Of a stretch of DNA of 46,856 nt, positions 1-46,856 are shown piece by piece. The position numbers and the translations under genes are program-made. The notes under the pieces were generated by a model. The model ran no database searches. It had not been told where the DNA came from and was given only the letters and a program-made list of their open reading frames with translations. The stretch is from assembly GCA_030550025.1 (NCBI GenBank), contig JAUQQC010000016.1, forward strand, positions 1 through 46,856, in the 5' to 3' direction. How positions within the stretch are numbered: position 1 is the stretch's first letter; the number at the start of each line of letters is the position of its first letter. The stretch comes from Acidobacteriota bacterium (GTDB lineage: Bacteria > Acidobacteriota > Blastocatellia > HR10).

Positions 1-147
1 CTCGCCATCGAAGATGGCGCAAGAGTAGTCGCGCCGCTCTTTGATGTTCGGCGAAAAGGCCGTGCGCCGCAGCGTGACGCCCATCTCTTCAGCGATCGAG
101 GTGAAGAGCGATTTGAAGATCTCCAGCCTGATCGGATCGAAAGCCAT
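1..147 (-). CDS. hyuB: Hydantoinase B / oxoprolinase subunit, N-terminal part only
   Basis: The first 49 codons of a gene that runs off the left edge. The protein starts [20 protein letters not shown] and continues through [20 protein letters not shown], the characteristic N-terminus of the HyuB/hydantoinase B family, the partner of HyuA in ATP-dependent opening of hydantoin or 5-oxoproline rings. The ATG at 147 has a GGGAGGA ribosome binding site seven bases upstream. It follows the hyuA stop by only two bases, so the two are one translational unit. The substrate cannot be told from this fragment. Confidence 0.88.
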
Positions 148-149
148 CC

Positions 150-2165
150 TCAATCCTCCCGTGAGAGGATCACGTTCCCATATTCGTCCACGTCGGCTCG
201 CCATCCCGGTGGGACGATCGTCGTCGCGCTGTACTCCAGGAGGACAGCCGGCCCGATGATCGCCGCGCCTGGGGCGAGCGCCTCGCGCCAGTAAAACGGC
301 GTCTCTCGCGCGATCGGAGCATCCCCCTCGCGGAAGTAGACGAAGCGACGCGTCAAAGGTTCGGTCGGCGTCGGGCGACGTGCTTTCGGGCGGAAGATCG
401 GTTTCTCCGTGATTCCGCAGGCCTTGACGCGTACGGTGACCAGTTCGACGCGTCGCGCGGGGTCGGCGTAGCCGTAGCGGCGCTCATGCGCGCGATGGAA
501 GTCCGCAACGAAGTCGCGCGTCAGTGGCAGGGAGAGCTCGAACGCTTGTCCGGCGTATCGGACGTCTACAAAGCGCAAGAGATGGATGCGCTCGAGCGGA
601 AATCCTTCGGCCCGAAGATCGGCGCGCGCTCTCTCTTCCAAACGCGCGAACACGGCCTCCACGCGTTCCGGCGTGATCTCCTCGTGCGCGAGCATGACCG
701 TTTGCGAATAGTCCTTCACCACATCCGAAAGCAGGACGCCGAGCGCCGAGAGCAACCCGGGATGCGGCGGCACCAGAACGCGCGGGATCGAAAGCATCTC
801 GGCGAGATCACAGGCATGTAACCCACCAGCCCCCCCGAAGGCGATGAGGGTGAAATCGCGCGGATCGTATCCGCGTTCGATGGAGATGACCTTGATCGCG
901 CGCGCCATGTTGGCATTGGCGACATCGAGGATGCCCAGGGCGATCTCGATCTCGGACATCGGACGTGGGAAGCGGCGGCGAAAGGCTTGGAAGTATTCGA
1001 ACGTGCGCGCGGGATCAAGGGGCATCGCGCCGCCGAGAAACCGATCGGGATCAAGTCGTCCAAGTAGCAGATGCGCATCGGTGACGGTGACCTCCTCGCC
1101 CCGCCCGTAGCAGACCGGACCCGGATCTGCTCCTGCGCTCTCTGGGCCGACGCGCAGCGCTCCGCCTTCATCCACGTGCGCGATAGATCCGCCTCCGGCG
1201 CCGACCGTGTGGATGTCGATCACTGGGATGCCGAGGGGGAGCTCGGCGATGCGGGCTTCGTGAGTCGTCTGAATCGCACCATCCACGAGGCTGACGTCGG
1301 TCGAAGTCCCCCCCATGTCGAAGGTGATGATCTTCGAGAGCCCAATGGGCTGGGCGATGGCAAAGGCGCCCACGACGCCTCCGGCAGGACCGGAGAGCAC
1401 CGTGCGTACCGGTTGCTGCGTAGCCGCACGCGCCGAGATCGAACCTCCGTTCGATTGCATGATGCGGAGCGAGGGGGAGCCAGAGGAACGCACTTCGCCC
1501 AGGTGAGCCAGCCCTTCTTCCAAGCGCGAGATGTAGCGGCTCATGATCGGCGCCAAATAGGCGTTGATGACCGTCGTCGAAGTCCGCTCATATTCGCGAA
1601 ATTCCGGCAGGATCTCGTGCGAGAGCGAGATCGGCACGCCGAGATCGGCCAACAGCTTGGCCGTCTCCCGTTCGTGCGTCGGCTCGAGGAAGGCGAAGAG
1701 ATAGCAGACGGCAATGGACTCCACGCCCAACTCTGCGAGCCGCGCGCGCAGCTCGCGCACGTGCTCTCGATCGAGCGGGACGAGCACTTCTCCCGAAGAC
1801 GTCACCCGTTCGCGCACGCCAAAGCGAAGCGACCGAGGGACGAGCGGCCTCGGACGCGACGCCGCCAGCTGATAGAGTCTCGGCCGATTCTGCCGGCCAA
1901 TCTCCAAAACGTCCTCGAACCCCTCGGTCGTGAGCAAAGCTGTGCGCGCCCCCTTGCGTTCGAGCAGCGCATTCGTTCCGACCGTCGTCCCGTGCACCAA
2001 CTCGAACGCCGAATCCTTCTCGCCAAGCAGTTGCCGCACCCCCGCGAGCACAGCCTGTTCGGGATGCTTCGGCGTCGAAGGCACCTTCAGCGTCACCAGC
2101 GCGCCATCGCGCACGAGGATGAAATCCGTGAACGTCCCCCCTGTATCCACGCCGATCCGCAGCAT
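150..2165 (-). CDS. hyuA: Hydantoinase A / N-methylhydantoinase (ATP-hydrolysing) subunit
   Basis: About 671 residues, the normal length of HyuA. The N-terminus [16 protein letters not shown] carries the DTGGTFTD phosphate-binding signature of this actin/ASKHA-fold family. Later motifs include [27 protein letters not shown] and a central [11 protein letters not shown]. An in-frame ATG lies 33 bases upstream, but the ATG at 2165 is preceded directly by GGAGGAGAGG and begins with the conserved [10 protein letters not shown], so it is preferred. The subunit works with HyuB in ATP-driven hydrolysis of cyclic amides (hydantoins, N-methylhydantoin or 5-oxoproline); the real substrate is not visible. 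The position downstream of exported peptidases suggests amino-acid or peptide-derivative catabolism (inference). Confidence 0.9.
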
Positions 2166-2249
2166 CCTCTCCTCCGAATTCGATCCGAAAGGTCGCACGA
2201 GCTGGCGTCCGCGCCTCCGCTCCGTCCGCGTTCCGGAGGATTCGCGCCG

Positions 2250-5200
2250 TCATCGGGTGGAGCGTTCTGCGTCGCGCGCCTCCGTCTTGGGCGGGAGCAC
2301 CGGGCGCTTGCGGCTCACGGCGAGCCGAACCCCGTTGGCCGTCTCCTCCTCGCTCCGTTTCACTTCGTACTGGGATTCGTAGAGGAACCGCACGTGAGCG
2401 AGATCGAAAAGTAATCCCGCCGTCGCTACCAGCTCGAGCCATTCCCCGCGCGCCGTCTCGTCCGGAGCCTCCGTCCCGCTCTCGAAGACGGTCACGCCGG
2501 GGTAACGCCCCATGAAGCTCGGCGCATTCGGACTCGGACGCACTCCCTTGATGGCCGTGTAAATCCGCACGCCTTTGTGGAGGTCTTCCTTGAAGGTCTT
2601 CGGATCCCACTGCACGCCGTACTTCCGATAACGAGCGTACATCCGCTGGTTCAGTTCGCGAAGGCGCGCGTCACTGTTGATCGCCTCGGCGATGCGATCG
2701 CGAAGGGCGAAAGCCACCTCTTTGTGCTTCGGGTATCGGGGATCCTGAACGTAGGAGAATCCGGGGATGAACCAGCCACGCGGCGCCCACCAGGCTCGTC
2801 CACGCTCGGGCACGCGCGAGCGGACCCATCCGGCGTATTCCCCAAACAGCTGCACCCATTCATGGGAGGGGTAGCCATGCGGGTTCAAAAAGATGTCCGG
2901 TAGCCATGTGCGCCAGATCTCGCGCCTCACCTTCGCCTCCGGATACATGGGGTCGCGCTCCCATTGACCGACGGTTACGTCCACGCCCAGCGCTCCCCAA
3001 TACCCAGCATGAAGCATAAAGTGCGGGGTGATCTTTTGCAACTCATGCGCCAATGCCGCCCCATCCGGATTCGTGATCGGATGCAGCACGAGGTTCACGC
3101 GCTTCAGGTACTTCTTGTATTCCGGATCGGTCGCCAGCAATTCGGCGAGGCGAAGGATATGACTCGTGCTGGAGACCTCGTTGGCATGTTGTCGGCCGGA
3201 GATGAAGAGCGTCGGCTTGAAGGTCGTCGCCTTCGCATGCGACCAGAGTTTCGCCTCTATCGGCGACATGACATCCATCGCCCAGATGTCGCGCCCGAGA
3301 TACGATCGGCCGACCCAATACGCCGTGATCTCCGGAAACGTGCTGAGTTTCGCGACGATCTCCTCGCACTCCTCGGGACTGATCGGTTCGTCCCACTGCA
3401 CGATCCGCTCGCCCGCATACCGATACCCTCGCGCTCGTGCTTCGAGATCCTTGACGGGGAAGGTCGAGCCCGGGTTCGGCACGTCCTCACACGTCGTCTT
3501 CTCCGGGGAGATGAGGCGAACCCGAATGCGATCAAGCTGCGGATACGCGAGCGTGGCCGTGAAGAGCCCTGCCCGATGGAATCGTCGCAACAGATCGAGC
3601 ATGGCACGCGCTTGTTCGGCTGAGAGGATCGTCCGATCCACGACCTCTTCGGGGGCCCGTTTGACCAGTTCTTCGCGCTCATCTCGTTCCGTATCGGTGC
3701 GAAGCGCGAGATCCAAGCGCCGCACGCCCTCATGCCCGGCCTCCACGATCGCCGCCACGACGCGCGGATCTTCGACAGCCACCTTCGCGATATCAAGCGA
3801 GCGCTTGTTCGTCTCCCCTTTCCCCCGCTCCGTCCATTCCAGGACGACGCGTGGAGAGCCCGCCGCCTTCCCCGTGAGGACGATGCGCGCGCGTCCGTTC
3901 TCTCCATGGCGGGGGGGAGAGAGGATCGGGATGATTCGTCCCGGATAGAGGAGGCGTTCGCCGACGAACTTCAACCCGATGAGATCGAGGAAGGCAAGGG
4001 TGCCGAAGTAGAGGTCCTCGTGCACAGCCTCAAGCGAGGAGATCTGCTCCTGATCGATCCCCAACGGATAATCCGGCTCGCTCAACGTCAGCTCCACCTT
4101 CAATTCGCCGAAATAAGGCGCGTGCTCGGGCTTGGGCTGACCGTCGTAGAGGTCCATGATATAGGCGAACAGGTGCGGTAATAGTTTCGTCTGATAGAGG
4201 TCCCAAAATCTCTCCGGATCCGTGACGATCCGCTCATCCGCCACGCGCCTCCCATCCACGTCCGCTGTGATCCATCCGGTCGTCACGCGAACCGATTCGT
4301 AATCGGGGAACTGGCGGAAGAGCGGTTGGATCACGAATTTCGGATCGAAATCACCCTGAAAGAGGATCCGCCCTGCTCGATCGAGGACTTCGAGGTGATA
4401 GATCGGAGACTTCGAGGAGGCCGCCTTCTCGAAGACGATCGCCTCCACGGGGAGGCCCAACTCTCGCGCGAGCACTTCGTCTATGGGATAGAGCTCTTGC
4501 AGCCACCGGATCGGGGAGAAGATGGTCTGCCACCGCAACTCCGGCTTCTCCTTCTCTCGCTCCAGTGGGGCGAAGCGAATCAGGATCTTCGCGATCTCCT
4601 GCCGCTTCTCCCGAATCGCTGGGAGCACGACATCCACGATCCAGCTGAAGCCCTGCTTGTAGGCGGAGAGCACGCGGACGACGATCTTCTCCTCGGCAGC
4701 GCCTCGCTTGCGCAGCTCCGCGCGAATGGCGTGTTCCAGCTCGCGTCGGATGTGCGGGGCTTCGCTCACTCGCACCTCGATCTCCACACGCGAACCCTTC
4801 TTCACGCGAGGCAGGACGCGGGCGCGCAACACGTTCCAGACGTCGTGGACTTCCCAAGGGATCTCCCACGATTCCTCCAGAACGGGTGTGGTGTGAGCGA
4901 GATCAATGTTCTTGACCGTGATGTGCGTGCGCTCGGCCTTGAGTTTGGGACGAAGATACTCTTCCGCGAAGTGGGCGAACCCAGCATCGGCCCCCTCCAC
5001 GAAGATACTCGCCGTGACCGATTCGATCTCCTTCCCCGCCAGTTCTGAGGCGATGAGGCGATCCAGCTTATAGAGCGCCGTGGCTGCTTGTCCGGCACTC
5101 GAGCGCGCGGCGAAGAACCGCCGCGCTTCGTCTTCAATCATGCCGAGGCTCAGCCGACCTTTCTTGGGTTCCCACAGATACGGCACGCGAGCCGCCAGAT

Positions 5201-6500
5201 AGCGCGCGGCCTCTCGCGTCCCCCTCTCATCCGAACCCACGACGACGACGGCCGGAGAGTCCTCAAACGCCTCGTGGACGATCTCGACCAATCCCTGATT
5301 CGGCCCCAGCTCGGCGAGATTCGCGAGCTTCCCTTTTTCAACGAGCGCGCGCACCAGGCGATTCTCCCTCCCAATGAGAATCGGATTCATTTCGCTCTTT
5401 TCATCTTTGATCTCCTCGGCCGATTTGGCGAGGGGCAATCTCACGCCCGTAGATTCTAGGCCGAGACGAGCGGCGATCTCCGCGGCCCACGCGGCATCTC
5501 GGTCCGGTCCGACGATGATCGTCGTATCCACCCGATTCGGAAGGAGTTCGGTTGGCGAGCCCTTCAGAAGTCCATCGGTGGAGTAAATGTTGGCGAGGCT
5601 CAATTCCCGAGCGGGGTCCCGACTCTCGCGCACGAGGGGAAGCGGTTCTCTTCGCGGGGGGCCACTTCTAGGGACCTCCACGCGCTGCGATGTGGCTTCC
5701 GCGTGAAGCTGAAAGATCACCCGCGCCACACCCGCGTAGTTGAGCACATCCTCGCGCTGGTTTCGCTCATGCGCCGCGGCGAGTTCCCGAAGCCGTTGGG
5801 CAGCTTGAACCAGTTCGGTCGCATTGCGGAACTGCACTGCGAGAAGCAACGAGGCGATCTCCTCTGCACCTTTTCGCACCGTGAGGGCGCGCGCAGCGAC
5901 TGGAGGACGCCCGAGGCCCTGTCGTTCGAAGAACGTCGTCGCTTCCTCTTCGACCTGCCGAAGCGTTTCCTTCCCTACGCGCCAGAGATAGGGCATGCGC
6001 GCGGCGAAGAATCGCCCAGCCTCTTGAAGGCCTTCGGCGTCGCGTCCCGCAATGACGAGCGCGTCCCGTCCCTCAAACGCAGAAGGGAGAAGGGCGATCA
6101 CACCCTCTCCGGGGCCGAGGGCCGCCAGGTCCAGACGCCCCTCGCTCGCGAGCTTGTGCACCCACCGATTTTGATTTCCGACGAGCAGCACAAAGGGAGC
6201 CTGCGGCAAAGTACTCTCGGTATCGAGGGAGAGAAGGGGAAGGTCCAAGCTCATCGTCTCGAAACCGAGACGCGCACCAATGTCCGCAAGGACCACTGCG
6301 TCAGTCGGCGTCGCTTCCCCCGAGGCGACGATCGCCAATGCGATGAAGTCAACGACGCCATCGTCGTTGCGATCCTGGAGGATATACCCCTTCGAGAATA
6401 CCTGAGCGAGACTCGACAATCGCTCCTGTCCTTGCGCCGAAGGCGCAAGGAGTATGGTGAGAAGAAGTGGGATGATCCTCGCCGGACGCTGCGCATCCAT
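2250..6500 (-). CDS. Very large exported M14-family zinc carboxypeptidase-like protein
   Basis: 1416 residues with a signal peptide (about residues 1-24). The M14 domain is C-terminal: GRQHANE gives the HxxE zinc pair (His1105, Glu1108), NPHGYPSHEW the third ligand (His1208), and TVFESGTE the catalytic Glu (Glu1340). The roughly 1000 residues before it are unusual. An aspartate-rich DRNDDGVVDF stretch (about 43-52) is followed by two related segments (about 65-192 and 323-464) that both end in AAR-x-PYLW followed by a helix. The remainder of the N-terminal part is unrecognised. The ATG at 6500 has AAGGAGGGGG upstream. Probably secreted or periplasmic, acting on peptides; specificity unknown. 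It follows the TonB receptor, but with a terminator-like hairpin between them. Confidence 0.85.
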   Translation of the reverse strand: MDAQRPARIIPLLLTILLAPSAQGQERLSSLAQVFSKGYILQDRNDDGVVDFIALAIVASGEATPTDAVVLADIGARLGFETMSLDLPLLSLDTESTLPQAPFVLLVGNQNRWVHKLASEGRLDLAALGPGEGVIALLPSAFEGRDALVIAGRDAEGLQEAGRFFAARMPYLWRVGKETLRQVEEEATTFFERQGLGRPPVAARALTVRKGAEEIASLLLAVQFRNATELVQAAQRLRELAAAHERNQREDVLNYAGVARVIFQLHAEATSQRVEVPRSGPPRREPLPLVRESRDPARELSLANIYSTDGLLKGSPTELLPNRVDTTIIVGPDRDAAWAAEIAARLGLESTGVRLPLAKSAEEIKDEKSEMNPILIGRENRLVRALVEKGKLANLAELGPNQGLVEIVHEAFEDSPAVVVVGSDERGTREAARYLAARVPYLWEPKKGRLSLGMIEDEARRFFAARSSAGQAATALYKLDRLIASELAGKEIESVTASIFVEGADAGFAHFAEEYLRPKLKAERTHITVKNIDLAHTTPVLEESWEIPWEVHDVWNVLRARVLPRVKKGSRVEIEVRVSEAPHIRRELEHAIRAELRKRGAAEEKIVVRVLSAYKQGFSWIVDVVLPAIREKRQEIAKILIRFAPLEREKEKPELRWQTIFSPIRWLQELYPIDEVLARELGLPVEAIVFEKAASSKSPIYHLEVLDRAGRILFQGDFDPKFVIQPLFRQFPDYESVRVTTGWITADVDGRRVADERIVTDPERFWDLYQTKLLPHLFAYIMDLYDGQPKPEHAPYFGELKVELTLSEPDYPLGIDQEQISSLEAVHEDLYFGTLAFLDLIGLKFVGERLLYPGRIIPILSPPRHGENGRARIVLTGKAAGSPRVVLEWTERGKGETNKRSLDIAKVAVEDPRVVAAIVEAGHEGVRRLDLALRTDTERDEREELVKRAPEEVVDRTILSAEQARAMLDLLRRFHRAGLFTATLAYPQLDRIRVRLISPEKTTCEDVPNPGSTFPVKDLEARARGYRYAGERIVQWDEPISPEECEEIVAKLSTFPEITAYWVGRSYLGRDIWAMDVMSPIEAKLWSHAKATTFKPTLFISGRQHANEVSSTSHILRLAELLATDPEYKKYLKRVNLVLHPITNPDGAALAHELQKITPHFMLHAGYWGALGVDVTVGQWERDPMYPEAKVRREIWRTWLPDIFLNPHGYPSHEWVQLFGEYAGWVRSRVPERGRAWWAPRGWFIPGFSYVQDPRYPKHKEVAFALRDRIAEAINSDARLRELNQRMYARYRKYGVQWDPKTFKEDLHKGVRIYTAIKGVRPSPNAPSFMGRYPGVTVFESGTEAPDETARGEWLELVATAGLLFDLAHVRFLYESQYEVKRSEEETANGVRLAVSRKRPVLPPKTEARDAERSTR

Positions 6501-6533
6501 AGTTCCCCCTCCTTCAGGTCACACGTTTCAGAA

Positions 6534-6553
6534 CGTTAACGCATGAATTAACG
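6534..6553. promoter_or_regulatory. Inverted repeat CGTTAA-N8-TTAACG upstream of the M14 gene
   Basis: A perfect six-base inverted repeat separated by eight bases, starting 34 bases upstream of the M14 peptidase ATG. A second perfect hairpin-forming repeat, AGAGGAA-TGT-TTCCTCT, lies at 6562-6578. Both are in an AT-richer 180-bp gap, so they may be regulator sites for the peptidase gene. No clear -35/-10 pair was found, and no regulator can be assigned. Confidence 0.4.
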
Positions 6554-6642
6554 GAAGCGCCAGAGGAATGTTTCCTCTAAACTCGACCGATCCGTGCTCA
6601 CGGCGAATCCGCATGAGGATCCGATCCTGCGTCTTCGATGAA

Positions 6643-6676
6643 GGGCTCCGGGCGGTGTCCTGATCGCCCGGAGCCC
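6643..6676 (-). terminator. Hairpin terminator after the TonB-dependent receptor gene
   Basis: A perfect 12-bp stem (GGGCTCCGGGCG at 6643-6654 against CGCCCGGAGCCC at 6665-6676) with a 10-base loop, beginning eight bases past the receptor stop codon. The T-run on the minus strand is weak (TTCATCG), so termination may be partial. Confidence 0.65.
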
Positions 6677-6684
6677 TGTTCCGG

Positions 6685-9519
6685 TCAGAAGCTGAACCGC
6701 AGTGCCAGCTCCAGTTGGCGCGCATCCAGAGCTGTCGTGGGCCTCCCAAAAAGTCCGGAACGCAAATTCCCCGTCGGGGGATTGAAGTTGACTCGATTGA
6801 AGAGGTTGAAGACCTGGAAGATCGCCTCCACGCGCGCGGCCTCCCTGAGGGCGAACGCCTTCGTCAGTCGGAAATCCACATTCGCATATCCCGGGCAGAG
6901 GATATCTCGTTCGCTCACCGGGGCGAGCCGATTCGCTTGCCGATAGGCATTGAGCGCTTGAAGGTCTACGGCGCGACAGCCCATGTTCCGCGTGATCCCC
7001 AGAGGGCGATCTCCGGCCACGCCATCGCCATTGAGGTCCATCCCAGCCGTGATCTCAAATGGCAAGCTCGAACGAAGCTGCACGATCGTCCCCAGAGTGA
7101 ACCCATAAGGCAATTGCCACAGACCGCTGAGGACGAACGCATGGCGGCGATCGGTCGGGCTCGGTCCCCACTCGTCGCTCAGCCGAAATTGATCCGGCGG
7201 CAGTCCATCGTGCAAATTGTCCTTCCCTTCAGCCAACGTGTAGTGGGTCAGGAACGTGAAATTCCGACTGAAGCGCTTTTCCACCTTGAGATAGAGCGCC
7301 TTGTAGTGGGACTTCGCCGCCGTCTCCCGCCGCGTCACGCGTGCGAAGTTGGGATTGGGACGCACGCGCACCGTCGGGCCGGGGAAGTAGTTGGCATCTA
7401 TGGCCCGCCACTGCTTGAGCCCGAGATGATAAACGCCATCCACGGTGACGGCGAGATTCGGCGTCAGTTGCAGGCTGAGCCCGAGGTTGTACTGTTCGGA
7501 ATACGGATTGACGCTATCGTTGGCCAAAACGGTGATGTTCGGCGGCGCCTTGGAGACGAATTCTTCCGGACTCCTCCCTTGAAAGGGATCCGGATAGGCC
7601 GGATTGGAGATGACGATCAGCTTCTGTTGCGGCCACCAGCGCTCGGCGAAGTTCGTGAGCGTCCGAACGTTCTCGTAGTAGATCCCATATCCGCCCCGGA
7701 TCACGGCCCTGCCCTTCCGCGTCGGATCCCACGCGAAGCCAAATCGAGGTCCAAAATTGTTGTGATCTCCGCGCCCTTTAGAGGTGATATACGGCACCGG
7801 GATAGGGAACTGGATCTCGTCGATGTCCTCGTTGAAGGAACCCAATTGGACATCGTATCGTACCCCGAGGTTGAACGTGAGATACGGGATCGGCGACCAA
7901 TCGTCCTGGACGTAGGCGGAGAAGTGCGTCACGGGCTTCCGCGTGTAGGCCGGGAATTGCATGGTGAAAAGATACGGACGGGTCGTCGGGTCGTTGGGAT
8001 CATACGGCTTGTCCGTGGCGAAAGAATATGTCCCCTTCACGTTGATGAAGATGTCGGCGGCGAAGTCGATCCAGTTGTAATCCACGCCCGTCTTGATCTC
8101 GTGCTTGCCATACCGGTTCGGAATGTGGTAAGAGAAGTTGTTCACGAACTGCCATCGCTTCTCCGGTCCCATCTGCGAGTTGCAGTTGCCGGTGACCAGG
8201 CTGGGCCGCACGATGATCTGCGCGCAATCGTCGAAGCGCTTCTTGGGGAAATCGCCCGGATCGAACGAATGGCCGCGCTTCCCCGTATCGGCCGGGGAGA
8301 CGATGTACTTGGCGAAAGCGTACTGGAAGCGAAAGTCGTTCAACGCCCTCGGCGAGATCGTCCACGTCCACCCGATGACCGGGGCTCGGCGGGGAACGGC
8401 GAATCCGAAGCCCGCGCTCCGCGCGTTGATCCCTCCGGCGGTGAGAAATGGCCGATACTCATCCTCCTGCGCATATCGTGCGAAGAGCTTGTGGCTCTCA
8501 TTGAACTGGTGATCCACCCGCACGACGAACATCGTCCGCCACTGATCGCTCAAGAACGTTCCCTCTTCCTGCGGATAGAGGCCGCCGGTGAAGACGGTGA
8601 AGAAGCGGTTTTCATCCGTCCGTTCAATGGACCCGAAGAAATGGGTCTTATCCTTCGCGATCGGTCCGCCAAGGCTCCCGCCATATTGATAGCGCCGGTA
8701 GTCCGGGCGCGCCTTCTCGAAGAAGTTGCGCGCGTTGAGGAGCTTGTCGCGGAAGAAGAGGAACGCGCTCCCGTGCAGCTCATTGGTCCCGGATTTGGTG
8801 ACGGCCGTCAGAAGTCCTCCGCTGGCCAGACCATATTCGGCTTTGAACTGCATCGTGTTGACCTTGAACTCGCGGATGGCATCTTGAGGGAAGTTCTGGC
8901 GCGGCTCGCCCATTTCGGCCCACGTGTTAGTGACACCGTCGACGACGAAGCCATTCGCCCACCAGCGAGAGCCGCCGCCGATGTTGAGGTTGTTGTAGTA
9001 GAAGCCGCGAATGTTGTCCTGACTCACCCCGGGCGTCAGCAAGCCCAGATCGAGCCATCGACGCGTATTGACCGGCAGATCGCGGATCATCTGCTCGCTC
9101 ACTCCGGTCGTGACTTCGGACTTCGATGTCTCCACGATCGGCGCTTCTGCGGTGACGACGACCGTCTCTTCGATCCCCGCGACTTTGAGCGCGACGTCAA
9201 TCGTCGCCTCTTGCCGAATGGTCAGGACAATACCCCGCCGGACCTGGCGAGCGAAGCCACTCGCTTCGACCGTCAACTCGTAGGTTCCTGGGGGAAGCGC
9301 CGGGAGCCAATAATCCCCGGAATCCGACGTCCGAGCCGTTCGTCGAAGGCCCGTCTCGACATTCGTCGCCGTAACGACGGCTCCGGAGATCACCGCTCCC
9401 GTCTCATCGGTCACTTTGCCTCTCAGCGTCGCCAGCTCACCCTGAGCATGGACCGGCCCGAGGGTGAAGGCGAGCATGAGGGCGATGACGATCCATCCTC
9501 CCTGGATCCCGTTCCTCAT
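6685..9519 (-). CDS. TonB-dependent receptor with N-terminal carboxypeptidase-regulatory domain (Oar-like)
   Basis: About 944 residues. A signal peptide ending in GPVHAQG is followed by a CarboxypepD_reg/Ig-like domain (about 30-110, TLRGKVTDETGAVISGAVVT), a plug domain (about 120-220, with VVVTAEAPIVETSKSE before it) and a long beta-barrel ending LELALRFSF, the aromatic terminus of outer-membrane proteins. Start choice: an ATG at 9525 abuts AAAGGAGG with no spacing, while the ATG at 9519 has six bases of spacing and begins the signal peptide MRNGIQGG. Such receptors are abundant in Acidobacteriota and import oligopeptides or glycans. The ligand is unknown; neighbouring peptidases suggest peptides (inference). 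Confidence 0.9.
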   Translation of the reverse strand: MRNGIQGGWIVIALMLAFTLGPVHAQGELATLRGKVTDETGAVISGAVVTATNVETGLRRTARTSDSGDYWLPALPPGTYELTVEASGFARQVRRGIVLTIRQEATIDVALKVAGIEETVVVTAEAPIVETSKSEVTTGVSEQMIRDLPVNTRRWLDLGLLTPGVSQDNIRGFYYNNLNIGGGSRWWANGFVVDGVTNTWAEMGEPRQNFPQDAIREFKVNTMQFKAEYGLASGGLLTAVTKSGTNELHGSAFLFFRDKLLNARNFFEKARPDYRRYQYGGSLGGPIAKDKTHFFGSIERTDENRFFTVFTGGLYPQEEGTFLSDQWRTMFVVRVDHQFNESHKLFARYAQEDEYRPFLTAGGINARSAGFGFAVPRRAPVIGWTWTISPRALNDFRFQYAFAKYIVSPADTGKRGHSFDPGDFPKKRFDDCAQIIVRPSLVTGNCNSQMGPEKRWQFVNNFSYHIPNRYGKHEIKTGVDYNWIDFAADIFINVKGTYSFATDKPYDPNDPTTRPYLFTMQFPAYTRKPVTHFSAYVQDDWSPIPYLTFNLGVRYDVQLGSFNEDIDEIQFPIPVPYITSKGRGDHNNFGPRFGFAWDPTRKGRAVIRGGYGIYYENVRTLTNFAERWWPQQKLIVISNPAYPDPFQGRSPEEFVSKAPPNITVLANDSVNPYSEQYNLGLSLQLTPNLAVTVDGVYHLGLKQWRAIDANYFPGPTVRVRPNPNFARVTRRETAAKSHYKALYLKVEKRFSRNFTFLTHYTLAEGKDNLHDGLPPDQFRLSDEWGPSPTDRRHAFVLSGLWQLPYGFTLGTIVQLRSSLPFEITAGMDLNGDGVAGDRPLGITRNMGCRAVDLQALNAYRQANRLAPVSERDILCPGYANVDFRLTKAFALREAARVEAIFQVFNLFNRVNFNPPTGNLRSGLFGRPTTALDARQLELALRFSF

Positions 9520-9568
9520 GGCCATCCTCCTTTCGCTCGATCTTCTCCCTCGCCCTTGTTGTATCCAC

Positions 9569-9580
9569 ATTGTATACAAT
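9569..9580. promoter_or_regulatory. GntR-like operator ATTGTATACAAT at the receptor transcription start
   Basis: A perfect 12-bp palindrome with a GTATAC core, matching the GT-N-AC pattern known for GntR-family operators. A further half-site (GTTGTATCC) lies next to it at about 9558-9566. It sits just downstream of the proposed -10, so a bound repressor would block initiation. The nearest candidate binder is the FCD-type GntR protein encoded at 12935-13603 (inference). Confidence 0.6.
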
Positions 9581-9587
9581 CGGCCCC

Positions 9588-9616
9588 TATTTTATGAGAT
9601 TCGGTCACATTGTCAA
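9588..9616 (-). promoter_or_regulatory. Putative sigma-70 promoter of the TonB-dependent receptor gene
   Basis: On the minus strand a perfect TTGACA (9611-9616) is followed after 17 bases by AAAATA (9588-9593), a weak -10. Expected initiation is near 9581, inside or beside the ATTGTATACAAT palindrome. The leader to the ATG at 9519 would be about 60 bases. Confidence 0.5.
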
Positions 9617-9625
9617 TGGGGATTT

Positions 9626-10948
9626 TTACTCGAGCGCTCGGCCTTTCGTCTCGGGGAGGGCGAGGGCGAAGGCAGCGGCGATCAGGAAGGCGATCGTCGT
9701 GAGCGAGAAAGCGATGCCCAGACCATACGCCTGAGCGTAATGTCCGACGGCGAAGGGAGCGAGCGCGCTCACCCCACGCCCGAAGTTATAGGTGAAGCCT
9801 TGTGCGGTGGCGCGAATTCGCGTCGGGAAGAGTTCGGCCGTGATCGCCCCGAATCCACTGAAGTATCCCGTCCCGAAGAACGCGACGGCCGGACCGAGCA
9901 GCAGCAGAAGCAGCGGATGTCGCGTCCCTCCGTAGATGGGGACCAGCGCCGCGGCCACTAGGAAATAGACGAGATACGTGGGCCGCCGTCCCACCCAATC
10001 GCTGACGAAGCCAAAGGTCACGTAGCCGAGCCACATGCCGACCTGCATGAGGATCACCCAGGTGGACGTCTGCACGATGCTCAAGCCCGCTCCTCCTCTG
10101 TCCGGGGGAAGCGCCAGATAAGCCGGGATCCACGTGAACAATCCCCACCAAGCGAACATCGAGCTCGTGTTCATGAGCGTCGTCGTGAGCGTATGTCGCA
10201 GGAACCTTCTGCGAAAGAGTTCGACGATGCGGGGTGCCGGCGCTTGCGCGAGCGTGTGTTCTCGTTGTGCGCTCTTCCACAGTGCGGGCTCCTCGACCGC
10301 ACGTCGAATCCAGAAGGTCAGCAGGGCCGGCAGGACGCCGAAGAAGAAGACGGCTCGCCATCCATATCGGGGCAGGATGAGCGCTGTGATCGCAGCGGCG
10401 AGCGCGTAGCCGACGGCCCAAGAGCTTTGGACGATCCCCAGAGCCTTCCCGCGGTGCTCGGCCGGCCAGGTCTCGGAGACGAGCGCAGCTCCTGTCGCCC
10501 ATTCTCCTCCCATGCCCAGCCCGAGCAAGATGCGGAAGACGGCCAATTGCGTGATGCTCTGCGCCAAGCCACAGGCCGCCGTGAAGACGGAGTAGATCAA
10601 AATGCTGGCCATCAGCGCCTTCGTCCGACCGATGCGATCCGCGAGAAGACCGAAGAGGATTCCCCCCACGGCCGAAGCGAGCAAGGTGAGCGATCCGAGG
10701 AGACCCGCCTGCGAGGGGCTCATCTGAAGGTCGCGCATGAGATGAGCCAAGACCATCGCGTAGAGCATGACGTCCATGCTGTCGAGCATCCATCCCAGGC
10801 AAGCGGCCACCAGCGCTCGGCGTTGCTCGGGCGAGGCCTGTCGGAGCCAGGCCAAGAGTTCCGCCGTGCGTCCAGCACCTTCCCGAAGGGCGCGTGGAGA
10901 TTCTGACGAGATCGCCCGGGCAGCCTCCTCTCGAATCTCGTCGCCCAT
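9626..10948 (-). CDS. MFS transporter, sugar/aromatic-acid:proton symporter type
   Basis: About 440 residues with twelve predicted membrane segments. Motif A is visible after TM2 (GLLADRIGRTKAL) and repeated in the second half (GFVSDWVGRRPTYL). Other typical pieces are GMGGEWATGAALVSETWP and FPTRIRATAQGF. The family (AAHS/SP-like) transports small organic acids or sugars; the substrate cannot be read from sequence. Two consecutive ATGs occur at 10951 and 10948. The second is chosen because the GAGGAGG lies directly against the first. The gene follows the M61 peptidase stop by only 16 bases, so co-transcription is likely, and the product may import the low-mass products of that cluster. Confidence 0.85.
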   Translation of the reverse strand: MGDEIREEAARAISSESPRALREGAGRTAELLAWLRQASPEQRRALVAACLGWMLDSMDVMLYAMVLAHLMRDLQMSPSQAGLLGSLTLLASAVGGILFGLLADRIGRTKALMASILIYSVFTAACGLAQSITQLAVFRILLGLGMGGEWATGAALVSETWPAEHRGKALGIVQSSWAVGYALAAAITALILPRYGWRAVFFFGVLPALLTFWIRRAVEEPALWKSAQREHTLAQAPAPRIVELFRRRFLRHTLTTTLMNTSSMFAWWGLFTWIPAYLALPPDRGGAGLSIVQTSTWVILMQVGMWLGYVTFGFVSDWVGRRPTYLVYFLVAAALVPIYGGTRHPLLLLLLGPAVAFFGTGYFSGFGAITAELFPTRIRATAQGFTYNFGRGVSALAPFAVGHYAQAYGLGIAFSLTTIAFLIAAAFALALPETKGRALE

Positions 10949-10964
10949 CATCCTCCTCGGCTCA

Positions 10965-12872
10965 TCATCGTCCGGCGGCGCGCGGCGCCAAAATCCGCGA
11001 CAATAAATCCGGCTTCTGCTCGTCCCGCGTCAGGTACGGGAATCGCACACCTCCCACGTAGCGCAGCTCGTGCGTGGTGAAGAACTCATTGTTCTCCACA
11101 AGGAGTTGGATCGGGCGGCCGTCGCGCGCTGAAGCGAGGGCTTGCAGGAAGACCTCGCGGCTGAACCGCCGTCCGTTGACAGCGATGATCCGCATCCCCG
11201 GGCCGAGGCCGCTTCGATAGGCTGGCGTCTCGCGTCCCACGTCGAGAATCAGACCATCTTCCTTCACGACCAAGCCGAGCGAGGAGGGAAGCGGAAGCAC
11301 CTCTTCCGAAAGTGAGAGAACGAAGGGATTCGGCATCTCCCTGTAGCTCACCGTCCATCCCCCTTCGGTGAGGCCACCCATCGGGGCGCGTGGCTGCTTC
11401 TCCGCGAGCCGCGCGGTGAAGAAGCCCTTCCAATCATATGGTGCGAGCTTCTGCAATGCCGCGTAGATGTCCTCGACCGCGTACGGCTTCACGAAAATCC
11501 GGCCCTCCGATCCGGTGCCGGCGCCGAAGAACTCTCGCGCGAAGTCATCGAGCGAACGTCGTCCGTCCGTCAATCGGCGAATGAGGACATCGGCCTCGAG
11601 CCAGAGCAAGGCGCCTTCGGGATAGAAGTCCACGCCGCGCCGCCAGTTCGCCCACTCCACGGGGGCCGTGTAGAGAATGTGCGCCGCCGTCGCCGTGTCC
11701 TGTAACGGTCGCCATCGGCGCCCCGTCTGATGGTTCAACTCGTCCGCGTACGCGGCCAAGAGTTGACGGCCTTCGTCCATCGAGAGCAGCCCGCTGCGCA
11801 CGGCGAGCACGATGCCGTAGTACTGCGTCAAGCCTTCATACACCCAGAGCAGATCAGTCAACATCTCCTGCTGGTAGTCGGCCGTCACAAGGCCGTGCGG
11901 GCGGAGCGTCTTGCCACACCAGGAATGGACGAATTCGTGAGGGAGCAGATCGGCCAGTCGCCGATGCACTTCGTCATTCACGAAGAATCGCTCCGGGACC
12001 TGATTGTTGGACGTCTGATGGTGTTCCAGGCCGAAGTGGCTGATGTGATCGCTGAGCGAGACGAGGAAATGGTATCGCGGATAGTGCATCGCGCCGAAAA
12101 GCGCCCGCGCCTCTCGAACGAGTTGGCGATAGGCGGAGAGCCGCGACTCCGGGATATCGAGCGCCCACTCGCTATCGGCGACGATGTCCATTACATGAGG
12201 CGGAAGACCATCGGGTGCGCCGGCCAGTTCGATCCGCCGATAATGCGCCCCGATGACGATGGGCGTATCCACCAACAGGAAGAGAGGGATGGGCTCGAAC
12301 GCGACCTCGTCTGAACGCTCGATGCGCTGCTGCAAAGCTCCCCCCCATCGCCATCCGGCGGGAAGGCGAAGCGTCGGGCGAACGAGCGCTTTCTCGGGGT
12401 CGATCCCCTTCGGGTAGAGGAGAAACAGATGCCAATCGATGACGGCCAGTTTCGCCGAAGGGTTCGTGCTGAAGCCACCGGGGGACGTCGGGGAGAGATA
12501 GTCGAACGACACGTCCAGGCGAGACACGCTCATGGGAATTTCCGTGTGAAAGGCGAACAGATCGCGCGAGTCGCGTCGCCACGGGAGTTCACGGCCATTG
12601 GCCTCAAGCCGCAGCCCAGCGAGGTTCACGATCGGGCCGGTCGGACCATGTTCGCCCGGAATCCATTTTGGATAGACGAGCGTCAGCGGACCTGGTGAGG
12701 CAGGGATTGCCATCCGCACGTGAAAGATCTTGCGCGGAGCCTCCGACGCATCCACCCAGAGCTCGATCAGCGAGACGGCCGGCTGAGGTGCCGCCCGAAG
12801 GTTCGGAAGGAACGGGAGGAGAAGCAGAAGGCTGATCCCTGTCAGACTCTTGCGGATGTGTGTGTTCTTCAT
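10965..12872 (-). CDS. M61-family aminopeptidase with PDZ domain, exported
   Basis: About 635 residues. A signal peptide (MKNTHIRKSLTGISLLLLLP onwards, cut near RAAPQ) is followed by an N-terminal beta domain, the metallopeptidase core with HEFVH (312-316) and a downstream Glu in WVYEGLTQYYG (about 346), and a C-terminal PDZ domain (about 525-600) containing YRSGLGPGMRIIAVNG. This is the architecture of glycyl-aminopeptidase-type M61 enzymes, which cleave N-terminal Gly or Ala from peptides. The ATG at 12872 is preferred over an upstream in-frame ATG because it has GGGAGGGAGACGGAG before it and starts the signal peptide. Likely periplasmic, in one unit with the MFS gene. Confidence 0.9.
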   Translation of the reverse strand: MKNTHIRKSLTGISLLLLLPFLPNLRAAPQPAVSLIELWVDASEAPRKIFHVRMAIPASPGPLTLVYPKWIPGEHGPTGPIVNLAGLRLEANGRELPWRRDSRDLFAFHTEIPMSVSRLDVSFDYLSPTSPGGFSTNPSAKLAVIDWHLFLLYPKGIDPEKALVRPTLRLPAGWRWGGALQQRIERSDEVAFEPIPLFLLVDTPIVIGAHYRRIELAGAPDGLPPHVMDIVADSEWALDIPESRLSAYRQLVREARALFGAMHYPRYHFLVSLSDHISHFGLEHHQTSNNQVPERFFVNDEVHRRLADLLPHEFVHSWCGKTLRPHGLVTADYQQEMLTDLLWVYEGLTQYYGIVLAVRSGLLSMDEGRQLLAAYADELNHQTGRRWRPLQDTATAAHILYTAPVEWANWRRGVDFYPEGALLWLEADVLIRRLTDGRRSLDDFAREFFGAGTGSEGRIFVKPYAVEDIYAALQKLAPYDWKGFFTARLAEKQPRAPMGGLTEGGWTVSYREMPNPFVLSLSEEVLPLPSSLGLVVKEDGLILDVGRETPAYRSGLGPGMRIIAVNGRRFSREVFLQALASARDGRPIQLLVENNEFFTTHELRYVGGVRFPYLTRDEQKPDLLSRILAPRAAGR

Positions 12873-12934
12873 CTCCGTCTCCCTCCCGCGCGCTCGACTC
12901 CGGACAAGACGAGCTCGTGCGACGAAGTCGCTCT

Positions 12935-13603
12935 TCACTTCAAAAATAACTTCGAGGTCCGCTCCCTCGTGTTCTGGATGTGCTGCTCCATGGCGCGGCG
13001 CGCGCGTTGCGGATCGCCCTCGCGCAACGCGCGCACGATGGCCGTGTGCTCCTCGACGAGTTGCGGGCCATAGGCTCCCAGACCGATCGTCTGGTAGAAG
13101 AATCGTTGGAGCTTGTTCTCCACATCGAGCACGATCCTGAGCAGCAGATCGTTGCCCGTCGCCTCGGCGATCAACGCGTGAAAGTGGAAGTTCGCGCGGA
13201 TGAACTCAAAGTAACTCTTTCGATCCTCGAAGGTGTACGAGGACTGGCAGAGTTGCTCAAGCGTGCGCAGATGTTCGGAAGCGATGACGCGAGCAGCCAG
13301 TTCGGCGCACGCGCTTTCGACGATGAGCTGTACCTGGTAGAGCTTCTGCAAGTCTTCAAAAGTGATTGGGGGGATGAGGTACCCCTTGTAAGGGATGCTT
13401 TGCAGGAGTCCTTCTTTCTCCAGAAGTGCGCACGCTTCGCGGATTGGCGTGCGGCTCACGCGGAATCGCCGGGCGAGTTCAGTCTCCGAAAAATAGTATC
13501 CGGGCTTCAACGCGCCCGTGATGATCTCAGCCTTGAGACGATCGTAGATGCCATCGGACAGCACGCGCCGTTGTCGCGAACTCGTTGACCGGCTCCCGCG
13601 CAT
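12935..13603 (-). CDS. GntR-family transcriptional regulator, FCD subfamily
   Basis: About 222 residues. A winged helix (about 15-80; FSETELARRFRVSRTPIREACALLEKEGL) is followed by an all-helical FCD ligand/metal domain (about 90-210) with the expected histidine positions in FHFHALIAEATGN, EEHTAIVRAL and MEQHI. Start choice: ATGs further upstream at 13633 and 13699 lie within or before the near-consensus promoter at 13616-13644, so the first start available to that transcript is the ATG at 13603, only a few bases from the predicted initiation point. Translation would then be near-leaderless. It probably controls the peptidase/receptor block downstream, whose receptor promoter carries a GntR-type palindrome (inference). 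Confidence 0.88.
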   Translation of the reverse strand: MRGSRSTSSRQRRVLSDGIYDRLKAEIITGALKPGYYFSETELARRFRVSRTPIREACALLEKEGLLQSIPYKGYLIPPITFEDLQKLYQVQLIVESACAELAARVIASEHLRTLEQLCQSSYTFEDRKSYFEFIRANFHFHALIAEATGNDLLLRIVLDVENKLQRFFYQTIGLGAYGPQLVEEHTAIVRALREGDPQRARRAMEQHIQNTRERTSKLFLK

Positions 13604-13615
13604 ACGAAGAGCCGT

Positions 13616-13644
13616 ATTATCGCGGTCGCCCATGCGGCTGTCAA
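13616..13644 (-). promoter_or_regulatory. Near-consensus sigma-70 promoter of the gntR gene
   Basis: TTGACA (13639-13644), a 17-base spacer and GATAAT (13616-13621) on the minus strand: 11 of 12 consensus bases at optimal spacing. Initiation is expected at about 13607-13610, next to the ATG at 13603, leaving no room for a ribosome binding site. Confidence 0.75.
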
Positions 13645-13695
13645 GGCGCAGGGCGAGCCGGGGGGGGGACGCCAAGCGGGGCGCGCTTCTTGTCA

Positions 13696-14277
13696 TCATC
13701 GCGCGGATGCGGCCTCGGCCAGTTGCAGGAACCGCACGTGAACGCGCCGATCATTGGTCAATTCGGGGTGAAAGGTCGCCGCCACACACCGTCCCTGCTG
13801 GACGAGTACCGGGTATCCACCGTGTTCGGCAAGGACCTCGACGCCTGGACCGACGCGCGTGATGATCGGCGCCCGAATGTAGACCATCTCCAGGGGGGGC
13901 GGTCCGAAAACGGGACTGAGCACGCGATCCACGAAGCTGTTGATCTGGCGGCCGTAGGCGTTCCGCTCGACCGAGATGTCCATGAAGCCAAGCGAGGGCT
14001 GGCGTGGATTGGTGACTTCTCGCGCCAGCAGGATCGCGCCCGCGCACGTGCCGAAGAACGCACCGCCGCGACGGGCCAACTCCTGAAGCGGTTCCCAAAA
14101 TCCCTCCTCCAGCAGGAACTTCAACATCGTCGTGCTCTCGCCCCCCGGAAGGATCAAGCCCGAGATCTCGCGCAATTGCTCGGGATGTCGGACCTCACAC
14201 CAAGGCACGCCCAGCTGCTGTAGGATGCGCCCGTGAGCAGCGAAGTCACCTTGAACGGCCAGAACGCCGATCCGCAT
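13696..14277 (-). CDS. pdxT: Pyridoxal 5'-phosphate synthase glutaminase subunit
   Basis: 193 residues, standard PdxT length. It is a class I glutamine amidotransferase that delivers ammonia to PdxS for making pyridoxal 5'-phosphate. The catalytic triad is visible: Cys78 in GTCAGA and His170/Glu172 in FHPEL; LPGGES (43-48) is the oxyanion/glutamine-binding strand. Its ATG follows the pdxS stop by three bases and is preceded by GGTGGTGAG, so it is translated together with pdxS. Confidence 0.97.
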   Translation of the reverse strand: MRIGVLAVQGDFAAHGRILQQLGVPWCEVRHPEQLREISGLILPGGESTTMLKFLLEEGFWEPLQELARRGGAFFGTCAGAILLAREVTNPRQPSLGFMDISVERNAYGRQINSFVDRVLSPVFGPPPLEMVYIRAPIITRVGPGVEVLAEHGGYPVLVQQGRCVAATFHPELTNDRRVHVRFLQLAEAASAR

Positions 14278-14280
14278 CGC

Positions 14281-15165
14281 TCACCACCCGCGCGTTTGCA
14301 AAAGTTCTTCCTTGGCCAAGCGCGAGACATCCAGGCCGCGCATCGGCTCGCCCAGCTCTTCGCTCGCCTCCAGGAGCTTCTTCGGATCGTTGTAGTAGGT
14401 CACGGCCTTGACAATCGCGCGCGCCCGCCGCGCCGGATCCTCGGATTTGAAGATTCCGGAACCGACGAAAACGGCTTCTGCGCCCAGCTGCATGCAGAGC
14501 GCGGCATCGGCCGGCGTGGCGATCCCTCCGGCGGCGAAATTCGGCACCGGCAGGCGACCGTGCTCGGCGACCCAACAGACCAACTCATAGGGCGCGCCCA
14601 AGCGTTTGCTCTCGGCCATCAACTCTTCCTTGGGCAGGACCGTCAGGCGACGGATCGCGTCCATCACGCTCCGCAGATGCCGGACGGCTTCGACGATGTT
14701 CCCCGAACCGGCTTCCCCTTTGGTTCGAATCATGGCCGCGCCTTCTCCGATGCGCCGCAGGGCTTCGCCCAGATCGCGCGCTCCACAGACGAAGGGGACC
14801 TTGAACTGATGCTTGTCAATGTGATGCTCTTCGTCCGCGGGCGTCAGCACCTCGCTCTCGTCGATGAAGTCCACGCCCAGTTCCTGCAGGATCTGAGCTT
14901 CGACGAAGTGGCCGATGCGGACCTTCGCCATCACGGGGATGGAGACGGCCTCCATGATCTCGCGAATCCGCTTGATCGAAGCCATGCGCGCCACCCCCCC
15001 TTGGGCGCGAATATCCGCGGGCACACGTTCGAGCGCCATCACGGCGACGGCTCCTGCTTCCTCCGCGATGCGCGCCTGCTCGGCGTTGGTGACGTCCATG
15101 ATGACGCCCCCCTTGAGCATCTCGGCCAATCCGACTTTCACTCGGAAGAGATCATCCATGATCAT
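14281..15165 (-). CDS. pdxS: Pyridoxal 5'-phosphate synthase lyase subunit
   Basis: 294 residues, a TIM-barrel enzyme that builds PLP from ribose 5-phosphate, glyceraldehyde 3-phosphate and ammonia from PdxT. The known active-site residues fall exactly where the family has them: Asp24 (VIMD), Lys81 (PVMAK, first Schiff base) and Lys149 (MIRTK). The ATG at 15165 has TAGGAGGA seven bases upstream; a second ATG two codons later is possible. First gene of a pdxS-pdxT pair with a 150-base leader. Confidence 0.98.
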
Positions 15166-15331
15166 GCCGACGTCCTCCTAAATTGAGGATTGGGGCAGGC
15201 GAACCCCCGGTGCGATCCCACGCTCGGGGAGGTCTCGGAGAAGTCCTGAGCGCTGCGGCATCGTGTGACTCTCACGAGATCGCCCACCCTCCGGATTACA
15301 CGCTCTCTCGGCATCGTGACACATGATTATA
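15166..15331 (-). promoter_or_regulatory. pdxS promoter (-10 TATAAT) and long leader with a direct repeat
   Basis: A perfect TATAAT on the minus strand at 15326-15331 has no good -35 at normal spacing. About 150 bases of leader follow before pdxS. An imperfect 19-20 base direct repeat (CGCT-n-CGGCATCGTG-n-GAC, plus-strand sense, at 15251-15269 and 15301-15320) is spaced exactly 50 bp, and one copy covers the expected start point. I recognise no known riboswitch here. The remaining gap up to zapA (15332-15456) shows only small hairpins. Confidence 0.45.
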
Positions 15332-15456
15332 CTTGAAGCCGACGCTTTGAGGAGAGTGTGCGCGAGACCTTCAGGGAGGCGCTTTGGGTGACGGAGACGG
15401 TCATCCCTTCAGCCGGCGGGCCCCGCCGTACACATTGCCACTGGACCTGAGGGCAC

Positions 15457-15816
15457 TCAGGGATGCCGCAGTTCGGATGCGGCGTCCGGCATGTCGCCAG
15501 CCCGGCGGTCGCCGGAGCGATAGCTCTTGAGCACTTGGTCGAGCAGCTCGCCCGCCTCCGCGCTGCGCTGCGCCAATTGCGCATCCAACTGCTCGTAGCG
15601 CTGCTTCATCTGATGCAGCTCATCCGCGATCAGCAACGCGGCCAGGATCGCGACCTTGAGCGAATCCACCGTGAGGGTCTTCGAGGCGATCTCTCGCATG
15701 TGCCGATCCACATACGCCGCCAATTGCTGGATGTATTCGGCGTTGCCGTCGGCACGCAGATTGTAGGTCTGATTGTAGATCTCGACCTTCACCGTCTGTG
15801 TGCGTGTCGTCTCCAT
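15457..15816 (-). CDS. zapA: Cell division protein ZapA-like
   Basis: About 119 residues. The N-terminal fold (TVKVEIYNQTYNLRADGNAEYI) and the following helix (AAYVDRHMREIASKT, then AILAALLIADELHQMKQRYEQL coiled coil) match ZapA, which bundles FtsZ filaments at the division ring. The ATG at 15816 has a close GGAG and begins at the conserved core. An upstream ATG at 15837 overlaps the preceding stop as ATGA, so translation may instead be coupled to the zapB-like gene. The order pheS-pheT-(coiled coil)-zapA is common in bacteria. Confidence 0.88.
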   Translation of the reverse strand: METTRTQTVKVEIYNQTYNLRADGNAEYIQQLAAYVDRHMREIASKTLTVDSLKVAILAALLIADELHQMKQRYEQLDAQLAQRSAEAGELLDQVLKSYRSGDRRAGDMPDAASELRHP

Positions 15817-15833
15817 AGGCTCCGGTCCGCTCC

Positions 15834-16112
15834 TCATCGCAGGGAATCCACCATCTCCTGCTCCAAGACCGAGAGAGCTTCCAGCATCGCTTCGATCTTG
15901 AGCTTGATGGCATCGCGTTCGGTCAACAGGCGTTCCACTTGAGCTTCCAGCCGGTCCTTCTCCGCCAGCAGCGCGCTCATCTCTCGGCGCAGGGCTGCCA
16001 CCTCCTTCTCCAGAGCCTCCTTCTCCTGCCGCAGGGTTTTGAATTGCTCGATCGCGCGATAGATCTTATCTTCCAGGTGCGCGAACTTTTCCAAACCGCT
16101 CAATCCCGCCAC
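15834..16112 (-). CDS. Small coiled-coil protein, ZapB-like
   Basis: About 92 residues, nearly all one heptad-rich coiled coil (LEDKIYRAIEQFKTLRQEKE onward, to the end). It matches the usual pheT-zapB-zapA arrangement, where ZapB-like proteins form filaments at the division site with ZapA. Low-complexity coiled coils diverge fast, so the name rests on context. Start choice: the ATG at 16118 touches GGAGGG directly, while the GTG at 16112 has good spacing, so GTG is preferred. The stop overlaps a possible zapA ATG. Confidence 0.75.
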   Translation of the reverse strand: MAGLSGLEKFAHLEDKIYRAIEQFKTLRQEKEALEKEVAALRREMSALLAEKDRLEAQVERLLTERDAIKLKIEAMLEALSVLEQEMVDSLR

Positions 16113-16146
16113 GATCATCCCTCCGCTTGACGAACAGCTGAGTGGT

Positions 16147-16175
16147 ATTCTACTCCGACGGCCATGATCTGGCAA
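16147..16175 (-). promoter_or_regulatory. Sigma-70 promoter of the zapB-like/zapA pair
   Basis: TTGCCA (16170-16175), 17 bases, TAGAAT (16147-16152) on the minus strand, just upstream of the GTG/ATG starts at 16112/16118. It gives zapB-zapA a transcript independent of the pheST genes that precede them. Confidence 0.65.
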
Positions 16176-16201
16176 CTCCTTTTTGCGCGCACGAGCGCCG
16201 A

Positions 16202-18253
<2,052 letters not shown>

Positions 18254-18313
18254 GCCGTCGTATGCTCCCGCGACAGAGATCGCGCGCTCGGCAAGTCGCC
18301 GCCTCGCGCCGCG

Positions 18314-19342
18314 CTAGAAGCCGAATTGTTCGAGGAACCGAAGGTCGTTCTCATAGAGGAGCCGGATATCCTCCAGGCCATACATGAGGGCGGCCATACG
18401 ATCCAGGCCGAGGCCGAAGGCGAATCCAGTGAATTCCTCCGGATCCACCCCCGCTCCGCGTAGCACGCGCGGGTGCACCATGCCACATCCGCCGAGTTCG
18501 ATCCATCCCGCCCCTTTGCAAACGCGACATCCGGAGCCCCCACAGGCGAAGCAACTGAAGTCCACTTCGGCACTCGGTTCGGTGAAGGGGAAATAGCTCG
18601 GGCGAAAGCGCGTCCGCACCTGTGGGCCGAACATTCGTCGGACGAACTCCTGCAACGTCCCCTTCAGATCGCCCATCGTGATCTCCCGATCGAGCGCCAG
18701 CCCCTCGACCTGGAAGAACATCGGATTGTGCGTCGGATCCGGTGTATCGCGACGGAAGACCTTCCCCGGGGCAATGATGCGCAAGGGAGGACGTCGTCGT
18801 TCCAGGGCCCGGATCTGCACAGTCGAAGTCTGCGTCCGCAGGGCGAGATCTTCGCCCAGGTAGAACGTGTCCTGAGCCTCGCGCGCCGGATGGCCCGGAG
18901 GGATGTTGAGCGCGTCGAAGTTGTAATAGCTCGTCTCGACTTCGGGACCACTCTCCACCGAATAGCCCATCGAGACGAAGATGTCTTCGATCCGCTCTCG
19001 GATGAGGGTGATCGGATGGCGCGCGCCGAAGACCGGACGCAACCCCGGCAAGGTGATGTCCAAGCGTTCGCGCTCGAAGCGTTCCGCTTCGGCTCGTTCT
19101 TCGAGTTGAAGGCGGAGCTGCTCCAGCGCAGCTTCGGCCTCTTGCTTCAGGGCGTTGACCAGACGGCCGATCTCTCGCCGCTCCTCGGGCGGGAGCGTCC
19201 CCAGCCCTTTGATGAGCTGCGTGATCAAGCCACTCTTTCGCCCGAGATACCGATCGCGCACGCGGACCAGAGCCGCCAGATCAGCGACCTGCGCCAACTC
19301 CTCATGCAGCTGGGCGCGAACCTGCTCCACGCGCTCGCGCAT
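18314..19342 (-). CDS. pheS: Phenylalanine-tRNA ligase alpha subunit
   Basis: About 342 residues. An N-terminal coiled coil ([20 protein letters not shown]) precedes the class II catalytic core: motif 1 near [20 protein letters not shown], motif 2 ([23 protein letters not shown]) and motif 3 ([17 protein letters not shown]). PheS contains the aminoacylation site of the heterotetramer. The ATG at 19342 has GGGAG eight bases upstream; an upstream TTG at 19357 is less likely. Part of the thrS-to-pheT gene row. Confidence 0.97.
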
Positions 19343-19372
19343 GCGATTTGCTCCCAACTTCGGACAGCGCGC

Positions 19373-19741
19373 TTAAGTCGTCTGGGCGGCGAGAGCCGCC
19401 TTGGCGACGCTGGCCAGCTCCGCGAAGGCCGCCGCATCACGCACGGCCAGATCGGCCAAGACCTTTCGGTCCAGGGCGACGCCCGCGAGTTTCAGACCGT
19501 GCATGAATTGCGTGTAGTTCAAGCCGTTCTGGCGCGCCGCCGCATTAATGCGAATGATCCAGAGGCGACGGAAATCGCGCTTCTTCAGGCGCCGCCCGAT
19601 ATAGGCGAACTTCCACGCGCGCTGTACGGCCTCCTTCGCATACCGATGGAGCCGGCTCTTGGCTCCCCAATAGCCCTTCGCCAGGCGAAGGTATTTCTTG
19701 CGACGTTCGACTCGCTTATGTCCGCGTTTAACTCGTGGCAT
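19373..19741 (-). CDS. rplT: Large ribosomal subunit protein bL20
   Basis: 122 residues, starting [20 protein letters not shown]. It has the typical basic N-terminal tail followed by the globular RNA-binding part ([20 protein letters not shown]). bL20 is an early 50S assembly protein. AGGGAGAGGA precedes the ATG. It lies 27 bases after rpmI, in the usual infC-rpmI-rplT order. Confidence 0.98.
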
Positions 19742-19768
19742 GATTGTCCTCTCCCTCTCGCAAGGTCC

Positions 19769-19972
19769 TCACGGACGGCCGTAGGGCAACAGGCGCTTGA
19801 CGCGCTTGGCATCGGTCGGGTCCACATACGTGTCCCGATCGAGCCGCATCTTGCGCTTGGGCGCCTTCTTCGTCAACAGATGACGGGCGTGCGAATGGCC
19901 GCGTTTGATCTTCCCTGTCGCCGTGAAGCGAAATCGCTTGTACGCTCCTTTATGCGTCTTCAGCTTCGCCAT
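19769..19972 (-). CDS. rpmI: Large ribosomal subunit protein bL35
   Basis: 67 residues, starting [20 protein letters not shown], with the basic [17 protein letters not shown] middle found in every bL35. AAGGAGGA precedes the ATG. It sits between infC and rplT as expected. Confidence 0.98.
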
Positions 19973-20020
19973 GTCTCCTCCTTGTGTGCGCCGAGCATCG
20001 CGCCCCTTTTCGGGTGCCTG

Positions 20021-20554
20021 TTACGACTTAGGATGTCTCCTCGGCGCGAAGACGGCCACGAGATTGTTCCCCTCCAGGCGCGGGGGGGATTCGACGATGG
20101 CCACCGGAGCGAGGTCGTTGATCAGCCGCTGCAAGATCTGTTCACCGAGGTCCTTGTGCACGATCTCGCGCCCGCGAAAGTGGACGATGGCTTTCACCTT
20201 ATCGCCCTCGCTCAGAATGCGCTGCGCGTTCCGCATCTTGAACTCGTAGTCGTGGTCGTCGGTGGCCGGACGCAATTTGATCTCCTTGACGGTGATGATC
20301 GTCTGCCGCTTCTTGGCCTCTTGCGCCTTCTTCTTCTGTTCGTAGAGATACTTGCCGTAGTCGATGATGCGACAGACCGGCGGATCGGCGTGCGGAGCGA
20401 CCTCGACCAAATCCAATTCGCGTTCGCGGGCCAGCGCCAACGCTTCCCGCACGCTCATGATGCCAATCTGTTGCCCGTTCTCATCAATGACCCGGACGCG
20501 CTCGGCCCGGATGCGCTCGTTGACGCGATAGCGTAGATTGTGTGGGCCTCTCAT
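20021..20554 (-). CDS. infC: Translation initiation factor IF-3
   Basis: 177 residues. Both IF-3 domains are present: the N-domain ([40 protein letters not shown]) and, after a lysine-rich linker ([12 protein letters not shown]), the C-domain ([31 protein letters not shown]). It blocks premature subunit joining and checks the start codon. The start here is ATG with a weak GAGAG site, not the AUU used for autoregulation in enterobacteria. It lies 78 bases after thrS. Confidence 0.97.
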
Positions 20555-20632
20555 GGTCTCTCGATGAAGATCCGAGGGGCTCGGCGCGATCGTGCGGATC
20601 GCCCGAGATACCCGTTCGGGGGGATGCGGGAT

Positions 20633-22618
20633 TCATGCCCTAGTGGGTGTGGGATGAACATCGCCGATCTGTGGGCTCGTCGTTTCCAATCCGAGGGCGC
20701 GCGCGCGGATGAGTTGGAGCGCGCGCTCAAGAAAGGCCTCCACCGGCACAGCCCCCGTGTCTCCGCGGCCGCGTTCGCGAACTGAGACGGTCCCCGTCTC
20801 GACCTCGCGGGCGCCGACGACGAGCATGAAGGGAATTTTTTGCAGTTGCGCCTGACGGATCTTCGCGCCGATCTTCTCCCCACGCAGGTCGGCTTCTACG
20901 CGGAGTCCGGCCGCGCGTAACCGCTCCCGGACATCGCGCGCGTAGTCGTTCTGCTTGTCCGTGATCGGCAGGACAATCGCCTGCACCGGGGCGAGCCATA
21001 ACGGGAACGCTCCCGCGTAGTGCTCGATCAAGATGCCGAAGAACCGTTCGAGCGATCCGAGGATCGCTCGATGAATCATGATCGGACGATGCGGCCGATT
21101 ATCCTCGCCCACGTATTCCAGATCGAAACGCTCCGGGAGGTTGAAGTCCAACTGGATCGTCCCCAGTTGCCACTGGCGGCCAATAGCGTCCACGACCTTG
21201 ATGTCGATCTTCGGCCCATAGAAAGCCGCCTCTCCCTCGATCACGGTATAGGCAAAGCCCATCTGCTCCAGCGCTTCGGCGAGCGTCCGTTCGGCCCAAG
21301 TCCATCGCTCATCGCCGCCCATATACTTGGACGGCTCCTTGGGATCGCGCACCGAGAGCTCGACCGTATATGTGAAGCCGAACGTGCGATAGACGAGCTG
21401 GGCCAGGTCAAGGCAACCCATGATCTCCTGCTTGAGCGTCTCCGGTGTGCAGAAGATATGCGCGTCATCCTGCGTGAAGCCGCGCACGCGCAAAAGCCCA
21501 TGCAGTACGCCGCTGCGCTCGTAGCGATAGACGGTTCCGAATTCGGCTAACCGTATCGGCAGCTCCCGATAGCTGCGTGGCCGCGAGGCGTAGATGCCGA
21601 TGTGGAACGGGCAGTTCATCGGTTTGAGCTGGTACTCGACCTCATCAATGCGCATCGGCGCGTACATGGACTCGCGGTAGAACTCCGTGTGGCCGGATCG
21701 CTCCCAAAGCCGATATTGCGCGATGTGCGGCGTGTAGACGAGTCCATAGCCACGCCGCAGCAACTCCTCCTTGAGGAAGTCCTCGATCTCCTTGCGGATG
21801 ATCCCCCCCTTGGGATGCCAGAAGATCAATCCGGGGCCATACTCCTCCTGGATGCTGAACAAATCCAGCTCGCGCCCGAGCCGGCGATGATCGCGCCGTT
21901 CGGCCTCCTCGCGGCGGCGAAGGAACTCCTGAAGCTCCTCCTCGGTGAAGAACGAGGTTCCGTAGATACGCTGCATCTGGGGGCCGCGCTCATCGCCGCG
22001 CCAGTACGCGCCGGCCAGGCTGAGTAACTTGAAGGCCTTGATGTAGCCGGTCGAGGGGATATGCGGCCCCGTGCAGAAGTCGATCATGTGCTCGCCGAGC
22101 TTGTAGCAACTGACGACCTCCCCTCCTTTGTCGGTGATCAGCTCGCACTTCAGGTAATCCCCAGCCTGTGCGAAGAAACGCAGAGCTTCCTCCTTCGGGA
22201 TCTCGATCCGCTCGTAGGGGATGTCGCGTTCGATCAGCTCGTGCATCTTCGCCTCAATGCGCTCGAGGTCCTCGGGCGTGAAGCGCTCCGAACGCAGGAA
22301 ATCATAGAAGAATCCCTCATCGGTCGCCGGTCCGATCCCCAAGAGCGTGCCCGGGAAAAGCTCCAACACGGCTGCTGCCAGAAGGTGCGCCGTCGAATGG
22401 CGGTAGACCTCCAGCGCCTCCGGGGTGCCGATCAACACGGGTTCGACGACGCTCCCCTCCTCGGGTCGGTGCGCCAAGTCCACGAGCCTCCCGTTGACGC
22501 GAGCGACCAACGCGCGCTTGGCCAGCTCTCCATCAGCATGGGCGATCGCCTCGCCCGCCGTCAACCCCGAAGGGACTTCAACCGTTTCCTTCCCAGGAAG
22601 ACGAACCCAAATCCCCAT
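20633..22618 (-). CDS. thrS: Threonine-tRNA ligase
   Basis: 661 residues, full length. Domains in order: TGS (about 1-62), second additional editing domain with HSTAH and CTGPH, class II core with MNCPFH (zinc Cys), the motif 2 region ([20 protein letters not shown]) and motif 3 ([20 protein letters not shown]), and a C-terminal anticodon-binding domain ([20 protein letters not shown]). It charges tRNA-Thr and edits mischarged Ser. No T-box leader is visible in the 88 bases between it and the upstream tRNA-Val gene. First protein gene of the row down to zapA. Confidence 0.98.
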
Positions 22619-22706
22619 CTCCGCTTCGCATCCTCGCCATATCCTCTTAGCGAGCGCTCTCCTCCCGATTCAGAGCCGCTCGTTCTGCAAGGATAGCAAA
22701 TAAAAA

Positions 22707-22781
22707 TGGTAGGCGCGAGCGGATTTGAACCGCTGACCCCTACCGCGTCAAGGTAGTGCTCTCCCCCTGAGCTACGCGCCT
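22707..22781 (-). tRNA. tRNA-Val (anticodon GAC)
   Basis: A complete 75-base cloverleaf with encoded CCA. The acceptor AGGCGCG pairs with CGCGCCT. The D stem is GCTC/GAGC, the anticodon stem CTACC/GGTAG holds the loop TTGACGC, and the T arm is AGCGG-TTCAAAT-CCGCT. The anticodon GAC reads the Val codon GUC (and GUU). A run of five T follows the CCA, which may help termination before thrS. Confidence 0.97.
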
Positions 22782-22804
22782 AACCCTGTCATTCAACGCC
22801 AGAA

Positions 22805-22834
22805 AATTTAGCAGAGGAGGCGGCGGGCTGTCAA
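22805..22834 (-). promoter_or_regulatory. Promoter of the tRNA-Val gene
   Basis: A perfect TTGACA (22829-22834) and TAAATT (22805-22810) separated by 18 bases on the minus strand. Initiation near 22798 would leave a short 5' leader of about 17 bases for RNase P. It may also feed the thrS row. For the divergent gatC gene only a weak TATGAT (22906-22911) is seen. Confidence 0.6.
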
Positions 22835-22945
22835 GATGGCGCTTTTTCGAGTCCGCCGATTGAGGGAAGGGGCCCTCGCTCTGGTCGCGCTCCCGAGGGT
22901 CGCGCTATGATTGAACGTCGCAAATCGTGGTTGGAGGATCGTCGC

Positions 22946-23248
22946 ATGCCGATCACCAAGCGGGAGGTCGAGAAGATCGCCGAGCTGGCCCATCTGGAAC
23001 TCACCGAGGAGGAGAAGGAGCAATTCACCGTTCAGCTGGCGGCCATCATCGCTTACGTCGAGAAGTTGAACGAGCTGGACACGACCGATGTCCCCCCGAT
23101 GGCGCACGCTGGTCGGGACGAACGCGCCGATTACGCACAACGCGACGATGTCGTCGGCGAAGGGCTGGGATCGGAATTGGCGTTGGCGAACGCTCCGGAT
23201 CCGGCGCGCGGCTATTTCCGTGTGCCGAAGGTGATCGAGGAGGGGTGA
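22946..23248 (+). CDS. gatC: Asp/Glu-tRNA amidotransferase subunit C
   Basis: 100 residues, starting [20 protein letters not shown], the standard GatC N-terminus, and ending with the conserved [12 protein letters not shown]. GatC clamps GatA to GatB. The ATG at 22946 follows GGAGGA with eight bases of spacing; an in-frame upstream ATG at 22907 has no such site. The stop overlaps the gatA start (TGATG). gatB is not in the window. Confidence 0.97.
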
Positions 23249-24705
23249 TGGAGATCATCGGATTGACGATCGATCGGTTGCATGAGGCGTTGCGGGCGGG
23301 GGCGACGAGCGTGACCGAAGTGTGCCAGCGGACGCTTGAGCGCATCGAGGCGCTTGATCCGCAGCTCGGCGCTTTCCTCACCGTCAACCGTGACGAAGCG
23401 CTTCGACGAGCGGAGGAATTGGATCGCGACCTGGCGCGCGGCGAGCCGCTGCGACCTCTCACGGGCGTTCCCGTTGCCATCAAGGACAACATTTGCACGA
23501 AGGGACTGCGGACGACGTGTGCCTCAAAGATCCTCCACAACTTCATCCCCCCATACAATGCGACGGCTGTCGAACGATTGCTCGAAGCGGGAGCCATCCT
23601 CATCGGCAAGACCAATTGTGATGAGTTCGCCATGGGTTCCTCCAACGAGAATTCGGCCTTCGGCATCGTGCGAAATCCCTGGGATGCCGAACGCGTGCCG
23701 GGAGGTTCGTCGGGAGGATCAGGCGCAGCTGTGGCCGCCGATCTCTGTGTGGTCGCTCTCGGCTCGGATACGGGAGGCTCGGTTCGCCTCCCGGCCGCTT
23801 TTTGTGGAGTCGTTGGACTGAAGCCGACCTATGGGCGGGTCTCGCGCTACGGTTTGGTCGCCTACGGGTCTTCGCTCGATCAGATTGGACCGATCACGAA
23901 GACCGTCGCCGATGCTGCGCGCGTGCTGCGCGTCATCGCCGGACGCGACCCGCGCGATTCGACGTCCTCGAATCATCCGGTGCCCGATTATCTGGCGGCG
24001 CTCGATGGGGAGATCAAGGGCGTGCGTCTCGGCGTGCCGAGGGAGTACTTCGGCCCGGGACTCGACGAAGAGGTGAGGGCCGTCGTGTGGCAAGCCATCC
24101 ACCGATTCGCCGATCTCGGGGCGGAGATCGTCGACGTGCGGTTGCCACACACCGAGTACGCGATCGCGTGCTACTACATCATCGCCACGGCCGAAGCGTC
24201 CTCGAACCTCGCGCGATACGACGGCGTGCGCTACGGGTATCGCGCTCAGGGGGCGACGACGCTTCGAGAGATGTATCGGCGTACGCGCAATGAGGGATTC
24301 GGAGCGGAGGTGAAACGACGCATCATGCTCGGCACGTATGTCCTCTCGGCCGGGTATTATGATGCCTATTACCTGAAGGCTCTGAAAGTGCGTACGCTCA
24401 TCGAGCGCGATTTCCGCGAGGCCTTCGCCCGATGCGATCTCATCGTCGGGCCCACCTCGCCGACGGTCGCCTTTCGCTTGGGGGAGAAGACCGAGGATCC
24501 ACTGGCGATGTATCTCTCGGACATCTACACGATCATGGCGAATCTGGCGGGGATTCCGGCCATCAGTATTCCCGTGGGGCTCTCGCGCGAGGGATTGCCG
24601 ATTGGGTTGCAGCTGCACGCGCGCCACTTCGAGGAGGCGACGCTGTTGCGCGCCGCGCATGCGTATGAACGTGCCTTTCCGTTCTCGCACAAACCCCCGC
24701 TGTGA
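23248..24705 (+). CDS. gatA: Asp/Glu-tRNA amidotransferase subunit A
   Basis: 485 residues of the amidase-signature family. The Ser-cisSer-Lys triad is in register with known GatA proteins: Lys79 (PVAIKDN), Ser154 ([10 protein letters not shown]) and Ser178 (GSDTGGSVR). It releases ammonia from glutamine to convert Glu-tRNA-Gln or Asp-tRNA-Asn to the amidated form, implying that this organism lacks at least one of GlnRS/AsnRS or uses the indirect route. The start overlaps the gatC stop by one base, after GAGGAGGGG. Confidence 0.97.
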
Positions 24706-24782
24706 ACGCCTTTGCGACGAGTTGGGCGGCTCTTCCAAAAGGGGCATGGGCGAGCGCGTACGCGCGTCGGGAGAGGAGGCGT

Positions 24783-25985
24783 ATGCCGATCACGACGCTT
24801 GAGCGTCTTCCCACCGCCTCTCGGCCCACATGGGCGGAGATCCACTTGGATCGCCTCGCGCGCAACTTCCGGGCGATTCGAGCGCGCGTGGGCGAGAGCG
24901 TGAAGATTTGCGCCGTCATCAAGGCCGAGGCCTATGGGCATGGAGCCGTAGCCGTCGCTCGTTCTTTGGAGTCGGTCGGGGCGGATTGGTTCGGCGTCGC
25001 CGCGGTGGAGGAAGCGATCGCGTTGCGAGAAGCGGGCATCGTGCGCCCGATCTTATGCTTTGGCGTCACTCGGGGACAAGAGGCCCTTGTGCTCGAATAT
25101 CGGTTGACGCCGGTCGTCTTCGATGCCGCTCAGATCGAACGACTCGATGCGTGCGCGCGCGCACATCAAGCCGTCCTCGATGTGCATTTGGAGGTGGATA
25201 CGGGGATGGGGCGTACTGGCGTCCCTCTTCGGGAACTGGAGGCGGCCCTGAGAGCTTTCGAGCGATTCCGCCACGTGCGCTTGGATGGGCTCATGACGCA
25301 TTTAGCGGCGGCCGATGATCCGGCCCAAGCCGAATTCACGCGCACGCAGATCGCGCGCTTTCACGAAGTGGTGCGCGCTCTCGAAGCGCGGGGGTTCCAT
25401 CCGACCTATCGGCATCTGGCCAATAGCGCGGGCGTGCGCGCGTATCCGGAGGCGTGGGGGAATTTGGTTCGTCCGGGGGGATTGCTCTACGGTCTCTGGA
25501 GCGGTCCTCGACCATCGTCCCGCGCGGAGATCGTCCTTGAAACTCCGATGGGGGAGTACGCATTGCAACCCGTCCTCTCGCTCCACACGCGCATTGTCTT
25601 CCTCAAGGAGGTGGAAGCGGGGACGCCGCTCGGCTATGGGAGCACGTTCGTCACCGCGCGTCGGAGTCGTATCGCTACACTACCGATCGGGTATCACGAT
25701 GGCTATCGGCGAGCGCTCTCCGATCGCGGACGCGTCCTCGTGCGCGGGCGGTTCGCCCCGGTCGTCGGGCGCGTGAGCATGGATTGGACGCTCGTGGACG
25801 TGACGGACATCCCCGACGCGCGTGTGGGGGACGAGGTGATCTTGATCGGCCAAGCCGACGGTCAAGGCATCACGGCCGAAGAGTTGGCCGAGCTGTGCGG
25901 GACGATCTCCTACGAGATCACCTGCGGGATCAGCGCGCGCGTGCCTCGCGTGCTCGTCTCCGCTAGCGGATCGGCTCTCGGATGA
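24783..25985 (+). CDS. alr: Alanine racemase
   Basis: 400 residues of fold-type III PLP enzyme. The PLP lysine is Lys47 in AVIKAEAYGHG (most relatives have KANAYGHG), and the second catalytic base is Tyr285 in PLGYGSTF. It supplies D-alanine for peptidoglycan. The ATG at 24783 is chosen because of GGAGAGGAGG immediately upstream and because the family core begins shortly after it. An earlier GTG at 24702 overlapping the gatA stop would add 27 unconserved residues. The product's cofactor is made by pdxS/pdxT in the same window. Confidence 0.95.
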   Translation: MPITTLERLPTASRPTWAEIHLDRLARNFRAIRARVGESVKICAVIKAEAYGHGAVAVARSLESVGADWFGVAAVEEAIALREAGIVRPILCFGVTRGQEALVLEYRLTPVVFDAAQIERLDACARAHQAVLDVHLEVDTGMGRTGVPLRELEAALRAFERFRHVRLDGLMTHLAAADDPAQAEFTRTQIARFHEVVRALEARGFHPTYRHLANSAGVRAYPEAWGNLVRPGGLLYGLWSGPRPSSRAEIVLETPMGEYALQPVLSLHTRIVFLKEVEAGTPLGYGSTFVTARRSRIATLPIGYHDGYRRALSDRGRVLVRGRFAPVVGRVSMDWTLVDVTDIPDARVGDEVILIGQADGQGITAEELAELCGTISYEITCGISARVPRVLVSASGSALG

Positions 25986-26029
25986 TCGTTCTGAATCTCA
26001 CCACCGCCAAGGTTCGGAGGGAATGGGCG

Positions 26030-26680
26030 ATGCGGGCCTCAAGCGTCCATCCTCTGATCGAGATCGCGCTCGGGTTGCTTCCGGTCTTGAGCATCATGTG
26101 GGTGACGCCACTTCTCATTGAGGATCGGGCGACGTTTTGGCGAACGAACTTCTGGCTTTCGGTGCTCGCGTTTTCGGTCGCTTTCGTGTCCAACGTCACT
26201 CACGGTGATGGGCTGCGGGAGATCGGCCTGCGCGTGGATAACCTCGGGCGTGCACTGCGGCTGCTGGCGTTACCGACGGGATCGGCCGCGCTCGTAATCC
26301 TGGCCATCGGGTTCGCTTTCGGGAGCGTGAATCTCGGGGAGCGGTTCTTCTTCCATTTGCGAACGCTGCCGCTCTGGACGCTCGTCCAACAGTACGCGCT
26401 TCAGGGATTCGTCCATCGGCGCCTGCAAGATCTGTTGGGGAAGGGGAACCGAACGGCACTGTGGGTCGCCGTCATCTTCGCGGCCTTGCATCTGCCGAAT
26501 CCCGTCCTCGTCGCCGGGACGTTCTTGGGGGGATATGTGTGGGCGTGGACCTTTCAGCGGGAGCCGAACCTGTTGGCGCTCGTGGCCTCACATACGCTGC
26601 TGAGCGCCTTGCTCGCGAATTCATTCCCCGCTTCCCTCTTGCCGAATATGAAGGTTGGGTGGGGCTATTGGGGAGGATGA
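26030..26680 (+). CDS. CPBP (Abi/CAAX) family membrane protein with altered catalytic motif
   Basis: About 216 residues with six or more hydrophobic segments. Motif 2 (FAALH, His154) and motif 3 (SHTLL, His188) of CPBP glutamic proteases are present. Motif 1, normally EExxxRG, reads QQYALQG (120-126), so both Glu and the Arg are Gln. The protein may therefore be inactive, or belong to a variant subgroup. The ATG at 26030 has GGAGGG nine bases upstream; an ATG at 25982 overlapping the alr stop is an alternative. It overlaps or abuts sppA downstream, so the two are expressed together. Confidence 0.8.
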   Translation: MRASSVHPLIEIALGLLPVLSIMWVTPLLIEDRATFWRTNFWLSVLAFSVAFVSNVTHGDGLREIGLRVDNLGRALRLLALPTGSAALVILAIGFAFGSVNLGERFFFHLRTLPLWTLVQQYALQGFVHRRLQDLLGKGNRTALWVAVIFAALHLPNPVLVAGTFLGGYVWAWTFQREPNLLALVASHTLLSALLANSFPASLLPNMKVGWGYWGG

Positions 26681-26682
26681 GG

Positions 26683-27501
26683 ATGTGGCCCTTCCGCCGT
26701 TGGCGAAAGAAGAATCGTGTCGCCCTCGTCTCGATCGAGGGGATCATCACGGACATGAGCTTCGGGGCATCGCGGGAGCACGTCCTGGAGGCTCTGAAAC
26801 GCGCCGAGGAGATGAAGGCGCGCGCGCTCGTCGTGCGGATCAACAGCCCGGGGGGCACCGTGGGTGCTTGTCAGGAGATTCATCACGCGATTCGCCGAGT
26901 GCGCGAGCGTCGGCAGATCCCGGTCGTCGCTTCGCTCGGTGACGTCGCGGCTTCAGGGGGCGTCTACGTCGCCGTCGCTTGTGAGAAGATCGTCGCCAAT
27001 CCCGGGACGATCACTGGCTCGATCGGCGTCGTCTTGAAGACGAACAATCTGCGCGGGCTCTATCAAAAGCTCGGCATCGAATCCGAGGTCATCAAGTCCG
27101 GCCCGTACAAGGATGTGCTTTCGACCTTCCGTCCGTTGACGGAAGAGGAGCGCGCGCTGTTGCAGGAGGTCATTGACGATACCTATGCGCAGTTTGTGGA
27201 GGCTGTCGCGCGCGGGCGCGGGCTGACGTCTGCGGAAGTGCAGACCTTCGCCGATGGTCGCATCTTCACCGGACAACAAGCCAAAGCCTATGGGCTCGTG
27301 GACGAATTGGGGAATGTGCAGCGCGCCATCGAGCTGGCAGCGGAGATGGCGGGGATCGTCGGCGAGCCGGTCGTCATCGAGGCGATGCCCAAAAAGCGCG
27401 GACTCCTGGCACGGTTCTTCACCGAGTGGAGGCGCGTGCCGGAAGAAGCCGTCCTTCTGGCGGCGCTGCGAGGAGTTCCCCTCTGGCTCATGCCGCTCTG
27501 A
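26683..27501 (+). CDS. sppA: Signal peptide peptidase SppA-like serine protease (S49)
   Basis: 272 residues, the short single-domain SppA type. The Ser-Lys dyad is Ser91 in VAASGGVYV and Lys143 in SGPYKD, the 52-residue spacing known for Bacillus SppA; VRINSPGGTV (51-60) forms the substrate strand. It degrades cleaved signal peptides or membrane-associated peptides. Unlike most members it has no clear N-terminal membrane anchor: the start is MWPFRRWRKKNRVALVSIEG, basic, then straight into the fold. The last 15 residues are hydrophobic. The ATG at 26683 is favoured by GGGGAGG spacing; the ATG at 26677 overlaps the upstream stop. Confidence 0.9.
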   Translation: MWPFRRWRKKNRVALVSIEGIITDMSFGASREHVLEALKRAEEMKARALVVRINSPGGTVGACQEIHHAIRRVRERRQIPVVASLGDVAASGGVYVAVACEKIVANPGTITGSIGVVLKTNNLRGLYQKLGIESEVIKSGPYKDVLSTFRPLTEEERALLQEVIDDTYAQFVEAVARGRGLTSAEVQTFADGRIFTGQQAKAYGLVDELGNVQRAIELAAEMAGIVGEPVVIEAMPKKRGLLARFFTEWRRVPEEAVLLAALRGVPLWLMPL

Positions 27502-27508
27502 AGGACGC

Positions 27509-28045
27509 TCACTGTGCGGCGCGCTGAATGCGCGCGGCGCTGCCTTCGGCCGAGAAGAGAAAGGAAGTCACGCTCAGCAGATCGCGCCGCTCGGCGGCCA
27601 GCCGCGCGCGAGCGAGATCGAGCGCAAGCTGCGCGCTCGCCTGCCGGATCTCGGTCAGTCGTTGTCGCAGATCGCTCAATTCCAATTCCATCTGTTGGCG
27701 CTGCAGATTCTGGGAGATCTCTTCCGTGGGCGAACGCGGCCGAAGCTCCCCCGAAGGTGCCGCGCTCATCGTCAGTAGGAGTTGGAGGATCCACTGATCG
27801 AGCCGATCGAGTTCCTCCTCCGAGAGCTTTGTGAGCCCGCAGGCGTGCAGCTCATCGCGCTTCATGAGACTGAGGACCAGCCGCGAGCGTCTCGGCGTCG
27901 GAACATCCAAGCGTTCTCTCTCCGCTTCGATCTTTCGGGGATCGGTGCGGCCCGATTGCCCGAGCGCGCGCTCGTCCCTCGTGGGAGACCAGAGGACAGC
28001 GCCGAAGGCGCTGAGCAAGAGGATGAGCGGCAGTGGTCTCATCAT
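27509..28045 (-). CDS. Small exported protein of unknown function with C-terminal coiled coil
   Basis: 178 residues. A signal peptide-like N-terminus (MMRPLPLILLLSAFGAVLWS) precedes a charged region, then a short segment CGLTKLSEEELDRLDQWILQ resembling a helix pair found in many uncharacterised exported proteins. A long helical coiled coil follows (about 110-165, EEISQNLQRQQMELELSDLR onward). No function is recognised. The ATG overlaps the nusB stop as ATGA, implying translational coupling. It converges on sppA with seven bases between. Confidence 0.7.
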   Translation of the reverse strand: MMRPLPLILLLSAFGAVLWSPTRDERALGQSGRTDPRKIEAERERLDVPTPRRSRLVLSLMKRDELHACGLTKLSEEELDRLDQWILQLLLTMSAAPSGELRPRSPTEEISQNLQRQQMELELSDLRQRLTEIRQASAQLALDLARARLAAERRDLLSVTSFLFSAEGSAARIQRAAQ

Positions 28046-28545
28046 GGTTCGTCCTCATCCCAATGCCAAGATGGAGCGCCAACGGTCGTGGAGGGAGCGG
28101 AGAGGTCCCGTGAGGTCGGGCTCAGCGGAGGAGCGCTTTCCAGCTGCCTCCGAATCGCATCCAGAAGGCCATTGATGAACTGCGTCGCCTCGTAGGTCGA
28201 GTACCGGCGGGCGATCTCGATGGCTTCGTTGATGATGACGACCTTTGGCGTCTCCGTCTCGTAGAGCAGCTCATACACGGCCAGGCGCAAGATGTTGCGA
28301 TCCACGGTCGCCATGCGCTCGATCCGCCAATGTTCAGCGCGGCTGGCCAGCAGCTGATCAATCGTCTCCAGATGCTCGATCGTCCCCACGACGAGTGAGG
28401 TCGCGAACCGCCGCACATCGTCATCCACATCCGGGCGCAGCTCGCTCCAGTACGTCTCCAGCAACTCGTCAACCGGTGGGCGGGCGACGTCATACTGGTA
28501 GAGCATCTGCATGGCGGATTCTCGCGCTTTGCGCCGGGACCCCAT
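28042..28545 (-). CDS. nusB: Transcription antitermination factor NusB
   Basis: 167 residues. The all-helical NusB fold is recognisable from RRKARESAMQMLYQYDVARP, the middle TIDQLLASRAEHWRIERMATVDRNILRLAVYELL and the end TPKVVIINEAIEIARRYST-FINGLLDAI. NusB binds boxA with S10 during rRNA antitermination. The last 25 residues or so (SAPPLSPTSRDLSAPSTTVG onward) are an extra Pro/Ser tail not usual in the family. It follows ribH by 47 bases, a common pairing. Confidence 0.95.
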   Translation of the reverse strand: MGSRRKARESAMQMLYQYDVARPPVDELLETYWSELRPDVDDDVRRFATSLVVGTIEHLETIDQLLASRAEHWRIERMATVDRNILRLAVYELLYETETPKVVIINEAIEIARRYSTYEATQFINGLLDAIRRQLESAPPLSPTSRDLSAPSTTVGAPSWHWDEDEP

Positions 28546-28592
28546 AGGCCACCCGAGCTGTCAAACAACATCGGCGGGACCGCGCCGAAGGA

Positions 28593-29060
28593 TCACACCT
28601 CGCGATAGAGGTTCGCCAGCTCCACGGCCGTCAGCGCCGCTTCGAACCCCTTGTTGCCGCTTTTGGCGCCGGCGCGATCAATAGCCTGTTCGAGCGTATC
28701 GGCAGTGATCACGCCGAAGACGATGGGCACGCCCGTCTCCATCGCCGCTGTGGCGATGCCCTTGGCCGTCTCGGCTGCAATGTAATCGAAATGGGGCGTC
28801 TCCCCCCGGATGATCGTTCCCAGACAGATGATCGCATCCCAGCGACCGCTGGTGGCGAGCCGCTTGGCCATGAGCGGCAGCTCGAATGAACCGGGCACGC
28901 GGTAGACGGTGACGTTCTTCTGTTCAGCGCCCAGTCGCTCCAGGGCATCTAAGGCTCCAGCCAGCAGCCGATTCGTCACGAAGTCGTTGAATCGACTCAC
29001 GACGATAGCGAATCGGAGGCCTTCGGCTCGCAGCGCTCCTTGCACGACGCGCGGTTCCAT
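28593..29060 (-). CDS. ribH: 6,7-dimethyl-8-ribityllumazine synthase
   Basis: 155 residues. Conserved segments are [10 protein letters not shown], the phosphate-binding VPGSFELP and [16 protein letters not shown], with catalytic His90. It joins the ribulose-5-phosphate derivative and the ribitylaminopyrimidine in riboflavin synthesis. The ATG at 29060 is preceded by GAGAGGAG. First gene of the ribH-nusB-27509 unit. Confidence 0.97.
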
Positions 29061-29087
29061 ATCTCGCTCCTCTCGATACCGAGTCGA

Positions 29088-29116
29088 ATTGTAGTCCCGC
29101 GCGGGAGAACACGCAA
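29088..29116 (-). promoter_or_regulatory. Putative promoter of ribH-nusB
   Basis: TTGCGT (29111-29116), 17 bases, TACAAT (29088-29093) on the minus strand; a start near 29081 would give a leader of about 20 bases carrying the ribH ribosome binding site. No FMN riboswitch is visible. Confidence 0.5.
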
Positions 29117-29216
29117 GGAAGCTGGCGTCCGAGCCTTTAGTGATGGGAAGTCCATCGAGATCGCGCGGAGGACGAAGATCGCGCGGGTGCTCTCCTCGTC
29201 CTCCACGAAGGCGCGC

Positions 29217-29741
29217 TTATGGGACCAGACGCGAGAAGACGTAGTCGTTCTCCTGTTGCGAAGCGTGGCACTCGAAACACGCGGACTTTACGTCGGCGTT
29301 CTTGATGAGCGGTTTGCGCGTCTGCGGATCGAAGGCCTGAAAGCCCCACCCGCCCGTCTCCGGGAAACGCCGCCGGTCTTTGACCATGATGGCTTCGACC
29401 TTCTTCTTCCCCGCGACGTAGGCGCCTTGCTCGTTCACATGTTCGTAGAGGACGAAGACGAGCTGGCTGCCGTCGGGGAAGGGCCCTCCGGCGGCGCTCG
29501 CCTGCCGTCCGATAGCGTTCACGTAGATGTGATGGATGCCGCCGAAGGAGTTAAAGAGCGGATGCTTCTCATCGAAGATCACCATGCTCTTGACGTGCGT
29601 CCAGTTGCGGTAGTTCGGGAGCGTGAGGCTCTCGACGTCGCCTCGCGCGGCGGCTCGTCGCGGCGGGGCCGGTTTTTGAGCCGCGAGACCAACCCCTACG
29701 GCGATTGCGATCACGATCATGAGTTGCTTTCTGCGCGTCAT
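29217..29741 (-). CDS. Cytochrome P460 family haem protein, exported
   Basis: 174 residues. A short N-terminal hydrophobic segment (RKQLMIVIAIAVGVGLAA) directs export. The body has the P460-family features: NWTHVKSM, HHIYVNAIG, FPDGSQLVFV, a Lys-rich strand, GGWGFQAFDP and a c-type haem site CFECH (155-159) followed by ENDYVFSRLV. Family members oxidise hydroxylamine or bind NO; several lack known roles. The ATG at 29741 has AGGAGG eight bases upstream and starts at the signal segment. It is divergent from a double-HxlR regulator, with a palindrome and promoter between, so it is the likely target of that regulator. Confidence 0.88.
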   Translation of the reverse strand: MTRRKQLMIVIAIAVGVGLAAQKPAPPRRAAARGDVESLTLPNYRNWTHVKSMVIFDEKHPLFNSFGGIHHIYVNAIGRQASAAGGPFPDGSQLVFVLYEHVNEQGAYVAGKKKVEAIMVKDRRRFPETGGWGFQAFDPQTRKPLIKNADVKSACFECHASQQENDYVFSRLVP

Positions 29742-29811
29742 CTCCTCAACCTCCTCGTCAGAATTTTCGGGCGCTTGCTCGACGCCCTTCTTCATTCGTG
29801 CGAGATATGCT

Positions 29812-29840
29812 AGGATAGGATTCGCTTGCCAGAGCGTCAA
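29812..29840 (-). promoter_or_regulatory. Promoter of the cytochrome P460 gene
   Basis: TTGACG (29835-29840), 17 bases, TATCCT (29812-29817) on the minus strand. The -35 is two bases from the palindrome at 29843-29860. Confidence 0.6.
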
Positions 29841-29842
29841 TC

Positions 29843-29860
29843 AGGCACTTTTTGGTGCCT
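29843..29860. promoter_or_regulatory. Palindromic operator candidate AGGCAC-N6-GTGCCT
   Basis: AGGCACTTTTTGGTGCCT, a perfect six-base inverted repeat around a T-rich centre, placed between the P460 promoter and the start of the divergent regulator gene (20 bases from its ATG). A dimer-like protein bound here could affect both genes. Assignment to the adjacent double-HxlR protein is inference from position and symmetry. Confidence 0.6.
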
Positions 29861-29880
29861 TAGCTACAAAGAGGTGAGGT

Positions 29881-30465
29881 ATGTGGGAGGACGCACAAGC
29901 ACTGGAACACCTGCGGTGTAAGTGGACGCCGCTTCTTGTGCGCTGTCTGGCGGAAGGCATCTCGCGTCCCGGACAGTTGAAGCGAGCGATTCCGGGGCTC
30001 TCGACCAAGGTGCTCTACGAGCGGCTGCACGATCTGCAACGGGATGGATTCGTGCGCGTATTGATCTTCGATGGGTATCCGCGGCGCGCCGAGTATCATT
30101 TAACGGAGAGGGGGCGGCGACTTCTGCACATCGTCTCCCTGTGTCAGCGGTATGCTGTTCCCTTGCCTGTATTGAGCGAAGTGCTCAAGTGCCGCTGGCT
30201 TCGGGAGATCATCGGGATCTTACGAGAAGGGCCGCAGCGCCCGAGTCACCTGCAGCGGCAACTTGTGGGGATCAGCCGTAAGGTGCTCAGTGAGAAGTTG
30301 GAGAAGTTGGAGCGCGCGCGCGTGATCCGACGAGAGGTGAGCCCGACGCGCCCAGTGGCCGTGTGGTATCGGTTGAGCGAAGAGGGCGAGCGCTTGAGCG
30401 CTCTCTTGGCCGACTTAGAGACGGCATCTCGACCGATGCGCGTCGCCGTGGGGACGTTCTCCTGA
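29881..30465 (+). CDS. Transcriptional regulator with two fused HxlR-type winged helices
   Basis: 194 residues made of two homologous winged-helix domains (about 6-84 and 99-175). They align along their whole length: LRCKWTPLLVRCLAEGISRP with LKCRWLREIIGILREGPQRP, LSTKVLYERLHDLQRDGFV with ISRKVLSEKLEKLERARVI, and EYHLTERGRRL with WYRLSEEGERL. HxlR proteins normally have one domain and act as dimers, so this may be a single-chain pseudo-dimer. Each half has a Cys (Cys13, Cys103) where the family usually has Gly before the conserved Lys-Trp, which might be redox-sensitive (inference). GAGGTGAGG precedes the ATG. Divergent from the P460 gene. Confidence 0.85.
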   Translation: MWEDAQALEHLRCKWTPLLVRCLAEGISRPGQLKRAIPGLSTKVLYERLHDLQRDGFVRVLIFDGYPRRAEYHLTERGRRLLHIVSLCQRYAVPLPVLSEVLKCRWLREIIGILREGPQRPSHLQRQLVGISRKVLSEKLEKLERARVIRREVSPTRPVAVWYRLSEEGERLSALLADLETASRPMRVAVGTFS

Positions 30466-30788
30466 AGAACTCTTCATGTGGCCATGATCCATGAACCCGA
30501 CCGGAGGGTCTTCGCAGGCCGCGTCTCAACGCTCTCTCCCAAGCCCCTTCGGTGGCGAGCGATTTGCCGCTGTCTCGGGGATTCGTTCTCCAGCACACAT
30601 CATGGCGTTTTCTTCAATCAGGCGCGACATCCGGCTGAAGCCTCCGCAACGGGACGAGCTGCCGCACGCATTGACCTCTAGTGGACGGTCACCCCTCCCG
30701 CGCGGGGAGGGAGCGGTTCCGCTTCTGAGATCCCCTGTGAACGGACCCTAGGTGCGCTCGCGGTCCGTGAAGCAAGGCCTCTTCGTCA
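30466..30788. other. Convergent intergenic region with hairpins, no gene seen
   Basis: 323 bp between the converging HxlR and ACT genes. Open frames here lack ribosome binding sites and recognisable content. Hairpins: TTCATG/CATGAA (30473-30478, 30490-30495), CCCTCCC-GCGCG-GGGAGGG (30693-30711) and CGGACC/GGTCCG (30742-30747, 30762-30767). None has a T-run, but they may slow or stop transcription from both sides. Confidence 0.5.
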
Positions 30789-31181
30789 TCAGCGACCAAT
30801 GGCCGCGAGCGCCTTCTCGATGTTAGACACGGCCATGATCACCGTCGCGTGCGCTTGTCCCGGAATCGTCGTCGCATAGGCATATTTGATGTTGACCTTG
30901 GCCTGAGCCAGTTTCTCAGTGATCTCGGCCAGCGCTCCGGGCCGATGTTCGGCCGAGAAGACGAGAGCCTCCTCTTCGGAGAAGCGAATGCGCGCGGCGC
31001 GCAGCGCATCGCGCGCTCGATCCAGGTCCTCGACGACCAGTCGCACCTTTCCCTTCTCTTTGACTTCGGGGACGAAGACCGCCGTGATGTTGACCTTGGC
31101 CTGGGCCAAGGCCGCGCAGACGCGGTGCAGCGCCCCCGGCTTATTCTCCAACGTAATGGCGACTTGCATGACTGTCGGCAT
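30789..31181 (-). CDS. Double-ACT-domain amino-acid-binding protein
   Basis: 130 residues consisting of two ACT domains only (about 1-66 and 67-130): MQVAITLENKPGALHRVCAA and VFSAEHRPGALAEITEKLAQ, each with AKVNI. Stand-alone ACT proteins bind amino acids and probably act as sensors or partners of enzymes; the ligand is unknown. The ATG at 31181 is preceded by AAGGAGG at ideal spacing; the open frame extends upstream but crosses the promoter. Confidence 0.85.
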   Translation of the reverse strand: MPTVMQVAITLENKPGALHRVCAALAQAKVNITAVFVPEVKEKGKVRLVVEDLDRARDALRAARIRFSEEEALVFSAEHRPGALAEITEKLAQAKVNIKYAYATTIPGQAHATVIMAVSNIEKALAAIGR

Positions 31182-31224
31182 CGGCGGACCTCCTTCTGAG
31201 ATCGGCCTCGATAGGCCTTCGGAA

Positions 31225-31252
31225 ATTATACGACAGGGGGGAGTGTGGACAA
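31225..31252 (-). promoter_or_regulatory. Promoter of the double-ACT gene
   Basis: A perfect TATAAT (31225-31230) with TTGTCC (31247-31252) 16 bases upstream on the minus strand; a leader of about 35 bases carries the ribosome binding site. Confidence 0.65.
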
Positions 31253-31259
31253 ATCGTGC

Positions 31260-31288
31260 TTGACATTCTGAGGCCAATCGAATAAAAA
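31260..31288 (+). promoter_or_regulatory. Promoter of the FG-GAP surface protein gene with flanking TTGGCCT sites
   Basis: TTGACA (31260-31265), 17 bases, TAAAAA (31283-31288). The heptamer TTGGCCT occurs inverted in the spacer (AGGCCAAT, 31271-31278) and twice directly after the start point (31304-31310 and 31312-31318). The leader to the GTG at 31427 is about 130 bases. Confidence 0.6.
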
Positions 31289-31426
31289 TGCCCACGTACG
31301 CGTTTGGCCTATTGGCCTTTTGCGGAGGGTTGAGCACGAAGCGGGTGCGCATGAGGAAGAGCGCAAAGGAGCGGACAGTTCGGGTGAATGTGGGTCTCCT
31401 AGTTTGCCTGGCTCAAGGAGGACGGC

Positions 31427-34400
31427 GTGAGGCGGTGGGTTTGTGCGATCGTGGCCATTTTCGTGCTCTCGCTCCGAGGCGATCGGGCGCTTCCCGAAGG
31501 TGCTGAGGTTGTTGGGCGTTCGATCTCTCGTCTGATTCGCCAGAGGGCGCATCTGCGGGAAAGTCCCCGCATTTCGGTCCGCGATCCCATCCGATCCGAA
31601 AGCGCATCGGAGTTCGTTTGGGCTTTACACCTTCCTCGGGCGCTCTCTGTGGACATTGAGATGGGCTCAGGCGTGCGCAGGCTTTTCGAGTCGCGGGAGC
31701 TCATCCCCCTCTCGCTCGCGGTCGCCGATTTCGATGAGGATGGGCGCGTCGATGCCGTCGTCGGATTCCTCGCACCGTGGGGGGGAACGCTCGTCCTGCC
31801 GTTTGGCGGGTCGTTCGTGCGGGGAGAGGACCGCTTGCGGGCGCGCGCCGTTGACATACCGATTGAGCCGAGGGCGCTTCAGGCGGGCGATTTCGATGGC
31901 GATGGGCATGCGGACATCGCGATCGCTGATGGATTGGCGGCGCGCGCGCTTGTCTTCCTCGGCGATGGCCGGGGTCATTTCGCCGTTCCTCGGGAGATCA
32001 CGTTGCCCATTGTGCCGCGACTTCTGGCCTCCGCTCCGCGCGTTGGCCCTCCGCTTCGGCCGGCGATGCACGCGCTTCTTCGCGTACCTGTTGATCTCTT
32101 CGCGATCGGAGAGCTCGAAGGTCGGTGGGGGGTCGTTCGCGTGCGTGAGCTCGCGGTGGCCGATGTCGGCGCGCTGCCGGTGCCGCCCGCGTGGCATGCC
32201 GCTTCGGCGGTCACGACCGATTGGGACGACGACGCGCGCGCCGATCTGCTCGTTGTCGGCGGCGATCGGCTTTTGATCTTCTCCGATCTCGCGCGGGAGA
32301 GACTGACGTCTCCTGAGATCCTTTCGTTGGGGATCTTCGTGCGCGCGCTTGCGGTGGGCGATTTCGATGGAGATCGGCGCGCGGATCTGGCCCTCTTGGA
32401 CGACTCCGGTCGTCGCGTGGACATTCTCTGGAACGCCTCGTTGGAGACGACGCCAATCGCGCTCTCAGAGGTGGCTCAGGCGCTGGCGTCGGCGCACTTG
32501 GACACAGACGGCGCAGCCGATCTCGTGATCCTCGCGGCTCATGCGGCGCGGCTTGATCTTTGGCCGGGGAAGCGGTTGCGGCATATGCGTCGCGCCGATG
32601 CACTCGCATATGGCGCGCAGGGGATCTCGATCCCTTTGGCAGTCGGATGCGCTCCTGTCACCGCGCAGGCGCTCTCTCTTTCAGGGGCAGGGGTGGATGA
32701 TCTCCTCATCACGAGCCGCGGGACCTCAACTGGGAGTTGTCCGAGCGCTTTTCATCTGGCGACGGCGCAAGCGAATGAGCTGGTCGTGACGACGACGAGC
32801 GATGATGGTCCTGGATCGTTGCGGCAGGCGTTGGAAGAGGCGAATGCGAGTTCGGGGCCGGACATCATTCGCTTTCGCATTCCGACTTCGGACCCCGGAT
32901 TCTTCGCCGGCGCGTTCTTCATCCGCTTGCGGAGTCCTTTGCCGGAAATTCGGGGTGGGGGCGTCACGTTGGACGGGGCGAGCCAGATCGCCTTCACGGG
33001 GGCGACCAATGGGGATCGCCCGGTCATCGTCCTGACTGGCGAGATCGGGGGAACGATCTCTGGACTCGTCCTCGCCAGCGATCGCAACGCCGTGCGGCGA
33101 CTCATCCTCTCGCGCTTCATCGGGGCCGATCAAGCGGCCATTGTGATCCGCGGGGGAGCGGAGAACGTCGTAGAAGGATGCTTGATCGGGACGAATGTGA
33201 CAGGCGGGGGGCCAGCCGGGAATACGACGGGTGTGCTCCTGATCGAAGGAGCGCGCGAGAATCGCATCGGTGGAGCGAGCGCTGAGGCCCGCAATGTCAT
33301 CTCGGCGAGCACGACCGGAATTCTCCTTCGCGGAGCGACGACGACGGGCAATCTCATCTTGGGGAATTTCATTGGAACGACGGCTGATGGCGAAGCTCCG
33401 CTCGCCAATGTGGATGGGGTGCGCATCGAAGGTGGAGCGAATGGGAATCGTGTGGGAGCGCCCGGCGCGGGCAATGTCATCGCTGCGAGCGTGGGGAACG
33501 GCCTCTGGATTCGCGCACCCGGGAGCGCCGATCGAAACATCGTACAGGCAAATCGCATCGGTGTGAGCCTAAGCGGTGCTCCGCTGGGCAATCGCGTGAC
33601 AGGTATTGCCATCAGCAGCGGCAGTGAGAACGTGATCGGAGGGACCGAAGTCGGCGAAGGCAATCTCATCGCCCATCAACGCGGCGTCGGCATTCAGATC
33701 AGCGGAGCTTCGCGCGGGAATCGCATCCTGGGCAACACGATCTGGAACAATGGCGAGCTTGGGATCGATCTGCGTGGGGATGGGCCGACGGCCAACGATC
33801 CGGGCGATGCCGATGCAGGACCGAACGATCTGCAGAATTTTCCCGTGATCGTGACGGCTGTGCAGCGCCCGAATCGGCTCGTCTTCACCGGAATCCTCGA
33901 TACGCGAGCGGGCGACGTCCGCGTGGAGTTCTTCGCGAATTCGGCCTGTCACGCTTCGGGATTCGGAGAAGGGGAGAGGTTCCTTGGAGCCATCACCGTG
34001 CGGGCGACAGGCGACGCGTCGAATCCAGCGGCGTTCACGGCCACGTTGCCTGTGACGGCGTTCGGTCAGTTCGTCACGGCGACGGCGACCGATGCCGAGG
34101 GAAATACCTCGGAGTTTTCGGCGTGCGTGCCGGTGAATGCCGCGCCGATTGCCGAGGCCGGACCGGATCGGCTCGTGGACGAGGGAACGGAGGTCGTGCT
34201 TGATGGCACGGCCAGTCGCGATCCCGACGGCGATCCCATCACCTTCCGGTGGCGGCAGGTCTCTGGTCCAGCGGTCACGCTTTCGGATCCGACCTCGCCG
34301 CAACCTCGATTCGTGGTTCCGATCGTGGATCCGGCAGTCCCGCCGCCGGTTCGCCTCACGTTCGAGCTGATCGTGAGCGATGGGCGCGTTGAGAGCGATC

Positions 34401-35287
34401 CCGATTTGGTTGTGATCACCGTCAATCGGCGTCCGATCGCCGATGCCGGGTCGGATCAGAAGGTGGATGAGGGGGCGACGGTCACGCTCGATGGCACGGC
34501 CAGTCGCGATCCCGACGGCGATCCCATCACCTTCCGGTGGCGGCAGGTGGCTGGCCCACCGGTTGTGCTCTCGGAGGCGACGGCGCCTCGACCACAATTC
34601 ACGGCGCCGACGGTCGCCCCGACTGTTCCTCCGCCGGTCACCGTGACCTTTGAGCTGGTCGTCAGCGATGGGCGCTTGAGCAGTGCGCCCGATTTGGTTG
34701 TGGTCACCATCAACCGGCGTCCAATCGCGAATGCCGGACCCGATCAAACCGTCCCCGATGGCGTGCTCGTCACCCTGGATGGGACGCGCAGCTTTGATCC
34801 TGATGGAGACGGTATCACGTTCCGCTGGACGCAAACGGCGGGTCCGGCGGTGACGCTCACGGGAGCGACGACGCCGCGCCCGAGCTTCACGGCTCCGAAT
34901 CTCGCCGTCACCGAGGCCGTTTCGGTTCGCCTCACCTTCTCGCTCGTCGTGAGCGATGGGCGGATGAACAGCGTTCCGGACACCGTAGATGTCGTCGTGC
35001 AAAACCTCGTCCGATTGGATGACAGTCGTCGGAGCGGGAATCGGCTCGTCCTCAATCTGGCGACGAATACGTTCGAATTTCGTGCCGATCGTCTCGGTCG
35101 CACGTTCACCGGGGCGATCACCGAGATCGCGCGCACCGTCGGCGATGGTGCGCAAATGCGCATCGTGGGGACAGGGCCCGAAGGACTCACGCTCACGGTG
35201 AATATTGACGTGCGAAGGAACGTCGCCACGGCCGTCCTCATGACCGCGCGCGAGACGCTGACGCTCTTCACCGGCGATGTGCAGTAG
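31427..35287 (+). CDS. Large secreted protein: FG-GAP repeats, beta-helix, three Ig/PKD-like domains
   Basis: 1286 residues with a GTG start five to six bases after AAGGAGG. A signal peptide (MRRWVCAIVAIFVLSLRG) is followed by a VCBS/FG-GAP propeller region (about 95-375) with Asp-rich loops DFDEDGRVD, DFDGDGHAD, DWDDDARAD and DFDGDRRAD. A right-handed beta-helix follows (about 445-800; repeats such as NVISAST and NLILGNFIGT), opened by SDDGPGSLRQALEEANASSG. Three PKD/REJ-like domains come next (about 900-1190), each with AGPD/AGSD, VTLDGTASRDPDGD and FRW. The unrecognised C-terminal part has no sorting tag that I recognise. Likely extracellular, perhaps adhesive or glycan-binding (inference). 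Confidence 0.85.
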   Translation: MRRWVCAIVAIFVLSLRGDRALPEGAEVVGRSISRLIRQRAHLRESPRISVRDPIRSESASEFVWALHLPRALSVDIEMGSGVRRLFESRELIPLSLAVADFDEDGRVDAVVGFLAPWGGTLVLPFGGSFVRGEDRLRARAVDIPIEPRALQAGDFDGDGHADIAIADGLAARALVFLGDGRGHFAVPREITLPIVPRLLASAPRVGPPLRPAMHALLRVPVDLFAIGELEGRWGVVRVRELAVADVGALPVPPAWHAASAVTTDWDDDARADLLVVGGDRLLIFSDLARERLTSPEILSLGIFVRALAVGDFDGDRRADLALLDDSGRRVDILWNASLETTPIALSEVAQALASAHLDTDGAADLVILAAHAARLDLWPGKRLRHMRRADALAYGAQGISIPLAVGCAPVTAQALSLSGAGVDDLLITSRGTSTGSCPSAFHLATAQANELVVTTTSDDGPGSLRQALEEANASSGPDIIRFRIPTSDPGFFAGAFFIRLRSPLPEIRGGGVTLDGASQIAFTGATNGDRPVIVLTGEIGGTISGLVLASDRNAVRRLILSRFIGADQAAIVIRGGAENVVEGCLIGTNVTGGGPAGNTTGVLLIEGARENRIGGASAEARNVISASTTGILLRGATTTGNLILGNFIGTTADGEAPLANVDGVRIEGGANGNRVGAPGAGNVIAASVGNGLWIRAPGSADRNIVQANRIGVSLSGAPLGNRVTGIAISSGSENVIGGTEVGEGNLIAHQRGVGIQISGASRGNRILGNTIWNNGELGIDLRGDGPTANDPGDADAGPNDLQNFPVIVTAVQRPNRLVFTGILDTRAGDVRVEFFANSACHASGFGEGERFLGAITVRATGDASNPAAFTATLPVTAFGQFVTATATDAEGNTSEFSACVPVNAAPIAEAGPDRLVDEGTEVVLDGTASRDPDGDPITFRWRQVSGPAVTLSDPTSPQPRFVVPIVDPAVPPPVRLTFELIVSDGRVESDPDLVVITVNRRPIADAGSDQKVDEGATVTLDGTASRDPDGDPITFRWRQVAGPPVVLSEATAPRPQFTAPTVAPTVPPPVTVTFELVVSDGRLSSAPDLVVVTINRRPIANAGPDQTVPDGVLVTLDGTRSFDPDGDGITFRWTQTAGPAVTLTGATTPRPSFTAPNLAVTEAVSVRLTFSLVVSDGRMNSVPDTVDVVVQNLVRLDDSRRSGNRLVLNLATNTFEFRADRLGRTFTGAITEIARTVGDGAQMRIVGTGPEGLTLTVNIDVRRNVATAVLMTARETLTLFTGDVQ
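34202..34548 (+). repeat. Two identical 59-bp copies inside adjacent Ig/PKD domains
   Basis: The stretches 34202-34260 and 34490-34548 are identical over 59 bp and lie exactly 288 bp (96 codons) apart, encoding the DGTASRDPDGDPITFRWRQV part of the first and second domains. Flanking codons differ, and the third copy (34740 onward) is more diverged, so this looks like recent duplication or gene conversion. Confidence 0.9.
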
Positions 35288-35356
35288 GCACGTTCGCGAC
35301 CTCATCGCATCGCACTGGCGACGGATGGGGGATTTGCCGTCTTCGAGGAGGGCGAA

Positions 35357-38017
35357 ATGGGGGCTCGATCTCCTGCGCGAGTACGTGTTCGTGCGCTCGT
35401 TCTTCTGTTCGCAAGTGTAGGATCACCTTGCGCAGGCTTTGCGCAGCAGCCGCGACCGATCGAACCGGCTAATCAGACGGCCTCAACGACAACAGGGGGG
35501 ACGAGCACGGGACTCTTTCTGACGCTCGGCGCGCGAACGCTTCGCCGCGGTGAGTATACCTTCAGCACGTCTTGGAGCAACTTCGATCGCGATCCGGGCG
35601 ATCTGGACATCAATCAAATCCCCGTCAGCTTCACGCTCGGACTGACGAACCGGCTAGAGCTGTTCGTGACGGCGAACGTCTTTCAGCAAGTGACGTCGCG
35701 ACAGCCCTTCGCCCTCTCGGGCTATCAGTTTCACGGCGTGCGAAAGGCTTTCGGCGGTGATCCGTTCGTCGCCTTCGGCTTGCCCGTCGGAGGACGGGAG
35801 ACGGCGGCCGCGTTCTTTCCGTTAAGCGGCGCGCGGCTTGGGGGGGTTCTGCCGCCGCCGGGCAGCTTCTTCGGTCCGGCGCTTTTAGCCGATCGGCCGA
35901 GCTTCGTCCACGAATGGCCCTTCTTTGGGCCGGCAACCTTTCTCTCGCGCGAGCTGGGTTTCGACCTGCAGCGCTCGGCCAACGGCCTGGGGGATATGAC
36001 CGTCGGCTTGAAAGCGGCGTTGACGGAACCTTCCGGCGCTTTCCCGATCGCCCTGGCCGCCTTGTTGCGGCTGCCTTCGGCGCGGCATCTGGAAGCGCTC
36101 GCGCGCGGGCGCAGCTCGGGGGCGACCGATGTCGGCGTGCTCTTGATCTCCGGCCAGAATTATCTCAACCATCGCCTTCGTCTGGTGCAGAACATCGGCT
36201 ACATCCATTCCGGAGATCCGAAGCTGAGCGGGGTGAAACTCCTGGATCGGCGCGATCAACTTCTGCTCAATGCCGGGGTGGAGATCGCGCCCGTGCAGTG
36301 GCTGGTTCTCATCGCCGAATGGGCGAATACGATCTACGTCGCGTCGGGAACGCCGAGTCTGAACGCCGTCAACCCTTCCGATTTACTCCTCGGCGCACGC
36401 CTCTATGGCTATGAGGGACGCATCCAGGTGGGAGGAGGATGGCGGCGATTCCTGAACCAATCCGACGCACGCACGATCCCCGTCTTCCAACCCGGTCTGG
36501 GCGTCTCCACGCTCGATATCAGTTCCAGGGACGTCAATGGCTTCGTCTTCAACTTCGCCCTGGCGCGTCGCGCTTCGCTCTTACCCCCTCCGCCGCCGAA
36601 TCGTGCGCCGAGCGTCACGCTCTTTGTGGATCGCGCCGAGGTGCGTGATGGCGAGCGCGTGACGTTGGAAGCGCGCGCGTTCGATCCCGATAACGATGTG
36701 CTCACCTACGTATGGGCGGTTGAGCCACCGGTCCCGCGCGAAGCCATGCAGGCCATCGGCGTGCCTCCGGGAGCACCACCAGGAAATCGCCTCGTGCTCG
36801 ATACGACGGGATTGAATCCCACGCCAGGCGCGCCACCGCGCACTTTCACCGTCACCGTGCACGTCGAGGACGGACGTGGAGGAACAGCTTCGGATCGGCG
36901 CGCGATCACGGTGACTGCGCCCACACCCCCAACTCCGCCTCCACCACCGCCACCACCGCCTCCGCCGCCGAATCGTCCTCCGGTCATCCAAGCGATCGAG
37001 GTCGCTCATGTCGGGACGCCGCAGGTGCCCGGGCAGATCACCGATGGCGATCTCCTGCGCGTTCGCGCCATAGCTCAGGACCCCGATGGCGATGTGCTCG
37101 TTTACCGCTGGAGCGCGACAGCTGGACGATGGGTGGGCATCGGCAGCGAGATCACCTTCGACACAGCGGGGATCACCACCGGGCCCGGAGGACCACCCGT
37201 TGCGGTAACGATCACCGTGACCGTGGATGACGGTCGGGGTGGGACCGAGAGTCGCTCGCACACGATCACCGTCGTCGCCGTGAAGCGGCCGGAGCCGATT
37301 CGACTGCCCGCGCTCTTCTTCGCCCGGTTGAATGCGGCGCGCATCACAAACTTGCATAAGGCTGTACTCGATGATGCGGCCGATCGGCTGCGACAGGACC
37401 CGCGCGCCACGCTCCTGATTGATGGCCATCAGGATCGAGCCGAGCGGTCGAATGTGGCGCGCACGCGGGCGCAAAATGCCGCCGACTACCTGATCCGGGA
37501 GCGCCGGATCGAACGCGCGCGGATTCGAGTCCGAAGCTTCGGCGCCGAGCGGCCTCACGAGAGCGGACGACGGCGGTTGAATCGTCGTGTGGAGTTGTGG
37601 ATTCTCCCGACCGGCGCTGAGATGCCGCCCAACGGCGCTCATGGCGAGCCTCGACGCGAGTCGAGGATGCCGCTCTTACAACCGCCCCTGGCGAATGCGC
37701 TGCGGTCCGCCCCGCTTTCGCAAGCTCTCGGACACACGGCTTCAGAACGGCCGACGAACGAAGTTCAACGTCGGCCGCTTCGAGTGACGGCGCTCGCTCC
37801 CGTCCCCGCCCGTTCCGAAACGGTGGGGTTGAGCGAGACCCCGGCTGTCCGAGCGCGCGCATCCCGAGTGGCCGTCAAACGCACAGTGGCGCAAAAGGCG
37901 GCGAACCGCACGCGCCTTCTGTCCAGGCGCCGCGCCCGTATCGAAGCGAGGCCGTCCAAGCGCGCCCTCGCCACGGCATCCCGCCATTCGTCCCCTTTGG
38001 CGCGCCGCCTCGAGTGA
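35357..38017 (+). CDS. OmpA-family outer-membrane protein with barrel, two Ig-like domains and basic tail
   Basis: 886 residues. A signal peptide ending near CAGFAQQ precedes a beta-barrel-like region (about 40-410). Two Ig/cadherin-like domains follow (about 415-525 and 545-640; VEDGRGGTASDRR and VDDGRGGTESRSH), joined by a run of prolines (about 528-540). Next is an OmpA peptidoglycan-binding domain (about 650-755) with RTRAQNAADYLIRERRI and LNRRVELW. The last 130 residues or so are disordered and strongly Arg-rich, unusual for the family. GAGGAGG precedes the ATG. It lies 69 bp after the FG-GAP gene, so both may be one surface unit. Confidence 0.82.
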   Translation: MGARSPARVRVRALVLLFASVGSPCAGFAQQPRPIEPANQTASTTTGGTSTGLFLTLGARTLRRGEYTFSTSWSNFDRDPGDLDINQIPVSFTLGLTNRLELFVTANVFQQVTSRQPFALSGYQFHGVRKAFGGDPFVAFGLPVGGRETAAAFFPLSGARLGGVLPPPGSFFGPALLADRPSFVHEWPFFGPATFLSRELGFDLQRSANGLGDMTVGLKAALTEPSGAFPIALAALLRLPSARHLEALARGRSSGATDVGVLLISGQNYLNHRLRLVQNIGYIHSGDPKLSGVKLLDRRDQLLLNAGVEIAPVQWLVLIAEWANTIYVASGTPSLNAVNPSDLLLGARLYGYEGRIQVGGGWRRFLNQSDARTIPVFQPGLGVSTLDISSRDVNGFVFNFALARRASLLPPPPPNRAPSVTLFVDRAEVRDGERVTLEARAFDPDNDVLTYVWAVEPPVPREAMQAIGVPPGAPPGNRLVLDTTGLNPTPGAPPRTFTVTVHVEDGRGGTASDRRAITVTAPTPPTPPPPPPPPPPPPNRPPVIQAIEVAHVGTPQVPGQITDGDLLRVRAIAQDPDGDVLVYRWSATAGRWVGIGSEITFDTAGITTGPGGPPVAVTITVTVDDGRGGTESRSHTITVVAVKRPEPIRLPALFFARLNAARITNLHKAVLDDAADRLRQDPRATLLIDGHQDRAERSNVARTRAQNAADYLIRERRIERARIRVRSFGAERPHESGRRRLNRRVELWILPTGAEMPPNGAHGEPRRESRMPLLQPPLANALRSAPLSQALGHTASERPTNEVQRRPLRVTALAPVPARSETVGLSETPAVRARASRVAVKRTVAQKAANRTRLLSRRRARIEARPSKRALATASRHSSPLARRLE

Positions 38018-38091
38018 CCGTTTGCCGCTCGGCGCGCCGCTTGACCGCTGGCGCGGCGGATTCGTCGGGCACAAGTTTTTATACATTTTCG

Positions 38092-38121
38092 TTGACAAAG
38101 TCGCCATACTTGGGCTATACT
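38092..38121 (+). promoter_or_regulatory. Strong promoter of the sulfur assimilation operon, with AT-rich upstream element
   Basis: A perfect TTGACA (38092-38097), 18 bases, TATACT (38116-38121). Directly upstream, 38074-38090 (GTTTTTATACATTTTCG) is a rare AT-rich tract in this GC-rich DNA, resembling an UP element. A hairpin (CGCCGC at 38035-38040, GCGGCG at 38053-38058) lies between the ompA-like stop and this promoter. Confidence 0.75.
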
Positions 38122-38152
38122 ACTGCCCGACTCGCGTCGTCGGGAGGAACAC

Positions 38153-38302
38153 ATGGTGGGATTCGAAGCCAAAAAGCCGAGGACGGCGCGGAGCACAGCG
38201 CATCCTCAGGGCCGCGTCGTGAAGGCCGATGTCCGCATCTCCCGAGGGCCTTGGGCCTCGGAGTCCGGCAGCGCCCTCGCCGATGACGTCTGTCGTCGTT
38301 GA
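38153..38302 (+). CDS. Small leader ORF upstream of the sulfite reductase gene (49 codons)
   Basis: ATG with GGGAGG five bases upstream, about 25 bases after the predicted start of transcription. The product begins MVGFEAKKPRTARSTAHPQG and ends ADDVCRR; I recognise no family. The position in the 5' leader of a cysteine-biosynthesis operon and the Cys near the C-terminus suggest a regulatory leader peptide, but there is only one Cys codon and no clear terminator after it, so a small protein or chance frame is also possible. A CCGAGG/CCTCGG hairpin (38242-38261) lies inside the frame. The gap 38303-38371 shows only AT-rich and SD-masking small stems. Confidence 0.5.
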   Translation: MVGFEAKKPRTARSTAHPQGRVVKADVRISRGPWASESGSALADDVCRR

Positions 38303-38371
38303 ACGCTCACGGTCGTAGTTTTCTCCCCGCGAGAAATGCGCACTCCCGTCGGAGGGGGCGAGCTCATCATT

Positions 38372-40075
38372 ATGGGCGACGTTCCATCGAAGGAGACAAA
38401 AAAGGAAACGAAGGCCGCGCGGATCGAGCGACTGAAGGCGGAGAAGAATCCGTGGGAGCACTTGGAAGAGGTCCTTCGGTTCGCCGAACAGGGGCATGAG
38501 GCGATCCCGCGCGAATGGTTGGAGACCTACTTCCGATGGTGGGGGGTCTATACGCAAGGCGATGGGCGTGGCGTCTTCGGCCACGCGATGCCGTATTTCA
38601 TGGTGCGCATTCGGATTCCGAACGGTCTGCTCGTCTCGCCTCAGCTGCGCGCGATCGCGGAGTTGGCCGAGCGATATGCGCGGGGCTTCGCGGATATCAC
38701 CGTGCGGCAGAACATCCAGTTGCATTGGGTGCGGATCGAAGACATGCCCGATATTCTCCTTCGCCTCTTTCGCGTGGGGCTGACGACAATGGGGGCTTGC
38801 GGTGATGACACGCGCAACATCACGGGCTGTCCGCTCGCCGGGATTGACCGCGATGAGATCTGCGACGCTTCGCCTCTGGTCCTGCAAGCGACGCGCATGC
38901 TCGTGGGGAACGAGGCCTTTTACAATCTGCCGCGCAAGTTCAAGATTTGCATCACGGGTTGCCGCGTCTGGTGCTCGTACCCGGAGATCAACGACGTCGG
39001 GCTGACGGCTGTCGAACGCGTGACGGTGGGCGGGGAACGCGAGATTGGATTTTCGGTGCGCGTGGGCGGGGGGCTTTCGACCACCCCTCATTTTGGTATC
39101 CGCTTGAATGCCTTCGTTCGGTGGTCGCAGGTCTTGTCGGTCGTGCGGGGGATTGCCGAGATCTTTCGCGACAGCGACGTCTTGCGGCAAGATCGGGCAA
39201 AGGCTCGGTTGAAATTCCTCTTCCTCGAGCATGGGTGGACGGCCGAGCGGTTCCAAGAGGAGTTGGAACGGCGCCTTGGCTTTCGGCTCGATCCGGCCGT
39301 GGAGGAAGAGCTACCGGATCACGTCTATCGCGATCACGTGGGCCTTCATCCGCAAAAGCAGCCGGGGTATTACTATGCGGGTTTCGCGATCCTGCGGGGG
39401 CGGATCACGGCCGAGCAGATGCGTCGCGCAGCCGATTTGGCCGATCGGTATGGCGACGGGCAATTGCGGACGACGAATATGCAGAATCTCGTCCTCCTTA
39501 ACCTCCCGGAGGAGCGATTGGGCGCTTTCCTCCGAGAGGTCGAGAAGACGGATCTTCGATTGGAGGCTTCGCCGTTCTGGCGCGGTGCGATCGCCTGCAC
39601 GGGGACGGAGTTCTGCAAATTGGCGATCGCCGAGACGAAGTCATTCGCGCGATGGCTCGTGGAGGAATTGGAGCGACGGCTGCCGGGATTCGCCGAGCCG
39701 CTCAAGATCAACGTCAACGGGTGCCCGAACTCTTGCGGACAACATTGGATCGCCGACATCGGGCTCCAAGGGTGCAAGATGAAGGTCGGTGGGGAACAGG
39801 TGGACGCTTTCGACATCCTCTTGGGGGGAACCGTCGGTCGAGGTGCAACGTTCACGCGCCGTATCGGGCTCAAGGCCCCGGCGTCGGCGGTTCCGGACGT
39901 GCTCGAACGCTTGCTGCGCGAATACTTGGTTCGCCGTCGGCCGGGCGAACGCTTTCACGAATTTTGTTGGCGCCACAGCGAGGCTGAACTGCGTGCGATG
40001 CTCGTGGGGGGAGAGGTGGAGGCCATGGCCGCTCCTCCGTGGCCGGGGCCACCTCCGCATGGCGTGGAGGGATGA
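38372..40075 (+). CDS. Siroheme sulfite/nitrite reductase (ferredoxin-type), first copy
   Basis: 567 residues with the two-fold ferredoxin-like and NiR/SiR domain repeat. The siroheme-[4Fe-4S] cysteines are Cys409 and Cys415 (CTGTEFC) and Cys451 and Cys455 (GCPNSC); the ITVRQNIQLHWV strand (109-120) is the usual parasulfite-domain motif. It reduces sulfite to sulfide or nitrite to ammonia by six electrons. The APS reductase in the same operon argues for sulfite (inference). Two starts are possible: ATG 38372 (GGAGGGGG 13 bases upstream) and ATG 38336 (weaker site). The stop is followed within two bases by a 42-codon Cys-rich ORF. Confidence 0.92.
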   Translation: MGDVPSKETKKETKAARIERLKAEKNPWEHLEEVLRFAEQGHEAIPREWLETYFRWWGVYTQGDGRGVFGHAMPYFMVRIRIPNGLLVSPQLRAIAELAERYARGFADITVRQNIQLHWVRIEDMPDILLRLFRVGLTTMGACGDDTRNITGCPLAGIDRDEICDASPLVLQATRMLVGNEAFYNLPRKFKICITGCRVWCSYPEINDVGLTAVERVTVGGEREIGFSVRVGGGLSTTPHFGIRLNAFVRWSQVLSVVRGIAEIFRDSDVLRQDRAKARLKFLFLEHGWTAERFQEELERRLGFRLDPAVEEELPDHVYRDHVGLHPQKQPGYYYAGFAILRGRITAEQMRRAADLADRYGDGQLRTTNMQNLVLLNLPEERLGAFLREVEKTDLRLEASPFWRGAIACTGTEFCKLAIAETKSFARWLVEELERRLPGFAEPLKINVNGCPNSCGQHWIADIGLQGCKMKVGGEQVDAFDILLGGTVGRGATFTRRIGLKAPASAVPDVLERLLREYLVRRRPGERFHEFCWRHSEAELRAMLVGGEVEAMAAPPWPGPPPHGVEG

Positions 40076-40076
40076 T

Positions 40077-40205
40077 ATGACCGAACGTCCGCTCATTTCG
40101 TTCAACGGGCCCGCGAGCGTCAAGGGCGAGAGGGGATCGTGTCCCAGCATGTGTATGTGTCCCGGCGCGCCGGTAGCGGGCCCTCGCGGAGGTGACGGGA
40201 TGTGA
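40077..40205 (+). CDS. 42-codon Cys/Met-rich small ORF, probable attenuator leader peptide
   Basis: ATG with GGAGGG five bases upstream, two bases after the reductase stop. The peptide begins MTERPLISFNGPASVKGERG and continues SCPSMCMCPGAPV. Cys codons (all TGT) at 40140, 40152 and 40158 and Met codons at 40149 and 40155 place five sulfur-amino-acid codons within seven. The stop TGA (40203-40205) lies 24 bases before a strong terminator hairpin. Read as a leader peptide, it would make ribosomes stall when Cys-tRNA (or Met-tRNA) is short. Alternatively, CxxxCxC could be a metal- or sulfur-binding site of a real small protein. Confidence 0.72.
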   Translation: MTERPLISFNGPASVKGERGSCPSMCMCPGAPVAGPRGGDGM

Positions 40206-40267
40206 AGGCGAGGCGAACGATCGGAGCGAGGCCCGCTCTCGGGATTCCCGGAGCGGGCCGTTTCGTT
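40107..40267 (+). promoter_or_regulatory. Candidate cysteine-responsive transcription attenuator
   Basis: Four complementary segments. A = 40107-40114 (GGGCCCGC). B = 40175-40187 (AGCGGGCCCTCGC). C = 40226-40243 (GCGAGGCCCGCT then CTCGGG). D = 40247-40259 (CCCGGAGCGGGCC). A pairs with B over 8 bp, enclosing the Cys codons. B pairs with C over 12 bp with one bulged C (antiterminator). C pairs with D over 13 bp with one bulged T (terminator). B and D share AGCGGGCC, so they compete for C. A ribosome stalled on the Cys codons separates A from B and leaves B free to pair with C; one reaching the stop sits between B and C, so C-D forms. Confidence 0.62.
40230..40267 (+). terminator. Intrinsic terminator between the two reductase genes
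   Basis: Stem GGCCCGCTC/GAGCGGGCC extended by CGGG/CCCG with one bulged T and an ATT loop, followed by GTTTCGTT. The hairpin is very stable; the T-run is short. It ends 13 bases before the second reductase ATG and is the C-D arm of the proposed attenuator. Confidence 0.75.
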
Positions 40268-40280
40268 ATGGAGGGGGGAT

Positions 40281-42053
40281 ATGGAAGACGGACGGCAGCT
40301 CGAGGAGCTCCTCGTGGGATTGCCCGTAGAGGTGCAAGCGGAGATCCGCCGATTCGTTGAGGAGATCGAAGCGCTGGAGGCCGGGCGGCGCGATCCGGAG
40401 GATTTCAAGCGCTTTCGATTGGAGAACGGAGTCTATGGCATTCGCGGGGCTCCGGATCTGCACATGGTGCGGGTGAAAGTGCGGTTCGGTCGGATCACGC
40501 CGGAGCAATTGGAGGCGTTAGCTGACATCGCCGATCGGTTCACACCGGATCGGCGGGTTCATCTCACGACGCGACAGGACATCCAGTTTCATCGAGTGCG
40601 ACGTCAGGATGTACCCATCGTGCTCGCGCACATCGCGCGCGCGGGACTGACGACGCGCGAAGCCTGCGGCAACACGGTGCGCAATGTCACGGCCTGTCCG
40701 CTGGCGGGCATCTCGCCGACGGAGGTCTTCGATGTGACGCCCTATGCCGATGCCGTCTCGCGCTACTTCTTGCGGAATCCGATCGCGCAGAATCTCCCGC
40801 GAAAGTTCAAGATCGCCTTCGAGGGGTGTCGCGAGGATCACGCGCGTGTGAGGATTCACGACATCGGCGCTGTCGCCGTCGTGCGCGAGAGGCAGCGCGG
40901 ATTTCGGCTCTATATCGCCGGGGGATTGGGCGCCCAGCCACGCGCGGCCGAGCGGCTTGAGGATTTCACGCCGGCCGATCTCTTGGTCCCCACCTGTGAG
41001 GCTGTCCTCCGCATCTTCGATCGGTATGGGGAGCGCCGGCCCGAGCACACGTTTCGCATGCGGGCGCGGATGAAGTTTCTGGCGCGGCAGTGGGGGATCG
41101 AGCGACTCCGCGCTGCCATTCTCGCTGAGCGACGTGTGCTTTTGGCGACACGCTCGGGCTTGGTGAGGTATGAGATTGAAGAGGAAGAGGAGGAGCCGCC
41201 AGATGTCGAGCTCCCGAAGGGAACGCCCGCGCTTTGGACGCCCACGCCGGCATATGAGCGATGGCGGCGACGGAACGTCATGGCGCAAAAGCAAGCGGGG
41301 TATGTGGCCGTCCTCGTTCGGTGCGCCTTGGGCGATCTGACGAGCGACGCATTGCGCGCTCTGGCGCGTCTCGCTCGTCGGTTCTGCGGCGGGCGCGTGC
41401 GCACGACGATCACGCAGAACGTGCTCTTGCGTTGGGTTCCGGACGCTGCTTTGCCGTGGGTCTACGAAGAGCTTGTGGCGGCTGGACTCGCCGACGCGCA
41501 GGTGGTGGCGGATGTCACGCGCTGTCCCGGCGCCGACACGTGCCAATTGGCGCTCACGCACTCGCGCGGTTTGGCCGAAGCCGTTCGCCGCGTGCTCATC
41601 CGTGATGGGTTTGAGGAGCTCTCCGAGCTTGGCGATCTCACGATCAAGATCTCCGGTTGCATGAACTCGTGCGGGCACCATCACATCGCCGACATCGGCT
41701 TCTACGGTGCTTCGAGCGAGGTCGCCGGGCGCGCTCTTCCTCAATACGTCTTGCTCATTGGGGGGTACACGGAGGTCGAGCACGTGCGGTTCGGGCGCGC
41801 CATCGCTCGCATTCCGGCGCAGTGGGCACCGGAGGCTCTCGCGCGCGTGCTCGCGCTCTATCGCGGTGAGCGTCGAGGGGGCGAATCGTTTCGAGAATTC
41901 GTCGCGCGCGTCGGCCCAGATCGTTTTCGGGAGGCGCTCGCGCCGCTTCAGCAAACGCCGACGTTTGAAGATGCACCGGAGCTCTATCGCGATCTCGGGG
42001 CCGAAGGCGATCTCTTCCGCGCGGAGATGGGGCCCGGGGAGTGCGCGGCGTGA
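40281..42053 (+). CDS. Siroheme sulfite/nitrite reductase, second paralogue
   Basis: 590 residues, distant from the first copy. Siroheme-[4Fe-4S] cysteines are Cys415 and Cys421 (RCPGADTC) and Cys460 and Cys464 (GCMNSC, then GHHHIADIGF); HLTTRQDIQFHRV (94-106) and RTTITQNVLLRWV (374-386) are the paired active-site strands. An acidic linker (EIEEEEEEPPDVE) separates the halves. The length and C-terminal HSRG segment resemble the nitrite/sulfite reductase family used for assimilation. GGAGGGGGG lies just upstream of the ATG, right after the terminator. It starts the sub-operon with cobA, the precorrin-2 dehydrogenase gene and cysH. Confidence 0.92.
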   Translation: MEDGRQLEELLVGLPVEVQAEIRRFVEEIEALEAGRRDPEDFKRFRLENGVYGIRGAPDLHMVRVKVRFGRITPEQLEALADIADRFTPDRRVHLTTRQDIQFHRVRRQDVPIVLAHIARAGLTTREACGNTVRNVTACPLAGISPTEVFDVTPYADAVSRYFLRNPIAQNLPRKFKIAFEGCREDHARVRIHDIGAVAVVRERQRGFRLYIAGGLGAQPRAAERLEDFTPADLLVPTCEAVLRIFDRYGERRPEHTFRMRARMKFLARQWGIERLRAAILAERRVLLATRSGLVRYEIEEEEEEPPDVELPKGTPALWTPTPAYERWRRRNVMAQKQAGYVAVLVRCALGDLTSDALRALARLARRFCGGRVRTTITQNVLLRWVPDAALPWVYEELVAAGLADAQVVADVTRCPGADTCQLALTHSRGLAEAVRRVLIRDGFEELSELGDLTIKISGCMNSCGHHHIADIGFYGASSEVAGRALPQYVLLIGGYTEVEHVRFGRAIARIPAQWAPEALARVLALYRGERRGGESFREFVARVGPDRFREALAPLQQTPTFEDAPELYRDLGAEGDLFRAEMGPGECAA

Positions 42054-42075
42054 GGATTTCCATGGGAGGGAACGT

Positions 42076-42861
42076 ATGAGCGGAGAGCCTCGTCTCGGGA
42101 AGGTCTATTTGGTGGGAGCGGGTCCGGGAGATCCGGGGCTACTGACGGTGCGCGGCGCGGAGGTGCTGAGCCTCTGCGATGTGGTGGTCTACGATGCGTT
42201 GGTGAATACGGCGGTGCTGAACTACGCGCCGGCCGAAGCCGAACGCATCTTCGTTGGAGAGGCGCGTGCGGCGCATCGTCTGACGCACGAGGAGATCCTC
42301 CGCCTGCTGATTGATCGAGCACGACGTGGCTTTCGGGTCGTGCGCCTGAAAGGGGGTGATCCGTTCATCTTCGGGCGAGGGGGAGAGGAGGCGATGGCGC
42401 TTCGAGCGGCCGGCATCCCGTTTGAGGTCGTGCCGGGGGTCTCGGCCGGACATGCGGCAGCCGCGTACGCGGGGATCCCGCTCACGCATCGTGGCCTCGC
42501 TTCGAGCGTGGCGTTTGTGACCGGACACGAATGCGCGGAGTCGCCACGACCGGTGCAATGGGAAGCGGTAGCGCGCGCTGTGGACACGCTCGTGGTCTTC
42601 ATGGGGGCGAGTCGGTTGCCGCAGATCGTCGAGCGGCTGCTTCGTGCGGGGCTCGCTCCGGAGACGCCGATCGCCATCATCGAGCGTGGGACGTATTCGG
42701 ATCAACGCGTGCGCGTGGCCGCGCTGGGGACGATCCTCGCGCACGTGGCGGAGGAGCCCGTTCGTTCTCCCGCCTTGATCGTCGTGGGAGACGTCGTGGC
42801 GCTACGGGAACCATTGGCTTGGTTTGAAGAGAGGGACGTCTTCGCGTCAGCTCGGTTGTAG
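42076..42861 (+). CDS. cobA: Uroporphyrinogen-III C-methyltransferase
   Basis: 261 residues. Family motifs are LVGAGPGDPGLLTVRG near the N-terminus, the VVRLKGGDPFIFGRGGEE substrate loop, and PGVSAGHAAAAYAGIPLTHR. It uses two S-adenosylmethionine to make precorrin-2, the first step to siroheme. The ATG at 42076 follows GGGAGGG by five bases. Its product feeds the next enzyme, and siroheme is needed by both reductases. Separate from the dehydrogenase/ferrochelatase, unlike fused CysG. Confidence 0.96.
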   Translation: MSGEPRLGKVYLVGAGPGDPGLLTVRGAEVLSLCDVVVYDALVNTAVLNYAPAEAERIFVGEARAAHRLTHEEILRLLIDRARRGFRVVRLKGGDPFIFGRGGEEAMALRAAGIPFEVVPGVSAGHAAAAYAGIPLTHRGLASSVAFVTGHECAESPRPVQWEAVARAVDTLVVFMGASRLPQIVERLLRAGLAPETPIAIIERGTYSDQRVRVAALGTILAHVAEEPVRSPALIVVGDVVALREPLAWFEERDVFASARL

Positions 42862-42874
42862 GAGGGAAGAGCGC

Positions 42875-43567
42875 ATGACGTACTATCCCGTCTTCCTCGA
42901 TCTGCGGGATCGCGAGGTTGTGGTCGTCGGCGGGGGAACCGTCGCCGAGCGAAAGGTGCGCGCGCTGCTTGAGGCTGGTGCCCGCGTGCGCGTGGTCAGT
43001 CGGACGTTCGTGCCCTCGCTCAAAGCGCTGGCCGAATGCGGGCGGATCGCCTTCCGTGTGGGAGAGTTCGAGGAAGCCGATCTCGAAGGAGCATGGTTGA
43101 TCATCAGCGCGACCGACGATGCCGAGGTGAATCGGCGAGTCGCGGAGGCGGCCGCTCGCCATCGGCGCTTCTGTAACGTTGCGGATGCGCCCGCATTCTG
43201 CTCCTTCCTCGCTCCCGCCGTCATCCGACGCGGAGCGGTGGCGATCGCCATTTCGACGGGCGGGCAGAGTCCGGCTCTGGCCGTTCATCTCAAGCAGAAG
43301 ATCGCCGCGATCATCGGTCCGGAGTATGGGGCGTTGGCGGAGCTGCTCAGCCATATGCGCCCGCTCGTGCAGGAGCGCATCCCCGATCCGAAATGGCGGG
43401 CGGAAGTATTTCACCGCCTCGTCGAGTCGGAGGTGTTCGATTTGCTGCGCGCCGGAGAACGGAGCGCCGCCGAAGCACACGCCCGCGCTCTCATTGAGCG
43501 CTGGGCCAGCGAAAGCTCTTGGTCGGAAGACCTGCGGGACATCGCTTCGGGAGGTGATGCCTTATGA
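42875..43567 (+). CDS. Precorrin-2 dehydrogenase / sirohydrochlorin ferrochelatase-type protein
   Basis: 230 residues resembling the N-terminal half of CysG (also Met8/SirC). An NAD-binding Rossmann motif VVVVGGGTVAERKVRALLEA (15-34) is followed by FCNVADAPAFCSFLAPAVIR and the dimerisation part AISTGGQSPALAVHLKQKI. It oxidises precorrin-2 to sirohydrochlorin and may insert iron; whether it chelates cannot be judged from sequence. GGAGGG precedes the ATG at 42875, 13 bases after cobA. The stop overlaps the cysH start. Confidence 0.93.
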   Translation: MTYYPVFLDLRDREVVVVGGGTVAERKVRALLEAGARVRVVSRTFVPSLKALAECGRIAFRVGEFEEADLEGAWLIISATDDAEVNRRVAEAAARHRRFCNVADAPAFCSFLAPAVIRRGAVAIAISTGGQSPALAVHLKQKIAAIIGPEYGALAELLSHMRPLVQERIPDPKWRAEVFHRLVESEVFDLLRAGERSAAEAHARALIERWASESSWSEDLRDIASGGDAL

Positions 43568-44397
43568 GTGAGCTGCTCGTTCATCGGGAGGTCGAATCCT
43601 CGTCGTCTGCGGCCATTCGGGAGTCGCACGCGTTATCTTTGGAAGACATTCGCCGCCTCAATGAGGCGTTCGCCGAGAAGCCGGCCGAGGCGCTTTTGGA
43701 ATGGGCGCTCGAACGCTTTCATCCGCGCATCGCCCTAGCCTCGAGTTTCGGAGCTGAAGATGTCGTGCTTGTGGACATGCTCTGGCGCCTTCGGCCGGAC
43801 GCACGCGTCTTCACGCTCGATACCTGGCGCTTACCCACGGAGACCTACGACGTCATTGATCGAATTCGCGAGCGTTATGGAATCGAGGTGGAGATCCACA
43901 CGCCGGATCCGACAGACGTCGCCGAGATGGTGCGCGCGCACGGGTACAACCTGATGTATCGTTCGGTCGAGCTGCGGAAGCTTTGTTGCCACGTCCGGAA
44001 AGTGAAGCCGCTCGAGCGAGCGCTCGCAGGGTTGGATGCGTGGATCACGGGGTTGCGTCGAGAGCAGGCCGTGACGCGCGTGCAGGTCGCCAAGATCGAA
44101 CGAGATGTCCTCCATGGCGGTCGCCTCAAGCTCAATCCGCTGGCGGATTGGTCGTGGGAGCAGGTATGGGCGTACATTCGTCGGCACGACGTGCCATACA
44201 ATGTGCTCCACGATCGCGGGTATCCTTCGATCGGGTGCGCGCCGTGCACGCGCGCCGTTCAACCGGGCGAAGATCCGCGCGCCGGACGCTGGTGGTGGGA
44301 GCGGAATCCTGCCCTTCAGGAGTGCGGATTGCACGTCTCCTATGACCCCGGGAGCATCGGAGTCGTGCTTCCCTCGAGCGCAGAGTCGAATTCGTGA
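43564..44397 (+). CDS. cysH: Adenylyl-sulfate (APS) reductase, assimilatory
   Basis: 277 residues. The PP-loop-like nucleotide site is SSFGAEDVVLVD. The [4Fe-4S] cysteines of the APS-using type are all present: Cys141-Cys142 (KLCCHVRKV) and Cys225/Cys228 (CAPC). The catalytic Cys254 is in QECGLH. It reduces APS to sulfite with thioredoxin; the cluster makes APS rather than PAPS the expected substrate. The start overlaps the upstream stop (ATGA). No ATP sulfurylase or sulfate transporter gene is in the window. Confidence 0.96.
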   Translation: MSELLVHREVESSSSAAIRESHALSLEDIRRLNEAFAEKPAEALLEWALERFHPRIALASSFGAEDVVLVDMLWRLRPDARVFTLDTWRLPTETYDVIDRIRERYGIEVEIHTPDPTDVAEMVRAHGYNLMYRSVELRKLCCHVRKVKPLERALAGLDAWITGLRREQAVTRVQVAKIERDVLHGGRLKLNPLADWSWEQVWAYIRRHDVPYNVLHDRGYPSIGCAPCTRAVQPGEDPRAGRWWWERNPALQECGLHVSYDPGSIGVVLPSSAESNS

Positions 44398-44494
44398 AGC
44401 GGAACGAGGAAACGGCGCCTGCGCGATCCGTGAGGCGTATCGGCCGGTGAGGAGTCATTCGCAGGGGCCCAGGACATGACGTCAGGGGGTGAGG

Positions 44495-45313
44495 ATGCCT
44501 ATCGAGCTTTGGATGGTGGCGTTTTTGGTGGGGCTCATCGCGCAATTCGTGGACGTGCTGACAGGGATGGGGTTTGGCGTCATCTCGAGCAGCCTCATGC
44601 TGGCCGTCGGACTTCCACCTGTTCTGGTCGTCGCGACGGTGAATCTGGTGAAGGTCGGGAACGGCCTCATGGCGGGACTCGCCCATTGGGGTTTCGGCAA
44701 TGTGCGCCGAGATTGGGTGATCCCACTCTCCATCTCTGGCGTGGTCGGCGCGTTCGCTGGGGCAACGCTTGTCGGCCGATTGCCCGAAGGCGCTGTTCGC
44801 CTCTGGGTCTCGGCGGCGCTGCTTGGGCTTGGCGGGATGCTCCTCTTTCGCTTCTTCTTCCTCACGCGAGAGGAGCCGTTAACCCACGGATTCTTCTCCC
44901 GGCTTGATCCGGGATCCAATGCTTCGAGCGAGCGCGTGGAGCAGGGAAATTCCCTCTCGCTTGTCGGCATCGGATTTGTGGCCGGCTGCTTCAATGCAAT
45001 GAGCGGAGCGTATGGGCCAGTGATGACCACGCTCTTGATGCTCACGCGAGGGGAGCATCCTCGCTACGCCATTGGGACCGTGAGTCTCGCCGAGCTGTTC
45101 GTCGCCGGCGCGAGCACGATCGGGCTACTCCGTACGCTCGAGTCCTCCGATTTCCCACTCTGGCTCCCAATTGCCGTGATGATCGGCGGGATCGCCGCGG
45201 CTCCATGTGGGGCGTATCTCTGCCGCCATCTTCCCAGACGAGCGCTGGAAGGCATCATCGGCGTGGCCATCGTGAGCTTGAACCTGTGGAACGTACTGCG
45301 CGCATTCGGATGA
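44495..45313 (+). CDS. TauE/SafE-family sulfite (or sulfur anion) exporter
   Basis: 272 residues with about eight membrane segments in two repeats: LIAQFVDVLTGMGFGVISSS and FVAGCFNAMSGAYGPVMTTL are the paired signature regions. The family exports sulfite, sulfoacetate or related anions, or imports sulfate-like substrates. Its place after a sulfite-making operon suggests protection from excess sulfite (inference). The ATG at 44495 has AGGGGG five bases upstream; a GTG at 44489 touches that site. The 97-bp gap after cysH has no clear promoter or terminator. Converges on the next gene with seven bases between. Confidence 0.85.
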   Translation: MPIELWMVAFLVGLIAQFVDVLTGMGFGVISSSLMLAVGLPPVLVVATVNLVKVGNGLMAGLAHWGFGNVRRDWVIPLSISGVVGAFAGATLVGRLPEGAVRLWVSAALLGLGGMLLFRFFFLTREEPLTHGFFSRLDPGSNASSERVEQGNSLSLVGIGFVAGCFNAMSGAYGPVMTTLLMLTRGEHPRYAIGTVSLAELFVAGASTIGLLRTLESSDFPLWLPIAVMIGGIAAAPCGAYLCRHLPRRALEGIIGVAIVSLNLWNVLRAFG

Positions 45314-45320
45314 GGTCAGC

Positions 45321-46856
45321 TCATCCGGATCGTCTCTCGGCGAGCTTGGCCTTCTTCTCCTTCAGGAGTTCGAGATGGCGACGGGCGTAGGCGATCTGGG
45401 CGATCAAACGCAGCGGGGGATTCTCTAAGCTCGGGAGGAGTGTGAACGTGCGCGCCGGATCAGCGGAGGTGAACGCTATGACGACGCGTTCGAGCATGAG
45501 CATGATGTCCTGTTCAGCGACGCCGATGACCAAGCCCACGTCCTTGAAATTGAATTGGAAATTGGCGCCCGGCCTCTCGGCCACGGCCTCTGGCTGATTA
45601 AGCGGGCCGATGGCTTGAGCGAACAGTTCGAATGCGCGATCCGCATCCAGTGGGAGCAGGGCTTCCGCGATCAAGATGAGCGCGCGCGCCTTCTCAATGG
45701 ACACTGGCAAGCGCCGGATTCGGGCCTCGGCTTCTTGAAGGAGGGCGAGCGCGGCATCCTCCTCCTCTCGTTCCTTGAGCTTTCGGGCGAGCCGGTTGAA
45801 CACATGGGCGAGTCGCTCCGGGTTGTTCAACTCCCCTGCGCTTCGGCGGGCAGTCTCCAAGTCCCCTTTCTCCAGCGCATGCTCGGCCCACCGATAATGG
45901 ACGAAATCCGAGGCCTCCGCGCGTTGCTTCAAATCGCTGAGGCGGGGGACGAGGTCCGCCGCAGTCTCGAATTTGTTGGCGAAAACAGCTTCGGAGATCG
46001 CTTGGAAGAGATACGCGTCTCGCTCCTCCGCATCTTTCGTGCGCTCCGCCTGTCGAAGAAGATCGGCGATCCTCTCTTCCGGGCCGAACGCCCGTTTCGC
46101 CTCCGCGGCCTCGACTTCGGCTTGCGCCCGAGCGGGGAGTTTGATCGCGAGTTGGTTCAGGAGCCCATCAACCAGTGCCGCGCGATCAGGAAGATACTGT
46201 TGGACCCGCGGTCGGATGACGGTGAGGATTTGATAGAGGGCGCGCGGGTTCGTGATGTCCGTTTGAGGGAATCCGGGCGCCAACATCGGGTTCAGCGCGA
46301 TCTCGACGTACTGCGCGAGGGCTTCAAGAAGCACATGCAGATACTGCGCGGCAATGGTTGGATTCACCGGTGGCGGCTCCGATTTGGCGATGAAGCGCAT
46401 GGGGAGCTGCCAGTCCTGGGCGACGTAAGAACCAAGCGGGATCAGCTCGTAGAGAGAGGGCGGGGTGTTCCGAGCGGTCACTCCAAGAGCATGCGTGAAG
46501 AGCTGATCGGCCAACGCGGAATCTTTCGAGCGAAGGTCCATGAGGAATCGAACGAGGACGAAAGGGTCTGCAACTCCTTCGCTCAAGGCGGCCGTGACGG
46601 CTTCGGCGGCGCTCTTCGGGTCTTTTTCCAGCAGAAGATGAGCCAGGTGCATGAGCGCTCGCGTGCGCTCTGAGCCAGCGGGGCGTGGCATACGGTGAGC
46701 CTCTTGGCGCTCCTCGTGTTTGGGCTCTTCTGCCTCGCTCTTTTTGATCTCCAGGCTCTTGGCCAACTCCATTGCCAAGGGGGGGTCGAGCTTGCTCACT
46801 TTGGCGAGGAGTTCCCGGCGTAGTCCATCCGGATCGCGCATGCTGCCAATCCAGGC
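45321..46856 (-). CDS. Helical-repeat protein of unknown function, N-terminus beyond the right edge
   Basis: At least 511 residues, all predicted helical and TPR-like, with many Ala/Leu/Glu-rich repeats (for example SIEKARALILIAEALLPLDA and ADPARTFTLLPSLENPPLRL). The first ATG in the window is at 46841, but the frame stays open to the edge (AWIGSM before it) and no ribosome binding site precedes that ATG, so the true start lies outside. No catalytic motif is seen. Large exported helical proteins of this type are frequent in Acidobacteriota (recollection, not checked). Confidence 0.7.
   Translation of the reverse strand, partial: AWIGSMRDPDGLRRELLAKVSKLDPPLAMELAKSLEIKKSEAEEPKHEERQEAHRMPRPAGSERTRALMHLAHLLLEKDPKSAAEAVTAALSEGVADPFVLVRFLMDLRSKDSALADQLFTHALGVTARNTPPSLYELIPLGSYVAQDWQLPMRFIAKSEPPPVNPTIAAQYLHVLLEALAQYVEIALNPMLAPGFPQTDITNPRALYQILTVIRPRVQQYLPDRAALVDGLLNQLAIKLPARAQAEVEAAEAKRAFGPEERIADLLRQAERTKDAEERDAYLFQAISEAVFANKFETAADLVPRLSDLKQRAEASDFVHYRWAEHALEKGDLETARRSAGELNNPERLAHVFNRLARKLKEREEEDAALALLQEAEARIRRLPVSIEKARALILIAEALLPLDADRAFELFAQAIGPLNQPEAVAERPGANFQFNFKDVGLVIGVAEQDIMLMLERVVIAFTSADPARTFTLLPSLENPPLRLIAQIAYARRHLELLKEKKAKLAERRSG

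Follow-up and report, generated by a model that had tools for sequence, protein, structure and literature searches.

Comparison of related genomes indicates that the interval between two reductase genes of a sulfur operon encodes a ribosome-mediated attenuator of transcription with Cys-tRNA(Cys) as its signal, an interpretation to which we assign a probability of roughly 0.88. At the level of sequence, this comparison shows the cysteine codons, the competition between two alternative RNA pairings (B-C and C-D, below), their spacing, and the association with sulfur genes, and it thereby supports the trp/his-type attenuator logic proposed in an initial sequence-only reading. The window (the whole stretch analysed, 46,856 nucleotides) is one contig from a genome of 3.17 Mb, and its closest named relative is “Bacterium HR10” (class Blastocatellia); “Acidobacteria bacterium J050” and a “Blastocatellia bacterium” are among the named members of the order.

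The operon comprises, in order, a promoter-like site, SiR1, the leader, SiR2, cobA, sirC, and cysH, followed by a gene for a TauE-type exporter. Its main features are as follows.

38092 to 38121, + strand: promoter-like TTGACA-18-TATACT (11 of 12 consensus positions), the likely operon promoter, upstream of SiR1
38336 to 40075, + strand: SiR1, first NirA/SiR-type nitrite/sulfite reductase; its stop codon TGA (40073-40075) lies 1 nt upstream of the leader ATG
40281 to 42053, + strand: SiR2, second NirA/SiR-type reductase, predicted to be the first controlled gene; absent in G003
42070 to 42861, + strand: uroporphyrinogen-III C-methyltransferase, cobA/cysG C-terminal type; exact start uncertain
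42875 to 43567, + strand: precorrin-2 dehydrogenase/siroheme synthase N-terminal type (sirC); start set at MTYYPVF
43564 to 44397, + strand: thioredoxin-dependent adenosine phosphosulfate (APS) reductase (cysH); TIGR02055 above cut-off

The promoter-like site is kept in HR10 and in G003, a further genome of the same genus, and a scan of positions 38000 to 46000 found no further one. SiR1 and SiR2 are NirA/SiR-type ferredoxin-dependent enzymes, and both score under the NCBIfam equivalog cut-offs. The pair of reductases in the sequence-only reading is therefore present, but both were named there as sulfite reductases, a role that we infer from operon context; the siroheme enzymes and APS reductase placed downstream of the element were identified as cobA, sirC, and cysH. 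Between the conserved promoter and SiR1 lies a 49-codon ORF (38153-38302, + strand) with a good ribosome-binding site. HR10 and G003 retain its end, LADD(V/I)CRR followed by the stop, which overlaps with a small hairpin (CGACGAC-GTCT-GTCGTCG) that is not accompanied by a terminator; the ORF may encode a further leader peptide of a different kind.

The element itself comprises the following features.

40066 to 40071, + strand: GGAGGG, the ribosome-binding site of the leader, 5 nt from its ATG
40077 to 40205, + strand: leader peptide ORF of 42 codons, MTERPLISFNGPASVKGERGSCPSMCMCPGAPVAGPRGGDGM followed by the stop, with counterparts in G003 and HR10
40107 to 40114, + strand: segment A, GGGCCCGC, an 8-bp complement of B and its possible partner in a protector stem
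40140 to 40160, + strand: putative control codons TGT-CCC-AGC-ATG-TGT-ATG-TGT, with Cys at codons 22, 26, and 28
40170 to 40186, + strand: segment B, CCGGTAGCGGGCCCTCG, predicted antiterminator 5' arm within the leader ORF, assigned by complementarity to C
40228 to 40243, + strand: segment C, GAGGCCCGCTCTCGGG, shared arm for B (antiterminator) or D (terminator)
40247 to 40259, + strand: segment D, CCCGGAGCGGGCC, terminator 3' arm (13 bp)
40260 to 40267, + strand: GUUUCGUU, U-rich stretch following the terminator; HR10 and G003 have TTTTC

The 42-codon ORF, its good ribosome-binding site, and the cluster of TGT (40140, 40152, and 40158) and ATG (40149 and 40155) codons are thus all in the sequence as first reported, as are segments B, C, and D, with B and D competing for C; B extends slightly further upstream than had been proposed. 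The leader has three Cys codons only, and these are non-consecutive, which counts against the attenuator reading.

The C-D hairpin has a predicted energy of −28.1 kcal/mol, which none of 200 shuffles equalled (z = −4.5), and it alone is the most significant structure of the window. It is missed by a contiguous-stem terminator scan because of a 1-nt bulge. Its U tract is interrupted (GTTTCGTT, directly after D), and relatives have better tails. The B-C fold (−34.4) was equalled or bettered by 8 of 200 shuffles (z = −1.7). Because the region is GC rich, this match is only nominally significant in the window alone (p about 0.04), and relatives are therefore needed to decide. Folding of the whole 211-nt interval was no better than shuffles, as expected for mutually exclusive structures. 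The proposed A-B pairing fared less well: the 8-bp complement exists, but its fold in the window was no better than shuffles (z = −0.6), the permutation p value for A-B pairing across elements was 0.03, and comparative support is weak, also for the A-like partners of B that can be proposed for G003 and HR10. Between segment A and the first Cys codon lie ∼25 nt, more than in textbook attenuators.

Within the genus, the homologous intervals, in which loss of the Cys codons or of the paired segments would have counted against the sequence-only reading, keep the leader, Cys codons, B, C, and D between SiR1 and the next gene in both HR10 and G003. The HR10 leader ends in CSCPRMCMCRGAPVAGLRGR; the G003 leader, MTGHLRIAFAGLAGAKGGMCSCPGMGMCPGAPVAGPRDDRKM, has Gly in place of one Cys of the MCMC and shares the C-terminal APVAGPR with the window. 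SiR2 is missing in G003, where the leader runs straight into cobA; retention of the attenuator thus follows its place in the operon rather than linkage to SiR2. The G003 locus (L123; contig C57, reverse strand), with SiR1 and cobA and no SiR2, may represent either a natural deletion or a pre-insertion state.

Approximately 40 related elements were found before sulfite reductase, siroheme, or APS reductase genes in Acidobacteriota (record titles of the relatives are those of public MAGs), and 36 non-redundant leader-terminator elements precede homologues of SiR1, SiR2, SirC, CobA, or CysH. In J050, G008, and G005, of the same order and family, an element stands at the head of the SiR2 operon, and G008 and G009 have another at the head of SiR1. 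Other Blastocatellia carry it before large SiR proteins (leaders MCCCCPAK, CLCPCCC, GCCCMC, and others), before cobA (CICC), or before cysH (CCCCC), and among Acidobacteria at large it precedes siroheme synthase genes (CMCSCCCC, CACCC, and others). The internal placement first described therefore holds for the window, HR10, and G003, but in most relatives the element heads the operon. Geometry is consistent: in nearly all elements B precedes the leader stop, which is 20 to 32 nt upstream of C in 32 of 36, and in 15 of 16 elements B starts 3 to 18 nt past the last Cys codon. A Cys leader and terminator before a siroheme synthase gene in a record labelled Chloroflexi (L086:3435-3530) reflects either a wider spread or a mislabelled MAG. 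No Rfam family (riboswitch, T-box, SAM, and others) matched the window in a covariance-model scan; the same scan of 19 related loci matched only an unrelated SAM riboswitch in a Terriglobia MAG (L104:6881-6996), ∼3.3 kb downstream of a Cys-leader/siroheme element. The viral contigs searched contained no relatives.

Several statistical comparisons bear on what these leaders read. A Cys-cluster ORF (at least 4 Cys codons in 6) lies just upstream of 23 of 76 terminators at sulfur-gene loci of related bacteria; these loci were collected via SiR2, and enrichment of sulfur genes is therefore partly by design, which amino acid and background controls address. With the identical cluster rule applied to every amino acid, the same 76 terminators gave 7 clusters for Leu, 6 each for Arg and Ala, and 4 for Ser; His, Trp, Phe, Tyr, Lys, Thr, and Met, among others, gave none. 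No Cys-cluster case occurred in 344 kb of background stretches of the same genome, in a scan that demands an unbulged stem and so catches canonical elements but would miss that of the window.

The Cys codons are retained while peptide and RNA sequences turn over, in agreement with the earlier expectation that codons, rather than the peptide, would be conserved. The TGT:TGC ratio is 109:37 in leader clusters and 45:128 in the genes under their control (odds ratio, 8.4; p = 3e-18), which indicates selection on the codons and not on the residues. Preference for the less-used codon is understandable in a putative codon sensor but not in a peptide that binds metal. The region after the Cys codons (B) pairs with its own C better than with the C of other elements (z = −8.4; n = 36, some of them related), and the region before the Cys codons has no such specificity (p = 0.06; n = 36). 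In sequence-unrelated subsets, built to allow for relatedness (10 to 12 elements with no common 7-mer in C and no common 10-mer in the B region), the specificity persisted (z about −4.3; p at most 5e-4 in 20 of 20 draws), and the complementarity has therefore been kept despite sequence turnover.

A second copy is present in the same genome. A textbook Cys attenuator precedes the cysteine synthase gene cysK (L187:1199-1380; contig C18), with a leader that contains MAMCCCRR and ends in MAMCCCRRTWDGSPAVAFVS and the stop, segment A (CCGCCGG) immediately ahead of the Cys codons, segment B CTCCGGCGGTGG, and a terminator, ACCCACTGCCGGA-GAGA-TCCGGCAGTGGGTTTTTTT, with a 17-bp stem and U7. Only at cysK is the protector stem clear by inspection (ACCGCCGG/CCGGCGGT). 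The element was found in all five genomes of the genus (this genome and G001 to G004; the G002 row is left out of alignment A2), including two without a detected SiR gene. Outside the genus no cysK leader was found, save a doubtful one in G006. Elsewhere in the window's genome, the ATP sulfurylase gene and another cysK-like gene (C20) have no comparable leader, and a search for a SATase_N-type serine acetyltransferase found none. Given the cysK copy, cysteine attenuation thus constitutes a small regulon in this organism.

The predicted mechanism is as follows. Transcription would start at the promoter at 38092-38121 and proceed through SiR1, and a ribosome finishing SiR1, or a fresh one recruited at GGAGGG, would begin the leader at 40077. 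With charged Cys-tRNA plentiful, the ribosome would translate through B and end at 40203-40205; its position on B or within the B-C loop would block B-C pairing, allowing C-D to form and transcription to stop near 40260-40267. With Cys-tRNA scarce, the TGT codons (40140-40160) would stall the ribosome before it reaches B, and the free B would pair with C, preventing formation of the terminator and permitting transcription of SiR2, cobA, sirC, and cysH. A ribosome covers ∼30 nt, and from this footprint we infer that one at the Cys codons would leave B free, while one on B or at the stop would cover B or the B-C loop and not C. Hand-over of ribosomes from SiR1 may contribute to loading of the leader, and any role for A-B pairing would presumably be in untranslated RNA.

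Three other explanations may be considered. Sensing of methionine, or of the two sulfur amino acids together, in place of cysteine only is very unlikely. In several clades Met and Cys codons alternate, Met accounts for 11 of the 52 non-Cys residues within clusters, and a similar-looking Streptomyces lividans leader, ARCMCRRMCAF, has been filed as metL before metNIQ (PMC8079986). Nevertheless, many leaders (e.g., CCCC and CICC) lack Met in the cluster, the controlled genes make sulfide and cysteine, and Cys codons alone are universal, so that cysteine is the supported signal; of the sulfur amino acid codons first proposed, those for Cys are general and those for Met frequent but not universal. 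The Met codons in some clades hint at joint sulfur amino acid sensing there. Less likely still is a fixed, partial intra-operon terminator that merely lowers downstream expression, next to an incidental short ORF. The significance of C-D alone in the window and the imperfect U tract would fit such a terminator, but not the recurrence in dozens of relatives of a Cys-rich ORF, TGT bias, B-C complementarity, and stop-to-C spacing.

The least likely of the three is that the nascent peptide is the sensor, either of a metal via CxxxCxC or as an arrest motif. The window peptide contains CPSMCMC, its C terminus is common to the G003 leader, and copper-sensing uORFs with Cys motifs exist: CruR is, like the leader here, a Cys-containing upstream ORF controlling transcription, but it acts through peptide-level metal sensing and Rho and has conserved peptide motifs (PMC9426467), which are absent here. 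Peptide context and Cys spacing vary freely among relatives (CCCC, CICC, CMCSCCCC, and CLCPCCC), codon choice is biased to TGT, and the genes downstream are sulfur genes. The shared APVAGP, moreover, is encoded by segment B, itself constrained as RNA. Attenuation by ribosome stalling at Cys codons remains our preferred interpretation.

As in the trp, his, and leu attenuators of enterobacteria, control codons lie in a short ORF, antiterminator and terminator are mutually exclusive, and the leader stop just precedes the terminator. The element here differs in its cysteine codons, its occurrence in Acidobacteriota, its position inside an operon 1 nt past an upstream stop codon, and its weakly supported A-B stem. 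The pheM leader in rplT-pheM-pheST of Escherichia coli is likewise an attenuator between genes of a larger operon, but with Phe codons and tRNA synthetase genes, unlike the element of the window.

The uORFC-8-2 motif, a predicted Cys-codon attenuator with an intrinsic terminator before cysS in Rhodobacterales, is restricted to Alphaproteobacteria, has two tandem Cys codons, and is not linked to sulfate assimilation (PMC8632094), whereas the element in the window has SiR, cobA, sirC, and cysH downstream. In mycobacteria and other actinobacteria, polycysteine leader ORFs have Cys-codon runs before cys genes and no terminator hairpins (PMC1262725), and actinobacterial cys leaders are cysteine responsive and described as translational attenuation (Canestrari 2020, as cited in PMC13236596). 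In that system the Cys run is near the stop, in contrast to the window, where a terminator is present and the last Cys codon lies ∼42 nt before the stop. In a 2010 survey, nearly all attenuators predicted in Acidobacteria lacked an associated function (PMC2965389); a survey of attenuators by Lopatovskaya (2010) is cited in PMC4833913. A literature search on Acidobacteria and on cysK or sulfur leaders, which lay mostly outside subscription papers, found nothing closer. The novelty claimed for an internal, terminator-type Cys leader thus appears to hold for Acidobacteriota, but a terminator-type leader had already been predicted for cysS in Rhodobacterales. A Cys attenuation regulon in Acidobacteriota has apparently not been described so far, and its internal placement is apparently unusual.

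These results give a whole family of attenuators in an abundant and mostly uncultured phylum a predicted function, namely control of sulfate assimilation and cysteine synthesis through Cys-tRNA sensing. The rules are simple (a TGT cluster, B, a stop 20 to 32 nt before C, and a terminator), and more members should be findable by scanning. We see about even odds that Acidobacteriota possess a phylum-wide Cys-tRNA attenuation regulon covering sulfite reductases, siroheme synthesis, APS reductase, and cysteine synthase, and that in this genus the internal copy divides the operon so that the first reductase is ungated and the rest is gated by cysteine, the sensor being loaded by ribosomes that have just left the upstream gene. 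The internal copy would provide a natural test of an attenuator whose ribosomes come from an upstream gene.
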